A DNA stretch of 44,838 nucleotides from Bacillota bacterium (lineage in GTDB: Bacteria; Bacillota; Clostridia; Acetivibrionales; DUMC01). The position numbers were made by a program, and so were the translations under genes. Position 1 is the first letter of the stretch; every line of letters begins with the position of its first letter. Below the pieces are notes generated by a model. It did not search any database. It saw only the letters and a list, made by a program, of their open reading frames with translations, and was not told the origin of the DNA. Shown in pieces: positions 1 to 44,838 of the stretch. Location of the stretch: assembly GCA_013314855.1 (NCBI GenBank), contig JABUEW010000021.1:1-44838 (forward strand), written 5' to 3'.

Positions 1-67
1 ATTTTATCATTTCTATATCTTCAGGACTAAATGTCCTACCTGAAAATGTTCTATTAGTATTGTTCAT
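1..67 (-). CDS. N-terminal stub of a transposase-like protein (runs off the window)
   Basis: An ATG read leftward from 67 opens a frame that stays open to the window edge (22 residues). A strong ribosome site (GGGGGAGGT on the minus strand, 81-90) lies 14 bases upstream, so the start is real. The short peptide contains a GRTFSPEDIE segment, which resembles the N terminus of DUF4338-type (DruA-like) transposases, but 22 residues are too few to be sure of the family. It diverges from the gene at 247. Confidence 0.4.
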   Translation of the reverse strand, partial: MNNTNRTFSGRTFSPEDIEMIK

Positions 68-246
68 GACTTGATTACCTACCTCCCCCAAGTCTACTAT
101 ACAATACTAATCTTGTACGTGTCCAACTCGGTTTTGCGAAAATATTTTTTTGCTACTCTCTATAACTCTTGTTTTCTCTTTCTTTTAAATTCGTGCTTCA
201 TCTCTGTGAAATATTAAGTTAAGTTGGATTTAGCGAGGTGTGATGT

Positions 247-2838
247 ATGAATAACAATATATGGCAGACAACTCCTATTAAATGGGATAGTATTAAAGAA
301 AATGAGCTTTGCAAGAAGTCATATTCCATATTATTAAAATGGTTGCCTTATGCGGAAAAACAGTACCAGGAGTGGGATATAAGAAAAAATTGCGGACACT
401 TTTTTGGAGGTTCCTACTGGTATGGACTGGAAACAGCAGGTACAGCCCTTGTATATGCAGTAATTGCAAGGCTCGGAGAATATGATGAAAAAATTACAGG
501 TATTCCGAGATCACAGGTACTAAAAAGAGCTGTTAGTGCCATACGATACCTGGGCTTTACTCATGATACCGGACCTGATGACTGTGTAAGAGTTCAAAGC
601 GCCAATCCTCACTGCAGTTTCAGAAAATGGGGAGGCAAGGGAGACGGATTTTTCCAGGCGAGTCAGCATGGAGTTCCAATTTCACAATTTGGACTTGCAG
701 CTTGGATATTATGGGATAAGTTAGATGATGAAACCCGTATTTTGGTACAAAATGTTTTATCAAATTATGCAGACAGTTGGTCGAAAGAAAAACCGAGAAA
801 TGGTACATACTTTGATACCCAATGTGAGGAAAATGGGTGGACAGCTCTTGGTATAGCTATAGCAGCTGTAATGTTTTCCAAACATCAAAATGCAGAATTA
901 TGGAGACAAAAGGCAATTGAGTGGCTATTATGTGCGTGTACCACATATCTTGACAGGTTTAATAGAAGCAATTATCTTGGCAAACCCTTGGCAGGAGGCT
1001 GGATTAACAGCATCACGATACATCCGGATTATACAACTGAGAATCATGGATTCGTGCACCCGAATTACCTCAGTGCCGGATTGATTTTTGGAGGACATAT
1101 TTCTTTGTTTAACCTGCTTGCAGGACAGGAAATTGTACCCAACCCCTTTCTGCATTGGGATGATATTTATGAAAAGGCTTTGAAAGTATGGACAATGTAT
1201 GATGGCCTGATAACACCCATACAGGGTCAAGACTGGTGGTATAACCAACAAGCCGGTACAGCCGTAGTACATGCATATTTGAATATATTTAAAAAGAATG
1301 AGGATGCTGCTTCTCTTGAAAGAATGGCATTGGAAAGCGTTGCAAAAATTCAGGACAGCAACAAAAACGGCTGTTTATATGAAGCCAGGGGTGAAGAATG
1401 CAGGATTACTGAATTCCAGACAGCAAAAGATATGGAACACCAGGCAGCCTGTGGTATTGCGAAAATATATCTTTTACATTGTTTTGGAGGGGAAGGTAAA
1501 ATTCCAACCAGCAAAGAAGAATTAAATCTGAAATTAAAAGGAGTATACAACTATCCTTACGGCAACAGCATTATTCACAGGACCCAAAATAGTTTCAGCT
1601 GCTTTAGCTGGAGAAATTGTGTAATGGCTCTTACCCTCCCTCAAAAAGGTATGTGGACTGTTACAGCTATGATTTCCAGTTATACGGGTGTAGTAAAGTT
1701 GAGAGACAACAAACAAAATACTGAATCAACTTGCATCCTGAATACTGAAATTAACGATGAACAGGGCAATAAATCAAACAAGATATCAAATAAGAACTCA
1801 AATAACAGCTTGAATTTTGGAATAACGAATGAAGATGTAATAAGAAATGTGATAGATGAGAACATAATACCCAGAGAGGACGGTTTTGCAGTAACTGCAA
1901 GGATTGAAAGGGGACGAAGGGAATTATTACAGGATGTTTCATTTGTTGCCCTTCCGGACGGAAACACTGTTTATATTGAGAAATTTACGGCTGCTGAAGA
2001 TTGTATGGTAGAAGAAATGAAAACGGGTACCATTGGCATAAGAAATGAGCATTATGGCTATATGCCTAATGTTGCAAAAGGATATAGGAATGTTTACCTG
2101 GAAGGAGATAAAATTGAAACTTTTGAAGGGTACTATGGAAAAGATCCGGATAGGATAGTTGAATGGCAGAATGTGTCTTATATTAATATTGATAATGAAA
2201 TCGGATATATAATATTTAATAACAATTCCGTCGAATATGTAAACAAGCATCAATATCCCAAATGGAAAGGAATTGAGGATATTCTTACTCTTAATAAATG
2301 CAGAGAACCGTTCTCTTTATCAAAAGGCAGTTCATTAGAGCCATTCATTCTTATTTCTTTACCTAATTGTACTTATAAAGAAACTGCTGAATTGGCTAAA
2401 AATGTTACTGTATTAAATGTAGATGACCATAATGTGAGTATGTTGATTTTTAATAATTTCCTTATTTATTGCAACCGTGAATACAGTAATATTTCGGCTG
2501 CGGGATATATTGATCTGAGTACAAATAGCAGTATAAATAACAACAGCAACTCAATATATCTTTTCAAAGGGCATAACAGAATTGAAAAAAACAAATATAT
2601 CTGGAATGGAGATATTAGCAAAAGAGAATCAGGCTGGCATCAGTCTGGCTTTGTTTTGCATGACCTGAAAAATACAGATATTTCAGATATTTCACTAGAT
2701 ATTGATATAGCTGCAAACAACAGGGCAGTATTTTGCAACTCTTCGGATAAAGAAATTAGTTTCAAAGTAGAAGCCGTTTGTTCGGGAGTTATATATGATA
2801 TAGTACTGAAGCCCCAACAGTATAGAATATGCACATGA
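247..2838 (+). CDS. Large protein of alpha/alpha-toroid type, polysaccharide-lyase-like, function unknown
   Basis: An 863-residue protein without signal peptide or membrane segments, so probably cytoplasmic. The start at 247 follows GAGGTG at 235-240. The first ~420 residues are rich in Trp, Tyr and amphipathic helices and hold an ENHGFVHPNY motif near residues 265-274; that composition and an Asn-His pair are reminiscent of (alpha/alpha) toroid glycan lyases and heparinase II/III-like proteins. The C-terminal half is predicted-strand rich, as in the beta-sandwich domains that follow such toroids, and has an Asn/Ser-rich stretch around residues 500-525. Toroid plus beta-sandwich order fits a lyase or hydrolase acting on imported oligosaccharides, but I do not recognise a named family and no catalytic residue can be assigned. 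Confidence 0.6.
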   Translation: MNNNIWQTTPIKWDSIKENELCKKSYSILLKWLPYAEKQYQEWDIRKNCGHFFGGSYWYGLETAGTALVYAVIARLGEYDEKITGIPRSQVLKRAVSAIRYLGFTHDTGPDDCVRVQSANPHCSFRKWGGKGDGFFQASQHGVPISQFGLAAWILWDKLDDETRILVQNVLSNYADSWSKEKPRNGTYFDTQCEENGWTALGIAIAAVMFSKHQNAELWRQKAIEWLLCACTTYLDRFNRSNYLGKPLAGGWINSITIHPDYTTENHGFVHPNYLSAGLIFGGHISLFNLLAGQEIVPNPFLHWDDIYEKALKVWTMYDGLITPIQGQDWWYNQQAGTAVVHAYLNIFKKNEDAASLERMALESVAKIQDSNKNGCLYEARGEECRITEFQTAKDMEHQAACGIAKIYLLHCFGGEGKIPTSKEELNLKLKGVYNYPYGNSIIHRTQNSFSCFSWRNCVMALTLPQKGMWTVTAMISSYTGVVKLRDNKQNTESTCILNTEINDEQGNKSNKISNKNSNNSLNFGITNEDVIRNVIDENIIPREDGFAVTARIERGRRELLQDVSFVALPDGNTVYIEKFTAAEDCMVEEMKTGTIGIRNEHYGYMPNVAKGYRNVYLEGDKIETFEGYYGKDPDRIVEWQNVSYINIDNEIGYIIFNNNSVEYVNKHQYPKWKGIEDILTLNKCREPFSLSKGSSLEPFILISLPNCTYKETAELAKNVTVLNVDDHNVSMLIFNNFLIYCNREYSNISAAGYIDLSTNSSINNNSNSIYLFKGHNRIEKNKYIWNGDISKRESGWHQSGFVLHDLKNTDISDISLDIDIAANNRAVFCNSSDKEISFKVEAVCSGVIYDIVLKPQQYRICT

Positions 2839-3149
2839 ATGTCTTTAGCGAAGGCACATATTAGCTATAGCTTCCTTGTCCCTACAGTCTCAAAAAAGGT
2901 GATTTTTTCATTCCCAAAGAGAGTGACTGCTAACAGGACCATTTCTTAAAACCGTGGTCTATGCCATATGCTTAAGTATATTGTACAACATTTTAAGTTA
3001 TGTTTCATCAATTTTTGTGCCGGATAATGCCCGGCGTGGTGGTTAATTTGAAAATCTACACAATCCATCACTTGAATTTTACTTGAACTCAGGTAGAGGG
3101 AGGTATATAATCATATTATACGATAGCTATGTATTGGAGGTAAATTATT
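2839..3149. other. Intergenic region, 311 bases, no gene seen
   Basis: No coding frame with a ribosome site was found. It contains a short GC hairpin (GCCGG/CCGGC, 3019-3035) without a following T-run and a weak A/T-rich dyad near 2895-2911. The end carries GGAGG (3136-3140) for the truncated gene that follows. No recognisable riboswitch. Confidence 0.5.
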
Positions 3150-3380
3150 GTGCTGTCAGTTCGGGAAAACTATATTAGAAATGCAAGATTTGCCAACCCT
3201 GAATGGATACCTTCAAGTGTCCACATCAGTAATGCTTCATGGGACCAATTGAGATATGATCTCGAAGAAGTGGCTTTAGAGCATCCGGATTTTTTTCCGT
3301 ATGTTAAAGAAGGATGGAGGGATTACGATAATTTCGACTTCGGAAATGCCTATACAAAGGGAAAACCAATTATATGTTGA
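3150..3380 (+). pseudogene. N-terminal fragment of a URO-D/methyltransferase-family protein
   Basis: A 76-residue frame opened by GTG after GGAGG. Segments such as NARFANPEWIPSSVHISNAS and DFFPYVKEGWRDYDNFDFG resemble the extreme N terminus of uroporphyrinogen decarboxylase-like proteins of anaerobes (family normally ~350-400 residues), then a stop follows. The rest of the gene is missing: the next 100 bases lead directly into the alcohol dehydrogenase gene. The retained start and ribosome site suggest a 3' deletion. The family assignment rests on remembered similarity and is moderately sure; it could also be expressed as a small peptide. Confidence 0.55.
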
Positions 3381-3480
3381 AAATAATGCCAGAACACTAT
3401 ATAATAGGGCAATAAGGATGGGCAGATACAAATGAGGTATTGAGTGAATATTATTGTTATGTTTGAAGGAGATGGTTTTT

Positions 3481-4650
3481 ATGGTAAACTTTGATTTTAT
3501 AAGCCCAACCAAAATTATCTTTGGGAAAGGTACCGAGAACCGTGTGGGAGAGGAAACTGCAAAATACGGCAAAAAGGTTCTCTTGCACTACGGAGGGGGC
3601 AGCATAAAGAAAACCGGCCTTTATGATAAGGTGATACAATCTCTCAAACAAGCAGGTATTGACTTTATAGAACTTTCAGGAGTAAAACCTAACCCCAGGT
3701 TAAGTCTTGTAAAGGAAGGTATTAAAATCTGCAGGGAGAATGACATTGATTTTATCCTTGCAGTTGGAGGAGGAAGTGCAATTGACTCGGCAAAGGCTAT
3801 AGGTGTAGGAGTACCATATAACGGGGATGTATGGGACTTTTACTCAGGAAAGGCAGAACCAAAGGAATCTCTTCCTGTAGGTGTTGTCCTCACCATAGCG
3901 GCAGCGGGAAGTGAAGCTAGTAAAAGTTCTGTTATTACTAATGAAGACGGATGGTACAAGAGAGGGCTTAATGTTGATATTATAAGGCCAAAATTTGCTA
4001 TAATGAATCCGGAACTTACCTTTACATTACCGACTTATCAGACTGCGTGCGGGGCTGCTGATATTATGGCACATATAATGGAGAGGTATTTTACAAACAC
4101 GCCCAATGTAGAACTTACAGATAGGCTATGCGAAGCAGCGCTGAAAACTGTAATTAACAATGCGCCTATAGCTTTAGAAGAACCTGATAATTATAATGCA
4201 AGAGCGGAAATAATGTGGACAGGAACTCTTGCTCATAATGACCTTTTAGGAACCGGTAGGATTGGAGACTGGACTTCTCACCAAATTGAACATGAATTGA
4301 GTGGAATATATGACATTGCTCATGGTGCAGGACTTGCTATTGTTTTCCCTGCATGGATGAAATATGTTTATAAAAATAACATAAACAGGTTTGCACAGTT
4401 TGCAACAAGGGTGTGGGATGTTGAATATTGTTTTGAATCTCCCGAAAGAACGGCATTAGAGGGAATAAATAGGTTGGAGAAGTTTTTTAAAGAGATAGGA
4501 CTTCCGACTACGCTTAAAGGTGCGGGTATACCCGGCGACAGGCTGGAAGAAATGGCTGAAAAATGTAAAATGACAAACGGTAATACTGTAGGTAAGTTTG
4601 TGGAACTGACAAGAAAAGATGTTTTAAATATCCTGAAACTTGCACTGTAA
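3481..4650 (+). CDS. Iron-containing alcohol dehydrogenase (butanol-dehydrogenase-like)
   Basis: A 389-residue group III (Fe-type) alcohol dehydrogenase, expected to interconvert aldehydes and primary alcohols with NAD(P)H in the cytoplasm during fermentation. The dinucleotide loop GGGSAIDSAKAIG lies near residues 96-108, and the metal-binding region includes ADIMAHIMERYF, SHQIEHELSG and IAHGAGLAIVFPAWMKY with the expected Asp/His ligands. Length and order match the BdhA/YqhD branch. An upstream in-frame Met at 3454 exists, but AAGGAG at 3466-3471 sits nine bases before 3481, so 3481 is preferred. Substrate is not predictable. The glycosidase gene follows after 55 bases. Confidence 0.9.
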   Translation: MVNFDFISPTKIIFGKGTENRVGEETAKYGKKVLLHYGGGSIKKTGLYDKVIQSLKQAGIDFIELSGVKPNPRLSLVKEGIKICRENDIDFILAVGGGSAIDSAKAIGVGVPYNGDVWDFYSGKAEPKESLPVGVVLTIAAAGSEASKSSVITNEDGWYKRGLNVDIIRPKFAIMNPELTFTLPTYQTACGAADIMAHIMERYFTNTPNVELTDRLCEAALKTVINNAPIALEEPDNYNARAEIMWTGTLAHNDLLGTGRIGDWTSHQIEHELSGIYDIAHGAGLAIVFPAWMKYVYKNNINRFAQFATRVWDVEYCFESPERTALEGINRLEKFFKEIGLPTTLKGAGIPGDRLEEMAEKCKMTNGNTVGKFVELTRKDVLNILKLAL

Positions 4651-4705
4651 AGATATTGAAGTTACAATAATTTTAAATAACAGGAGTAGGGGGAACAGGT
4701 GTATT

Positions 4706-6475
4706 ATGTCAGGGAAAAGGTTGTCAACAGGGAGCATACCAACAGTAAAAGCAACAGCAGGTAAAATAAAGACAGCAGGAAAATCCATAGCAGTTGCTTT
4801 TCTTGTATTGGCAGTTTTATTCCCCTGCCGGACTTCCGGTTCATCCCTGCCCTCTGAAGACACCGGGACAGGAGCGGACGCCGGTGGCTTTAAATTTAAT
4901 ATGTCGTATATACATTACAACGATAAGGATTCTTACATAAAATATGTAGAAAATGCAAAGGGAGCAATCAGCGAGGTTTCTCCAAATTATTTTAATTTAA
5001 GCCAAACCGGTTCTTTACTCATTTCTTCCACAATAGATGAGAATTTCATTAGTGAAATGCATAAAAGGGGAATTAAAGTTGTACCTTTTCTCAGCAACCA
5101 ATGGGACAGAACTTCGGGAAGACTTGCTTTGAGTAAAAGACATAAGTTATCGGATGAGATTGCCGCTGTGATAGAAAAGCATAACCTGGATGGAATTAAT
5201 ATTGACATTGAAAACCTTACCGAAAAAGACAGGGATAGATACGCTGATTTTGTGAGGTTGTTAAGAAGCAAGCTTCCGAGAGATAAAACTATTGCTGTGG
5301 CTGTTGCTGCCAATCCAAAGGGTATAACAACCGGATGGTATGGCTCCTACGATTATGAGGCTCTGGCAAAGTACAGTGATTATTTAATGGTTATGGCTTA
5401 TGATGAGCATTATGCAGGTGGGCCTTCAGGGCCTGTGGCAAGTATAGACTTTGTTGAAAATTCTATTAAATACGCAGTGGAAAGAGTGCCTAAAGAAAAG
5501 ATTGTATTGGGAATACCTTTTTATGGCAGAATATGGAGGAGTGGCGGAGGAGTAAGCGGACAGGGTTTAAGCCTTAAAATGGTGGAAAGCCTTGTCGCAA
5601 GCTATAGAGGGAGTGTTATTTTTAGTAATGCCTATCTTTCTCCAAAGGCTACCATCACTATAAAGTCCAGTGATAAAAAACCTGTTATAAACGGAAGTGA
5701 ATTGCGTCCGGGCACATATACAATATGGTACGAAAATGAGGAATCTATAAAACACAAGTTAAGCCTTGTTAAGAAGTATGGCCTCAAAGGCACTGGAAGC
5801 TGGAGCCTGGGGCAGGAAACGCCAGATATATGGAATTATTATAACCTCTGGCTTAACGGGTACTATTATACTGATTGCGAGGGACACTGGGCTCAAAACC
5901 CTATAATATTTGTATTAAACAACGGATGGATAGAAGCAAAAGACAAAACCGGATTTGCACCTGATAAACCCCTTACCCGGGCAGAGGCTGCTGTAGCTAT
6001 TGTACGGGCTCTTCAACTTGAAGAATATAAGGAAAAAGGAAATGAAGGTAAAATTGTTTTTAATGATATATCCGGACATTGGGCCAAAAAAGAAATTGAA
6101 ATTGCCATACAGCATAGAATAGTTATGGGAAAGGGGGATGGCACCTTTTCTCCTGATGAGCCGGTGACGCGGGAGGAAATGTCTGTTATGTTGGACAGAG
6201 CGCTTATAGCAAGCAGGGGACTGGCCTTAAACTTAAGCCGGGGAATTAATTCCAATACAACAAATGCTAATAGCAATATTTCTCATAACAATACAAGTAT
6301 AGAGATATGTTATAAGGATGTAAGCAGGGAAGTATGCGAATGGTCATATGACTCAATAGTAAGGATGTCACAACTGGGGATATTTACCGGCTCGACTGAT
6401 GGAAAGTTCAACCCTAAAGAAAAAATTAGCAGGGCTGAAATGTCGGCATTGCTATATAGAATATGGGGAAAGTAA
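4706..6475 (+). CDS. Secreted GH18 glycosidase with three S-layer homology domains (copy 1)
   Basis: A 589-residue exported protein: basic N terminus, hydrophobic signal segment (~residues 25-45), a glycoside hydrolase family 18 TIM barrel (~50-385), and three SLH repeats (~390-589). The catalytic signature DGINIDIEN is present with the proton-donor Glu near residue 169. The barrel resembles the YaaH/chitinase-like branch acting on peptidoglycan or chitin-type GlcNAc polymers; the SLH repeats should anchor it to the cell-wall polymer, so it probably acts at the cell surface. The start at 4706 follows a GGGGGAA tract; earlier in-frame starts give an unlikely N terminus. It is a close tandem paralogue of the next gene. 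Confidence 0.88.
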   Translation: MSGKRLSTGSIPTVKATAGKIKTAGKSIAVAFLVLAVLFPCRTSGSSLPSEDTGTGADAGGFKFNMSYIHYNDKDSYIKYVENAKGAISEVSPNYFNLSQTGSLLISSTIDENFISEMHKRGIKVVPFLSNQWDRTSGRLALSKRHKLSDEIAAVIEKHNLDGINIDIENLTEKDRDRYADFVRLLRSKLPRDKTIAVAVAANPKGITTGWYGSYDYEALAKYSDYLMVMAYDEHYAGGPSGPVASIDFVENSIKYAVERVPKEKIVLGIPFYGRIWRSGGGVSGQGLSLKMVESLVASYRGSVIFSNAYLSPKATITIKSSDKKPVINGSELRPGTYTIWYENEESIKHKLSLVKKYGLKGTGSWSLGQETPDIWNYYNLWLNGYYYTDCEGHWAQNPIIFVLNNGWIEAKDKTGFAPDKPLTRAEAAVAIVRALQLEEYKEKGNEGKIVFNDISGHWAKKEIEIAIQHRIVMGKGDGTFSPDEPVTREEMSVMLDRALIASRGLALNLSRGINSNTTNANSNISHNNTSIEICYKDVSREVCEWSYDSIVRMSQLGIFTGSTDGKFNPKEKISRAEMSALLYRIWGK

Positions 6476-6477
6476 AT

Positions 6478-6510
6478 AAAATATAATGAAAATATAATGA
6501 AAATATAATG
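6478..6510 (+). repeat. Three tandem 11-base repeats, each with TATAAT
   Basis: The unit AAAATATAATG occurs three times in a row between the two GH18 genes. Each copy contains a perfect -10 hexamer, so it may be a slippage product in or near a promoter, but no well-placed -35 box is evident. Confidence 0.7.
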
Positions 6511-6614
6511 TGACTAAGGGAAAAAAATCAGGAAATTTGTAAGTTTACATAAATTATGTGTTGAATTTTCTGACTGGATTCTGTATCCTAAATAATGAGG
6601 GGGGTACAGAAGCT

Positions 6615-8324
6615 ATGTTTGGAAAGAGGTTAATTACATCATTACTAACTTTAATATTAATTGCATTTATTATTGTTTACCCATATTCAGCACGATCATT
6701 TGCAAATGCTTTAGATTATAAGTTTAATATGTCATATATATACTTTGAAGATAAAGCCAATTATCTGGCCTGTATAGAAAACACAAAGGGCTCAATAAAC
6801 GAAATATCCCCCGGTTATTTTGATCTTAATACGGACGGGAGTCTAAAGCTTTCTTCCACAATAGATACGAATTTTATCAGTAAAATGCATAAAAAGGGTA
6901 TCAGGGTTGTCCCTTTCCTGAGCAATCACTGGGACAGGTCTTTGGGAAGGATGGCGTTGAGCAAAAGGGACAAGCTGGCTGATCAGATTATTAATGCTAT
7001 CATAGAATATAATCTGGATGGTGTTAATGTAGACCTGGAAAACTTGAATGAAGAAGACAGGGATAATTATACTGATTTTGTAAAGTTATTAAGTCAAAAG
7101 CTTCCTGAAGGAAAGATTCTTGCAGTGGCTGTTGCCTGCAACCCCAAAGGATTGACAAAAGGGTGGCACGGTTCTTACGATTATGCTGCATTAGGCAAAT
7201 ACAGCGATTATTTAATGGTTATGGCTTATGATGAACACTACAGCGGCGGTAGTGCAGGACCTGTAGCCGGTATTAAATTTGTTGAGGATTCAATAAAATA
7301 TGCCCTGGAAAGAGTTCCTAAGGAGAAGATAGTTTTGGGAATACCGTTTTTCGGTCGTATATGGAAAAACGGCGGTGGAATAAGTGGACAGGGTGCAAGC
7401 TTAAATGATATTGAAATGCTGATTGCAAAATACAGGGGACAGGTTAGTTTTGACTATGCATCTTTTTCCCCAAGGGCGGTTATCACTATAAAATCCAGTG
7501 ATGAAAAACCGTATATATATGGTAAAAAATTAGATGCGGGGACATATACAATATGGTATGAGAATGAGCAGTCGATAAAACAAAAGCTAAGCCTGGTTAA
7601 AAAATATGGCCTGAAAGGTACAGGAAGCTGGAGCCTTGGACAGGAGACGCCTAACACATGGGATTATTACAGCCTTTGGCTTAATGGGCATTATTATACG
7701 GATGCCCAGGGTCATTGGGCTTTAAAATCTATAATTTTTGTTGCCAGTAAGGGCTGGATGATAGGAAATGGTAGCTCAAGCTTCGCTCCTGATAAGCCGC
7801 TTACCCGTGCAGAGGCTGCAGTTGTATTGGTGCGCGCCTTGGGATTGAAAGGGGAAGCAATGGAAACGGAAGTGAGCAGTAGCGAAGAAGTTGCCAGTAG
7901 CCAAAATGATGAGAATATGGAGAAAGAAGAACCCATTATTTTTACTGATATATCGGAACACTGGGCAAAAAATGAAATTGAAATTGCTGCACAACATAGA
8001 ATTGTGCTCGGTAGAGGTGACGGGACTTTTGGCCCCGACCAGCCCATAACAAGGGAAGAATTGGCTGTTTTGGTAAACAGGGTACTGTTATCTGACAGGA
8101 ATACTCTTGCCAGCAGGGGTAACAGTATTAATGATAATAATAATAGTATTAGTATTGTTTATAAAGATGTAAGTGAGGATACCTGTACCTGGTCATACAA
8201 TTCAATAATAGCCATGACAAGTATGGGAGTTATTACCGGAACTCCTGATGGAAGGTTTCTTCCAAAAGAAAAGGCCAGTCGTGCAGAAATGGCAACTTTG
8301 CTGTACAGGGTATGGGGGTATTGA
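6615..8324 (+). CDS. Secreted GH18 glycosidase with three S-layer homology domains (copy 2)
   Basis: A 569-residue paralogue of the preceding protein with the same order: signal peptide (hydrophobic residues ~7-28, likely cleavage after SARSFA), GH18 barrel with DGVNVDLEN (catalytic Glu near residue 142), and three C-terminal SLH repeats. Long blocks are shared with copy 1, for example the LMVMAYDEHY and GIPFFGRIW regions, pointing to a tandem duplication that has since diverged mainly at the signal peptide and in the linkers between SLH units; copy 2 has a Glu/Ser-rich insert between SLH 1 and 2. The start at 6615 follows GAGGGGGGT. Expected role: cell-surface hydrolysis of GlcNAc-containing polymers. 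Confidence 0.88.
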   Translation: MFGKRLITSLLTLILIAFIIVYPYSARSFANALDYKFNMSYIYFEDKANYLACIENTKGSINEISPGYFDLNTDGSLKLSSTIDTNFISKMHKKGIRVVPFLSNHWDRSLGRMALSKRDKLADQIINAIIEYNLDGVNVDLENLNEEDRDNYTDFVKLLSQKLPEGKILAVAVACNPKGLTKGWHGSYDYAALGKYSDYLMVMAYDEHYSGGSAGPVAGIKFVEDSIKYALERVPKEKIVLGIPFFGRIWKNGGGISGQGASLNDIEMLIAKYRGQVSFDYASFSPRAVITIKSSDEKPYIYGKKLDAGTYTIWYENEQSIKQKLSLVKKYGLKGTGSWSLGQETPNTWDYYSLWLNGHYYTDAQGHWALKSIIFVASKGWMIGNGSSSFAPDKPLTRAEAAVVLVRALGLKGEAMETEVSSSEEVASSQNDENMEKEEPIIFTDISEHWAKNEIEIAAQHRIVLGRGDGTFGPDQPITREELAVLVNRVLLSDRNTLASRGNSINDNNNSISIVYKDVSEDTCTWSYNSIIAMTSMGVITGTPDGRFLPKEKASRAEMATLLYRVWGY

Positions 8325-8363
8325 CAAATACTCTAACATGATATAGTATGTTACTGTGATATG

Positions 8364-8394
8364 CTCTATAGGTTGATGATTTCAGCCTATAGAG
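8364..8394. other. 9-bp perfect inverted repeat downstream of the GH18 pair
   Basis: CTCTATAGG and CCTATAGAG flank a 13-base loop, about 40 bases after the stop. There is no T-run after it, so it may be a 3'-end hairpin or factor-dependent terminator rather than a standard intrinsic terminator. Confidence 0.5.
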
Positions 8395-8477
8395 TCATAA
8401 TCCGGCATACAGGGCGGCGTATTTGTATATTTCTATTTATTGTTATTCTTGTATGTATATGATACATGGTGGAATGC

Positions 8478-8553
8478 GCTGGGGTAGCTCAGTCGGTAGA
8501 GCAAATGATTCGTAATCATTAGGTCGAGGGTTCGAGTCCCTTCCTCAGCTCCA
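8478..8553 (+). tRNA. tRNA-Thr (anticodon CGT), CCA encoded
   Basis: All four arms can be drawn: acceptor GCTGGGG/CCTCAGC with one G-T pair, D arm GCTC/GAGC, anticodon stem AATGA/TCATT enclosing TTCGTAA with anticodon CGT at 8511-8513, and T arm with TTCGAGT loop. The 3' CCA is encoded. CGT reads the Thr codon ACG. The gene's 3' end borders a decayed integrase, a usual attachment position for integrative elements. Confidence 0.95.
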
Positions 8554-8564
8554 GATTAAAAGCC

Positions 8565-8596
8565 GCTAAACTCAATATTTTAGCTGTTTTTATTTT
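8565..8596 (+). terminator. Intrinsic terminator after tRNA-Thr
   Basis: GCTAAA (8565-8570) pairs with TTTAGC (8579-8584) and is followed by a T-rich tract. The stem is short, so strength is uncertain. Confidence 0.55.
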
Positions 8597-8632
8597 ATTA
8601 TTGATGAATTATAAAAACGTTTAAAAAGGTTT

Positions 8633-8668
8633 AAAAGTTGTGAAAATTTACTTAAAAAGTTGTGAAAA
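8633..8668. repeat. Two direct repeats AAAAGTTGTGAAAA between tRNA and integrase relic
   Basis: Identical 14-mers at 8633-8646 and 8655-8668, 22 bases apart, just inside the presumed attachment site. Tandem short repeats here are typical of integrase arm-binding sites; that role is inferred from position only. Confidence 0.5.
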
Positions 8669-8671
8669 AAG

Positions 8672-9254
8672 TTAGTCTTTAGAGGGCGTTTCATAAAGTG
8701 ATTCAAGCTTTTTAATAGTTTTTTGCTTCCTTTCATCCTAGATATGAGTATAAATTTTTCTCATTATGCTCACATCAATTTTATCTGCTATTGCTGCTTT
8801 AAATATTTGATTTAAAGTAATCCTTACTTTGTGTGCTGACTTTTAGAGCTTTTAATGCTTTTTAAAAATGTTTGTACTTGCGTAGATGTTTATCTCTTTG
8901 ATTTTTTTTGCTACCAAGTGCAGTATTGATATGATTATTTATACAGTTTTGATACATTTTCTGAGTCTGTATTGCTCCTTCGCCTTTTTTATACGCATTA
9001 TACCATTGCACCATGTAACTTTCCAAAGTAGGATTTTTATTAACATCGTGTTCTTAATTATGTTTATACTTCATTTCAATATATTTACTTTCAACTTCTT
9101 CCGGAGTGCTTCCATATATGAAATGCTTTTTACCACTGATTGTAAGCGTGGTATAAAAACCACCCCTTGTATGAGGACTTATTTTCATTTGGCATCCAAC
9201 TATTCTTTTATTATGTGCCTTATATCCTCTATATTCTCTGCATTTCCCCTTGAC
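8672..9254 (-). pseudogene. Decayed tyrosine-recombinase integrase
   Basis: Read leftward, the first part encodes an arm-binding domain (GGFYTTLTISGKKHFIYGST, then PEEVESKYIEMK), an in-frame stop at 9054-9056, and a core-binding domain (TLESYMVQWYNAYKKGEGAI, then CINNHINTALGS). After a frameshift the phrase LNQIFKAAIADKI appears, and the sequence then jumps to a C-terminal tail with IYTHI, a stop, and a Lys-rich helix. Most of the catalytic domain, including the Arg-His-Arg region, is deleted. The gene is transcribed toward the tRNA, as expected for an element inserted in the tRNA 3' end. A plus-strand frame at 8886-9332 is its antisense shadow. Confidence 0.75.
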
Positions 9255-9269
9255 TTAATCACCCTAAAG

Positions 9270-9614
9270 CTATTTTATTCTCCGCAGGATAAATTCATCA
9301 TGCTTTGTTACTTCCTTTTCTATTCTGTCTAATTGACTGTTTAGTTGAGTATGACCGTCAAACAGTGCCTGCAGCTTTTTACCGTGGTCATCCTCAATTT
9401 TAAGTACGGTCTTTTCAACCATAGTTAGCCTGTCTTCGACCACAGTTAGCCTGTCTTCAACCATAGTTAGCCTGTCTTCAACCATAGTTAGCCTGTCTTC
9501 AACCATAGTTAGCCTATCTTCGACCACAGTTAGCCTATCTTCAACCCTTTTAAATCCTTCCTGCATTTCACCATACATTTTAGTCATGAATTCGAATAAT
9601 TTATCGTTTTCCAT
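9270..9614 (-). CDS. Small coiled-coil protein built of heptad repeats
   Basis: A 114-residue, charged, membrane-free protein. A 14-residue-scale helix is followed by six near-identical heptads of the form VEDRLT(M/V), then a non-repetitive helical tail (VEKTVLKIEDDHGKKLQALF and onward). The pattern predicts an extended coiled coil that oligomerises. Similar heptad proteins sit beside XRE repressors in clostridial mobile elements, but their function is not known to me. The start follows AAAGGATGAT, and the gene lies 20 bases after the repressor stop, so both are probably one transcript. Nothing identifies a partner. Confidence 0.75.
   Translation of the reverse strand: MENDKLFEFMTKMYGEMQEGFKRVEDRLTVVEDRLTMVEDRLTMVEDRLTMVEDRLTVVEDRLTMVEKTVLKIEDDHGKKLQALFDGHTQLNSQLDRIEKEVTKHDEFILRRIK
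9424..9549. repeat. Six 21-bp tandem repeats coding for coiled-coil heptads
   Basis: GTTAGCCT recurs exactly every 21 bases at 9424, 9445, 9466, 9487, 9508 and 9529. Units differ by a few bases. Because each unit is one coiled-coil heptad, gain or loss of units keeps both reading frame and helix register. Confidence 0.9.
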
Positions 9615-9634
9615 TTTTTATCATCCTTTCTCTT

Positions 9635-9997
9635 TTACTCACCCTTTAGTGCTTCTATAATTTTTACTGCCCTTTCTATATCCTCTTTTGTGGCTTTTTT
9701 CGATATACTGAATAATGTCTTCATTTCTGGGCGTTTGTGGAGAGTTTCCAATATCTCATTTGCTTCATCAGGTGTGGTTGGATCAGTGACCTGTTCCATA
9801 ATATCTGTTCGTCCTAAAAGATAATCAGTTGATACGTTGAAAAATTCAGACATCGTTTTAATCGTCAAGGCGTCCGGCTCAGAAATACCTTTTTCCCATT
9901 TAGCAACAGCTTGCTGGGTAACTCCTAACTTTTCAGCGAGTACTTTTTGGGACATTTTTTCTTTTTCACGCAAAATCTTAATTCTTTCATTTAACAC
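9635..9997 (-). CDS. XRE-family repressor with helix-turn-helix
   Basis: A 120-residue regulator. Residues ~5-58 form a classical Cro/CI-type helix-turn-helix (MSQKVLAEKLGVTQQAVAKW followed by EPDALTIKTMSEFF and the usual STDYLLGRT end). The C-terminal part is a helical tail and lacks the peptidase domain of SOS-cleavable repressors. A longer frame reaches 10114, but GAGGTG eight bases before a GTG at 9997 gives the natural start (VLNERIKIL). Three copies of a palindromic site lie upstream, one inside an outward-facing promoter, so it likely represses itself and the lost right-hand genes of an integrated element. The coiled-coil gene follows. Confidence 0.88.
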   Translation of the reverse strand: MLNERIKILREKEKMSQKVLAEKLGVTQQAVAKWEKGISEPDALTIKTMSEFFNVSTDYLLGRTDIMEQVTDPTTPDEANEILETLHKRPEMKTLFSISKKATKEDIERAVKIIEALKGE

Positions 9998-10022
9998 ATA
10001 AAACACCTCGCAATATAATTTT

Positions 10023-10037
10023 ACAACAAAAAGTTGT
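10023..10037. promoter_or_regulatory. Operator copy 1, ACAAC-N5-GTTGT
   Basis: Perfect 5-bp arms around AAAAA, 26 bases upstream of the repressor start and in its leader; the probable autoregulatory site. Confidence 0.65.
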
Positions 10038-10074
10038 TTAAATAAATAATAACAACCAAATTTCGTAAAAGTAA

Positions 10075-10103
10075 TTGACAACAACTTAAAGTTGTTATAT
10101 AAT
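10075..10103 (+). promoter_or_regulatory. Consensus promoter with operator copy 2 in its spacer
   Basis: TTGACA (10075-10080) and TATAAT (10098-10103) are separated by exactly 17 bases. The spacer is filled by ACAAC-N5-GTTGT (10081-10095), part of a 17-base palindrome AACAACTTAAAGTTGTT. Repressor binding there would exclude RNA polymerase. The promoter points right, into gene debris. Confidence 0.8.
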
Positions 10104-10107
10104 AAAA

Positions 10108-10122
10108 ACAACATGAGGTTGT
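10108..10122. promoter_or_regulatory. Operator copy 3, ACAAC-N5-GTTGT
   Basis: ACAAC and GTTGT around ATGAG, located at the expected transcription start of the rightward promoter, 27 bases from copy 2. Confidence 0.65.
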
Positions 10123-10133
10123 TACTATCAAAA

Positions 10134-10212
10134 CTATATACGGTAAGATTGCAAGCCTTGCCACCTGCCAGTCCTACTCTCTTGAAGATTTAAGAAAGCT
10201 TGGTAAGGACAA
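10134..10212 (+). other. Unrecognised coding scrap
   Basis: A short frame reading GKIASLATCQSYSLEDLRKL then GKDNMK ends at a TAG near 10220. It looks like the tail of a protein but has no start or ribosome site. I do not recognise it. It lies just downstream of the repressor-controlled promoter. Confidence 0.25.
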
Positions 10213-10218
10213 TATGAA

Positions 10219-10344
10219 GTAGAACAAATAACCAGAGCTCTCATTTATAAATTTATGGACAATATGGACTTAATCAGTGCTGAATTCGGCGAGCGTCAGT
10301 TCTTTACAGGAGAATATGAGAAATACGCATGCAATCTGCCCTAA
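10219..10344 (+). pseudogene. Fragment of a type I restriction N6-adenine methylase (HsdM-like)
   Basis: A 41-residue frame contains ITRALIYKFMDNMDLISAEF and RQFFTGEYEKYA, which resemble the N-terminal region of HsdM-type DNA methylases (normally ~500 residues). No start codon, no SAM-binding or NPPF motif, and a stop after CNLP. It overlaps a minus-strand gene scrap, so a recombination junction lies near 10335-10345. Confidence 0.55.
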
Positions 10345-10605
10345 AATTTGTGTTAACAGTCTGAGTCCCGTCCGGATATATTTCCGATTTTAAACCTTCA
10401 TATACTCCTTTATTCCCATTATCATGCAGCATACCTGCGTTACGATACCACTCTATACCCTTATTTACGGCTTCCATTACCTGTTATTCAAAACCCTTAT
10501 TCCATTCGTACTTTTTAAACCGATAATAATCTTTAAATAGTGATATTTCCGGTTCAACTCCACATAACCATTCATTTGTTATATGTATTTTATTATATAA
10601 ATATT
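10336..10605 (-). pseudogene. Remnant of an unnamed gene with in-frame stops
   Basis: Read leftward: NEWLCGVEPEISLFKDYYRF, KKYEWNKGFE, a stop, then VMEAVNKGIEWYRNAGML, KGVYEGLKSEIYPDGTQ and FRADC. The Trp/Tyr-rich, Gly-rich text looks like a real protein, possibly a carbohydrate-active one, but I cannot name the family. Stops at 10489-10491 and near 10606 show it is dead. Confidence 0.4.
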
Positions 10606-10729
10606 ACGCAAACAAGCTAAAAGCTCCATATATCGGGACACTGAAAACTTAATATTGTCTAAAAGGTTGTTGCAATAGGGTTTCCAACATTTACAGCTAT
10701 ATTATGTTCCAACATTATATAATTTCCGA

Positions 10730-10912
10730 ATAATAGTCAAAAAAACAGACAAACCATTTTTAAAGAGGATAGAAGAATTTTATACCGAAATTAATCCTGA
10801 GGTTGCTACGGATATTTTGGTTTATACCCCTGAAGAATTTGAAAACCTTAAAATTGATAACCCTTTTATATTTAGAGCCATAAAAGAAGGGAGAATAATT
10901 TATGAAGCCTGA
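10730..10912 (+). pseudogene. C-terminal part of an MNT-type nucleotidyltransferase
   Basis: The frame ends TPEEFENLKIDNPF, AIKEGRIIYEA and resembles the C-terminal half of small MNT nucleotidyltransferases that pair with HEPN proteins. The catalytic GSX10DXD segment should lie ~60-70 residues earlier, but the upstream reading frame shows no such motif and no ribosome site. It overlaps the HEPN gene by 11 bases in the usual operon arrangement. Confidence 0.65.
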
Positions 10913-11309
10913 TTTTAAGAAAAATGCATACCGGTGGTTAGCTCAGGCCGAAAGAGATTTGGATGATGCCATGTTTGCAGTCTCAGGTAAAAGGTATAAT
11001 CTATGTTGTTTTCTTTCACAGCAAGCTGCTGAAAAGGCTATAAAAGCATTTTTATATTTGCAGGGCGCTGAATTCGTATGGGGACATTCAATAGCTGAGT
11101 TATGTGAAGATGCAACAGCTTTTGATGGACAATTTACTGTTTTAAAAAAATACGGAGCATCGCTCGATAAATATTACATCCCGACAAGGTGTCCGGACGG
11201 ATTACCGGGGGGCATATCTGCTGAGGTTTTTGACGATGATGATGCTCAAATGGCCATTGATAAAGCAGAGAAGATAATAGATTACGTTAGAAGTAATAGA
11301 TTACGTTAG
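10902..11309 (+). CDS. HEPN-domain protein
   Basis: A 135-residue all-helical protein of the HEPN family (PF05168-like), normally paired with an MNT nucleotidyltransferase. The core phrase CFLSQQAAEKAIKAFLYLQG and the later WGHSIAELCED are typical. The Rx4-6H ribonuclease motif of HEPN toxins is not visible in the expected helix, so this copy may not be an RNase. Its MNT partner upstream is truncated. AGAAGGGAG precedes the start. A 19-bp tandem duplication at the 3' end (11281-11318) has changed the last residues: without it the frame would read DYVRSKF and stop. Confidence 0.8.
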   Translation: MKPDFKKNAYRWLAQAERDLDDAMFAVSGKRYNLCCFLSQQAAEKAIKAFLYLQGAEFVWGHSIAELCEDATAFDGQFTVLKKYGASLDKYYIPTRCPDGLPGGISAEVFDDDDAQMAIDKAEKIIDYVRSNRLR

Positions 11310-11318
11310 AAGTAAGTT
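11281..11318. repeat. 19-bp tandem duplication at the HEPN gene end
   Basis: ATTACGTTAGAAGTAATAG is followed directly by a second copy differing in its last three bases. It shifts the reading frame of the last codons and creates the present stop. Confidence 0.75.
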
Positions 11319-11558
11319 TTAATAATCCCTTAATCTATCACAGAATGCGTTTTTATATACAAAAAATGAAAAAGAACCAAAATTAAAAAATATAAAAGAG
11401 AATAATTTCCATAGAGTAGTAAATAGTAATAAGATACACAGCTGTTTACTAAAGATTGGTTTGTGGCAAATATAATAAGGTAAAGTCCGAACAGCTTTGA
11501 CAAATAGATGATAAACCGTTTGATTTAGTCAAAGACGGTTATTAATAAAGAAAGGCAG

Positions 11559-11738
11559 ATGGCAACAATGGATGGGAATCAGATTAAGATTTGGTATCTA
11601 CACCATAGCGGGTTTGCAGTAGAAACACAGGAACATTATGCTTCCTATGTATTTCCAAACTTAATTTACATTATAAAATTTACGTTATATAATTTACATT
11701 GTGTTATATTATTTATTATATTTAAAAAAATATATTAA
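11559..11738 (+). pseudogene. N-terminal scrap of an MBL-fold metallohydrolase-like protein
   Basis: A 59-codon frame preceded by AAAGG starts with IKIWYLHHSGFAVETQEHY, which resembles the first strand-turn of UlaG-like metallo-beta-lactamase-fold proteins. After ~30 residues it runs into A/T-rich sequence without similarity, so the metal-binding HxHxDH region is absent. It is a 5' remnant. Confidence 0.5.
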
Positions 11739-11801
11739 ATATATTAAGAACATAAAGTGTTATTCATTAAAAAGGTAAGAAAAGTAAGAAAGGGGTAAAG
11801 A

Positions 11802-12176
11802 ATGATGAAGTTTTCAATTGCTCATACCAATTTTAATGTTATGGACTTGGAAAAAAGCGTGGCTTTCTACAAGGAAGCTCTAGAATTAAAGGAAATTAGA
11901 AGGAAAGAAGCATCTGATGGAAGTTTTATATTGGTGTTTATGGGTGATGAAACTACCGAGCATCAGGTAGAGCTTACCTGGCTTAGGGATCGAAAACAGC
12001 CATATGACCTATCTGATAATGAAATACACCTGGCCCTTGTCGTAGATGACTTCAATGCAGCTTATGAACATCATAAAAACATGGGCTGTATATGTTTTGA
12101 AAACAAGTCTATGGGTATTTACTTTATTCAAGACCCTGATGGGTATTGGATAGAAATTATTCCTCAAAGGAAGTAA
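11802..12176 (+). CDS. VOC-family lactoylglutathione-lyase-like protein (glyoxalase I type)
   Basis: A 124-residue protein with the double beta-alpha-beta-beta-beta fold of glyoxalase I. The four expected metal ligands can be placed: His in AHTNFNVMDL, Glu in HQVELTW, His in EIHLALVVDD, and Glu in YWIEIIP. It should isomerise the methylglyoxal hemithioacetal, although a low-GC anaerobe may use a thiol other than glutathione. Two adjacent ATG codons (11802, 11805) follow AAAGGGG; either may be used. A terminator follows, so it is probably monocistronic. Confidence 0.85.
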   Translation: MMKFSIAHTNFNVMDLEKSVAFYKEALELKEIRRKEASDGSFILVFMGDETTEHQVELTWLRDRKQPYDLSDNEIHLALVVDDFNAAYEHHKNMGCICFENKSMGIYFIQDPDGYWIEIIPQRK

Positions 12177-12190
12177 CAGCAGGAAAGAAG

Positions 12191-12219
12191 AGGAGCCTAA
12201 ATATGTAAGCTCCTTTTTT
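12191..12219 (+). terminator. Intrinsic terminator after the glyoxalase-like gene
   Basis: AGGAGC (12191-12196) and GCTCCT (12209-12214) form a stem followed by six T residues. Confidence 0.8.
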
Positions 12220-12240
12220 ATACGTAGAAAGGGAAGAGGT

Positions 12241-13098
12241 ATGAGATCATATATAGATTGTGTACACTGTTATCTAAAACAGGTAGTTATCTGCATGGAT
12301 AATGCAGGAGTAGATGAGGATACTCAATATAAAATAATTTATGAACTGATGGACTATGTAAAGAGTTTTGATAGAAATGATTCCCCTGCAGAAAATTCAA
12401 CTAAAGTCCTTCTTAAAGCTTATGAAATGATTGGAGTGAACGATCCATACAAAAGAGCCAAAAGGGAATCTAATGATATAGCACTTTCTGTATATCCAAA
12501 ACTCAAGACAATTGTAGAGGATTCCAAAGATAGTCTGTATCAAGCTTTAAAGGTAGCGGTTGCCGGAAACGTCATTGACCTTGGTATAAATAGAAGTTAT
12601 GATATAGATGCAGGCTTAAAACACAGTTTAGAGATTGGGTTTTCAAAGGATAACTATACATATTTTGTAAAAAAACTTGAAGATGTTGAAGAGATACTGT
12701 TTTTAGGAGATAATGCCGGCGAGATTGTGTTTGATAAAATACTGGTTGAAGAATTGGTCCGAAGGAGAAAAAAGGTAGTATATGCGGTTAAAGAAGGACC
12801 TATTTTAAATGATGCAACTATATCTGATGCAATTTATGTTGGCATGGATAAAATAGCAGAGGTAATAACTACAGGAACTAATTTTTTAGGAATAAGTTTA
12901 AAGCGGGTTTCCAAGGCTTTTCTAAATAGGCTTGAAACTGCTAAACTGATTCTATCCAAAGGGCAGGCCAACTTCGAGTCTTTAGAGGGACAAGCTTTAG
13001 CCAGGAGTAAGGTTTTCTTCTTATTGAAGATTAAGTGCCAGGAGGTCAGTAAGGTAGCGGGAGCAGAATTTGGCGATATAGTGTTTTTTGCCGGATAG
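12241..13098 (+). CDS. DUF89-family damage-control phosphatase
   Basis: A 285-residue DUF89 protein: metal-dependent phosphatases thought to remove damaged or surplus phosphometabolites (sugar phosphates, cofactor precursors). Family marks are the N-terminal CVHCYLKQ with paired cysteines, the FLGDNAGEIVFDK acidic metal site near residues 155-167, and VKEGPILNDAT. Length fits the bacterial stand-alone subfamily I. The start at 12241 directly follows GGGAAGAGGT and the preceding terminator. The substrate cannot be inferred from neighbours. Confidence 0.85.
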   Translation: MRSYIDCVHCYLKQVVICMDNAGVDEDTQYKIIYELMDYVKSFDRNDSPAENSTKVLLKAYEMIGVNDPYKRAKRESNDIALSVYPKLKTIVEDSKDSLYQALKVAVAGNVIDLGINRSYDIDAGLKHSLEIGFSKDNYTYFVKKLEDVEEILFLGDNAGEIVFDKILVEELVRRRKKVVYAVKEGPILNDATISDAIYVGMDKIAEVITTGTNFLGISLKRVSKAFLNRLETAKLILSKGQANFESLEGQALARSKVFFLLKIKCQEVSKVAGAEFGDIVFFAG

Positions 13099-13140
13099 GC
13101 TGTTGGCTAAAATATATTGTATTGGCTTGCAAGTATAGTA

Positions 13141-13181
13141 GGTATAAAGGTAGAAATTATAGCAGGTATAAAGGTAGAAAT
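13141..13181. repeat. 17-bp direct repeat, two copies
   Basis: GGTATAAAGGTAGAAAT occurs at 13141-13157 and 13165-13181, with a 24-base period, in the gap between the DUF89 and ATP-cone genes. No function is evident. Confidence 0.8.
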
Positions 13182-13263
13182 AGGATATGGCCATATTCAT
13201 GCTTAACCAGGATTTGCAGGGGGATATAATATACTTGAAATTAGGGATGTGAGGTGATTATTA

Positions 13264-13584
13264 ATGAAAGTCAAAAAGAAGGATGGGAGAATTCAGGATT
13301 TTAATGCTGATAAGATCAAGTTGATCCTTGAGAAGGTTTCTGATGAGGCGGAAAAACCACTTACCGGTTCAGATGTTAATATTATAACTAAATTAGTAGA
13401 AGAAACTGTAAGGAAAGATTATAAAGACATAATTACTACGGAGGAAATACATAAAGTAGTGGTTAACCAATTGAAAAAAGCAGGTTTTTTGGATATCGCA
13501 AAGGCATATGATGAGTTTGAAAAGAAGTTTGAAAAATCGGACAAAAGCATAAAGGCAGAGCCTCGGAAAAAAGAAGTAAAATAA
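13264..13584 (+). CDS. Stand-alone ATP-cone domain protein
   Basis: A 106-residue protein whose first ~90 residues form one ATP-cone: VKKKDGRIQDFNADKI at the start, then the helical segment with TTEEIHKVVVNQLKK and AKAYDEF. ATP-cones bind ATP or dATP and regulate ribonucleotide reductases or the NrdR repressor. Here neither a reductase nor an NrdR zinc ribbon is attached; the C-terminal tail is short and Lys-rich. AGGTGATT precedes the start. Role unknown; possibly a nucleotide-sensing partner of a reductase encoded elsewhere. Confidence 0.85.
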   Translation: MKVKKKDGRIQDFNADKIKLILEKVSDEAEKPLTGSDVNIITKLVEETVRKDYKDIITTEEIHKVVVNQLKKAGFLDIAKAYDEFEKKFEKSDKSIKAEPRKKEVK

Positions 13585-13712
13585 CAAAAGGAGGATAATA
13601 AATAATATCATGAATATAATATAAGGTATTTTACGATTTTATTACGGATCAGGATGATGAAATTAAAAATAATTTTTTAACATTTGCGACCATTAAATAT
13701 AGCCATTTTTAA

Positions 13713-14282
13713 AATTTTGATGATGTATCTAATTTGGTGTTTCAGGCCTTTGAAAATGTAGAAACCCAAAACACATTGATGCGTGTATCTCAAAAACAAA
13801 GGGAAGCATATTCTCAAGCTGTGACTTTTTCCCTAATATTATCGGAAGATTGATTGAACTTGGGGGTATATTTTATTTTGTTGCCAAATCCGGTGTATGG
13901 TGGCCTTCCCTCTAAGCTGCGTAAGGAGATTACTGAAAAGAGGAGAAAACAGGATCAGTGTGTCAGACATATCATTAGTAGGGAGTATTTACTTGAGACT
14001 AGGATATCTGGTTCAGACAGGTATTTTAAAAACAAATGGGAGGAATACAGGCAAGAGATTGAGCAGGAGGAGATGAATTTACAGCTTTATAGACTATGCT
14101 TTGAGCTTTTATTTAATCTGATAAAGTCTGTATGTATCGTTGCCATTATTGTATTAGCTGTATTATATATGTCGCAAGGGAAGTTATCTATTGGAGCTTT
14201 TAGCGCAGTTATCAGCATTTTGAATATTATGCACGCAAGTTTTAACCAATTGCGTCATCTTTCAACGTATAATTTTGCATGA
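13713..14282 (+). pseudogene. Internal remnant of an ABC exporter transmembrane domain
   Basis: Segments in three frames are readable: FENVETQNTLMRVSQKQREA, then IELGGIFYFVAKSGVWW, then KEITEKRRKQDQ through ETRISGSDRYFKNKWEEYRQ to a membrane helix (VCIVAIIVLAVLYMSQGKLS) and FSAVISILNIM. The order matches the intracellular-loop and TM4-TM5 region of a fused ABC exporter. Start, nucleotide-binding domain and Walker motifs are missing, and there is a stop at 13852-13854 plus frameshifts. Its end overlaps the 3' end of the convergent amidohydrolase gene. Confidence 0.6.
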
Positions 14283-15096
14283 GTGGTATATCATCAATAA
14301 TCCTGCATGCATTTTTCCACAATATAAGTTCCAGTTCATCAGCAGAAAGGTCTAATTCACAAAGCCTTTGCAGTTCATCCTGATGAGACCACATCGGATA
14401 GTCAGTTCCAAATAGGACTTTTTCAACTCCGTGAGTCCTTATCATTTCTACAACTCTGCTCCTATCTAAAAACATAAGTGTACTTGATGTATCAAAATAA
14501 ACATCTTTACCTACAAGGTATTCCATAGATTCCTCCCACATTTTATAACCTCCCATGTGGGCAGCTATAACTGTAAGTCCGGGAAACATATCTAAAATTT
14601 GTGCAAGCCTTTTAGGCCTTGAAAAAGTCTTGTTTTCATCTCCCATATGTATCAATAATGGAAACTTCCCTTCTATAGCAGAATAAATCGGCATCATACC
14701 TTTATGATCTATATCAAACCCCTGAAAATCAGGGTGAAGTTTAACGCCTCTGATACCAAAGGACTTAAGCCTTTCTATCTCCTCTTTAATTTCAATGTTT
14801 CCGAGCCCCGGATGTAAGGTACCAAAACCTATAATACAGTTATTGGATGCCTGAACCGACACTATAAAGTTATTTATGCTTTTTACCTGTTCAAATTTGG
14901 TTGCAGTAGAATGGACAATGTATTTATAGACTCCGATTTTACGGCCGCTTTCCAGAAGGTCGGAAACGGTACCTTTGCCATGCATGGGAATACCATAGTA
15001 GTTTCCTATATTTTCAACTGCCTTCTCTGCAATTTTATCAGGGAATATGTGTGCGTGTATATCGATTATTCTGTTTAACATTATTTTACTTTTCAT
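14242..15096 (-). CDS. Metal-dependent amidohydrolase (PF04909-like TIM barrel)
   Basis: A 284-residue cytoplasmic amidohydrolase-2 family protein. The metal-binding DIHAHIFPD lies near the N terminus, GVKLHPDFQGF follows mid-protein, then LLIHMGD, IAAHMGG and a late FGTDYPMW, which supplies the conserved Asp. The family includes decarboxylases and hydrolases; the substrate is unknown. A start at 15114 is possible, but AAGGTGAA eight bases before 15096 favours the latter. It is convergent with the ABC remnant and has no obvious operon partner. Confidence 0.85.
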   Translation of the reverse strand: MKSKIMLNRIIDIHAHIFPDKIAEKAVENIGNYYGIPMHGKGTVSDLLESGRKIGVYKYIVHSTATKFEQVKSINNFIVSVQASNNCIIGFGTLHPGLGNIEIKEEIERLKSFGIRGVKLHPDFQGFDIDHKGMMPIYSAIEGKFPLLIHMGDENKTFSRPKRLAQILDMFPGLTVIAAHMGGYKMWEESMEYLVGKDVYFDTSSTLMFLDRSRVVEMIRTHGVEKVLFGTDYPMWSHQDELQRLCELDLSADELELILWKNACRIIDDIPLMQNYTLKDDAIG

Positions 15097-15114
15097 CAAA
15101 AAATTCACCTTCAT

Positions 15115-15287
15115 ACTTTGTTAAGTCACTAAATCAATCAATAATGTAATAAATAAACCGTAAACATTCTAGCACATGCAAGATAAAAGCACAATATGCG
15201 GAAAAATTCGAAGCTACTAATGAAATGAGGTTTCTCCTGTATTTTTATAGACCCCTATATTTTACTACAAAATATCTTTACGGGGTA
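15115..15287. other. Divergent intergenic region, no gene seen
   Basis: A/T-rich stretch between the amidohydrolase start and the HD-gene promoter. No ribosome site with an open frame was found. Confidence 0.4.
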
Positions 15288-15316
15288 TTGAATTTGTGAT
15301 TTTTGCCATATATAAT
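15288..15316 (+). promoter_or_regulatory. Promoter for the HD-domain gene
   Basis: TTGAAT and TATAAT are separated by 17 bases, about 115 bases before the start codon. Confidence 0.65.
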
Positions 15317-15430
15317 AAACTTTAATAGTTTGTGCGGAAATTCGCAGTTTTTGTTGATTTAAGTTTAGTGCAAAGTGTTTGGCAAAAGAAAGAAATGGTT
15401 AAAATTTTATGGAAGGAAGGTAATGTGGAA

Positions 15431-16012
15431 ATGGAAAATGTGATCCCAGGCAGGGAAGAGGCGTTTGAACTTTTAAAAGAATATAATAAAGATGAAAGTC
15501 ATATAAGGCATGCATTGGCTGTTGAGGCTGTCATGCTGCATTTTGCAGAGCTGCTTAATGAAGATGATAAGGAAAAGTGGGGAATTATAGGATTAGTACA
15601 TGACCTTGACTATGAAATGTATCCTGATGAACATTGCAGAAAGGTAAGAGAAATACTTTTAGCAAGAAATTGGCCTGAGGACTATATCCGCTCAATAGAA
15701 AGCCATGGATGGAAGATTTGTTCTGATGTGGAACCTGTTCATAGGATGGAAAAAGTCTTGTATACAATTGATGAATTGACAGGGTTAATAGCTGCTACAG
15801 CGCTTATGCGCCCATCCAAAAGCATACTGGACCTGGAGGCAAAATCGGTAAAAAAGAAGTGGAAGCAGAAAAACTTTGCGGCGGGTGTTAATAGAGAAAT
15901 AATCGAGGAAGGCGCAAAGCTTCTTGGTATGGAACTGGCTGAAATAATTGAAGAAACCATAAAGGGTATGCAAAAAGTAGCGGAAAGTATAGGGCTTAAA
16001 GGAAACTTCTAA
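15431..16012 (+). CDS. HD-domain phosphohydrolase-like protein
   Basis: A 193-residue protein of the HD superfamily. Metal ligands are visible: HIRHALAVEAVM, the HDLDYE pair (~residue 60), ESHGWKI and a later Asp in TIDELTGLI. The order matches small HDIG-type hydrolases annotated as phosphohydrolases of unknown substrate. The frame extends upstream to 15332, but AAGGAAGGTAA just before 15431 marks the start. Its last 17 bases overlap the 3' end of feoB on the other strand. Confidence 0.85.
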   Translation: MENVIPGREEAFELLKEYNKDESHIRHALAVEAVMLHFAELLNEDDKEKWGIIGLVHDLDYEMYPDEHCRKVREILLARNWPEDYIRSIESHGWKICSDVEPVHRMEKVLYTIDELTGLIAATALMRPSKSILDLEAKSVKKKWKQKNFAAGVNREIIEEGAKLLGMELAEIIEETIKGMQKVAESIGLKGNF

Positions 16013-18161
16013 TATACAAGCCCAGGATGCGTACAACACTTGCAACAATAAAACATACAGCTATTCCGGTTATAGTCGGTACCAGAAAGGATACAATGGT
16101 CCATTTCATGCTCTGCGTTTCCTTCCTTATAGTCCAGCAGGTAGTGCCACAGGGAAAGTGCATAAGGGAAAACAACATTGTGCATACAGCCGTAAGCCAG
16201 GTCCAATTGTGGGATAGTAGCAGTTCCCTTAACTCACTAAGACTTCCTAACTCCAGTATTGAGCCTGTTGCCATGTAACTCATGATAATAATGGGTAAAA
16301 CAATTTCATTTGCAGGGAAGCCCAATATAAATGCCATTAGAATATACCCGTCAAGTCCTATAAGAAAAGCAAAGGGTTCTAAAAAGCCTGCGCAATGGTC
16401 CAACAGGCTGAGTGTTCCAATGCGAATATTTGCCATAATCCATATAACTAATCCTGCAGGTGCAGCAACTCCAATGGCACGGCCCAATACAAAGAATGTC
16501 CTGTCAAATACTGAACGAACAATAACCCGGCCTATTTGCGGTTTACGGTATGGAGGAAGTTCAAGAGTAAATGATGAAGGTAGTCCTTTTAAAACAGTTC
16601 CGGATAATATTTTTGAACCCAAAAGAGTTATTACTATTCCAAAAATGATGACTCCTAATAGCGCCAAAGTAGATACAACAGGTTGGAATGGGCCGGGTAC
16701 AGTTCCGGTAATAAATATGGTTATTATTGCTATTAGTGTGGGAAATCGTCCATTACACGGGACAAAATTATTTGTAATTATTGCTATTAGTCTTTCTCTT
16801 GGAGAGTCAATGATTCTGCAGCCGATAACTCCGGCAGCATTGCATCCAAAACCCATACACATTGTTAATGCCTGTTTTCCATGTGCACATGCCTTTTTAA
16901 AGAAATTATCCAGATTAAAGGCCACTCTTGGTAAGTATCCTAAATCTTCAAGCAATGTGAACAAGGGGAAGAAAATGGCCATGGGAGGCAGCATGACAGA
17001 TACTACCCATGCAAGTGTCTTATATATTCCCATTACCAGCAGACCGTGTATCCATGGTGGAGTTCCTGCCCATGCAAAGCAATCTGTCAGGATATCTTCA
17101 AACCAAAAAAGAAAAGAAGCAATTACTTCAGAAGGATAATTTGCTCCTGTTATAGTAAGCCAGAATATAATTCCAAGGAGCCCTATCATTATAGGTATTC
17201 CAAATAACTTTGAAGTGACAATGCTGTCAATTTTTCTGTCGATACTGTTGTATTTTTCATTATGAAAGCGGATTATATCCGTACAGATTTTTTCTGCCAG
17301 TTTAACTATGCAAGAAACAATATTATCCCTTAAATAGTCATGATCAATACCATTTTTATTTAGATAGTCTCTGGCATTCTGAATTTGATTTAACAAAGTT
17401 TGATTTTCCATTAAACTAAATCCTGCATATTTTTCTAAAGCTTTGAGCAGGGAAGAGTCTCCGTCGATCAATCTCAGTGAAACCCATCTGCTATTCAGCT
17501 TATTTTGAAGAAGGCCCTTTATATAAGGCTCAATCATTTGGATGGCTTCTTCTATTAAATTGTTATATTTGAATTTTATTGGATTAGTTACAACTTTTTT
17601 TTCTGTTATATTATAAACCGCATCCATTAATTCTTTCAGACCTTTATTACTTCTGGCATTTGTGCCAATAACAGGTACGCCCAGCCAATGTGACAGTCCA
17701 TTCACATCAATGTATATTTTTTTTCTTTTTGCTTCGTCAATTAAGTTTACACAGACTACTACATTTTGCGTAACTTCCAGGGTTTGAAGCACTAGATTGA
17801 GGTTTCTTTCAAGACATGTAGCATCTGTAACTATTACAGTTGCATCAGGATTTCCGAAGCAAATAAAATCTCTTGCAACTTCCTCTTCCACTGAGTTTGC
17901 CATTAGTGAGTAGGTTCCGGGTAAGTCTACAAAAATAAAGTCCCTGTCTTTATGCTTGCATTTCCCTTGGGCGTTTGTAACAGTTTTTCCCGGCCAGTTC
18001 CCGGTGTGTTGCTTCAAGCCTGTCAAATTATTAAAAACCGTACTTTTACCTACGTTAGGGTTACCTGCAAGTGTAATTACTCTCTCATGAGGTGTGGTAC
18101 GTACTATTTTCAGTTCCTGTGCCAGGATTCTTGTACCGGTAGATTGACTTGTAAGACCCAT
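15996..18161 (-). CDS. feoB: Ferrous iron transport protein B
   Basis: A 721-residue inner-membrane Fe(II) importer. The N-terminal G domain has G1 GNPNVGKS, the switch region QHTGNWPGKT, G3 DLPGTYSL and G4 NLID; a helical GDI-like region follows, then the two Gate domains with several membrane helices (for example the segments around GFGCNAAGVIGCR and GFPANEIVLPIII). Length is normal for Firmicutes. GGAAGGTG precedes the ATG. feoA lies 46 bases upstream, so feoAB is one operon, divergent from a DtxR-type regulator. Confidence 0.96.
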   Translation of the reverse strand: MGLTSQSTGTRILAQELKIVRTTPHERVITLAGNPNVGKSTVFNNLTGLKQHTGNWPGKTVTNAQGKCKHKDRDFIFVDLPGTYSLMANSVEEEVARDFICFGNPDATVIVTDATCLERNLNLVLQTLEVTQNVVVCVNLIDEAKRKKIYIDVNGLSHWLGVPVIGTNARSNKGLKELMDAVYNITEKKVVTNPIKFKYNNLIEEAIQMIEPYIKGLLQNKLNSRWVSLRLIDGDSSLLKALEKYAGFSLMENQTLLNQIQNARDYLNKNGIDHDYLRDNIVSCIVKLAEKICTDIIRFHNEKYNSIDRKIDSIVTSKLFGIPIMIGLLGIIFWLTITGANYPSEVIASFLFWFEDILTDCFAWAGTPPWIHGLLVMGIYKTLAWVVSVMLPPMAIFFPLFTLLEDLGYLPRVAFNLDNFFKKACAHGKQALTMCMGFGCNAAGVIGCRIIDSPRERLIAIITNNFVPCNGRFPTLIAIITIFITGTVPGPFQPVVSTLALLGVIIFGIVITLLGSKILSGTVLKGLPSSFTLELPPYRKPQIGRVIVRSVFDRTFFVLGRAIGVAAPAGLVIWIMANIRIGTLSLLDHCAGFLEPFAFLIGLDGYILMAFILGFPANEIVLPIIIMSYMATGSILELGSLSELRELLLSHNWTWLTAVCTMLFSLMHFPCGTTCWTIRKETQSMKWTIVSFLVPTITGIAVCFIVASVVRILGLYIRSFL

Positions 18162-18207
18162 AACAAAAACACCTTCCGGATTAGTTCAAAACCTGTTAAC
18201 ATTCAAT

Positions 18208-18447
18208 TTAAAGTAATTGTACCAATATTTTACCGGCTTCCTCAGAACGCAAGGCAATTACTGCACCACGAATGCTATATGCTGTTGGATCGCCTGATGG
18301 GCTTTTCTGCAATACCTCTACTTCTGTATCTGTTATTAAACCTAAATCTAGCATTCTTCTTCTAATAATACCTGTTGAACTAAGCTTTTTTACTTTGGCT
18401 TTTCTACCCGGAGGCAGAAGATTTAATGGTATAATATTATCAACCAT
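18208..18447 (-). CDS. feoA: Ferrous iron transport protein A
   Basis: A 79-residue SH3-like accessory protein of the Feo system. Typical phrases are LNLLPPGRKAKVKKL, RRRMLDLGLITDTEVEVLQK, PTAYSIRGAVIALR. An open frame extends to 18549, but the upstream residues do not look like FeoA and the Met at 18447 gives the usual size; GGGGATT nearby is a weak ribosome site, so the start is not certain. It is thought to bind or modulate the FeoB G domain. Confidence 0.9.
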   Translation of the reverse strand: MVDNIIPLNLLPPGRKAKVKKLSSTGIIRRRMLDLGLITDTEVEVLQKSPSGDPTAYSIRGAVIALRSEEAGKILVQLL

Positions 18448-18665
18448 AGAACCAATCCCCAAATAATATTTAATATTAAGCATATTACCGGTCATTTCAA
18501 TAAATCGCTTATTTGTTCTAAATAAGCGGCGTGAAAAATTTTTTCTCATGACTAATATATGTAAAATAAAATATGAGTGTTACGAATATAAATTAAATAA
18601 AATCACCAATTCCTCCTATTAATTGCAGATGTGGTTAAATGAAGACCAAAAGGTAGTGGTAAACA

Positions 18666-19148
18666 GTGGAAAACAACCGGGAATTTTATACAGTACGGGG
18701 GTATGAACTCCTTGAGCAGGAAAAAAGGCTTTTAACTTACGCTATGGAGGATTACCTTGAGATGATTTACAGGCACAGCCTTCAGGATGGATATATCCGA
18801 ATAAATGTCCTTTCTGAACTATTGAATGTTAAACCTTCATCAGCAACCAAGATGGTCCAGAAACTTACTGCTATGGACTTATTGGATTATAAGAAGTACG
18901 GTATTATTCTGTTAACTAATAAGGGCAAAAAAATAGGGGAGTTTCTACTAAAAAGGCATAATATCATAGAAAAGTTTTTAAAAACTATAGGTGTAAAGGA
19001 GAACATATTGGTCCAGACAGAACTAATAGAGCACAATGTCAGCAATAGCACGCTTAATAGTATAAATATTCTAAATACTTTCTTTGAAAATAATCCCGAT
19101 ATTCTGGAAAAATTTATTTATTTTAAAAATGAAAAAACTGATATGTAA
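18666..19148 (+). CDS. DtxR/MntR-family metal-dependent regulator
   Basis: A 160-residue regulator. The N-terminal winged helix (residues ~22-80: YAMEDYLEMIYRHS, RINVLSELLNVKPSSATKMV) is followed by the metal-binding/dimerisation helices (RHNIIEKFLKTIGV, ELIEHNVSNSTL). There is no C-terminal SH3 domain, as in MntR/IdeR-short forms. The GTG start follows AAAGGTAG. Divergent placement from feoAB suggests control of ferrous iron uptake, but no standard DtxR palindrome is visible in the 115-base gap. Confidence 0.88.
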   Translation: MENNREFYTVRGYELLEQEKRLLTYAMEDYLEMIYRHSLQDGYIRINVLSELLNVKPSSATKMVQKLTAMDLLDYKKYGIILLTNKGKKIGEFLLKRHNIIEKFLKTIGVKENILVQTELIEHNVSNSTLNSINILNTFFENNPDILEKFIYFKNEKTDM

Positions 19149-19253
19149 GCTTTTAAATTATGCATGATATACAGACGGGAGTATAGGTATTTAACTAATA
19201 CGCAACTAAAAGCTTTTATTTGCTGAAGTATGAATGAAAACTACAATTTATTA

Positions 19254-19294
19254 TTGACATATGCCCATAAAAATAATAGAATATATTATGGGCA
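19254..19294 (+). promoter_or_regulatory. Promoter with embedded palindrome, NifX/Mrp operon
   Basis: TTGACA (19254-19259), 17-base spacer, TAGAAT (19277-19282). TGCCCATAA (19262-19270) and TTATGGGCA (19286-19294) form perfect 9-bp arms, one inside the spacer and one just after the -10. The same layout recurs at 35393-35449. Confidence 0.8.
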
Positions 19295-19357
19295 AAAGCT
19301 AATAATATTTACAGGTAACAATGATGACTACTATATAGTTAAAGGGGTGTAGATTTT

Positions 19358-19738
19358 ATGAAAATATGTATTTCATCGAAAGGAAACTCACTTGATAGTA
19401 TGCTGGATTCCAGGTTTGGAAGGGCTGATTATTTTATCATAGTGGATACTGATACTATGGAGTTTGAAAGCATTGAAAATACTGCAGCAACGTCTGGAGG
19501 AGGTGCGGGAATTACATCAGGCCAGATGATGGTTGACAGGGATATAAAAGCTGTAATAACAGGCAATGTAGGGCCTAACGCGATGAGTGTTTTAAAGGCT
19601 GCAGATATTGATATATATAGAGGCATGGCTATTTCTGTGAAAGAAAATATCGAAAGCTTTAAGAGAGGACTTCTTGAGAAAATCGAAGCTACAGTACCGG
19701 CACATTCCGGCCTTGGAATAAATGGAGGGCAGAAATGA
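19358..19738 (+). CDS. NifX/NifB-type iron-molybdenum-cofactor-binding-domain protein (1)
   Basis: A 126-residue single-domain protein of the dinitrogenase Fe-Mo cofactor biosynthesis family (PF02579). SRFGRADYFIIVD at the start, the GGAGITSGQMM segment and TGNVGPNAMSVLKAADIDIY are characteristic; the C terminus adds a short Gly-rich tail. Family members bind or carry metal clusters. In non-diazotrophs they occur with Mrp-type ATPases, as here, and are linked to the orange-protein (ORP) systems. AAAGGGGTG precedes the start. It overlaps the next gene by four bases (ATGA). Confidence 0.9.
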   Translation: MKICISSKGNSLDSMLDSRFGRADYFIIVDTDTMEFESIENTAATSGGGAGITSGQMMVDRDIKAVITGNVGPNAMSVLKAADIDIYRGMAISVKENIESFKRGLLEKIEATVPAHSGLGINGGQK

Positions 19739-20565
19739 GAATTGCTGTTTTAAGCGGTAAGGGTGGTACAGGGAAAACTACCGTTTCTGCAAGTCTGGCA
19801 GCTTCATTGGAGTCATGCCAGTATATTGACTGTGATGTTGAAGAGCCTAACGGCTATATTTTTTTGAAACCCGAGTTATATCAAAATATTTCTGTAAAAG
19901 TGCTTGTACCTGAAATTGATGTTATGAAATGCAATGGTTGTGGAAAGTGCAGTAAGGTATGCCAGTTTAATGCAATTGCAGTTGTGAAAAGAAAGGTCCT
20001 TGTGTTTCCTGAAATATGTCATCACTGTGGGGCTTGTACAATAGCCTGCCCTAATGATGCAATACATGAAATTGAAAGAGAAATAGGGATTGTTGAAATG
20101 AATGGAGACGAGACATTTCTCCATGGCAAATTGAATATAGGAGAACCTATAAGCATTCCTATAATACAGGAACTCAAAAGGCATATAAAAAAAGATATGC
20201 CTGTAATTCTTGACTGTTCGCCTGGAGCGTCATGTACCGTAGTATGTTCTATTGAAGGATGCGATTATTGTATTCTTGTCACAGAACCAACACCTTTTGG
20301 CTTTCACGATTTGAAAATTGCGGTACAACTTGTAAGAAAAATGGAAATACCCTTTGGTGTAGTTGTAAATAAAGCTTCAGATGCCAGTAAGATTATACAT
20401 GAGTTTTGTAAAAATGAAAATATCGAAATTCTTATGGAAATACCGTTTTCCCGGGAGATTGCAAGTGCATATTCGCAGGGAATACTTCCTACCCATAGCA
20501 GCATGGAATGGAAAGAAAAATTTAGAGAACTGTACAAGAAATTGGAAAGGGGTGCTGCAAAATGA
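19735..20565 (+). CDS. Mrp/MinD-superfamily ATPase with ferredoxin insert (1)
   Basis: A 276-residue P-loop ATPase. The deviant Walker A GKGGTGKTT lies at residues ~8-16; two [4Fe-4S] motifs (CNGCGKCSKVC and CHHCGACTIAC) are inserted at ~65-105; later DCSPGASC and TEPTPFGFHDL are typical of the MinD fold. Such proteins are presumed to assemble or transfer Fe-S or mixed-metal clusters with ATP. Start and stop overlap both neighbours by four bases, showing tight translational coupling. It is paralogous to the next gene. Confidence 0.92.
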   Translation: MRIAVLSGKGGTGKTTVSASLAASLESCQYIDCDVEEPNGYIFLKPELYQNISVKVLVPEIDVMKCNGCGKCSKVCQFNAIAVVKRKVLVFPEICHHCGACTIACPNDAIHEIEREIGIVEMNGDETFLHGKLNIGEPISIPIIQELKRHIKKDMPVILDCSPGASCTVVCSIEGCDYCILVTEPTPFGFHDLKIAVQLVRKMEIPFGVVVNKASDASKIIHEFCKNENIEILMEIPFSREIASAYSQGILPTHSSMEWKEKFRELYKKLERGAAK

Positions 20566-21434
20566 AACAGGTTGTATTTATAAGCGGAAAAGGAGGAACA
20601 GGAAAAAGCACCCTGGTTTCATCATTGAGTATATTGGTGAAGGAGAAAGTTCTTGCAGACTGTGATGTAGATGCACCCAACCTGCATATCCTTCTAAAAG
20701 GAGAGACTCTAAAAAAGGAAGATTACTTTGGAGCAAAAGAAGCAAGTATCGATAATTGCTCTTGTGTGAAGTGTGGTGTATGTAGAGACACATGCAGGTT
20801 TGGCGCCATAAGTGAAGACATTAAGATAATACCCATGAAATGTGAAGGGTGCGGAGCTTGTGTACTAGTGTGCCCTCAGGGAGCAATACACCTTGAAGAG
20901 GTAAAAACGGGGGAAACATATGTATCTGCCACAAATAGGGGGACTTTTTCCCATGCATTACTTGACATTGGAGCGGAAGGTTCCGGAAAACTTGTTACAG
21001 AGGTAAGAAAAAACATATATAACTATAAAAAAGACGAAAAGTGGGTTTTAATAGATGGTTCTCCTGGCATAGGTTGCGTGGTTATAGCATCCATTACAGG
21101 GACTGATGCGGTAGTAGCAGTTGCTGAGCCCACAAAATCAGGCCTTAGCGACCTTGAGAGGGTTTTGGGTGTCGCACGCCATTTCCAAATTCCCGGATTT
21201 GTTTGTATAAATAAATATGATTTAAATCAGGAGGTTGCTTCACAAATAGAAGATTTTTGCAAAAAAAACAATTTTCCTGTAATTGGCAAAATACCTTTTG
21301 ATCCTTCAATTGTGAAGGCACTGCAGGAATTTAAAACGCCGGTTGAAGTAGGAAATAGCAGTGTAACTGACAGGATTAAGAGTTTATGGGCAAGGCTTGA
21401 GGAGGAAATGGAGAAGCTTGATGAAAAAAAGTAA
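20562..21434 (+). CDS. Mrp/MinD-superfamily ATPase with ferredoxin insert (2)
   Basis: A 290-residue paralogue of the preceding ATPase with GKGGTGKST, ferredoxin motifs CVKCGVCRDTC and CEGCGACVLVC, and DGSPGIGCVV. The pair is expected to form a heterodimer, as the two genes overlap and always differ in the region between ferredoxin insert and Walker B. Role inferred: metal-cluster assembly or redox-coupled ATPase serving the small NifX-like carriers on both sides. Confidence 0.92.
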   Translation: MKQVVFISGKGGTGKSTLVSSLSILVKEKVLADCDVDAPNLHILLKGETLKKEDYFGAKEASIDNCSCVKCGVCRDTCRFGAISEDIKIIPMKCEGCGACVLVCPQGAIHLEEVKTGETYVSATNRGTFSHALLDIGAEGSGKLVTEVRKNIYNYKKDEKWVLIDGSPGIGCVVIASITGTDAVVAVAEPTKSGLSDLERVLGVARHFQIPGFVCINKYDLNQEVASQIEDFCKKNNFPVIGKIPFDPSIVKALQEFKTPVEVGNSSVTDRIKSLWARLEEEMEKLDEKK

Positions 21435-21506
21435 CATGCGACAACCCTTAAATTAACTGGCACAACAGATTAATTAAAAAACATTTATAAAGGAGGATAA
21501 AAGCGT

Positions 21507-21893
21507 ATGCGTATTGCAATATCTACAGAAGGAGAATATGTATCTCAGCACTTTGGCAGGTGCCAGCATTTTACATTGGTTGATATTGAAAATGGAGAAA
21601 CAAAAAAAAGAGAAGTTATTCCAAATCCAGGACATTCCCCCGGATATATACCTCAATTTCTGCACCAAAGAGATGTGAATTGCATTGTCTGTGGAGGTAT
21701 GGGTACACGTGCGGCAGGTTATTTTGAAGAATATGGGATTAAAATAATAACAGGTATAGAAGGAAAAATAGATGAAGTGGTCGCAAAGCTTGAGAAGGGT
21801 ATACTTAAAGGTGGAAACAGTTTATGTACACCGGGGGCTGGAAAAGGTTACGGGGTGGAGAAGACAGAGTGTGACCATCCCCATGATAATTAA
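21507..21893 (+). CDS. NifX/NifB-type iron-molybdenum-cofactor-binding-domain protein (2)
   Basis: A 128-residue second NifX-like protein, distinct from the first: STEGEYVSQHFGRCQHFTLV at the N terminus, CGGMGTRAAGYFEEYGIKII mid-protein and a C-terminal tail ending ECDHPHDN with Cys and His that could bind metal. Cysteines in the core (RCQHF, CIVCGG) may hold a cluster. AAGGAGGATAA precedes the ATG. Part of the same operon. Confidence 0.9.
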   Translation: MRIAISTEGEYVSQHFGRCQHFTLVDIENGETKKREVIPNPGHSPGYIPQFLHQRDVNCIVCGGMGTRAAGYFEEYGIKIITGIEGKIDEVVAKLEKGILKGGNSLCTPGAGKGYGVEKTECDHPHDN

Positions 21894-21919
21894 TAACGAG
21901 TAACCAGGAGGTGATTGCA

Positions 21920-22144
21920 ATGCCTTTGGGAGATGGAACAGGGCCTATGGGACAGGGACCTGGGGCAGGAAGAGGCTTAAGGTTCGGAAAAGGCAGGGGC
22001 AGAATGGGTGGCAATAGGGCAGGTGCAGGTCCCAGCGGAGATTGTGTGTGTCCTAATTGCGGAGAAAAAGTAATTCATCAGAGAGGAATACCTTGCTATT
22101 CCATAACGTGCCCGAAATGTGGAGCACGGATGACAAGGGGATAA
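21920..22144 (+). CDS. Small Gly-rich protein with zinc-ribbon (DUF5320-like N terminus)
   Basis: A 74-residue protein. The N terminus MPLGDGTGPMGQGPGAGRG matches the Gly/Pro-rich head also found in the 35523 gene; the C-terminal half has two CxxC pairs (CPNCGEK and CPKCGAR) making a zinc-ribbon. AGGAGGTGAT lies just ahead of the ATG at 21920 rather than at an in-frame GTG nine bases upstream. Function unknown; it travels with NifX/Mrp proteins. Confidence 0.8.
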   Translation: MPLGDGTGPMGQGPGAGRGLRFGKGRGRMGGNRAGAGPSGDCVCPNCGEKVIHQRGIPCYSITCPKCGARMTRG

Positions 22145-22178
22145 ATAACTTAATTTTTGCCTGATAATATATAGATAG

Positions 22179-22234
22179 TAGTGTACCGATAATAGTGTAC
22201 CGTTATTGACATAGTGCCAAAATAGTGGTACTAT
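22179..22234 (+). promoter_or_regulatory. Promoter of the Mrp gene with AGTGTACCG repeats
   Basis: TTGACA (22206-22211), 17 bases, TACTAT (22229-22234). AGTGTACCG occurs at 22180-22188 and 22194-22202 upstream of the -35; AGTGCC and inverted GGTACTAT lie across the core promoter. Confidence 0.65.
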
Positions 22235-22307
22235 TTTTCTTGTTTTTAAGAGCAAGAGCCCATAATAACAGATAAAGAACAAAATTGGAAAAAGGGAGTG
22301 GAAAAAA

Positions 22308-23153
22308 ATGAAGGATGTTTCAGAAAAAAACAAAAAGAGTAATTGCAGTAATTGTGCAGATAAAGAAAAATGTGAGTCAGAAGGCTTCAAATGCAAAACC
22401 CATGAACTAAACGATATTAAGAAAACCGTTGCAATTTTGAGTGGCAAGGGAGGAGTGGGAAAGTCCCTTGTAACTTCGCTTTTGGCAGTAATGATGAGAA
22501 GAAGGGGTTATAGCACGGGAATTTTGGATGCAGATATTACTGGACCGTCAATACCCAAAATGTTTGGCGGGGATGGTTACAAGGTTGAAACCGGTGAATT
22601 TGGCATCTATCCCGCAAGAACCCATAATGATATAAAAATTATGTCAATAAATTTGCTTCTGGATAAAACAGATACTCCCGTTATATGGAGAGGACCCCTA
22701 ATCGCAGGTGCAGTAAAACAGTTCTGGACCGATGTGATTTGGGGTAACCTTGATTACCTGTTATTCGATATGCCTCCGGGAACAGGTGATGTACCTTTGA
22801 CCATATTCCAATCCATACCTTTGGACGGTATCATTATTGTAACCTCGCCTCAGGACCTTGTTTCACTTATTGTTAAAAAGGCTTACAACATGGCTAAAAC
22901 CATGAATATGCCTGTAATTGGGATTATTGAAAACATGAGCTATGTTGTCTGCCCTGAATGCGGGAAACAGATAAATATTTTCGGAGAGAGTAAAGCTGAA
23001 AAGATTGCAAAAGAAATGGGTATACCATTTCTCGGGAGAATACCAATTGACCCTTATTTAGCAGAACTTTGCGATAAAGGAGAAATAGAAAAATTCAATA
23101 AGGATTATATGGACTATCCTTTAGATGCTATTGAGAATATTTCTGGTAGATAG
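22308..23153 (+). CDS. Mrp/NBP35-type Fe-S cluster carrier ATPase
   Basis: A 281-residue ApbC/Mrp protein that should carry and deliver Fe-S clusters in the cytoplasm. An N-terminal Cys-rich segment (CSNCADKEKCESEGFKC) as in NBP35-type carriers precedes the Walker A GKGGVGKS near residue 46; DMPPGTGDVPLT and a dimer-bridging CPECGK (near residue 225) are diagnostic. It has its own promoter. The stop codon TAG at 23151-23153 touches the target duplication of an inserted MITE-like element. Confidence 0.93.
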   Translation: MKDVSEKNKKSNCSNCADKEKCESEGFKCKTHELNDIKKTVAILSGKGGVGKSLVTSLLAVMMRRRGYSTGILDADITGPSIPKMFGGDGYKVETGEFGIYPARTHNDIKIMSINLLLDKTDTPVIWRGPLIAGAVKQFWTDVIWGNLDYLLFDMPPGTGDVPLTIFQSIPLDGIIIVTSPQDLVSLIVKKAYNMAKTMNMPVIGIIENMSYVVCPECGKQINIFGESKAEKIAKEMGIPFLGRIPIDPYLAELCDKGEIEKFNKDYMDYPLDAIENISGR

Positions 23154-23325
23154 ATTTGATAGTGCGCATTTTATTTTTATGAAGAAAATGCTTCCGGTAA
23201 CTAAATGTTCCAAGTCTTAAGAGCCTGTAAATTCACTTCGGGGCAAATCAAACTCGCAAAATAATTTGAATAGAATTTAATAATATTTATTTTCTTCAAA
23301 ATTTGAAAATGCGCCCGATTTGATA
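23153..23325. mobile_element. MITE-like element with 9-bp target duplication
   Basis: GATTTGATA occurs at 23153-23161 and 23317-23325, flanking a 155-base non-coding segment (23162-23316). The segment's ends are imperfect inverted repeats, GTGCGCATTTT on the left and AAAATGCGCCC on the right, extending with mismatches for ~30 bases (GAAGAAAAT shared). It encodes no protein, so any movement would need a transposase in trans. Confidence 0.7.
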
Positions 23326-23408
23326 GATAGTTTTGATAATACTACTGTTAATTTTATAAAATAGGTGGTAGAATATTTTTATAAAAAGATTAAGGGGATG
23401 ATGAATAA

Positions 23409-23882
23409 TTGGCAAGGCCTACTAAATGGAGAAGAGTTGAATTTATACCAAATGTTCAATATTTTGCTCCGGCAGATATTGAGGCTGATAATCTTAAGGA
23501 AAACATATTGAGAGTTGAAGAACTAGAGGCCATACGCCTTAAGGACCTTGAGGGATTGGAACAGGAGACTTGTGCAGAAAGGATGGAGATATCCCGACAG
23601 ACTTTTCAAAGGATTCTCAATGCTGCAAGGGAAAAGATTGCTGATAGCTTGGTTACCGGAAAAGCCATCAGGATAGAAGGCGGCAATTACACACGCAATA
23701 TATGTCCTGTTAAATGCCTTGATTGTGGCAAGGAGTGGAATGAAAGCTATGAAAATTATGAAAAAATATTGAATGGGGAATATAATTGTCCTGATTGTAA
23801 TTCAAAAAGGGTGGTGTGCCATCGGAGAGAAAAGATGAAGTTTTGTGGAAGAAATTGCTGGAGGCACAGGCATGGGATATAA
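23409..23882 (+). CDS. DUF134-family DNA-binding protein
   Basis: A 157-residue regulator: sigma-70 region-4-like helix-turn-helix (LEQETCAERMEISRQTFQRI, residues ~53-80) followed by zinc-ribbon cysteines (CPVKCLDCGKEW, CPDCNSKRV and a CGRNC tail). DUF134 genes accompany NifX/Mrp clusters in clostridia and archaea. The start is TTG at 23409 after AAGGGGATGA, giving MARPTKWRRV, the conserved family N terminus. A candidate to bind the palindromic promoter elements at 19254 and 35393; not demonstrated. Confidence 0.9.
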   Translation: MARPTKWRRVEFIPNVQYFAPADIEADNLKENILRVEELEAIRLKDLEGLEQETCAERMEISRQTFQRILNAAREKIADSLVTGKAIRIEGGNYTRNICPVKCLDCGKEWNESYENYEKILNGEYNCPDCNSKRVVCHRREKMKFCGRNCWRHRHGI

Positions 23883-23967
23883 AACATGTAAGTTATATTA
23901 TAAATGTAAGTTATATAAATTTTAAATACGCAAATATTTAATGCATAATATGGAGAGGAGAGATTGC

Positions 23968-25185
23968 ATGATTCCAATCGAAGAACAAATTAAGATTATT
24001 GCAAAAGGTGCTGAAGAAATTATAACTATAGAAGACTTAAAAGCAAAGCTAACCATGGCACAAAAAGAGGGAAGGGCTCTCACGGTAAAGCTTGGACTCG
24101 ATCCATCCGCACCTGACATCCACCTAGGCCATGCTGTTGTATTGCGAAAAATCAGGCAATTTCAGGACCTTGGCCATAAAGCCGTTATAATCATAGGTGA
24201 TTTTACCGGCATGATAGGAGACCCTACAGGAAGGTCTAAAACCAGAAAGCAATTAAGTAAAGAAGAGGTTTTAGAGAACGCAAAGACATATGAAAAGCAA
24301 ATTTTCAGAATACTTGACAGAGATAAGACAGAAGTGCGTTTCAATAGTGAATGGCTGGGGAAGCTGAATTTTGCTGATGTCATTTCCCTTGCGTCAAAGT
24401 ATACCGTGGCCAGGATGCTTGAAAGGGAAGACTTCAAAAACAGATTTGAATCTCATGAAAGTATAAGTATCCATGAGTTTTTTTATCCCTTGATGCAGGG
24501 ATATGATTCTGTTGTATTAAAAGCCGACGTTGAACTGGGAGGTACGGACCAGAGGTTTAATATCCTTATGGGGAGGACACTTCAGAAGGATTATGGCCAG
24601 GAGAGCCAGGTGGCTATATTAATGCCTATTCTTGAAGGGACTGATGGATTGGAAAAAATGAGCAAGAGTTTGGGCAATTACATTGGTGTCAACGAGAGCC
24701 CGGAGGATATGTACGGCAAAGTAATGTCCATACCTGATGAACTTATAATAAAATATTTCGAACTGGCTACGGACATACACCCTGATGAAGTTAACAGGAT
24801 AAAGGCTACATTGGAAAGCGGAAATGTAAACCCAAGAGACGTAAAAATGCAACTTGCCCATGAGATAACAAAGTTATATCATGGCAATGCTGCGGCAGAT
24901 GAAGCAGAGAAGCATTTTGTATCTGTATTCCAAAAAAAAGAAATACCAGAGGAAGTACCTGTTATCAATATGAACAAAGAAATGCTTATCAACGGTAAGG
25001 TTGACTTAATAAAAGTAATTACTTCCTCAGGTTTTGCACCCAGCAATAGTGAGGCAAGAAGATTAGTTGCCCAGGGGGCCGTAAAAATTAATGGAAGCCG
25101 GGTCGAGAACTTACAAGATGCAAATATAAAAAATGGTGATATTATCCAGGTTGGCAAAAGGAATTTTGTTAAGGTACTATTTTAA
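23968..25185 (+). CDS. tyrS: Tyrosyl-tRNA synthetase
   Basis: A 405-residue class I synthetase that charges tRNA-Tyr. The HIGH-type motif is HLGHAVV, the KMSKS loop is intact ([13 protein letters not shown]), tyrosine-pocket residues occur in the [17 protein letters not shown] segment, and a C-terminal S4 RNA-binding domain runs from ~residue 345. It is the longer TyrRS type. GAGAGGAGAG supports 23968; the in-frame Met at 23941 lacks a ribosome site. No T-box is visible in the short upstream gap. Confidence 0.96.
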
Positions 25186-25234
25186 CTTTTTAGCATGCAA
25201 ATTTGAATGTTTTTACAGGAGGGGGGGACAAAGC

Positions 25235-25924
25235 ATGGATACTATATTTTTAGATGATATCACCATTGAATTTAATGCCGAGGATTTTTTTAAGTTATTA
25301 AAGATGGATAATGATTATGATTACTCACCTGATGTGCTGAAGTTGTTTGAAGAAGGAAAGAAAATAGGGAGGCCTAAAGCCTTATATGGAATAGCATATA
25401 TTGAGGATAGAGGAGAAGATTGGGTCGTGGTGGAAGGTATCCGTTTTACAAGCCGGATATTGAGCGTAAACCTGAAAGATGTTCACAGGGTATTCCCATA
25501 TATTGTTACTTGTGGCAGGGAGCTTAATACATGGGCTAAATCTATTAATGACCCGGTTGAACGTTATTGGGCGGACACATTTTGTGAAATGGTTTTACGT
25601 GAGGCATTTAAAAAAATGAATGAAGATTTTAATAATAGGCTAAATCCCGGTAAAACTGCAACTATGAATCCGGGCTCCCTTGAAGATTGGCCTATAAGTG
25701 AGCAAAGGCAACTGTTTGCTTTAATGGGAGAAAAAGTTAAGGATACGGGGGTTGAATTGGCAGAAAGCTTTTTGATGATACCTGTAAAATCAATGTCGGG
25801 AATCAAATTCCCTACGGGATTCAATTATGAAAACTGTATGCTGTGCCCCAGGGAGAAGTGCCCGGGAAGAAGGGCAAAATATGACCCCGAGGCTTTTGAA
25901 AAAGGTTTGGGAATTGCTTACTAA
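25235..25924 (+). CDS. Methionine-synthase activation-domain-like protein
   Basis: A 229-residue protein resembling the SAM-binding reactivation domain of cobalamin-dependent methionine synthase. MNPGSLEDWPISEQRQLFAL and KSMSGIKFPTGF with the final CMLCPREKCPGRRAKYDPE are typical of the stand-alone form in acetogens and clostridia. Such proteins are proposed to re-reduce or remethylate inactive corrinoid proteins. GGAGGGGGG precedes 25235. No corrinoid methyltransferase is adjacent, but cobalamin synthesis genes and a URO-D remnant occur in this window. Confidence 0.85.
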   Translation: MDTIFLDDITIEFNAEDFFKLLKMDNDYDYSPDVLKLFEEGKKIGRPKALYGIAYIEDRGEDWVVVEGIRFTSRILSVNLKDVHRVFPYIVTCGRELNTWAKSINDPVERYWADTFCEMVLREAFKKMNEDFNNRLNPGKTATMNPGSLEDWPISEQRQLFALMGEKVKDTGVELAESFLMIPVKSMSGIKFPTGFNYENCMLCPREKCPGRRAKYDPEAFEKGLGIAY

Positions 25925-26053
25925 AAATATTCCCCTTCCTTTATAATAAAATATGTTATAATAGATAAAAAAAACAATAAGGTATTCCTAAAAAGGAAAT
26001 AACTTCTTTGGAGGGAATACATTTCTGCGGAAGGAATGAAAGGAGGTAAAAGA

Positions 26054-27346
26054 ATGCAAATTTGCAAAATTAATGGAAAAACCAACGAAAACATAGATAA
26101 AGCCTATGAATATGCCAAAGAGGTTTATGGAGCCTATGGTGTGGACACAGAAGATGTGTTGAAAAAAATGAAGGATATCCAGGTATCTCTTCATTGCTGG
26201 CAGGGAGATGATGTAACAGGATTTGAGAAAGGAGTAGACGGCCTTTCGGGTGGAGGTATTATGGCAACGGGAAATTACCCTGGAAGGGCTAGGAATGGCG
26301 ACGAATTGAGGCAAGATATTGAAAAGGCATTAAGCCTTATTCCGGGAAAACAACGTGTAAACCTCCATGCCATTTATGCAGAAACAGGGGATAAGTATGT
26401 AGATAGGGATAATCTTGATGTAAGCCATTTTAAAAGATGGATAGATTGGGCTAAGGAAAAGGGAATAGGTCTTGATTTTAACCCTACATTTTTTTCCCAC
26501 AAGATGGCGGATTCCGGTTTTACCCTATCCAGCAAAGATAAAGAGGTACGTTCTTTCTGGATACGCCACGGGAAAAGGTGCAGGGAAATTGCTGCTGAAA
26601 TGGGTAAGGAACTGGGTACCCCATGTGTAAACAATGTATGGATTCCCGACGGGATGAAGGATATTCCGGCCGATAGATTAGGCCATCGGCTTATACTTAA
26701 AGACTCCCTGGATAAATTGTTTGAAGAAAAATATGATAAAAACCATCTTATTGATTCTGTTGAGAGTAAATTGTTCGGAATAGGTTCTGAAAGTTATGTA
26801 GTCGGTTCTCACGAATTTTATATGGGATACGCACTTTCCAGGGATGTAGTGCTTTGCCTTGATACAGGGCACTTCCACCCCACAGAAGGTATTGCCGATA
26901 AAATATCATCAGTTCTTGCTTTTCAAGATGAACTGCTTTTACATATAAGCAGGGGCGTACGTTGGGACAGTGATCATGTAGTTTTGCTAAATGATGAAGT
27001 ATTGGCAATTGCCCAAGAAGTCAAACGGGCTAATGCGTTTGAACGAGTACATTTTGCCCTTGACTTCTTTGATGCAAGTATTAACAGGATTACTGCATGG
27101 GTAATTGGAACAAGGTCTGTGCTGAAAGCTATTATGTTTGCTCTACTGGAGCCTACCGAATTGTTAAAGGAAGAAGAGAATAAAGGCAATTTCGGAAACC
27201 GTCTGGCTTTAATGGAAGAGATAAAGACGCTTCCTTTTTCAGCTGTTTGGAATAAGTATTGCAGTAGAAGTGGAGTGCCTGTAGGTTCAGAATGGCTGAA
27301 TGATGTAAAAGAGTATGAAGAGAAGGTGCTTTTTAAGAGAAGTTAG
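26054..27346 (+). CDS. rhaA: L-rhamnose isomerase
   Basis: A 430-residue TIM-barrel aldose-ketose isomerase converting L-rhamnose to L-rhamnulose in the cytoplasm. HCWQGDDVTGFE and GGIMATGNYPGRARN near the N terminus, the Glu-rich region GSHEFYMGYALSRD, CLDTGHFHPTE and SRGVRWDSDHVV are diagnostic and supply the Mn/Zn ligands. Length is normal. AAAGGAGGTAAAAG supports 26054. A -10 TATAAT at 25957 may start the transcript. The next gene is a rhamnulose-phosphate-aldolase-like protein. Confidence 0.96.
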   Translation: MQICKINGKTNENIDKAYEYAKEVYGAYGVDTEDVLKKMKDIQVSLHCWQGDDVTGFEKGVDGLSGGGIMATGNYPGRARNGDELRQDIEKALSLIPGKQRVNLHAIYAETGDKYVDRDNLDVSHFKRWIDWAKEKGIGLDFNPTFFSHKMADSGFTLSSKDKEVRSFWIRHGKRCREIAAEMGKELGTPCVNNVWIPDGMKDIPADRLGHRLILKDSLDKLFEEKYDKNHLIDSVESKLFGIGSESYVVGSHEFYMGYALSRDVVLCLDTGHFHPTEGIADKISSVLAFQDELLLHISRGVRWDSDHVVLLNDEVLAIAQEVKRANAFERVHFALDFFDASINRITAWVIGTRSVLKAIMFALLEPTELLKEEENKGNFGNRLALMEEIKTLPFSAVWNKYCSRSGVPVGSEWLNDVKEYEEKVLFKRS

Positions 27347-27427
27347 GGATGAGATGTTAGAAGTTAGAGTTGAGAGATGAAGAACTAGGCTATTTAGTAT
27401 TAGCTAATTTGGAAAGGGGACGGTTAA

Positions 27428-28495
27428 GTGTTCGATGAGATTTTGAATGAACTTGAAATAATATCACATGCTGTGGGAAATTCACCTGAATATGTACAGG
27501 GAGGTGGAGGCAATACCTCTGTCAAACTTGACAATAAATTGATGGCGGTTAAAGCATCAGGGTTTAAATTAAAACAAATCACTTCCAGTGAAGGTTTTGT
27601 AGTTGTAAATTATAAAAACATAAAGGAATACTTTCAAAACGTGGATCTTAATTCAGGCATCGATTACGAAAAAGACAGCATAAAATTTGCACAGGATAAT
27701 GTTGTTGAACTGAAGGGCCTGGTAAAATTAAGACCTTCTGTGGAAGCAGGATTCCATTCTATCCTGAAAAGATACGTGATACACACCCATTCGGTATATG
27801 CAAATATTGTTTGCTGCTCGGAAGAAGGCCAAGAGCTTGTTGGTAAAATATTCCCTGAAAACGAATGGGATACCTTGTGGATCCCATATGTAAACCCGGG
27901 ATTTTTTCTAACCTTAAAAATTATGGAAGGGATTAAATATTTTGAAAACGAAAAAGGGAGGTTCCCTGAAATAATTTTTATGGAAAATCATGGGCTTATA
28001 ATTACTTCGAACAATAAATATTGTTGTATTGAACTTCATGAAAAAGTTAATAACCGTATTAGGGAATATCTTGGAGTAAAAGAAGATTACCCTGGGATTA
28101 CTCTCAGTAAAAGAGAAAATAGCTATATAAGTAAAACAGAATATCTGATTGATTTCTTTAAAGAGAGCAATATAAGTAAGAAATTTTTTGAAGAAATTGT
28201 GTTATATCCGGACCAGCTGGTGTATCTAAATGATAGTGTTTCAATTGACGGAGAGGGAAATAAGCTCAATATTAACACAAAAACCGGTGAATTGATATAT
28301 AATACCAATTATCAGGAAGCGCTAACCATCGAGGAAACCCTACTGGCCTACCTTTATGTAGTGAATAAGATAAAAGAATGTAAAATGAGTGTTAAGTCAA
28401 TGACGAGAGTTCAGGTGGATTATATCCGCAACTGGGAAAGCGAAAGATACAGAAGAAAGTTAGTAGAAAAATCAGATGCTGGTAACATGGGATGA
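27428..28495 (+). CDS. Class II aldolase/adducin-domain protein, probable rhamnulose-1-phosphate aldolase
   Basis: A 355-residue protein whose first ~215 residues form a class II aldolase fold: GGGGNTSVKLDN phosphate-binding loop, zinc ligands in HTHSVYANI and ENHGLIIT. The remaining 140 residues are an extra C-terminal region. It resembles the aldolase half of YuxG/RhaD-type bifunctional enzymes without the dehydrogenase. Position directly after rhaA supports cleavage of L-rhamnulose 1-phosphate. A GTG start after AAAGGGGACGG is used. No kinase is seen nearby, so the pathway is incomplete here. Confidence 0.82.
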   Translation: MFDEILNELEIISHAVGNSPEYVQGGGGNTSVKLDNKLMAVKASGFKLKQITSSEGFVVVNYKNIKEYFQNVDLNSGIDYEKDSIKFAQDNVVELKGLVKLRPSVEAGFHSILKRYVIHTHSVYANIVCCSEEGQELVGKIFPENEWDTLWIPYVNPGFFLTLKIMEGIKYFENEKGRFPEIIFMENHGLIITSNNKYCCIELHEKVNNRIREYLGVKEDYPGITLSKRENSYISKTEYLIDFFKESNISKKFFEEIVLYPDQLVYLNDSVSIDGEGNKLNINTKTGELIYNTNYQEALTIEETLLAYLYVVNKIKECKMSVKSMTRVQVDYIRNWESERYRRKLVEKSDAGNMG

Positions 28496-28520
28496 GGATT
28501 TATTTAATTTAGGTTAATTT

Positions 28521-28567
28521 ATACAGGAGGCTGTAGAAATGATTACACCAGCCCCCCTGTATTTTTA
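28521..28567. terminator. Bidirectional terminator between convergent genes
   Basis: ATACAGG and GGCTG pair with CAGCC and CCTGTAT (28549-28562), with a 15-base loop and TTTTT after it. It overlaps the last codons of the minus-strand ferritin-like gene. Confidence 0.65.
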
Positions 28568-29215
28568 TTCTGTACATTTGTTTTTTGAGTAAAGGTAATT
28601 ATACAGGATACCGTGCCGCAACTCATCGGTAATAATCTCAATCATTTTATTGATTTGATCCCTTCTTGAAAGGGCAAAAAGTATTTTTCTGTATTTTTCC
28701 ACTGCCTTTTGCTCTCCCATAATTGCCGTCTTCAATCCTTCACAAAAGGATGAGGGCTTGACGAATTCACCTTCTGTTATACAGGGAATCATTTGCCCTG
28801 TTAATTCTTTATATAATTCTCTAAACATATCGAAATGTTTTATTTCATTATCCCGTATTTCCTTTATTATATTTTTATCCTCTTCTGAAGGAGCAGCACC
28901 TATTAAATATTCATAGAACAACCTGTCCTCAGTTTCCCCACCTATTGCTTCTTTAATAAGCTCAAGAGTTGTTTGTAAATCTCCGGGGCTTACCGGCATT
29001 CCAGGTGAAGACATTGTCAGGTTGTAGGGCATCGCCTGCCCATCCATGGTATCCATAGAATAACCCGGAACAGGAGCCGGCCATTGCAAAAAATCTCCTT
29101 CAATTACATCCTGGAAAAGCTGGGGCATTTGTGGCATAATATATTGGCCTTGCATATACATGCACGGCGGTATAAATTGCGTATACGGCATATTGCCTGT
29201 ATTATAATACTTCAC
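28565..29215 (-). CDS. Ferritin-like four-helix protein with Met/Pro-rich N terminus
   Basis: A 216-residue protein. The first ~85 residues are rich in Met, Pro, Gln and Tyr (FIPPCMYMQGQYIMPQMPQ), as in some spore-coat proteins. The rest is a four-helix ferritin-like bundle with iron-ligand-type Glu and ExxH patterns (GGETEDRLFYEYL, NEIKHFDMFREL, GEQKAVEKYRKI, DELRHGILYNYL). A di-iron site is plausible. A spore or storage role is inferred from the composition, not demonstrated. Confidence 0.72.
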   Translation of the reverse strand: MKYYNTGNMPYTQFIPPCMYMQGQYIMPQMPQLFQDVIEGDFLQWPAPVPGYSMDTMDGQAMPYNLTMSSPGMPVSPGDLQTTLELIKEAIGGETEDRLFYEYLIGAAPSEEDKNIIKEIRDNEIKHFDMFRELYKELTGQMIPCITEGEFVKPSSFCEGLKTAIMGEQKAVEKYRKILFALSRRDQINKMIEIITDELRHGILYNYLYSKNKCTE

Positions 29216-29359
29216 GGTTATCCCTCCATATTGCTCAGACCTTTTTTAAGCTTAAAGTTAGTGCTGTATAACATCCTGAGGTTAAAGTTTAATACTATGT
29301 AATATTTTATGAATTAATATAGAGAAGTGTTACACCATCGCTGTATTTCCTAAAAGATG

Positions 29360-30211
29360 CTAATTTGCGCCTACCTCAGTAAAAGGCATACCCTTTGCGC
29401 AAATGATTGTTGCTCCTGAGGCTGTTGCATATTCGGCATGGTCAGGAATGTGGAATTTTACACCGAATATTCTTTCCAACTGTTCAAAGATTCCCCGGGA
29501 TTGAGGTACATTTGTAAGGTTACCCGTTAATACAACATCCCTTATGTTATCAATGCGCGTGGCGAAAACCGATATCATGCCAATAGTCTGAAAAACAAGA
29601 TTTATTATGCCTAAGGCTATATCGGCCTTTGTTGCCAAATCACTGATTTTCCCAAAGTTTGATGCTGTAGTTTCAGGTGGGAGGTTTCCCACCTTTTTAT
29701 CAATAGATATATCACCTATTGTCAGGTCAATATTTGAAAGGTTGCCACCCTGGGCAGTTTCAATTAAATCATCGAAACTTCTTACATTAAGCATAAGGCT
29801 TGATAATCCTAAAAGAGTTCCGCCACCGACACCTGTACCTCCCATATGTTTAACTTCTTTACTATCTGCAGCAACTAATGCTGTACCTGTGCCCATACTT
29901 ACAATTATAGCCTTTTCCAGGCCGCTTAAAAACAAACCTCCCATGCCTGTGGCCAAGAATTCATCAACTTTACCTGTTGGGATCCCATAAAGCCTATCTT
30001 TTATAAAAGAAGAGCCAACCCCTGTTATCATAACCCTTTCTATATTATCAAGAGTAAATTTATTGAAACTTAGGAACTTGCCAAATGCTCCATAAACTGA
30101 AGAAATTGGGTCATTAGCCTTTACTATCATGGGACTTAATATCTTTTTGTTATCAAAGCCAACTATTTTTGTTGTACTTCCTCCTATATCAATTCCAATT
30201 ATTTTACCCAA
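29360..30211 (-). CDS. coaW: Type II pantothenate kinase
   Basis: A 283-residue ASKHA-fold kinase catalysing the first step of coenzyme A synthesis. GIDIGGSTTKIVGF (phosphate 1), MGTGTALVAA and GGTGVGGGTLLGL (phosphate 2), plus VLTGNLTNVP fit the bacterial type II family. Length is normal. The start is TTG after AGGGGAA. Type II enzymes are usually not inhibited by CoA. Next to an OPT transporter on the same strand, though 88 bases apart. Confidence 0.88.
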   Translation of the reverse strand: MGKIIGIDIGGSTTKIVGFDNKKILSPMIVKANDPISSVYGAFGKFLSFNKFTLDNIERVMITGVGSSFIKDRLYGIPTGKVDEFLATGMGGLFLSGLEKAIIVSMGTGTALVAADSKEVKHMGGTGVGGGTLLGLSSLMLNVRSFDDLIETAQGGNLSNIDLTIGDISIDKKVGNLPPETTASNFGKISDLATKADIALGIINLVFQTIGMISVFATRIDNIRDVVLTGNLTNVPQSRGIFEQLERIFGVKFHIPDHAEYATASGATIICAKGMPFTEVGAN

Positions 30212-30299
30212 AACAATTCCCCTCTTCCTATATGGTTGTAATTAAACAATAAGCATTTCCGGTTGTCGTAGTTTCCGAATCTTAATAATTCTTAATAAT

Positions 30300-31982
30300 T
30301 TAACGTCCTGTAACCATCCTGATAATTGCGATAGCAACACCGGTTATGCCTTCACCTCCCAGCAATCCCGATGCAGCAATATTACCTGTTTCATTGGAGC
30401 AGGGACGCCTGCGATCGGCTATAAAGCGTATAAGGCCGCCTAATAAAACAACGGATGATATTTCAAAGGGGAGGTACATTCCTATTCCTAATGTCATTAC
30501 AGGTACTTTAAGGAGATAAAGGACTACACCTATAGTTATAGCTATCCAGAATACCAGGGGATTCCCAATGCCGTTAACCATCTGGCTTACAGCAAAAGCC
30601 TGGGCTGCAGGAAGACCCTTTTCTACACCTACGCCACCAAACTGGTTAATAATTGCAAACATGGATGCTGCTGCAACGACAGTACCTACTATACCTCCAA
30701 CTGTTTGTGATATTAGCTGCGCTACGGGATTACTGCCAAGTATATAACCCGCTTTATAATCGTTAAGAAGGTCTCCTGCATAACCGCAAGATACCGCAAC
30801 ACAGGCAGCGATGAAAAATGCACCTGTTGCGTCAACATCAACGAATATCCTTATAGCCAGGAGAATTATTATCCCAAAAATTTCCATAGGATCAATACCT
30901 GTTTGCCCGGTAATCGTTGCGGCCATGGCAGAAGTAAGGAAAACTCCGGCTATAAGAAGGATTGACGGAATAATTCGCAGGCCGCAAGCTATAGAAAGTA
31001 TAAAAGCTATTGCGACTGATATAACTGTTAATGTTCGGGAAGTATTATTAACACTTGAAGCATTTTTAGAGTTTTTGTTGTTACCTTGAGTATTTATTGT
31101 AGGCTTGCTGCTTTTACTTCTTGCTAAAACAGGCTTAATATTGGCAATTATGTATGAAATAAGAATTCCGGCACCAGTTCCCACCATGAGGCCTATTCCT
31201 ATGGTACCCTTAAATGATACGGCGTCTTCAACGGATGGAAAGAGTTTTAATGTGATTCCAAGAGGAATTATCAATAAATAGGATAAAACTGCACCAAGAA
31301 ACCAAACCCCTGTATAAAGTGTACCAATTAGGTAACCTGTCCCTATTGCCAGTGGTGAAACCCACAACCCAATAAAAAAGTTCCTGGCATAAAGCCAATT
31401 GGATACAATAACATCCGGTATCCATCGCAGGCTGTCCCTAAAAAAAGTAAACACAGTTGAAAATACCATCGTTCCGAATAACACGGCAGATTTTTTGCCG
31501 CCTGCATCTCCTGCTTTAATTGTTTCGGCTGCTGCAGCCCCTATAGGGTATGGAAGAGCCTCAACTTCAACAAACCTTGGCCTTAGTAGCCAGGTAAGCA
31601 CTGTACCTAAAAGCATACCTGCCATAGCAATGGCCAATACTTTCCAGAAATGCTGCCTAAACATGTCCGGACCACTCCAAACGCCTGTAATCCACAGGCC
31701 AGGAAGAGTAAAAGCAAGGCCTCCTGCTATCATTGCCCCGGCAGACATGGCCGTCTTGGTAATATTTATCTCGTTAAAGGTTGTCTTGCCAAGAATTTTT
31801 AACAAAGCCATTGAGAGGACAGCCACGAAAATAGTAGGCCATGGTAGGGCACTCATCCTAAGAGCCGTATACATTGAACTTGCAGTAATTATACATGAAC
31901 CGACAGCACCTATTAAAAGGCTTCTGAAGGATAATTGGTATATACCCGCAAAACTCCGTTCCTTCTCCGACGTATTCAACAT
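30300..31982 (-). CDS. OPT-family transporter
   Basis: A 560-residue polytopic membrane protein with about 14-16 hydrophobic segments. It resembles the prokaryotic oligopeptide/YSL (OPT) branch: LPWPTIFVAVLSMALLKI near the start, ALPYPIGAAAAETIKAGD, then FPSVEDAVSFKGTIGIGLMV and LPFEISSVVLLGG-type segments near the end. Substrate may be a small peptide or a metal-chelate. The ATG follows GGAGGT. A hydrophilic Asn/Ser loop (~residues 295-310) separates the halves. Confidence 0.8.
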   Translation of the reverse strand: MLNTSEKERSFAGIYQLSFRSLLIGAVGSCIITASSMYTALRMSALPWPTIFVAVLSMALLKILGKTTFNEINITKTAMSAGAMIAGGLAFTLPGLWITGVWSGPDMFRQHFWKVLAIAMAGMLLGTVLTWLLRPRFVEVEALPYPIGAAAAETIKAGDAGGKKSAVLFGTMVFSTVFTFFRDSLRWIPDVIVSNWLYARNFFIGLWVSPLAIGTGYLIGTLYTGVWFLGAVLSYLLIIPLGITLKLFPSVEDAVSFKGTIGIGLMVGTGAGILISYIIANIKPVLARSKSSKPTINTQGNNKNSKNASSVNNTSRTLTVISVAIAFILSIACGLRIIPSILLIAGVFLTSAMAATITGQTGIDPMEIFGIIILLAIRIFVDVDATGAFFIAACVAVSCGYAGDLLNDYKAGYILGSNPVAQLISQTVGGIVGTVVAAASMFAIINQFGGVGVEKGLPAAQAFAVSQMVNGIGNPLVFWIAITIGVVLYLLKVPVMTLGIGMYLPFEISSVVLLGGLIRFIADRRRPCSNETGNIAASGLLGGEGITGVAIAIIRMVTGR

Positions 31983-32249
31983 AACAATACCTCCAATTTA
32001 CTAGTGAATATATAGGCCTGACTATGTATTTATTGTATAATTATGCATATATAATAGCACTTACGAAAGGAAATGTAAACATGGTGGACCGTGCTGACTA
32101 AATAACAAATATAAAAAAACTACAAAATATCCGGAATAATTTATAGAATTAGTTTATAATATGAGATAACATAATTTAACATAATTTATTCAACGTGTAT
32201 CAAATTTATAGTAAATTTATAGTATATTTAGCATGAAAGGAGATTTTTT
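31983..32249. other. Divergent intergenic region upstream of cobT
   Basis: A/T-rich 267 bases. A TATAAT hexamer at 32155-32160 may be a cobT -10, without a convincing -35. No B12-box or cobalamin riboswitch fold was found. Confidence 0.4.
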
Positions 32250-33326
32250 ATGGAACTTTTAAAAAATGTTGTTGACAATATTAAACCTGCTGATTATAAA
32301 GCTATGCAACACGCGGCCAAAAGACTGGATAGTCTCGTCAAACCTATAGGGAGTCTGGGAAGGCTGGAGGATATTGCGATTAAAATTGCAGGTATAAGTG
32401 GTAAGTTGAATAACTATATAAAGAAAAAATGTATAATTGTAATGGCTGCCGACAATGGAATATGTGAAGAAGGCGTAAGTTCTGTTCCGCAGATAATTAC
32501 TGCCATGCAAGCTGTGAATATGACCAGGGGTTTGGCGGGTATAAGTGTTTTGTGCAGGCATGCCTATGCTGATCTAAGAGTAGTAGACATCGGCATAAAA
32601 GAAGATTATGATTGCGAAGACATTATTAACATGAAAATAAGGCGAGGAACCTGGAACTTTTCAAAGGGGCCTGCCATGACAAAGGAAGAAGCAATAAGAG
32701 GAATAGAAATAGGCATAAGGATAACGGAAGAATTAATCGCCGAAGGATATGACCTTATTGGAACAGGAGAGATGGGAATAGGAAACACAAGCAGCAGCAG
32801 TGCAATAATAATGAGCTTTACGGGCTTAAGCGCAGAAGAAGCTGTTGGCAAAGGAGCCGGACTAACAGACGAGGGACTTAAAAACAAGAAAAAAGTCATA
32901 AGCAGAGCAATCGAGATTAATAAACCCGACAAAAGCGACCCTATCGATGTGCTGTCAAAAGTAGGGGGATTTGATATTGCCGGACTTACAGGTTGCTTTT
33001 TAGCCGCTGCCCGTTACAGGATACCTGTTGTAATTGATGGAATTATTTCGGCTGCTGCCGCAATGATGGCATATAAAATAAATCCTTTTGCGAAAGATTA
33101 TATGATACCTTCGCATATTTCAGAAGAACCGGGTTTTCAAATTGTCATGAAGGAAATGGGACTAATTCCTGTTTTAGACCTTGGTATGAGGCTGGGAGAA
33201 GGAACGGGTTGTGCCCTAATGTTTAATGTTATAGAAGCGGCTTTACGGATTATAAATGAAATGGCTACTTTTGAGCAAGTGAGCATGGAAAACGATTTTC
33301 TTGTGGATATAAGAAAAAGGATGTGA
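32250..33326 (+). CDS. cobT: Nicotinate-nucleotide-dimethylbenzimidazole phosphoribosyltransferase
   Basis: A 358-residue enzyme that makes alpha-ribazole phosphate from DMB and nicotinate mononucleotide for the cobalamin lower ligand. RLDSLVKPIGSLGRLEDIA at the N terminus, AADNGICEEGVSSVPQ, GTGEMGIGNTSSSSA and the catalytic Glu in LGMRLGEGTGCALMF are diagnostic. AAGGAG precedes the ATG. First gene of a compact cobTUSC operon. Confidence 0.96.
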   Translation: MELLKNVVDNIKPADYKAMQHAAKRLDSLVKPIGSLGRLEDIAIKIAGISGKLNNYIKKKCIIVMAADNGICEEGVSSVPQIITAMQAVNMTRGLAGISVLCRHAYADLRVVDIGIKEDYDCEDIINMKIRRGTWNFSKGPAMTKEEAIRGIEIGIRITEELIAEGYDLIGTGEMGIGNTSSSSAIIMSFTGLSAEEAVGKGAGLTDEGLKNKKKVISRAIEINKPDKSDPIDVLSKVGGFDIAGLTGCFLAAARYRIPVVIDGIISAAAAMMAYKINPFAKDYMIPSHISEEPGFQIVMKEMGLIPVLDLGMRLGEGTGCALMFNVIEAALRIINEMATFEQVSMENDFLVDIRKRM

Positions 33327-33331
33327 AAGGT

Positions 33332-33889
33332 ATGGGAAAGCTAGTTTTTGTAACCGGCGGTGCTAGAAGCGGTAAAAGCAGATTTGCAGAAAAACTTGCA
33401 GCGGAACAGGGAAAAAAAGTGCTCTATATTGCCACATCAATTCCCTTTGATGATGAAATGAAAATAAGAATTGAAATACACAGGGCAAGAAGACCTGAAG
33501 AATGGGAAACAGTAGAAGCATACAGGGATTTAGATAAAGTAATTGAAAATAATTTAGCAGGAAAATCTGCAGTGCTATTAGACTGCATAACGGTTATGAT
33601 AACCAATTTAATGGTTGAAAGCAATAGTAACTGGGACAAGATGAAAACTGATGAACTTTATAATATTGAAGCAGTAATTAATTGTGAAATAGATAAATTC
33701 ATTTACACAGCAAAGAAAAAAGAACCTCTGTTTGTGGCAGTAAGCAACGAAGTAGGTATGGGCCTGGTACCTGAGTATGTTATGTCAAGGGTTTTCAGGG
33801 ATATAGCCGGACGTATTAATCAAAAACTTGCTGATGCGGCAGATGAAGTTTTCTTTTGTGTATCGGGTATTCCGCTGAAAATTAAGTAG
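33332..33889 (+). CDS. cobU: Adenosylcobinamide kinase / adenosylcobinamide-phosphate guanylyltransferase
   Basis: A 185-residue bifunctional P-loop enzyme. Walker A is GGARSGKSRFAEKL; the GMP-linked histidine lies in EIHRARRPEEWETVEA, then LLDCITVMITNLM and SNEVGMGLVP. It phosphorylates adenosylcobinamide and converts it to the GDP form. The start at 33332 follows GAAAGG; it begins five bases after the cobT stop. Confidence 0.95.
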   Translation: MGKLVFVTGGARSGKSRFAEKLAAEQGKKVLYIATSIPFDDEMKIRIEIHRARRPEEWETVEAYRDLDKVIENNLAGKSAVLLDCITVMITNLMVESNSNWDKMKTDELYNIEAVINCEIDKFIYTAKKKEPLFVAVSNEVGMGLVPEYVMSRVFRDIAGRINQKLADAADEVFFCVSGIPLKIK

Positions 33890-33940
33890 CAGCCTAAAAA
33901 CTATATGGAAACTATATGGGGAAAGAGGTTGAGAATAGTT

Positions 33941-34723
33941 ATGAAAACAGTAGTGAAAAGATTTTTGTTAATGCTTCAATTCCTTACTGCCATACCTGTA
34001 CCTAAAGAAATAGAAGCAGATGACAGGGATCTGGGAGAAGGACTTGTTTTTGCAGTACCTGTTGGGCTTCTTATAGGAGGTATTCTTGCAGCATTTCATT
34101 ATTTATTTTCTCTTATTTTTCCTCCATTGGTTGTTGCTATAATGTTGAATATTGTTTACATAAAAATTACCGGCGGACTTCATCTTGACGGGCTTGCAGA
34201 TACTTTTGACGGTGTCCTTTCGCACAGGCCCAGGGAAAATATGTTGGAAATTATGAAAGATAGCAGGATTGGGACTCATGGGGTTTTGGCTTTGATATGT
34301 ATATTGCTGCTTAATACAGCATTTTATTTTGAAGCAGATTATCTGGTTACAAGAGATGTTCTTAGAGCTATGATTGTTTTAATGCCTGTAATTGGTCGTA
34401 CCGGCATGATAATTAGTGCGGGTATATCAGAGTATGCAAGAAGCGAAGGAGGATTGGGCAAGCCATTTATAAATTTTTGTGGTACAAAAGAGATTGTCAT
34501 TGGAGTTATAATGTGTAGTGTAGTAATCATTTGCTTTAGAAACATTCAAATTACAGCAGCGGGAGTGGCTGCATTAATTTTTCCCTTTGGCGCTGCCGGA
34601 TACTTTAATAAAAAGCTGCAAGGACTTACCGGAGATGTTTTAGGGGCAATATGCGAGATGACGCAGACATTTTTCTTGTTTATGGTTTTTGCCCTTAATG
34701 GAGGTATGGGCTTATGGAATTGA
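33941..34723 (+). CDS. cobS: Adenosylcobinamide-GDP ribazoletransferase
   Basis: A 260-residue integral membrane enzyme joining adenosylcobinamide-GDP to alpha-ribazole (phosphate), the last assembly step of the nucleotide loop. LLMLQFLTAIPVPKE at the N terminus, GGLHLDGLADTFDGV with the Asp-rich active site, and MKDSRIGTHGVLAL are typical; 5-6 membrane helices. AAAGAGG supports 33941 over the upstream in-frame ATG at 33905. It overlaps cobC by ten bases. Confidence 0.94.
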   Translation: MKTVVKRFLLMLQFLTAIPVPKEIEADDRDLGEGLVFAVPVGLLIGGILAAFHYLFSLIFPPLVVAIMLNIVYIKITGGLHLDGLADTFDGVLSHRPRENMLEIMKDSRIGTHGVLALICILLLNTAFYFEADYLVTRDVLRAMIVLMPVIGRTGMIISAGISEYARSEGGLGKPFINFCGTKEIVIGVIMCSVVIICFRNIQITAAGVAALIFPFGAAGYFNKKLQGLTGDVLGAICEMTQTFFLFMVFALNGGMGLWN

Positions 34724-35358
34724 TTATTGTCAGGCATGGTGAAACAGATGCCAATAGTGAAGGAGTGTTGTTAGGCTGTACCGATGTGAGCCTTAACAGG
34801 CGAGGGATACAGCAGGTGAAAAGGGCAGCAAAAAAGCTTAGGGAGTTAAAAGTTGATCGTGTTGAGGATATCTATTCGAGCCCTTTAAAAAGAGCGGTGC
34901 AAACAGCAGAAATAATAGGCAATGAATTGGGCTGCAAAAAAATAATTTATTCAGATGACCTTAAAGAAAGAAATTTTGGTGATTGGGAAGGGTTGACAGT
35001 AGAGGAAATAAGCCGGTTATATGAAAATGAATACAGGCTTTGGATAAATGATGTTGATTACTGTATGAAAAATGGAGAAGAGGTTTATGAGATGAAGGAA
35101 AGAATTAAGAGCTTTACAAAAAGGCTAATTGATTCCTCAAAGGATGATAAATACACGGATACGCATAAAAGGGAACATGGTACCGGGCAATGTACCCATA
35201 TAATAGTAACCCATCTCGGATGTATAAGATATATGCTTGCTTTTCTGCTGGGTTTGCCCGATGAATATTCTTGGAGGTTCAGGGTTGGAACTGGAAGCTT
35301 GACAAGAGTATGCATAAATGAAGAGGGATATTCTTACCTTACTCTGCTTAACGGTTGA
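34714..35358 (+). CDS. cobC: Histidine-phosphatase-family alpha-ribazole phosphatase
   Basis: A 214-residue phosphoglycerate-mutase-like enzyme. The catalytic IIVRHGETDANSEG is at the N terminus, SSPLKRAVQTAEII and KERNFGDWEGLT follow, and the second His is in IIVTHLGCIRYML. In this operon it most likely removes the 5' phosphate from alpha-ribazole phosphate or adenosylcobalamin phosphate. A hydrophilic insert (~140-160) is Asp/His-rich. Confidence 0.88.
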   Translation: MELIIVRHGETDANSEGVLLGCTDVSLNRRGIQQVKRAAKKLRELKVDRVEDIYSSPLKRAVQTAEIIGNELGCKKIIYSDDLKERNFGDWEGLTVEEISRLYENEYRLWINDVDYCMKNGEEVYEMKERIKSFTKRLIDSSKDDKYTDTHKREHGTGQCTHIIVTHLGCIRYMLAFLLGLPDEYSWRFRVGTGSLTRVCINEEGYSYLTLLNG

Positions 35359-35392
35359 TACAAAATCCGGGTTTTAGAAAAAATTAAAAAAA

Positions 35393-35449
35393 ATTATTGA
35401 CATATGCCCATAATTATATTAGAATAAATTATGGGCATATGTCAATAAT
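35393..35449. promoter_or_regulatory. Promoter inside a 23-bp-arm palindrome, DUF5320 gene
   Basis: Arms at 35393-35415 and 35427-35449 are perfect inverted repeats with an 11-base centre. The left arm includes TTGACA (35397-35402), and TAGAAT (35420-35425) is 17 bases downstream. The core TATGCCCATAA is the same as at 19260-19270. The right arm holds a mirror-image TTGACA. Confidence 0.85.
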
Positions 35450-35522
35450 AAATATACAAAACAGTTAAAGGTACATCTAATATAACTGGTGAAGATAAAA
35501 AAGGAAAAGGAGGTGAAAATAA

Positions 35523-35888
35523 ATGCCAAGAGGAGATGGAACCGGTCCTATGGGAATGGGACCAATGACAGGCAGAGCAGCAGGTTTTTGCGCAGGGTTT
35601 TCCGTGCCTGGATACATGAATCCTTTTCCAAGATACGGTATTGGATTCGGAAGAGGCCGTGGATTCAGAAGAATGGCTTACCTCACAGGTCTTCCCGGAT
35701 GGATACGTTTTGGATATCCGTGGATAGGCTTTGGGTATCCTGGGTATCCAATGTACTACGGAGGCGCTTACAGGACAGCACCTGCTGCTGATGAAAAAGA
35801 ATTTTTAAAAATGCAGAAAGACTTTTTGGAAGAGCAGCTGAAGCAGGTTAATGAACAACTGGGCAATCTTGAAAAGGATACAGAATAA
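35523..35888 (+). CDS. DUF5320-family Gly/Met-rich protein
   Basis: A 121-residue protein: a Gly/Met/Arg-rich head (MPRGDGTGPMGMGPMTGRAA), an aromatic-Gly middle (WIRFGYPWIGFGYPGYPMYY) and a C-terminal coiled coil (~residues 90-121). The head matches the small zinc-ribbon protein in the NifX/Mrp cluster. Both genes sit behind the same palindrome-containing promoter type, suggesting co-regulation. Function unknown. AAGGAGGTGA precedes the ATG. Confidence 0.85.
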   Translation: MPRGDGTGPMGMGPMTGRAAGFCAGFSVPGYMNPFPRYGIGFGRGRGFRRMAYLTGLPGWIRFGYPWIGFGYPGYPMYYGGAYRTAPAADEKEFLKMQKDFLEEQLKQVNEQLGNLEKDTE

Positions 35889-35905
35889 AAGATAAGATAA
35901 AAGAT

Positions 35906-35937
35906 GCGCATTTTCCTCAAAAAAATAAAATGCGTAC
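35906..35937. repeat. Solo copy of the MITE end hairpin
   Basis: CGCATTTT (35907-35914) pairs with AAAATGCG (35927-35934). Read on the minus strand the segment matches the left end of the element at 23162 closely (about 26 of 30 bases by eye). Confidence 0.6.
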
Positions 35938-35978
35938 GGATAAAAGTTGTTGATTTTATTCTATTAAAAGTGGTATTA

Positions 35979-36181
35979 TATAATCAGCATTTGTTAAATT
36001 TTAAACAAGATTGTAAACGAGGTTGAACTTTGAAAAATAAGTTATTGAAAATAGTGTTCTAATGTCGAGGAGTTTTCTGAGACAGAGGAAGATTAAACAG
36101 TAATTGGTTTACATTATTTGTAAGCTTGCATGTAACCCTTTCCCGGGAATCTTTCTCCTCCTCGGGGAAGGGTTTTTGTTT
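35979..36181 (+). ncRNA. Candidate untranslated leader or small RNA before hydF
   Basis: A TATAAT hexamer (35979-35984) begins a stretch with no coding frame, ending in an intrinsic terminator 50 bases before hydF. TGTAAAC and GTTTACA (near 36012 and 36109) could close an internal domain of ~100 nucleotides. No known riboswitch family is recognised. The -35 is poor, so the promoter is uncertain. Confidence 0.35.
36134..36181 (+). terminator. Intrinsic terminator upstream of hydF
   Basis: AACCCTTTCCC pairs with GGGGAAGGGTT (one bulge), followed by TTTTTGTTTT. It lies before, not after, the hydFG genes, so it ends an upstream transcript or attenuates the leader. Confidence 0.75.
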
Positions 36182-36230
36182 TGGATAAAAAGGAGGAACA
36201 AATAAGCATATTAAGGGGGCAAAATTAGGT

Positions 36231-37556
36231 ATGATTGATACATTAAAAGTTAATACAGCGAAAACAGATATTAATACACCGAAAGTAGATATGAAAATAG
36301 CAGATACAGTTTATTTGTCAAAGGGAAATTTGAATGATACACCGCGAGGTGACAGGCTTCATATTGCTTTGTTCGGAAGGCGGAATGCTGGCAAATCAAG
36401 CCTTATAAATGCAATAACCCGGCAAAACATAGCTGTAGTTTCCGAGGTGGCAGGCACTACAACAGACCCTGTTTATAAAAGTATGGAAGTGTTGCCTTTG
36501 GGTCCTGTAGTATTTATAGATACACCGGGTATTGATGACGTGGGAGAACTTGGAAGGCTGAGAATTGAGAAAACCAGAGAGGTACTGAGAAAGACCGATA
36601 TTGCCTTGCTTGTCTTAGGATGCGACATGGTATGGGGTGATGAGGAGGGACGTTTGGTAGAAGAGTTTAAGAAACGCTCTATACCTTTTATAATAGTCGC
36701 GAACCAACAGGACAAAGCTAAAAATATGGATGCTAGAAATATATATACAGGGAAAAACATTAATATGGTACCGGAAAATACGCCTATTGTCATGACTTCC
36801 GCTTTAACAGGTTATGGAATCGATAAATTAATTGAAGCACTGACAAAGGTTAAAAAAGAAGATGACCAAAGACTTCATTTGATTGACGGCATCGTAAAAG
36901 AGGGAGACCTTGTAATACTGGTAACTCCTATTGACAAAGCAGCTCCGAAGGGAAGGCTTATACTTCCCCAACAACAGGTTTTACGGGATATCCTGGACAA
37001 TAATGCAATGGCCCTTGTGGTGCAAGATTCAAAATTGGAAGAAGCCCTTAAAAAACTACCTGAACCGCCTGCGATCGTTATAACCGATTCCCAGGTCTTT
37101 GATAGAGTAGGAAAAATACTTCATGAAAATATCCTTCTTACTTCTTTTTCAATTATTTATGCAAGACAAAAGGGGAATTTAAAGCTTTTTTATAGCGCAG
37201 TAAAAAAAATAGAAAAATTAAAAGATGGAGACTGTATCCTGGTAGCGGAGGGTTGTACCCACCATCGTAAAGATGATGATATAGGCACGGTAAAAATACC
37301 TACCCTTCTTAAAAAGAAAACGGGGAAAAAACTTGAATTTCACCATGTTTCGGGAGGTTTTTTTGAAGAAGACCTTTCTAAATACAGACTGGTTATCCAT
37401 TGCGGCGCATGTATGCTTAACAAAAAGGAAATGGAGTATAGGCAGGAGCATGCGTTAAAAAGTGGTATTCCGATGATTAATTACGGGATTATTCTTGCAT
37501 ACTTGCACGGAATTCTTGATAGGGTATTGGAACCTTTTAAGAAAGAACTGGAATAG
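36231..37556 (+). CDS. hydF: [FeFe]-hydrogenase H-cluster maturation GTPase HydF
   Basis: A 441-residue scaffold protein that assembles the 2Fe subcluster and delivers it to the hydrogenase. The GTPase domain has GRRNAGKSS, DTPGIDDV and NQQDKAK; the C-terminal cluster-binding site has CTHHRKDDD and HCGACMLN, matching the C-x-H...H-C-x-x-C pattern. The first ~32 residues are an extra, Thr/Lys/Asp-rich extension before the usual NLNDTPRGDRLH start. AAGGGGG is 13 bases upstream of the ATG. hydG follows after 25 bases. Confidence 0.96.
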   Translation: MIDTLKVNTAKTDINTPKVDMKIADTVYLSKGNLNDTPRGDRLHIALFGRRNAGKSSLINAITRQNIAVVSEVAGTTTDPVYKSMEVLPLGPVVFIDTPGIDDVGELGRLRIEKTREVLRKTDIALLVLGCDMVWGDEEGRLVEEFKKRSIPFIIVANQQDKAKNMDARNIYTGKNINMVPENTPIVMTSALTGYGIDKLIEALTKVKKEDDQRLHLIDGIVKEGDLVILVTPIDKAAPKGRLILPQQQVLRDILDNNAMALVVQDSKLEEALKKLPEPPAIVITDSQVFDRVGKILHENILLTSFSIIYARQKGNLKLFYSAVKKIEKLKDGDCILVAEGCTHHRKDDDIGTVKIPTLLKKKTGKKLEFHHVSGGFFEEDLSKYRLVIHCGACMLNKKEMEYRQEHALKSGIPMINYGIILAYLHGILDRVLEPFKKELE

Positions 37557-37581
37557 AGAATTAATTAGGAGGCGAAAATTA

Positions 37582-39033
37582 ATGAGGTTTTTAGAAAAAT
37601 ATAAGGAAGAATTCAAAGAGTATGATTCAATGGAAAAGGATTTTATTGATGATGATAAAATCTGGAAACAGCTTAATAAGTGGGAAAACCCGTCAAAAGC
37701 CGACGTAAGAAGAGTTCTTGAAAAAGCAGCCCAAAAAGTACGCCTTGAGCCTGAGGAAATGGCAATCCTTATTCAAAACAAGGATAAGGAAACCATAGAA
37801 GAAATGTATGCTTTAGCAAACAAACTGAAAAGGGAAATATACGGCGATAGGATAGTTTTCTTTGCTCCGTTATATATCAGCAATAAATGTGCAAACAATT
37901 GTAAATACTGCGGCTTCCGGAACGAGAACGAGAAAATATCCAGGAGGACCCTTACCATGGATGAAATCTCTGAAGAAGTAAGGATAATGATAAACGAGGG
38001 GCAAAAAAGGACAGTACTCGTTTACGGAGAATCTCCGGAAACAGATATAGACTTTATTTGTAAGAGCATACAGCAAGTATATAGTACAAAGTGCAAGAAC
38101 GGCGAAATCAGGAGGGCTAATATAAACTGTGCGCCCCTTTCGAGGGAGGAGCTTAAAAAACTGAAAGAGGCAGGGATAGGGACATATCAGGTGTTCCAGG
38201 AAACATATCACCATGAAACCTATAAAGAAGTACACCCTGAAAATACCATTAAGGGCCATTACCGCTGGCGGCTTTATGCACAGGACAGGGCCCAGGATGC
38301 AGGAATAGATGATGTGGCAATAGGAGCATTATTTGGACTGTATGATTGGAGATTTGAAGCAATGGGGTTACTTTACCATACAATCCACCTGGAAGAAAAG
38401 TATAATGGAGTAGGTCCTCATACCATATCTTTTCCGAGAATAGAACCGGCTATAGGTACCCCGTATGCTTCAAGTCCCAAATATGCTGTAAGTGATGAGG
38501 ATTTTAAAAAACTTGTTGCTATTTTGCGGCTGTCGGTACCTTATACCGGACTGATACTGACTGCCAGGGAAAGGCCGGAAGTAAGGAGGGAAGTAATACC
38601 TGTAGGCGTGTCCCAAATTGATGCAGGTACTAGAATAGGAGTGGGAGGTTATAAGAAGTCGAAAGCAAATATGATTCCTGATAAAGAACAATTTCAGATA
38701 GGTGATACTAGGTCCCTGGACGATGTAATTAGGGAAACATGTGAAATGGGAAATATTCCATCCTTTTGTACCGCATGTTATAGGGCCGGTAGAACAGGAG
38801 AAGAATTTATGGATATTGCAAAATCAAGTTTTGTGCATAACTTCTGTATGCCTAATGCAATATTGACATTAAAAGAATATTTATTGGACTATGCTTCAAA
38901 AGAAACGAAAAAGGTTGGAGAAAAAGCTATAAAACAGTATGTTGATAAGATGACAAATGAAAGAATAAAAAACTTTATTATAGAGTCATTACAAAAAATG
39001 GAAATAGAAGGGAAACGTGATATAAGGGTTTAA
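37582..39033 (+). CDS. hydG: [FeFe]-hydrogenase maturase HydG (tyrosine lyase)
   Basis: A 483-residue radical SAM enzyme that splits tyrosine into p-cresol, CO and cyanide for the H-cluster. The N-terminal CX3CX2C motif (CANNCKYCGF, ~residues 97-104) and the C-terminal CX2CX22C cluster site (CTACYRAGRTGEEF ... HNFC) are intact, which separates it from the thiamine enzyme ThiH. AGGAGGCG precedes 37582. Only a stub of hydE follows. Confidence 0.97.
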   Translation: MRFLEKYKEEFKEYDSMEKDFIDDDKIWKQLNKWENPSKADVRRVLEKAAQKVRLEPEEMAILIQNKDKETIEEMYALANKLKREIYGDRIVFFAPLYISNKCANNCKYCGFRNENEKISRRTLTMDEISEEVRIMINEGQKRTVLVYGESPETDIDFICKSIQQVYSTKCKNGEIRRANINCAPLSREELKKLKEAGIGTYQVFQETYHHETYKEVHPENTIKGHYRWRLYAQDRAQDAGIDDVAIGALFGLYDWRFEAMGLLYHTIHLEEKYNGVGPHTISFPRIEPAIGTPYASSPKYAVSDEDFKKLVAILRLSVPYTGLILTARERPEVRREVIPVGVSQIDAGTRIGVGGYKKSKANMIPDKEQFQIGDTRSLDDVIRETCEMGNIPSFCTACYRAGRTGEEFMDIAKSSFVHNFCMPNAILTLKEYLLDYASKETKKVGEKAIKQYVDKMTNERIKNFIIESLQKMEIEGKRDIRV

Positions 39034-39105
39034 GCATGTGAGCAGGAAATGAAATGAAATCAATGATTTAACCCGTAATACACTATTACTCACTTAAAAA
39101 GGAGG

Positions 39106-39240
39106 ATGGCCAAGGCTGGGATGGATTGCGCAGAAAAGCTAATAAATGAACTTGAAGAAAGACATGACCTTGATATAGATGGTTTGAGTTATTTAATTGA
39201 GGTGGTACTTTTTGCATATTTCACAACTCGCTTGACATAA
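39106..39240 (+). pseudogene. N-terminal stub of hydE-like radical SAM maturase
   Basis: A 44-codon frame begins after AAAAAGGAGG. AEKLINELEERHDLDIDGLS and YLIE look like the N-terminal helices of HydE, which often follows or precedes hydG. The frame leaves the family pattern after ~33 residues and stops at the -35 box of the ZIP-transporter promoter. The radical SAM cysteines are absent. Assignment rests on a short match plus operon position. A start at 39121 is an alternative. Confidence 0.5.
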
Positions 39241-39290
39241 AACATTATTATGTCTAAAATGTTGATGATAATTATTATCATTAACATTTT
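39232..39290 (+). promoter_or_regulatory. Promoter with exact Fur-type 7-1-7 box
   Basis: TTGACA (39232-39237), 17 bases, TAAAAT (39255-39260). TGATAATTATTATCA at 39266-39280 is the 7-1-7 Fur-family consensus, and the dyad extends to 17-bp arms (39256-39290) with one mismatch. It covers the transcription start, so a metal-loaded Fur or Zur would repress. Confidence 0.8.
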
Positions 39291-39304
39291 AGGAGGAGTT
39301 TAAT

Positions 39305-40141
39305 GTGGGGAGCATTGGTGCTAATATAGATTTAGGAAGCATTTTATTTGCATTCAGCTTGACATTGTTTGCAGGAATATCTGCAGGAATAGGAGGTCTT
39401 TTTACTACTTTTTGCAGAAAGACTAACACAAAATTTTTATCATTCATTTTGGGATTTTCAGCAGGAGTAATGGTTTACCTATCTTTTATGGAAATTCTCC
39501 CCGAAGCAAAAAGTTTCCTGGTGAATAAGTTGGGAGAACCTGCAGGCTTATGGGTTACTTCAGTTGCTTTTTTTGGCGGAGTGCTTATTATTGCAATAAT
39601 TGATAAACTTATACCTTCAAGTGACAACCCTCATGTATCTCATAAAATAGAAGAAATACAAAGCTGTGATGTTAATTATAACAGGAAGAGACTTTTAAGG
39701 ACAGGTTTGTTTACTGCATTTGCCATAACAATACATAATTTCCCTGAGGGGATTGCTTCTTTTGCATCAGCCCTTAAGGATCCTGCTCTTGGAATTATGA
39801 TAGCAATTGCGATAGCTATACATAACATACCTGAAGGCATGGCTGTATCAATACCGGTTTTTTGTGCAACAGGGAGTAAGAAAAAAGCGTTTTTGCTTTC
39901 ATTGGCTTCCGGATTATCAGAACCTTTAGGTGCTTTGGTGGGATTCCTGATACTTAAGCCATTTTTAAATGATATAGTTTTTGGTATTTTATTTGCAGCT
40001 GTAGCAGGTATAATGGTATATATTTCGTTTGATGAATTGCTTCCTATGGCAGAAGAATATGGAGAACATCATCTTGCCATCCTAGGCCTTATGGTAGGAA
40101 TGGCTTTAATGGCAATAAGCCTGATATTGCTTATTATATAA
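39305..40141 (+). CDS. ZIP-family metal ion transporter (ZupT-like)
   Basis: A 278-residue inner-membrane transporter with about eight helices, importing Zn(II) or other divalent metals. The paired metal-site helices are IHNFPEGIASFASAL and IHNIPEGMAVSIPVF, the ZIP signature. AGGAGG is eight bases before the GTG at 39305; an overlapping out-of-frame ATG lies at 39303. A Fur-family box covers its promoter; the metal sensed is not known. Confidence 0.93.
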   Translation: MGSIGANIDLGSILFAFSLTLFAGISAGIGGLFTTFCRKTNTKFLSFILGFSAGVMVYLSFMEILPEAKSFLVNKLGEPAGLWVTSVAFFGGVLIIAIIDKLIPSSDNPHVSHKIEEIQSCDVNYNRKRLLRTGLFTAFAITIHNFPEGIASFASALKDPALGIMIAIAIAIHNIPEGMAVSIPVFCATGSKKKAFLLSLASGLSEPLGALVGFLILKPFLNDIVFGILFAAVAGIMVYISFDELLPMAEEYGEHHLAILGLMVGMALMAISLILLII

Positions 40142-40226
40142 ATATATGTATTTGCATTGCCGACACCAGCTCAGCATGAACTATGGCGAGCAGGAGCTTA
40201 TCCCTTTTTATATCACTGTTGAGAAG

Positions 40227-40255
40227 ACCGGATTTTTATTTTATCCGGTTTTTTA
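40227..40255 (+). terminator. Intrinsic terminator after the ZIP gene
   Basis: ACCGGAT (40227-40233) and ATCCGGT (40243-40249) with a T-run. Confidence 0.88.
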
Positions 40256-40420
40256 TTTTTCATTTCTAAAACATTGTTAGTAGTAACACATATATACTTA
40301 TTTGAATATTATACTATAGACTCAAATTAAACATAATGCTTATTTTACCAAAGCATACGGTTATCAAAAAGAATACGCAGGATGTGCTATTCTAATTAAA
40401 ACTGAAAGGAGGTCAACGGT

Positions 40421-40561
40421 ATGACTGAAGACAGGGGCGTATGCGGATATCCTGCTTATGGAAGCTGTAATTGGATAATCTGGCTATTAATAATTCTGGT
40501 TGTAATTTGCTTATTATGCCCGGGCATTTTCGGCGGCTTAGGATATGGCTACAAAGAATAA
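40421..40561 (+). CDS. 46-residue single-helix membrane peptide
   Basis: AAAGGAGGTC precedes an ATG coding for 46 residues: a Cys/Gly/Tyr-rich head (CGYPAYGSCN), one hydrophobic helix (WIIWLLIILVVICLLCPGIF) and a GGLGYGYKE tail. The composition recalls small YjcZ/coat-like sporulation peptides, but the family is not certain. A large hairpin follows. Confidence 0.72.
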   Translation: MTEDRGVCGYPAYGSCNWIIWLLIILVVICLLCPGIFGGLGYGYKE

Positions 40562-40590
40562 ATAAACATAATGAATTTTATATGTTAAGC

Positions 40591-40666
40591 TATTATATGT
40601 CCAACGCATATTCATAGTGTAAAAATGAAAATCGTTGAAACGTTGGACATATAATATTTTTTATAT
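40591..40666. terminator. Large hairpin with 16-bp perfect arms
   Basis: TATTATATGTCCAACG (40591-40606) is perfectly repeated in inverted form at 40641-40656; the loop is 34 bases. A T-rich tract follows, so it may end the small-peptide transcript. Confidence 0.6.
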
Positions 40667-40773
40667 TTATTAAATACAAGGTTAATGTGGTATATTATAA
40701 TAAATATTAAAAACGGCAGAAAATATTATAAAAAAGCAAAGGTAAAAAGAATTGGAAAGGAAAGGTAGAAGCA

Positions 40774-41415
40774 ATGTTAGAGGCAGTGATTTTTGACATG
40801 GATGGGGTCATAATAGATAGCGAGCCCATATACCATGAAGTTGAGATGGGAATGTTTAAAGAATTTGGCCTTGATTTGACCGATAAACATAGACATATGT
40901 ATGCTGGGGTGAGGACAGTGGACATGTGGGTGGAATTAAAAGAGAAATACGATATTCCGCTGTCAATAGAAGAATTGGTAAAAATAGAAGCAGAAAGAGT
41001 AAGGGCATGCCTTAAGGCAAAAAATGCAATTGAGCCTGTTTGTGGTATTAGAGAATTGTTGGAGAAATTACATAAAAATAACATTAAGATTGCCTTGGCT
41101 TCTTCAAGCAGTATGGCGGATATAGAAATAGTATTAAACGAAACAGGATTGAAAGAGTACTTTTCGGTTATCGTAAGCGGGGACCATGTTGAAAGAGGGA
41201 AACCGGCCCCCGATATATTCTTGCATGCTGTATCCAAGCTTGGTGCAGAACCTGAAAATTGCATTGTTATTGAAGATGCAAGCAGTGGAGTTAAAGCTGC
41301 AAAGGCTGCCCGTTTGAAGTGCATAGCATACAGGAATCCTAATTCAGGTAATCAGGACCTGTCTGAAGCGGATATGGTTGTGGAAAGCTTTTATGATGTT
41401 ATTTCCATGCTTTAA
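40774..41415 (+). CDS. HAD-superfamily phosphatase, beta-phosphoglucomutase-like
   Basis: A 213-residue HAD hydrolase: nucleophile loop VIFDMDGVIIDSEPIYHE, motif II Ser in ALASSSSMADIE, Lys in ERGKPAPDIF and acidic motif IV VIEDASSGVKAAKAA. The cap domain type suits small sugar or nucleotide phosphates; substrate unknown. Its last ~100 bases plus 54 bases downstream are duplicated at 42316-42473. Confidence 0.9.
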   Translation: MLEAVIFDMDGVIIDSEPIYHEVEMGMFKEFGLDLTDKHRHMYAGVRTVDMWVELKEKYDIPLSIEELVKIEAERVRACLKAKNAIEPVCGIRELLEKLHKNNIKIALASSSSMADIEIVLNETGLKEYFSVIVSGDHVERGKPAPDIFLHAVSKLGAEPENCIVIEDASSGVKAAKAARLKCIAYRNPNSGNQDLSEADMVVESFYDVISML

Positions 41416-41469
41416 TTGCTAAACATTAAATATACAGGTCTTTGCGGTTAAACAATGCAATTCCTCCAG
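41312..41469 (+). repeat. Segmental direct repeat, copy A (HAD 3' end)
   Basis: About 158 bases with high identity to 42316-42473, offset 1004 bases. Copy A is the authentic end of the HAD gene. Confidence 0.88.
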
Positions 41470-41623
41470 GGTACGTTAGATTTTGAATATAGGATAACTA
41501 CTTGCCTTTTCTATTTGTAGTGGATAAGCATTTTTTGGAGGAATGTGCATATCATGGCAAAACTTTAAAAATTTATTTTAAATTTAATAGTCCATTTTGA
41601 TTTTCACCAAATATTAAATATGG

Positions 41624-41629
41624 TATAAT
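41624..41629 (+). promoter_or_regulatory. Extended -10 for the retropepsin-like pair
   Basis: TGGTATAAT gives an extended -10, 33 bases before the start codon. No good -35. Confidence 0.5.
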
Positions 41630-41662
41630 AGCATCAGACAATAATAAAGGTGGTGAATTTAT

Positions 41663-41908
41663 ATGAAGTGGGAAGAAGTAAGACAAGCATACCCGCATCA
41701 ATGGGTTAAGCTTAAAGTTTTAAAAAGTCATCTAGAAGATAACAAAGAGTATATTGAAGAAATGGAAGTAATAAAAACAATCGACAGCGATTTGGAAGCT
41801 GGAAGAGAGCTTGGAAAATGCAAAGAGAGCGAGGTTGTTTACCATACTTTCCATGAAGAAATATATCTTGAGATAAGAAATATATTTGGATTCAGGGTGG
41901 CAAAATAG
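41663..41908 (+). CDS. Small acidic protein paired with a retropepsin-like protease
   Basis: An 81-residue, Glu/Lys-rich soluble protein (MKWEEVRQAYPHQWVKLKVL at the start, FHEEIYLEIRNIFG near the end). I do not recognise a named family. The stop codon directly abuts the ATG of the protease-like gene, so the two are translated together. AAAGGTGGTGAA precedes the start. Confidence 0.75.
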   Translation: MKWEEVRQAYPHQWVKLKVLKSHLEDNKEYIEEMEVIKTIDSDLEAGRELGKCKESEVVYHTFHEEIYLEIRNIFGFRVAK

Positions 41909-42292
41909 ATGAATGTATACTTGTTTGACAGGCTTATCTGTACTGATATAACAGTTACTTTTAATGGTAAGTCCAAGACTTTAAAAAATGTTGTAGTAGA
42001 TACAGGCGCAGCGCAATCAATCATCAATTCCATTTTTGTTGCTGATTTGGAAATTGCACCAAGCTTCAAGGATAAGATGGTTAAAACCAGAGGAATTGGT
42101 GGAGATTTGGAGTTTTTTTATAGGACCGTAGATGAACTGAAAATCGGGGACTTCACTTTTAAAAACTATGAAATCGACTTTGGAGAAATTGATCCCAAAG
42201 GCGAAATATCAGGTTTAATCGGCCTGGACTTACTAAATGAACTTCGTGCTGTTATAGATGTAGAAATTCCTATAATCTACAATAAAACTTAA
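41909..42292 (+). CDS. Retropepsin-like aspartic protease
   Basis: A 127-residue protein with one pepsin-like lobe, so it would have to dimerise as retroviral proteases do. The catalytic VVVDTGAAQSII is near residues 29-40, the flap-like TRGIGGDL near 60-67, and the psi-loop ISGLIGLDLLNEL near 97-109. No signal peptide. Its substrate is unknown; the preceding small protein may be a partner. Confidence 0.85.
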   Translation: MNVYLFDRLICTDITVTFNGKSKTLKNVVVDTGAAQSIINSIFVADLEIAPSFKDKMVKTRGIGGDLEFFYRTVDELKIGDFTFKNYEIDFGEIDPKGEISGLIGLDLLNELRAVIDVEIPIIYNKT

Positions 42293-42315
42293 AATTATAG
42301 AATCCATTTTAACGT

Positions 42316-42473
42316 GTTTCAAGTGCATAGCATACACGAATCCTAATTTAGGTAATCAGGACCTGTCTGAAGCGGATATGGTTGTGGAAAGCTTTTATGA
42401 CGTTATTTCCATGCTTTAATTTCTAAGCATTATATATACAGGTCTTTGCGGTTAAACAATACAATTCCCCCAT
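42316..42473 (+). repeat. Segmental direct repeat, copy B (orphan HAD tail)
   Basis: Non-functional copy of the HAD gene's last ~100 bases and 3' flank. It contains the C-terminal codons (QDLSEADMVVESFYDVISML) without the rest of the gene. Confidence 0.88.
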
Positions 42474-42536
42474 GATACATAACAACTAAGTGTTTTATTT
42501 TTATCTCAATATTCCGGCAATATTCTGAACTATCCA

Positions 42537-42565
42537 TTGACTTAGAATGGGTGTTTCGATAGAAT
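42537..42565 (+). promoter_or_regulatory. Promoter for the MNT/HEPN pair
   Basis: TTGACT and TAGAAT with 17 bases between, 59 bases before the start. Confidence 0.7.
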
Positions 42566-42623
42566 ATATGCATGGAAAGTAATTTATAGCGGCTTGAATA
42601 AAAATATCCGGAGGAATTATATT

Positions 42624-42983
42624 ATGGCAAGTAATGTGAAAATAAAAAATAAAGACATAATTAATATCCTCACAGAGGTAAAAGAAAGCATGTTCAAGAT
42701 ATTTGGTGTTAAACTTAGAAAGGTTATTTTATTTGGATCTTATGCCAGAAACGAAGCCGATAAAGAATCTGACGTGGATATTCTACTCTTAATTGACGAT
42801 GAACAAGAGAATATTAAACGCTATCATGATTCTATTGTTGATACTATGGTGAAATTATCTTTAAAATATGGACTTGTAGTGTCAATAACAGAACAGGAGT
42901 ACAAACAATATATGAAGTATATTACATTTGTACCTTTCTATGCGAATGTAAATAATGAGGGAGTGGAATTCTATGTTAGATAA
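42624..42983 (+). CDS. MNT-type nucleotidyltransferase (HEPN partner)
   Basis: A 119-residue minimal nucleotidyltransferase with an intact GSX10DXD site (GSYARNEADKESDVDILLL, near residue 42). In known HEPN/MNT modules the MNT protein acts as antitoxin by modifying or binding the HEPN toxin. CGGAGG precedes the ATG. It overlaps the HEPN gene by 11 bases. Confidence 0.88.
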   Translation: MASNVKIKNKDIINILTEVKESMFKIFGVKLRKVILFGSYARNEADKESDVDILLLIDDEQENIKRYHDSIVDTMVKLSLKYGLVVSITEQEYKQYMKYITFVPFYANVNNEGVEFYVR

Positions 42984-43365
42984 TCAAAATGACCTAAGTA
43001 AGTACAGATTAGAAAAATCCAAGGAGGATTTGCTTAGTTCAAAATTATTATTCGAAAATGGTTTATACAAACAATCGGTAAATCGTTCATATTATTCTAT
43101 ATTTCATGCAACAAGAGCATTATTAGCCTTGGATAAATTTGATTCTAAAAAGCACTCAGGAATAATTGCATATTTTAATCAGAAATATATTGCGACTGGG
43201 AAAATTGAAATAGAGTTTTCCAAGATACTTATGAGTGCACAAAAAATCAGGAATAGTAGTGACTACGATGAGTTTTATATAGTAAGTATAAAAGATGCTG
43301 AGAATCAAATTAATAATGCAACAAAATTTATAGATAGAATTGAAAAGTTTCTAACACAGACATAA
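42973..43365 (+). CDS. HEPN-domain protein (putative RNase toxin)
   Basis: A 130-residue all-helical HEPN protein. The conserved helix NRSYYSIFHATRALLAL contains an R-x6-H spacing, compatible with the HEPN ribonuclease signature. Together with the upstream MNT gene it looks like a complete toxin-antitoxin or defence module. The start at 42973 follows GAGGGAG. Confidence 0.85.
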   Translation: MLDNQNDLSKYRLEKSKEDLLSSKLLFENGLYKQSVNRSYYSIFHATRALLALDKFDSKKHSGIIAYFNQKYIATGKIEIEFSKILMSAQKIRNSSDYDEFYIVSIKDAENQINNATKFIDRIEKFLTQT

Positions 43366-43777
43366 CAGCATTGTTACTTCAAGTAAAATTTTTCGACCTG
43401 GGTAATAGCTTTCATCTAAAAAGCATAGGTTACACCTTACAAATTATCTTCTCAAGGCTTAATTTTGGATTCATTTGTATATACCACTTTCACAATATTG
43501 AGAATTCAATTGCTATTCCGAATTACCTCGATTACAATCTCGATTGCTGCGATTGCTGGTTGCTACGGTTCTACGGGCGCATTTTCTTTTTATGAAGAAA
43601 TAAATACCAATTACTTTAAAAATCCTCAATTTCGGGCATTTCGAGATTTTGTGAAATTTAGTGTAAGTTGATAAACTGTTTTATAAACATACAACTTGAA
43701 AGGTATAAGCAAATAGAAATATATTGGTTGTTTGATTATCGCTATTATATATGCAAAACATTTTAGCTATATACAAA
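43366..43777. other. Intergenic region with a MITE-end copy
   Basis: No convincing gene. Two overlapping short frames lack ribosome sites. GGGCGCATTTTC at 43575-43586 and the following 20 bases (to 43606) match the right end of the 23162 element. Confidence 0.5.
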
Positions 43778-43806
43778 TTGACAAATATAGATAATTGTAA
43801 TATAAT
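43778..43806 (+). promoter_or_regulatory. Consensus promoter of the Phd/PIN operon
   Basis: TTGACA (43778-43783), 17 bases, TATAAT (43801-43806), 42 bases before the antitoxin start. Confidence 0.88.
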
Positions 43807-43847
43807 ATGTCATATAGATGATATACAAACAAAAGGTGGTGAAGTAA

Positions 43848-44138
43848 ATGAAAATTAATTCTACCGAACTGCAAAACAACTTCGGGAAATATCTTCAATT
43901 GGCCGAAACCCAAAGCATATATATTGAAAAGAAGGGCAGCGACAGTATTTTCAAGCTTGAAAAGGTAGAAAGGAAAGAAATGCTTGGTAAAATACTGGAT
44001 AGTTTATATGGATGCTTGAGGGGAACCGGGCTTGAAAATGTCAATTCAGAAGAGATTATATATCAGAGAGTAAGTGAAAAACTTAATCCGAGCAAACAGG
44101 TGATGAAAAATGGTCAAGAAAAGAAAAATACTCGTTGA
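43848..44138 (+). CDS. Phd/YefM-like antitoxin
   Basis: A 96-residue small protein: the N-terminal MKINSTELQNNFGKYLQLAE and IYIEKKGSDS form the DNA-binding Phd fold; the C-terminal tail is charged and likely disordered, as in toxin-binding antitoxins. AAAGGTGGTG precedes the start. It overlaps the PIN gene by 29 bases and probably represses the strong promoter in front of it. Confidence 0.85.
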   Translation: MKINSTELQNNFGKYLQLAETQSIYIEKKGSDSIFKLEKVERKEMLGKILDSLYGCLRGTGLENVNSEEIIYQRVSEKLNPSKQVMKNGQEKKNTR

Positions 44139-44535
44139 TACCAATATAATTCTGGATTTATTATTGGCAAGACAGCCCTTTGCCGAAGAGGCCAGGGACA
44201 TATTCTTAAAAGCTGCAAATGAAGAAATAGAAATTTATGTTACCAGTTGCAGTATAAATACGCTTATTTATTTTATGGAAAAGACTATTGGTTATGAATT
44301 GACAAGAGAAATCATAAACAATTTTTTGCAAATAGCAAAAGGCATAGATATAACCATAAATGACATTCAAAAAGCATTTAATAATACGGCAATAACTGAT
44401 ACGGAAGATGCTATACAGATGCAGGGAGCTATTAAAGCAGGAATGGATTTAATATTAACGAGGGATTGCAATTTCCTTAAAATAGATACAATGGATATAC
44501 CTGTCCTATCACCGGCTGATTATTTAAAGCATTGA
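44110..44535 (+). CDS. PIN-domain ribonuclease toxin (VapC-like)
   Basis: A 141-residue PIN nuclease. Acidic metal ligands: Asp in LVDTNIILDLLL, Glu in EEARDIF, Asp in TDTEDAIQMQGA and Asp in ILTRDCNF. Pairing with a Phd-type antitoxin is a common VapBC variant. Likely cuts RNA, target unknown. Confidence 0.88.
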   Translation: MVKKRKILVDTNIILDLLLARQPFAEEARDIFLKAANEEIEIYVTSCSINTLIYFMEKTIGYELTREIINNFLQIAKGIDITINDIQKAFNNTAITDTEDAIQMQGAIKAGMDLILTRDCNFLKIDTMDIPVLSPADYLKH

Positions 44536-44653
44536 AATCAATGGGGGATAAATTGGGTAGATCAACTTATAGTTCTGTTATTTCAGACTTGGAAAATATG
44601 ACTAAATAATCTTAGTCCCTTAAGGTCAAAATTCATCTCAAAGTGGAAAAAAA

Positions 44654-44838
44654 TCAGAATGAAGTTACCTGAATACCAGCTAATTCAGGCACTACAAACA
44701 GATTCTTTACTCTGAGTCCAGTTGTTATTACAGTCTTACCCAATTTGGTCAAATAGTATTTGTATGTACCCTTAATTTTCTTTATTAGTCCATGAACATG
44801 AAGTCTCTTAATAATCCGGGAAATTGAAGCAGAACTCA
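44654..44838 (-). CDS. C-terminal part of a winged-helix-like protein (runs off the window)
   Basis: Sixty residues are readable on the minus strand: SASISRIIKRLHVHGLIKKI, then YKYYLTKLGKTVITTGLRVK and a short tail. The pattern is a winged helix (recognition helix, then wing). The N terminus lies beyond the window. Family not identified. Confidence 0.55.
   Translation of the reverse strand, partial: SSASISRIIKRLHVHGLIKKIKGTYKYYLTKLGKTVITTGLRVKNLFVVPELAGIQVTSF

Follow-up and report, generated by a model that had tools for sequence, protein, structure and literature searches.

How a gene comes to have two 3′ ends, and what the DNA between them had to do with it, is the question raised by a HAD phosphatase gene in the stretch analysed here, a 44,838-nucleotide contig (JABUEW010000021.1, assembly GCA_013314855.1; hereafter the window) from a Clostridia bacterium of the order Acetivibrionales. 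The tail of this gene recurs downstream, on the far side of two small genes. An original prediction, made from the letters of the sequence, proposed that these two genes form a cassette whose arrival duplicated the HAD 3′ end and which could leave again by recombination between the copies. We compared the locus with relatives of its gene pair, and with the ways in which such a bracket could arise.

A duplicated gene tail brackets two small genes

The HAD gene (40774..41415, + strand) is intact and encodes a 213-aa HAD-IA phosphatase of the beta-phosphoglucomutase-like subfamily (HAD_2, 1.3e-37; TIGR02009, 155.4 bits with a cutoff of 153.35). Its last ~34 codons, its stop and 59 bp beyond make up the first copy (41312..41474, +) of an ungapped 163-nt direct repeat, and the second copy (42316..42478, +), offset by 1004 nt start to start, is an orphan HAD 3′ end in decay. 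The copies are identical at 152 of 163 positions (93%), and the longest unbroken identity read off the alignment is 51 bp. The flanking repeat of the original prediction is a real direct repeat, slightly longer than first described (163 rather than 158 bp, ending at 42478 rather than 42473). A chance repeat is ruled out by the E-value of 8.7e-56 in a flank-against-flank blastn comparison, and an assembly artefact by the 7% divergence, which is too high for a single sequence placed twice by the assembler. A single dispersed repeat element is ruled out as well, the whole 4.43-Mb assembly holding the repeat at two places only (2 matches).

Between the copies lie 841 bp (41475-42315), which begin with an AT-rich leader of 188 bp at 25.5% GC (41475..41662, +) upstream of the module. 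Gene A (41663..41908, +) follows, then gene B (41909..42292, +), whose ATG stands directly behind the A stop, and a spacer of 23 bp (42293..42315, +) separates the B stop from copy 2. The cassette has 32.3% GC, compared with 37.0 ± 3.1 for windows of the same size. A promoter-like match (10/12) is found in the leader at 41601-41629, at a frequency not above that in shuffled sequences. We found no terminator in the window repeat and no recombinase inside the window cassette.

Several other features of the window were noted. Directly behind copy 2, at 42624-43365, is a Nucleotidyltransferase/HEPN pair whose nucleotidyltransferase matches PADLOC PDC-S09 (7.4e-25) and, weakly, MntA. Further on, 43848-44535 contains a PIN-domain gene and a small gene that has no Pfam match but looks Phd-like by eye, and the stretch 43766-44525 has 81% DNA identity to one in the genus mate G001; because the counterpart sits in another gene neighbourhood, the Phd-like/PIN stretch seems to be mobile too. 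Two GH18 chitinase-like genes that carry SLH domains lie side by side at 4640-8324; at ~67% DNA identity, they are tandem paralogues. Two distant upstream regions (19237-19354 and 35380-35496) have 118 bp in common at 72%, and the palindromic TATGCCCATAA/TTATGGGCATA motif within them would suit control by a single regulator.

The bracketed genes resemble a phage defence candidate

Gene A encodes an 81-aa protein matching PADLOC model PDC-M08A (7.5e-25, positions 1-83 of 86) and phrog_21859, and gene B a 127-aa protein matching PDC-M08B (1.6e-38, positions 1-125 of 128) and phrog_21241. With both models matched nearly full length by adjacent genes in the expected order, the pair is by sequence of the PDC-M08 type. 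PADLOC uses the prefix PDC for "phage defence candidate" (PMC11514479); PDC-M08 is a candidate name only, and its models carry nothing about insertion mode. Among open-licence papers, surveyed by title, start of abstract and term counts, we found none that names PDC-M08 or treats such a pair in defence.

The B protein also matches the Pfam family Asp_protease_2 (2.3e-12), so that an 81-residue protein and a single-lobe aspartic protease, as predicted, do lie between the repeats, in open reading frames of 81 and 127 codons. A single-chain structure model of B (pLDDT 88) matches HIV-type proteases and Rickettsia APRc (PDB 5c9f_A; E 3.1e-6, TMq 0.66). The DTG motif occupies residues 31-33, and across 34 aligned B proteins T and G are invariant while D is kept in at least 90%. 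By modelled fold and by motif, B is a single-lobe protease of the retropepsin type. These are the two features that it has in common with Rickettsia APRc (5c9f; PMC4140852); window B differs in being encoded by a mobile gene that is read directly after the gene for a small partner of its own. In a second B of the window's own genome (L147:2198-2536, G000:C93), NTG replaces the catalytic DTG, and this is perhaps an inactive copy. For A, we found no convincing Pfam family (52 members, E ≤ 1; best 0.0092), no NCBIfam family and no PDB fold match at E ≤ 0.001 (model pLDDT 77).

The module has a patchy distribution

Members of the A family turned up in 16 of the 58 genomes from the window's order, and a single genome may contain as many as 6; the corresponding counts are 16 of 391 genomes drawn from the class (E ≤ 1e-8) and 54 of 194 drawn from the family of G096, a genome discussed below. 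We did not find the A family in the genus mate G001 (89% complete) or the family mate G002. The nearest relatives of the window pair, at 62-69% in B, belong to other families of the order, and a pattern scan for B in genome contigs matched 77 stretches, 2 of them relatives. The pair is also found on four plasmid and three phage records, C. difficile phage-plasmids among them; in phiCDIF1296T, a gene resembling Doc lies a few genes away. Patchy, multicopy occurrence is the pattern expected of a horizontally moving module, and given this spread, the relatives in other families and the phage-plasmid copies, we consider that the module moves horizontally, as far as sequence comparison can tell.

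Polarity of the copies in the window and at a parallel locus

The two HAD tails differ at 11 positions. Four of these lie in coding sequence, where 3 differences are non-synonymous (L to F, R to T and S to L in copy 2 relative to copy 1). The position of the S-to-L change is S in the aligned HAD homologues shown, apart from T in 2. Because three of the four coding differences change the residue, one of them at this S position, copy 2 looks like an unconstrained stump and copy 1 like the functional tail, though four coding sites suggest this weakly. We found no match to the window HAD gene in G001 (again at 89% completeness) or G002.

A second locus, L235 in genome G516, has the same layout as the window, yet belongs to a different family and involves a different target gene. 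Here it is a GGGtGRT gene (PF14057, 4.3e-199) whose 3′ tail is duplicated around an A-B cassette of 824 bp, the tail repeat spanning 307 columns at 96% identity and including a terminator hairpin (-28.4 kcal/mol, z -6.3). A leader of ~183 bp is followed by A, by B and, from the B stop onwards, by copy 2, all in the direction of the GGGtGRT gene. That this leader is native chromosomal DNA was considered and dropped, the aligned leader showing weak similarity.

In three of three congeners (G452, G484 and G503; loci of ~4.7 kb) there is one GGGtGRT tail and no A or B, so that at this locus, among the four congeneric genomes compared, the module is confined to the G516 lineage. Relatives with one repeat and no cassette, which the original prediction had proposed to look for, thus exist at L235, and the finding that would have spoken against it, both copies in all relatives with no empty site, is not what this locus presents. 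Over 226 shared positions the two L235 copies show 3 differences; each is a change seen in copy 2 alone, and two alter residues. Copy 1 differs from the congeners at 7, 7 and 19 positions and copy 2 at 10, 10 and 22. Since copy 2 amounts to copy 1 plus three private changes, the duplication took place within the G516 lineage.

These observations bear on two other ways of making the same bracket. Circular DNA bearing the module together with another strain's HAD tail, integrated by a single crossover, would yield the same product, with the 7% divergence then being original; an imported functional tail would not be expected to have three of four coding differences non-synonymous in copy 2, and at L235 copy 2 derives from copy 1. 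We give this reading hardly any credence. A plain tandem duplication running from the HAD tail through B, with the module already in place and the second leader-A-B later deleted, draws on a common kind of event, and it fits the proximity of the B end to copy 2 (0-37 bp in the window, at L235 and at L152, described below). Each locus would require two events, behind window copy 2 there is no trace of another leader, A or B, and the three congeners of L235 have no module altogether; we regard it as improbable. In the search for a leader copy behind window copy 2, the best match (E 0.007, 59 columns, 73%) turned out to be the promoter-like stretch before the next gene pair.

Other bracketed loci and an integration hotspot

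Brackets of more than one kind occur around module genes elsewhere. At L155 (G027), a solo A is flanked on one side by the 3′ end of an L,D-transpeptidase gene, intact there, and on the other by a decayed duplicate that has an in-frame stop and an 85-bp gap. A different cargo, an AAA_14/DUF4143 gene (L155:6766-8748), is bracketed by way of a 126-bp, 94% duplicate of this transpeptidase gene's 5′ end. At L152, a 404-bp, 95% gene-tail duplicate begins 37 bp behind B; because the duplicated gene belongs to a multicopy family there, this repeat may have another cause. Brackets at 70% identity at L158, L159 and L195 were counted at first and later discarded: judged by eye, they look like dispersed repeats, since translated pieces of them recur elsewhere in the same stretches; they also fall below the 85% criterion of the later counts.

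The locus L186 (G096) is of another kind. A core at L186:8624 lies in the 5′ part of a gene for an NMT1/ABC-binding protein, and three copies of a 328-bp 5′ segment, all starting at the core, form an array that holds two mini-inserts, one the A-B pair and the other encoding a DUF4351 protein. The same core is found elsewhere in repeated copies with other cargo (G433), in a split gene (G432), at an island of 22 kb that encodes two large serine recombinases (G430) and as a single copy (G435). The element end beside the core is common to different species, and the segment copies cluster by species with moderate support. On these comparisons L186 is an integration hotspot at which inserts accrete in tandem, and it gives the module a second route. 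NMT1-type hotspot loci were seen at L186:8624-12331 and at L217, L218, L222 and L224, with mini-inserts that lack an integrase.

Such a hotspot suggests a further explanation for the window, in which the repeats are the attL and attR sites of a small cis-mobilizable element, integrase-less and with the HAD 3′ end as its target; the HAD-adjoining tail would then be element-borne and the distal tail original. The L186 array, which is att-type and carries a PDC-M08 pair, and the serine recombinases of the G430 island lend it some weight, as does the existence of CIMEs, described in PMC5704250 as elements that have lost their genes for integration and transfer and retain attL and attR. The start of window copy 2 moreover appears to be flanked by CGTGT...ACACG, picked out by eye. 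The likeness to cis-mobilizable elements and tandem accretion as presented in PMC5704250 lies in direct-repeat flanks at a gene end, in the missing integrase and in the L186 copy within such an array. The window differs from them in presenting one event at HAD, too few to reveal a fixed core, and no integrase or other recombinase in its cassette, and the polarity at L235 is opposite, the gene-adjoining tail being nearer the congeners (7, 7 and 19 differences versus 10, 10 and 22), whereas an element-borne tail predicts the reverse. One 25-nt pattern from the HAD tail also gave 0 exact matches in viral contigs. In all, we judge the att explanation possible but rather unlikely for the window.

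How common is bracketing?

We counted a module as bracketed when it was flanked by a repeat of at least 100 bp and at least 85% identity with a gap of 200-2500, and took relocation of the modules as the null; all gap limits other than 2500 are exploratory. The discovery set comprised 61 module occurrences on 55 stretches (the window and 54 others), a duplicate edge match on L149 having been dropped, and the independent set 83 occurrences on 77 stretches from one family, leaving out four genomes of the first set. In the discovery set, with gaps of 200-4000, 4 of 61 modules were bracketed (null 1.08, p 0.014), or 3 of 60 when the window was excluded (null 1.06, p 0.08). The independent set, with the 2500 limit fixed beforehand, gave 1 of 83 (null 0.27, p 0.25); relaxing the limits, as an exploration, raised the count to 4 (p 0.022) and 8 (p 0.0005). 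Pooled without the window, at gaps up to 2500, 4 of 143 modules were bracketed where 0.95 were expected (p 0.006). An earlier sliding-window control pointed in the same direction as the relocation test.

A general rule that PDC-M08 is bracketed is rejected by the counts of 3/60 (p 0.08) and 1/83 (p 0.25). A recognisable bracket is a feature of a few per cent of modules, above random placement when the sets are pooled, and is not the rule. One of the four pooled brackets, that at L186, fits site-specific integration better. Because 139 of 144 modules have no bracket at gaps up to 2500, the bracketing mode of insertion may be occasional or quickly erased.

Proposed insertion and precedents

Our preferred explanation, which we hold to be probable, is that a mobile PDC-M08 pair was inserted behind the HAD gene and in doing so duplicated the recipient's own 163-bp tail. 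The A-B pair would have landed just behind the HAD 3′ end, in the direction of HAD, leaving the upstream gene whole and a useless second tail behind B, and the window would share this origin with L235. As no recombinase is seen in the cassette, the insertion may have proceeded without a dedicated one, with the duplication perhaps made by staggered breaks with fill-in or by repair-linked copying. The proposal that the arrival of the cassette duplicated the HAD 3′ end thus gains from the stump-like copy 2 in the window and from the parallel at L235, support that is mostly indirect. Loss of the cassette by recombination between the 163-bp copies, the other half of that proposal, is possible in principle.

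Insertion with long target duplication was reportedly put forward for restriction-modification systems by Nobusato et al. in 2000 (Gene 259:99). For such systems it is known, and for a retropepsin-type pair we found no report of it. In H. pylori, as described in PMC3031569 and PMC1643837, restriction-modification inserts are flanked by long direct duplications of the target that vary in length. The window resembles these descriptions in its small accessory insert, its long target duplication and the lack of a transposase, and L235 resembles them further in having relatives with an empty site. The window departs from the restriction-modification case, as presented there, in being a protease/partner pair in Clostridia, placed at the 3′ end of a gene that is left intact.

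Possible function of the pair and its significance

There is an asymmetry in how often each gene occurs without the other. A full A with a broken or absent B was found at 16 of 51 inner loci in the first set and at 30 of 78 in the second, and a full B without A at 2 of 51 and 0 of 78 respectively; the loci were collected by way of A, which biases this result. For this completeness count the second set numbers 82, neighbouring matches having been joined at 200 rather than 160 bp. A B-led search of 60 genomes returned B without A at G054:C10:23722 and G042:C1:870283, together with two 28-residue fragments. As a suggestion only, A could be antitoxin-like and B the effector, or the pair could be a defence unit that loses its protease first. 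On the preferred reading A would restrain or serve B, and B would be an effector protease.

A bolder hypothesis is that PDC-M08 is a selfish addiction pair, with B as toxin and A as its partner, which spreads as hardly more than its two genes, carrying no recombinase and inserting behind the ends of host genes in the manner of restriction-modification systems, with a long duplication of the target; we think this unlikely. Were it true, the duplication would spare the host gene and give the module a built-in means of excision or amplification. The question bears on how small defence or addiction modules move without transposases. If protease pairs do share the insertion mode of restriction-modification systems, the mechanism would be one of host repair or replication rather than one of the module, and past insertions could then be searched for by the gene-tail stumps they leave. 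As a defence or toxin pair built on a retropepsin, the window locus itself is a compact candidate.
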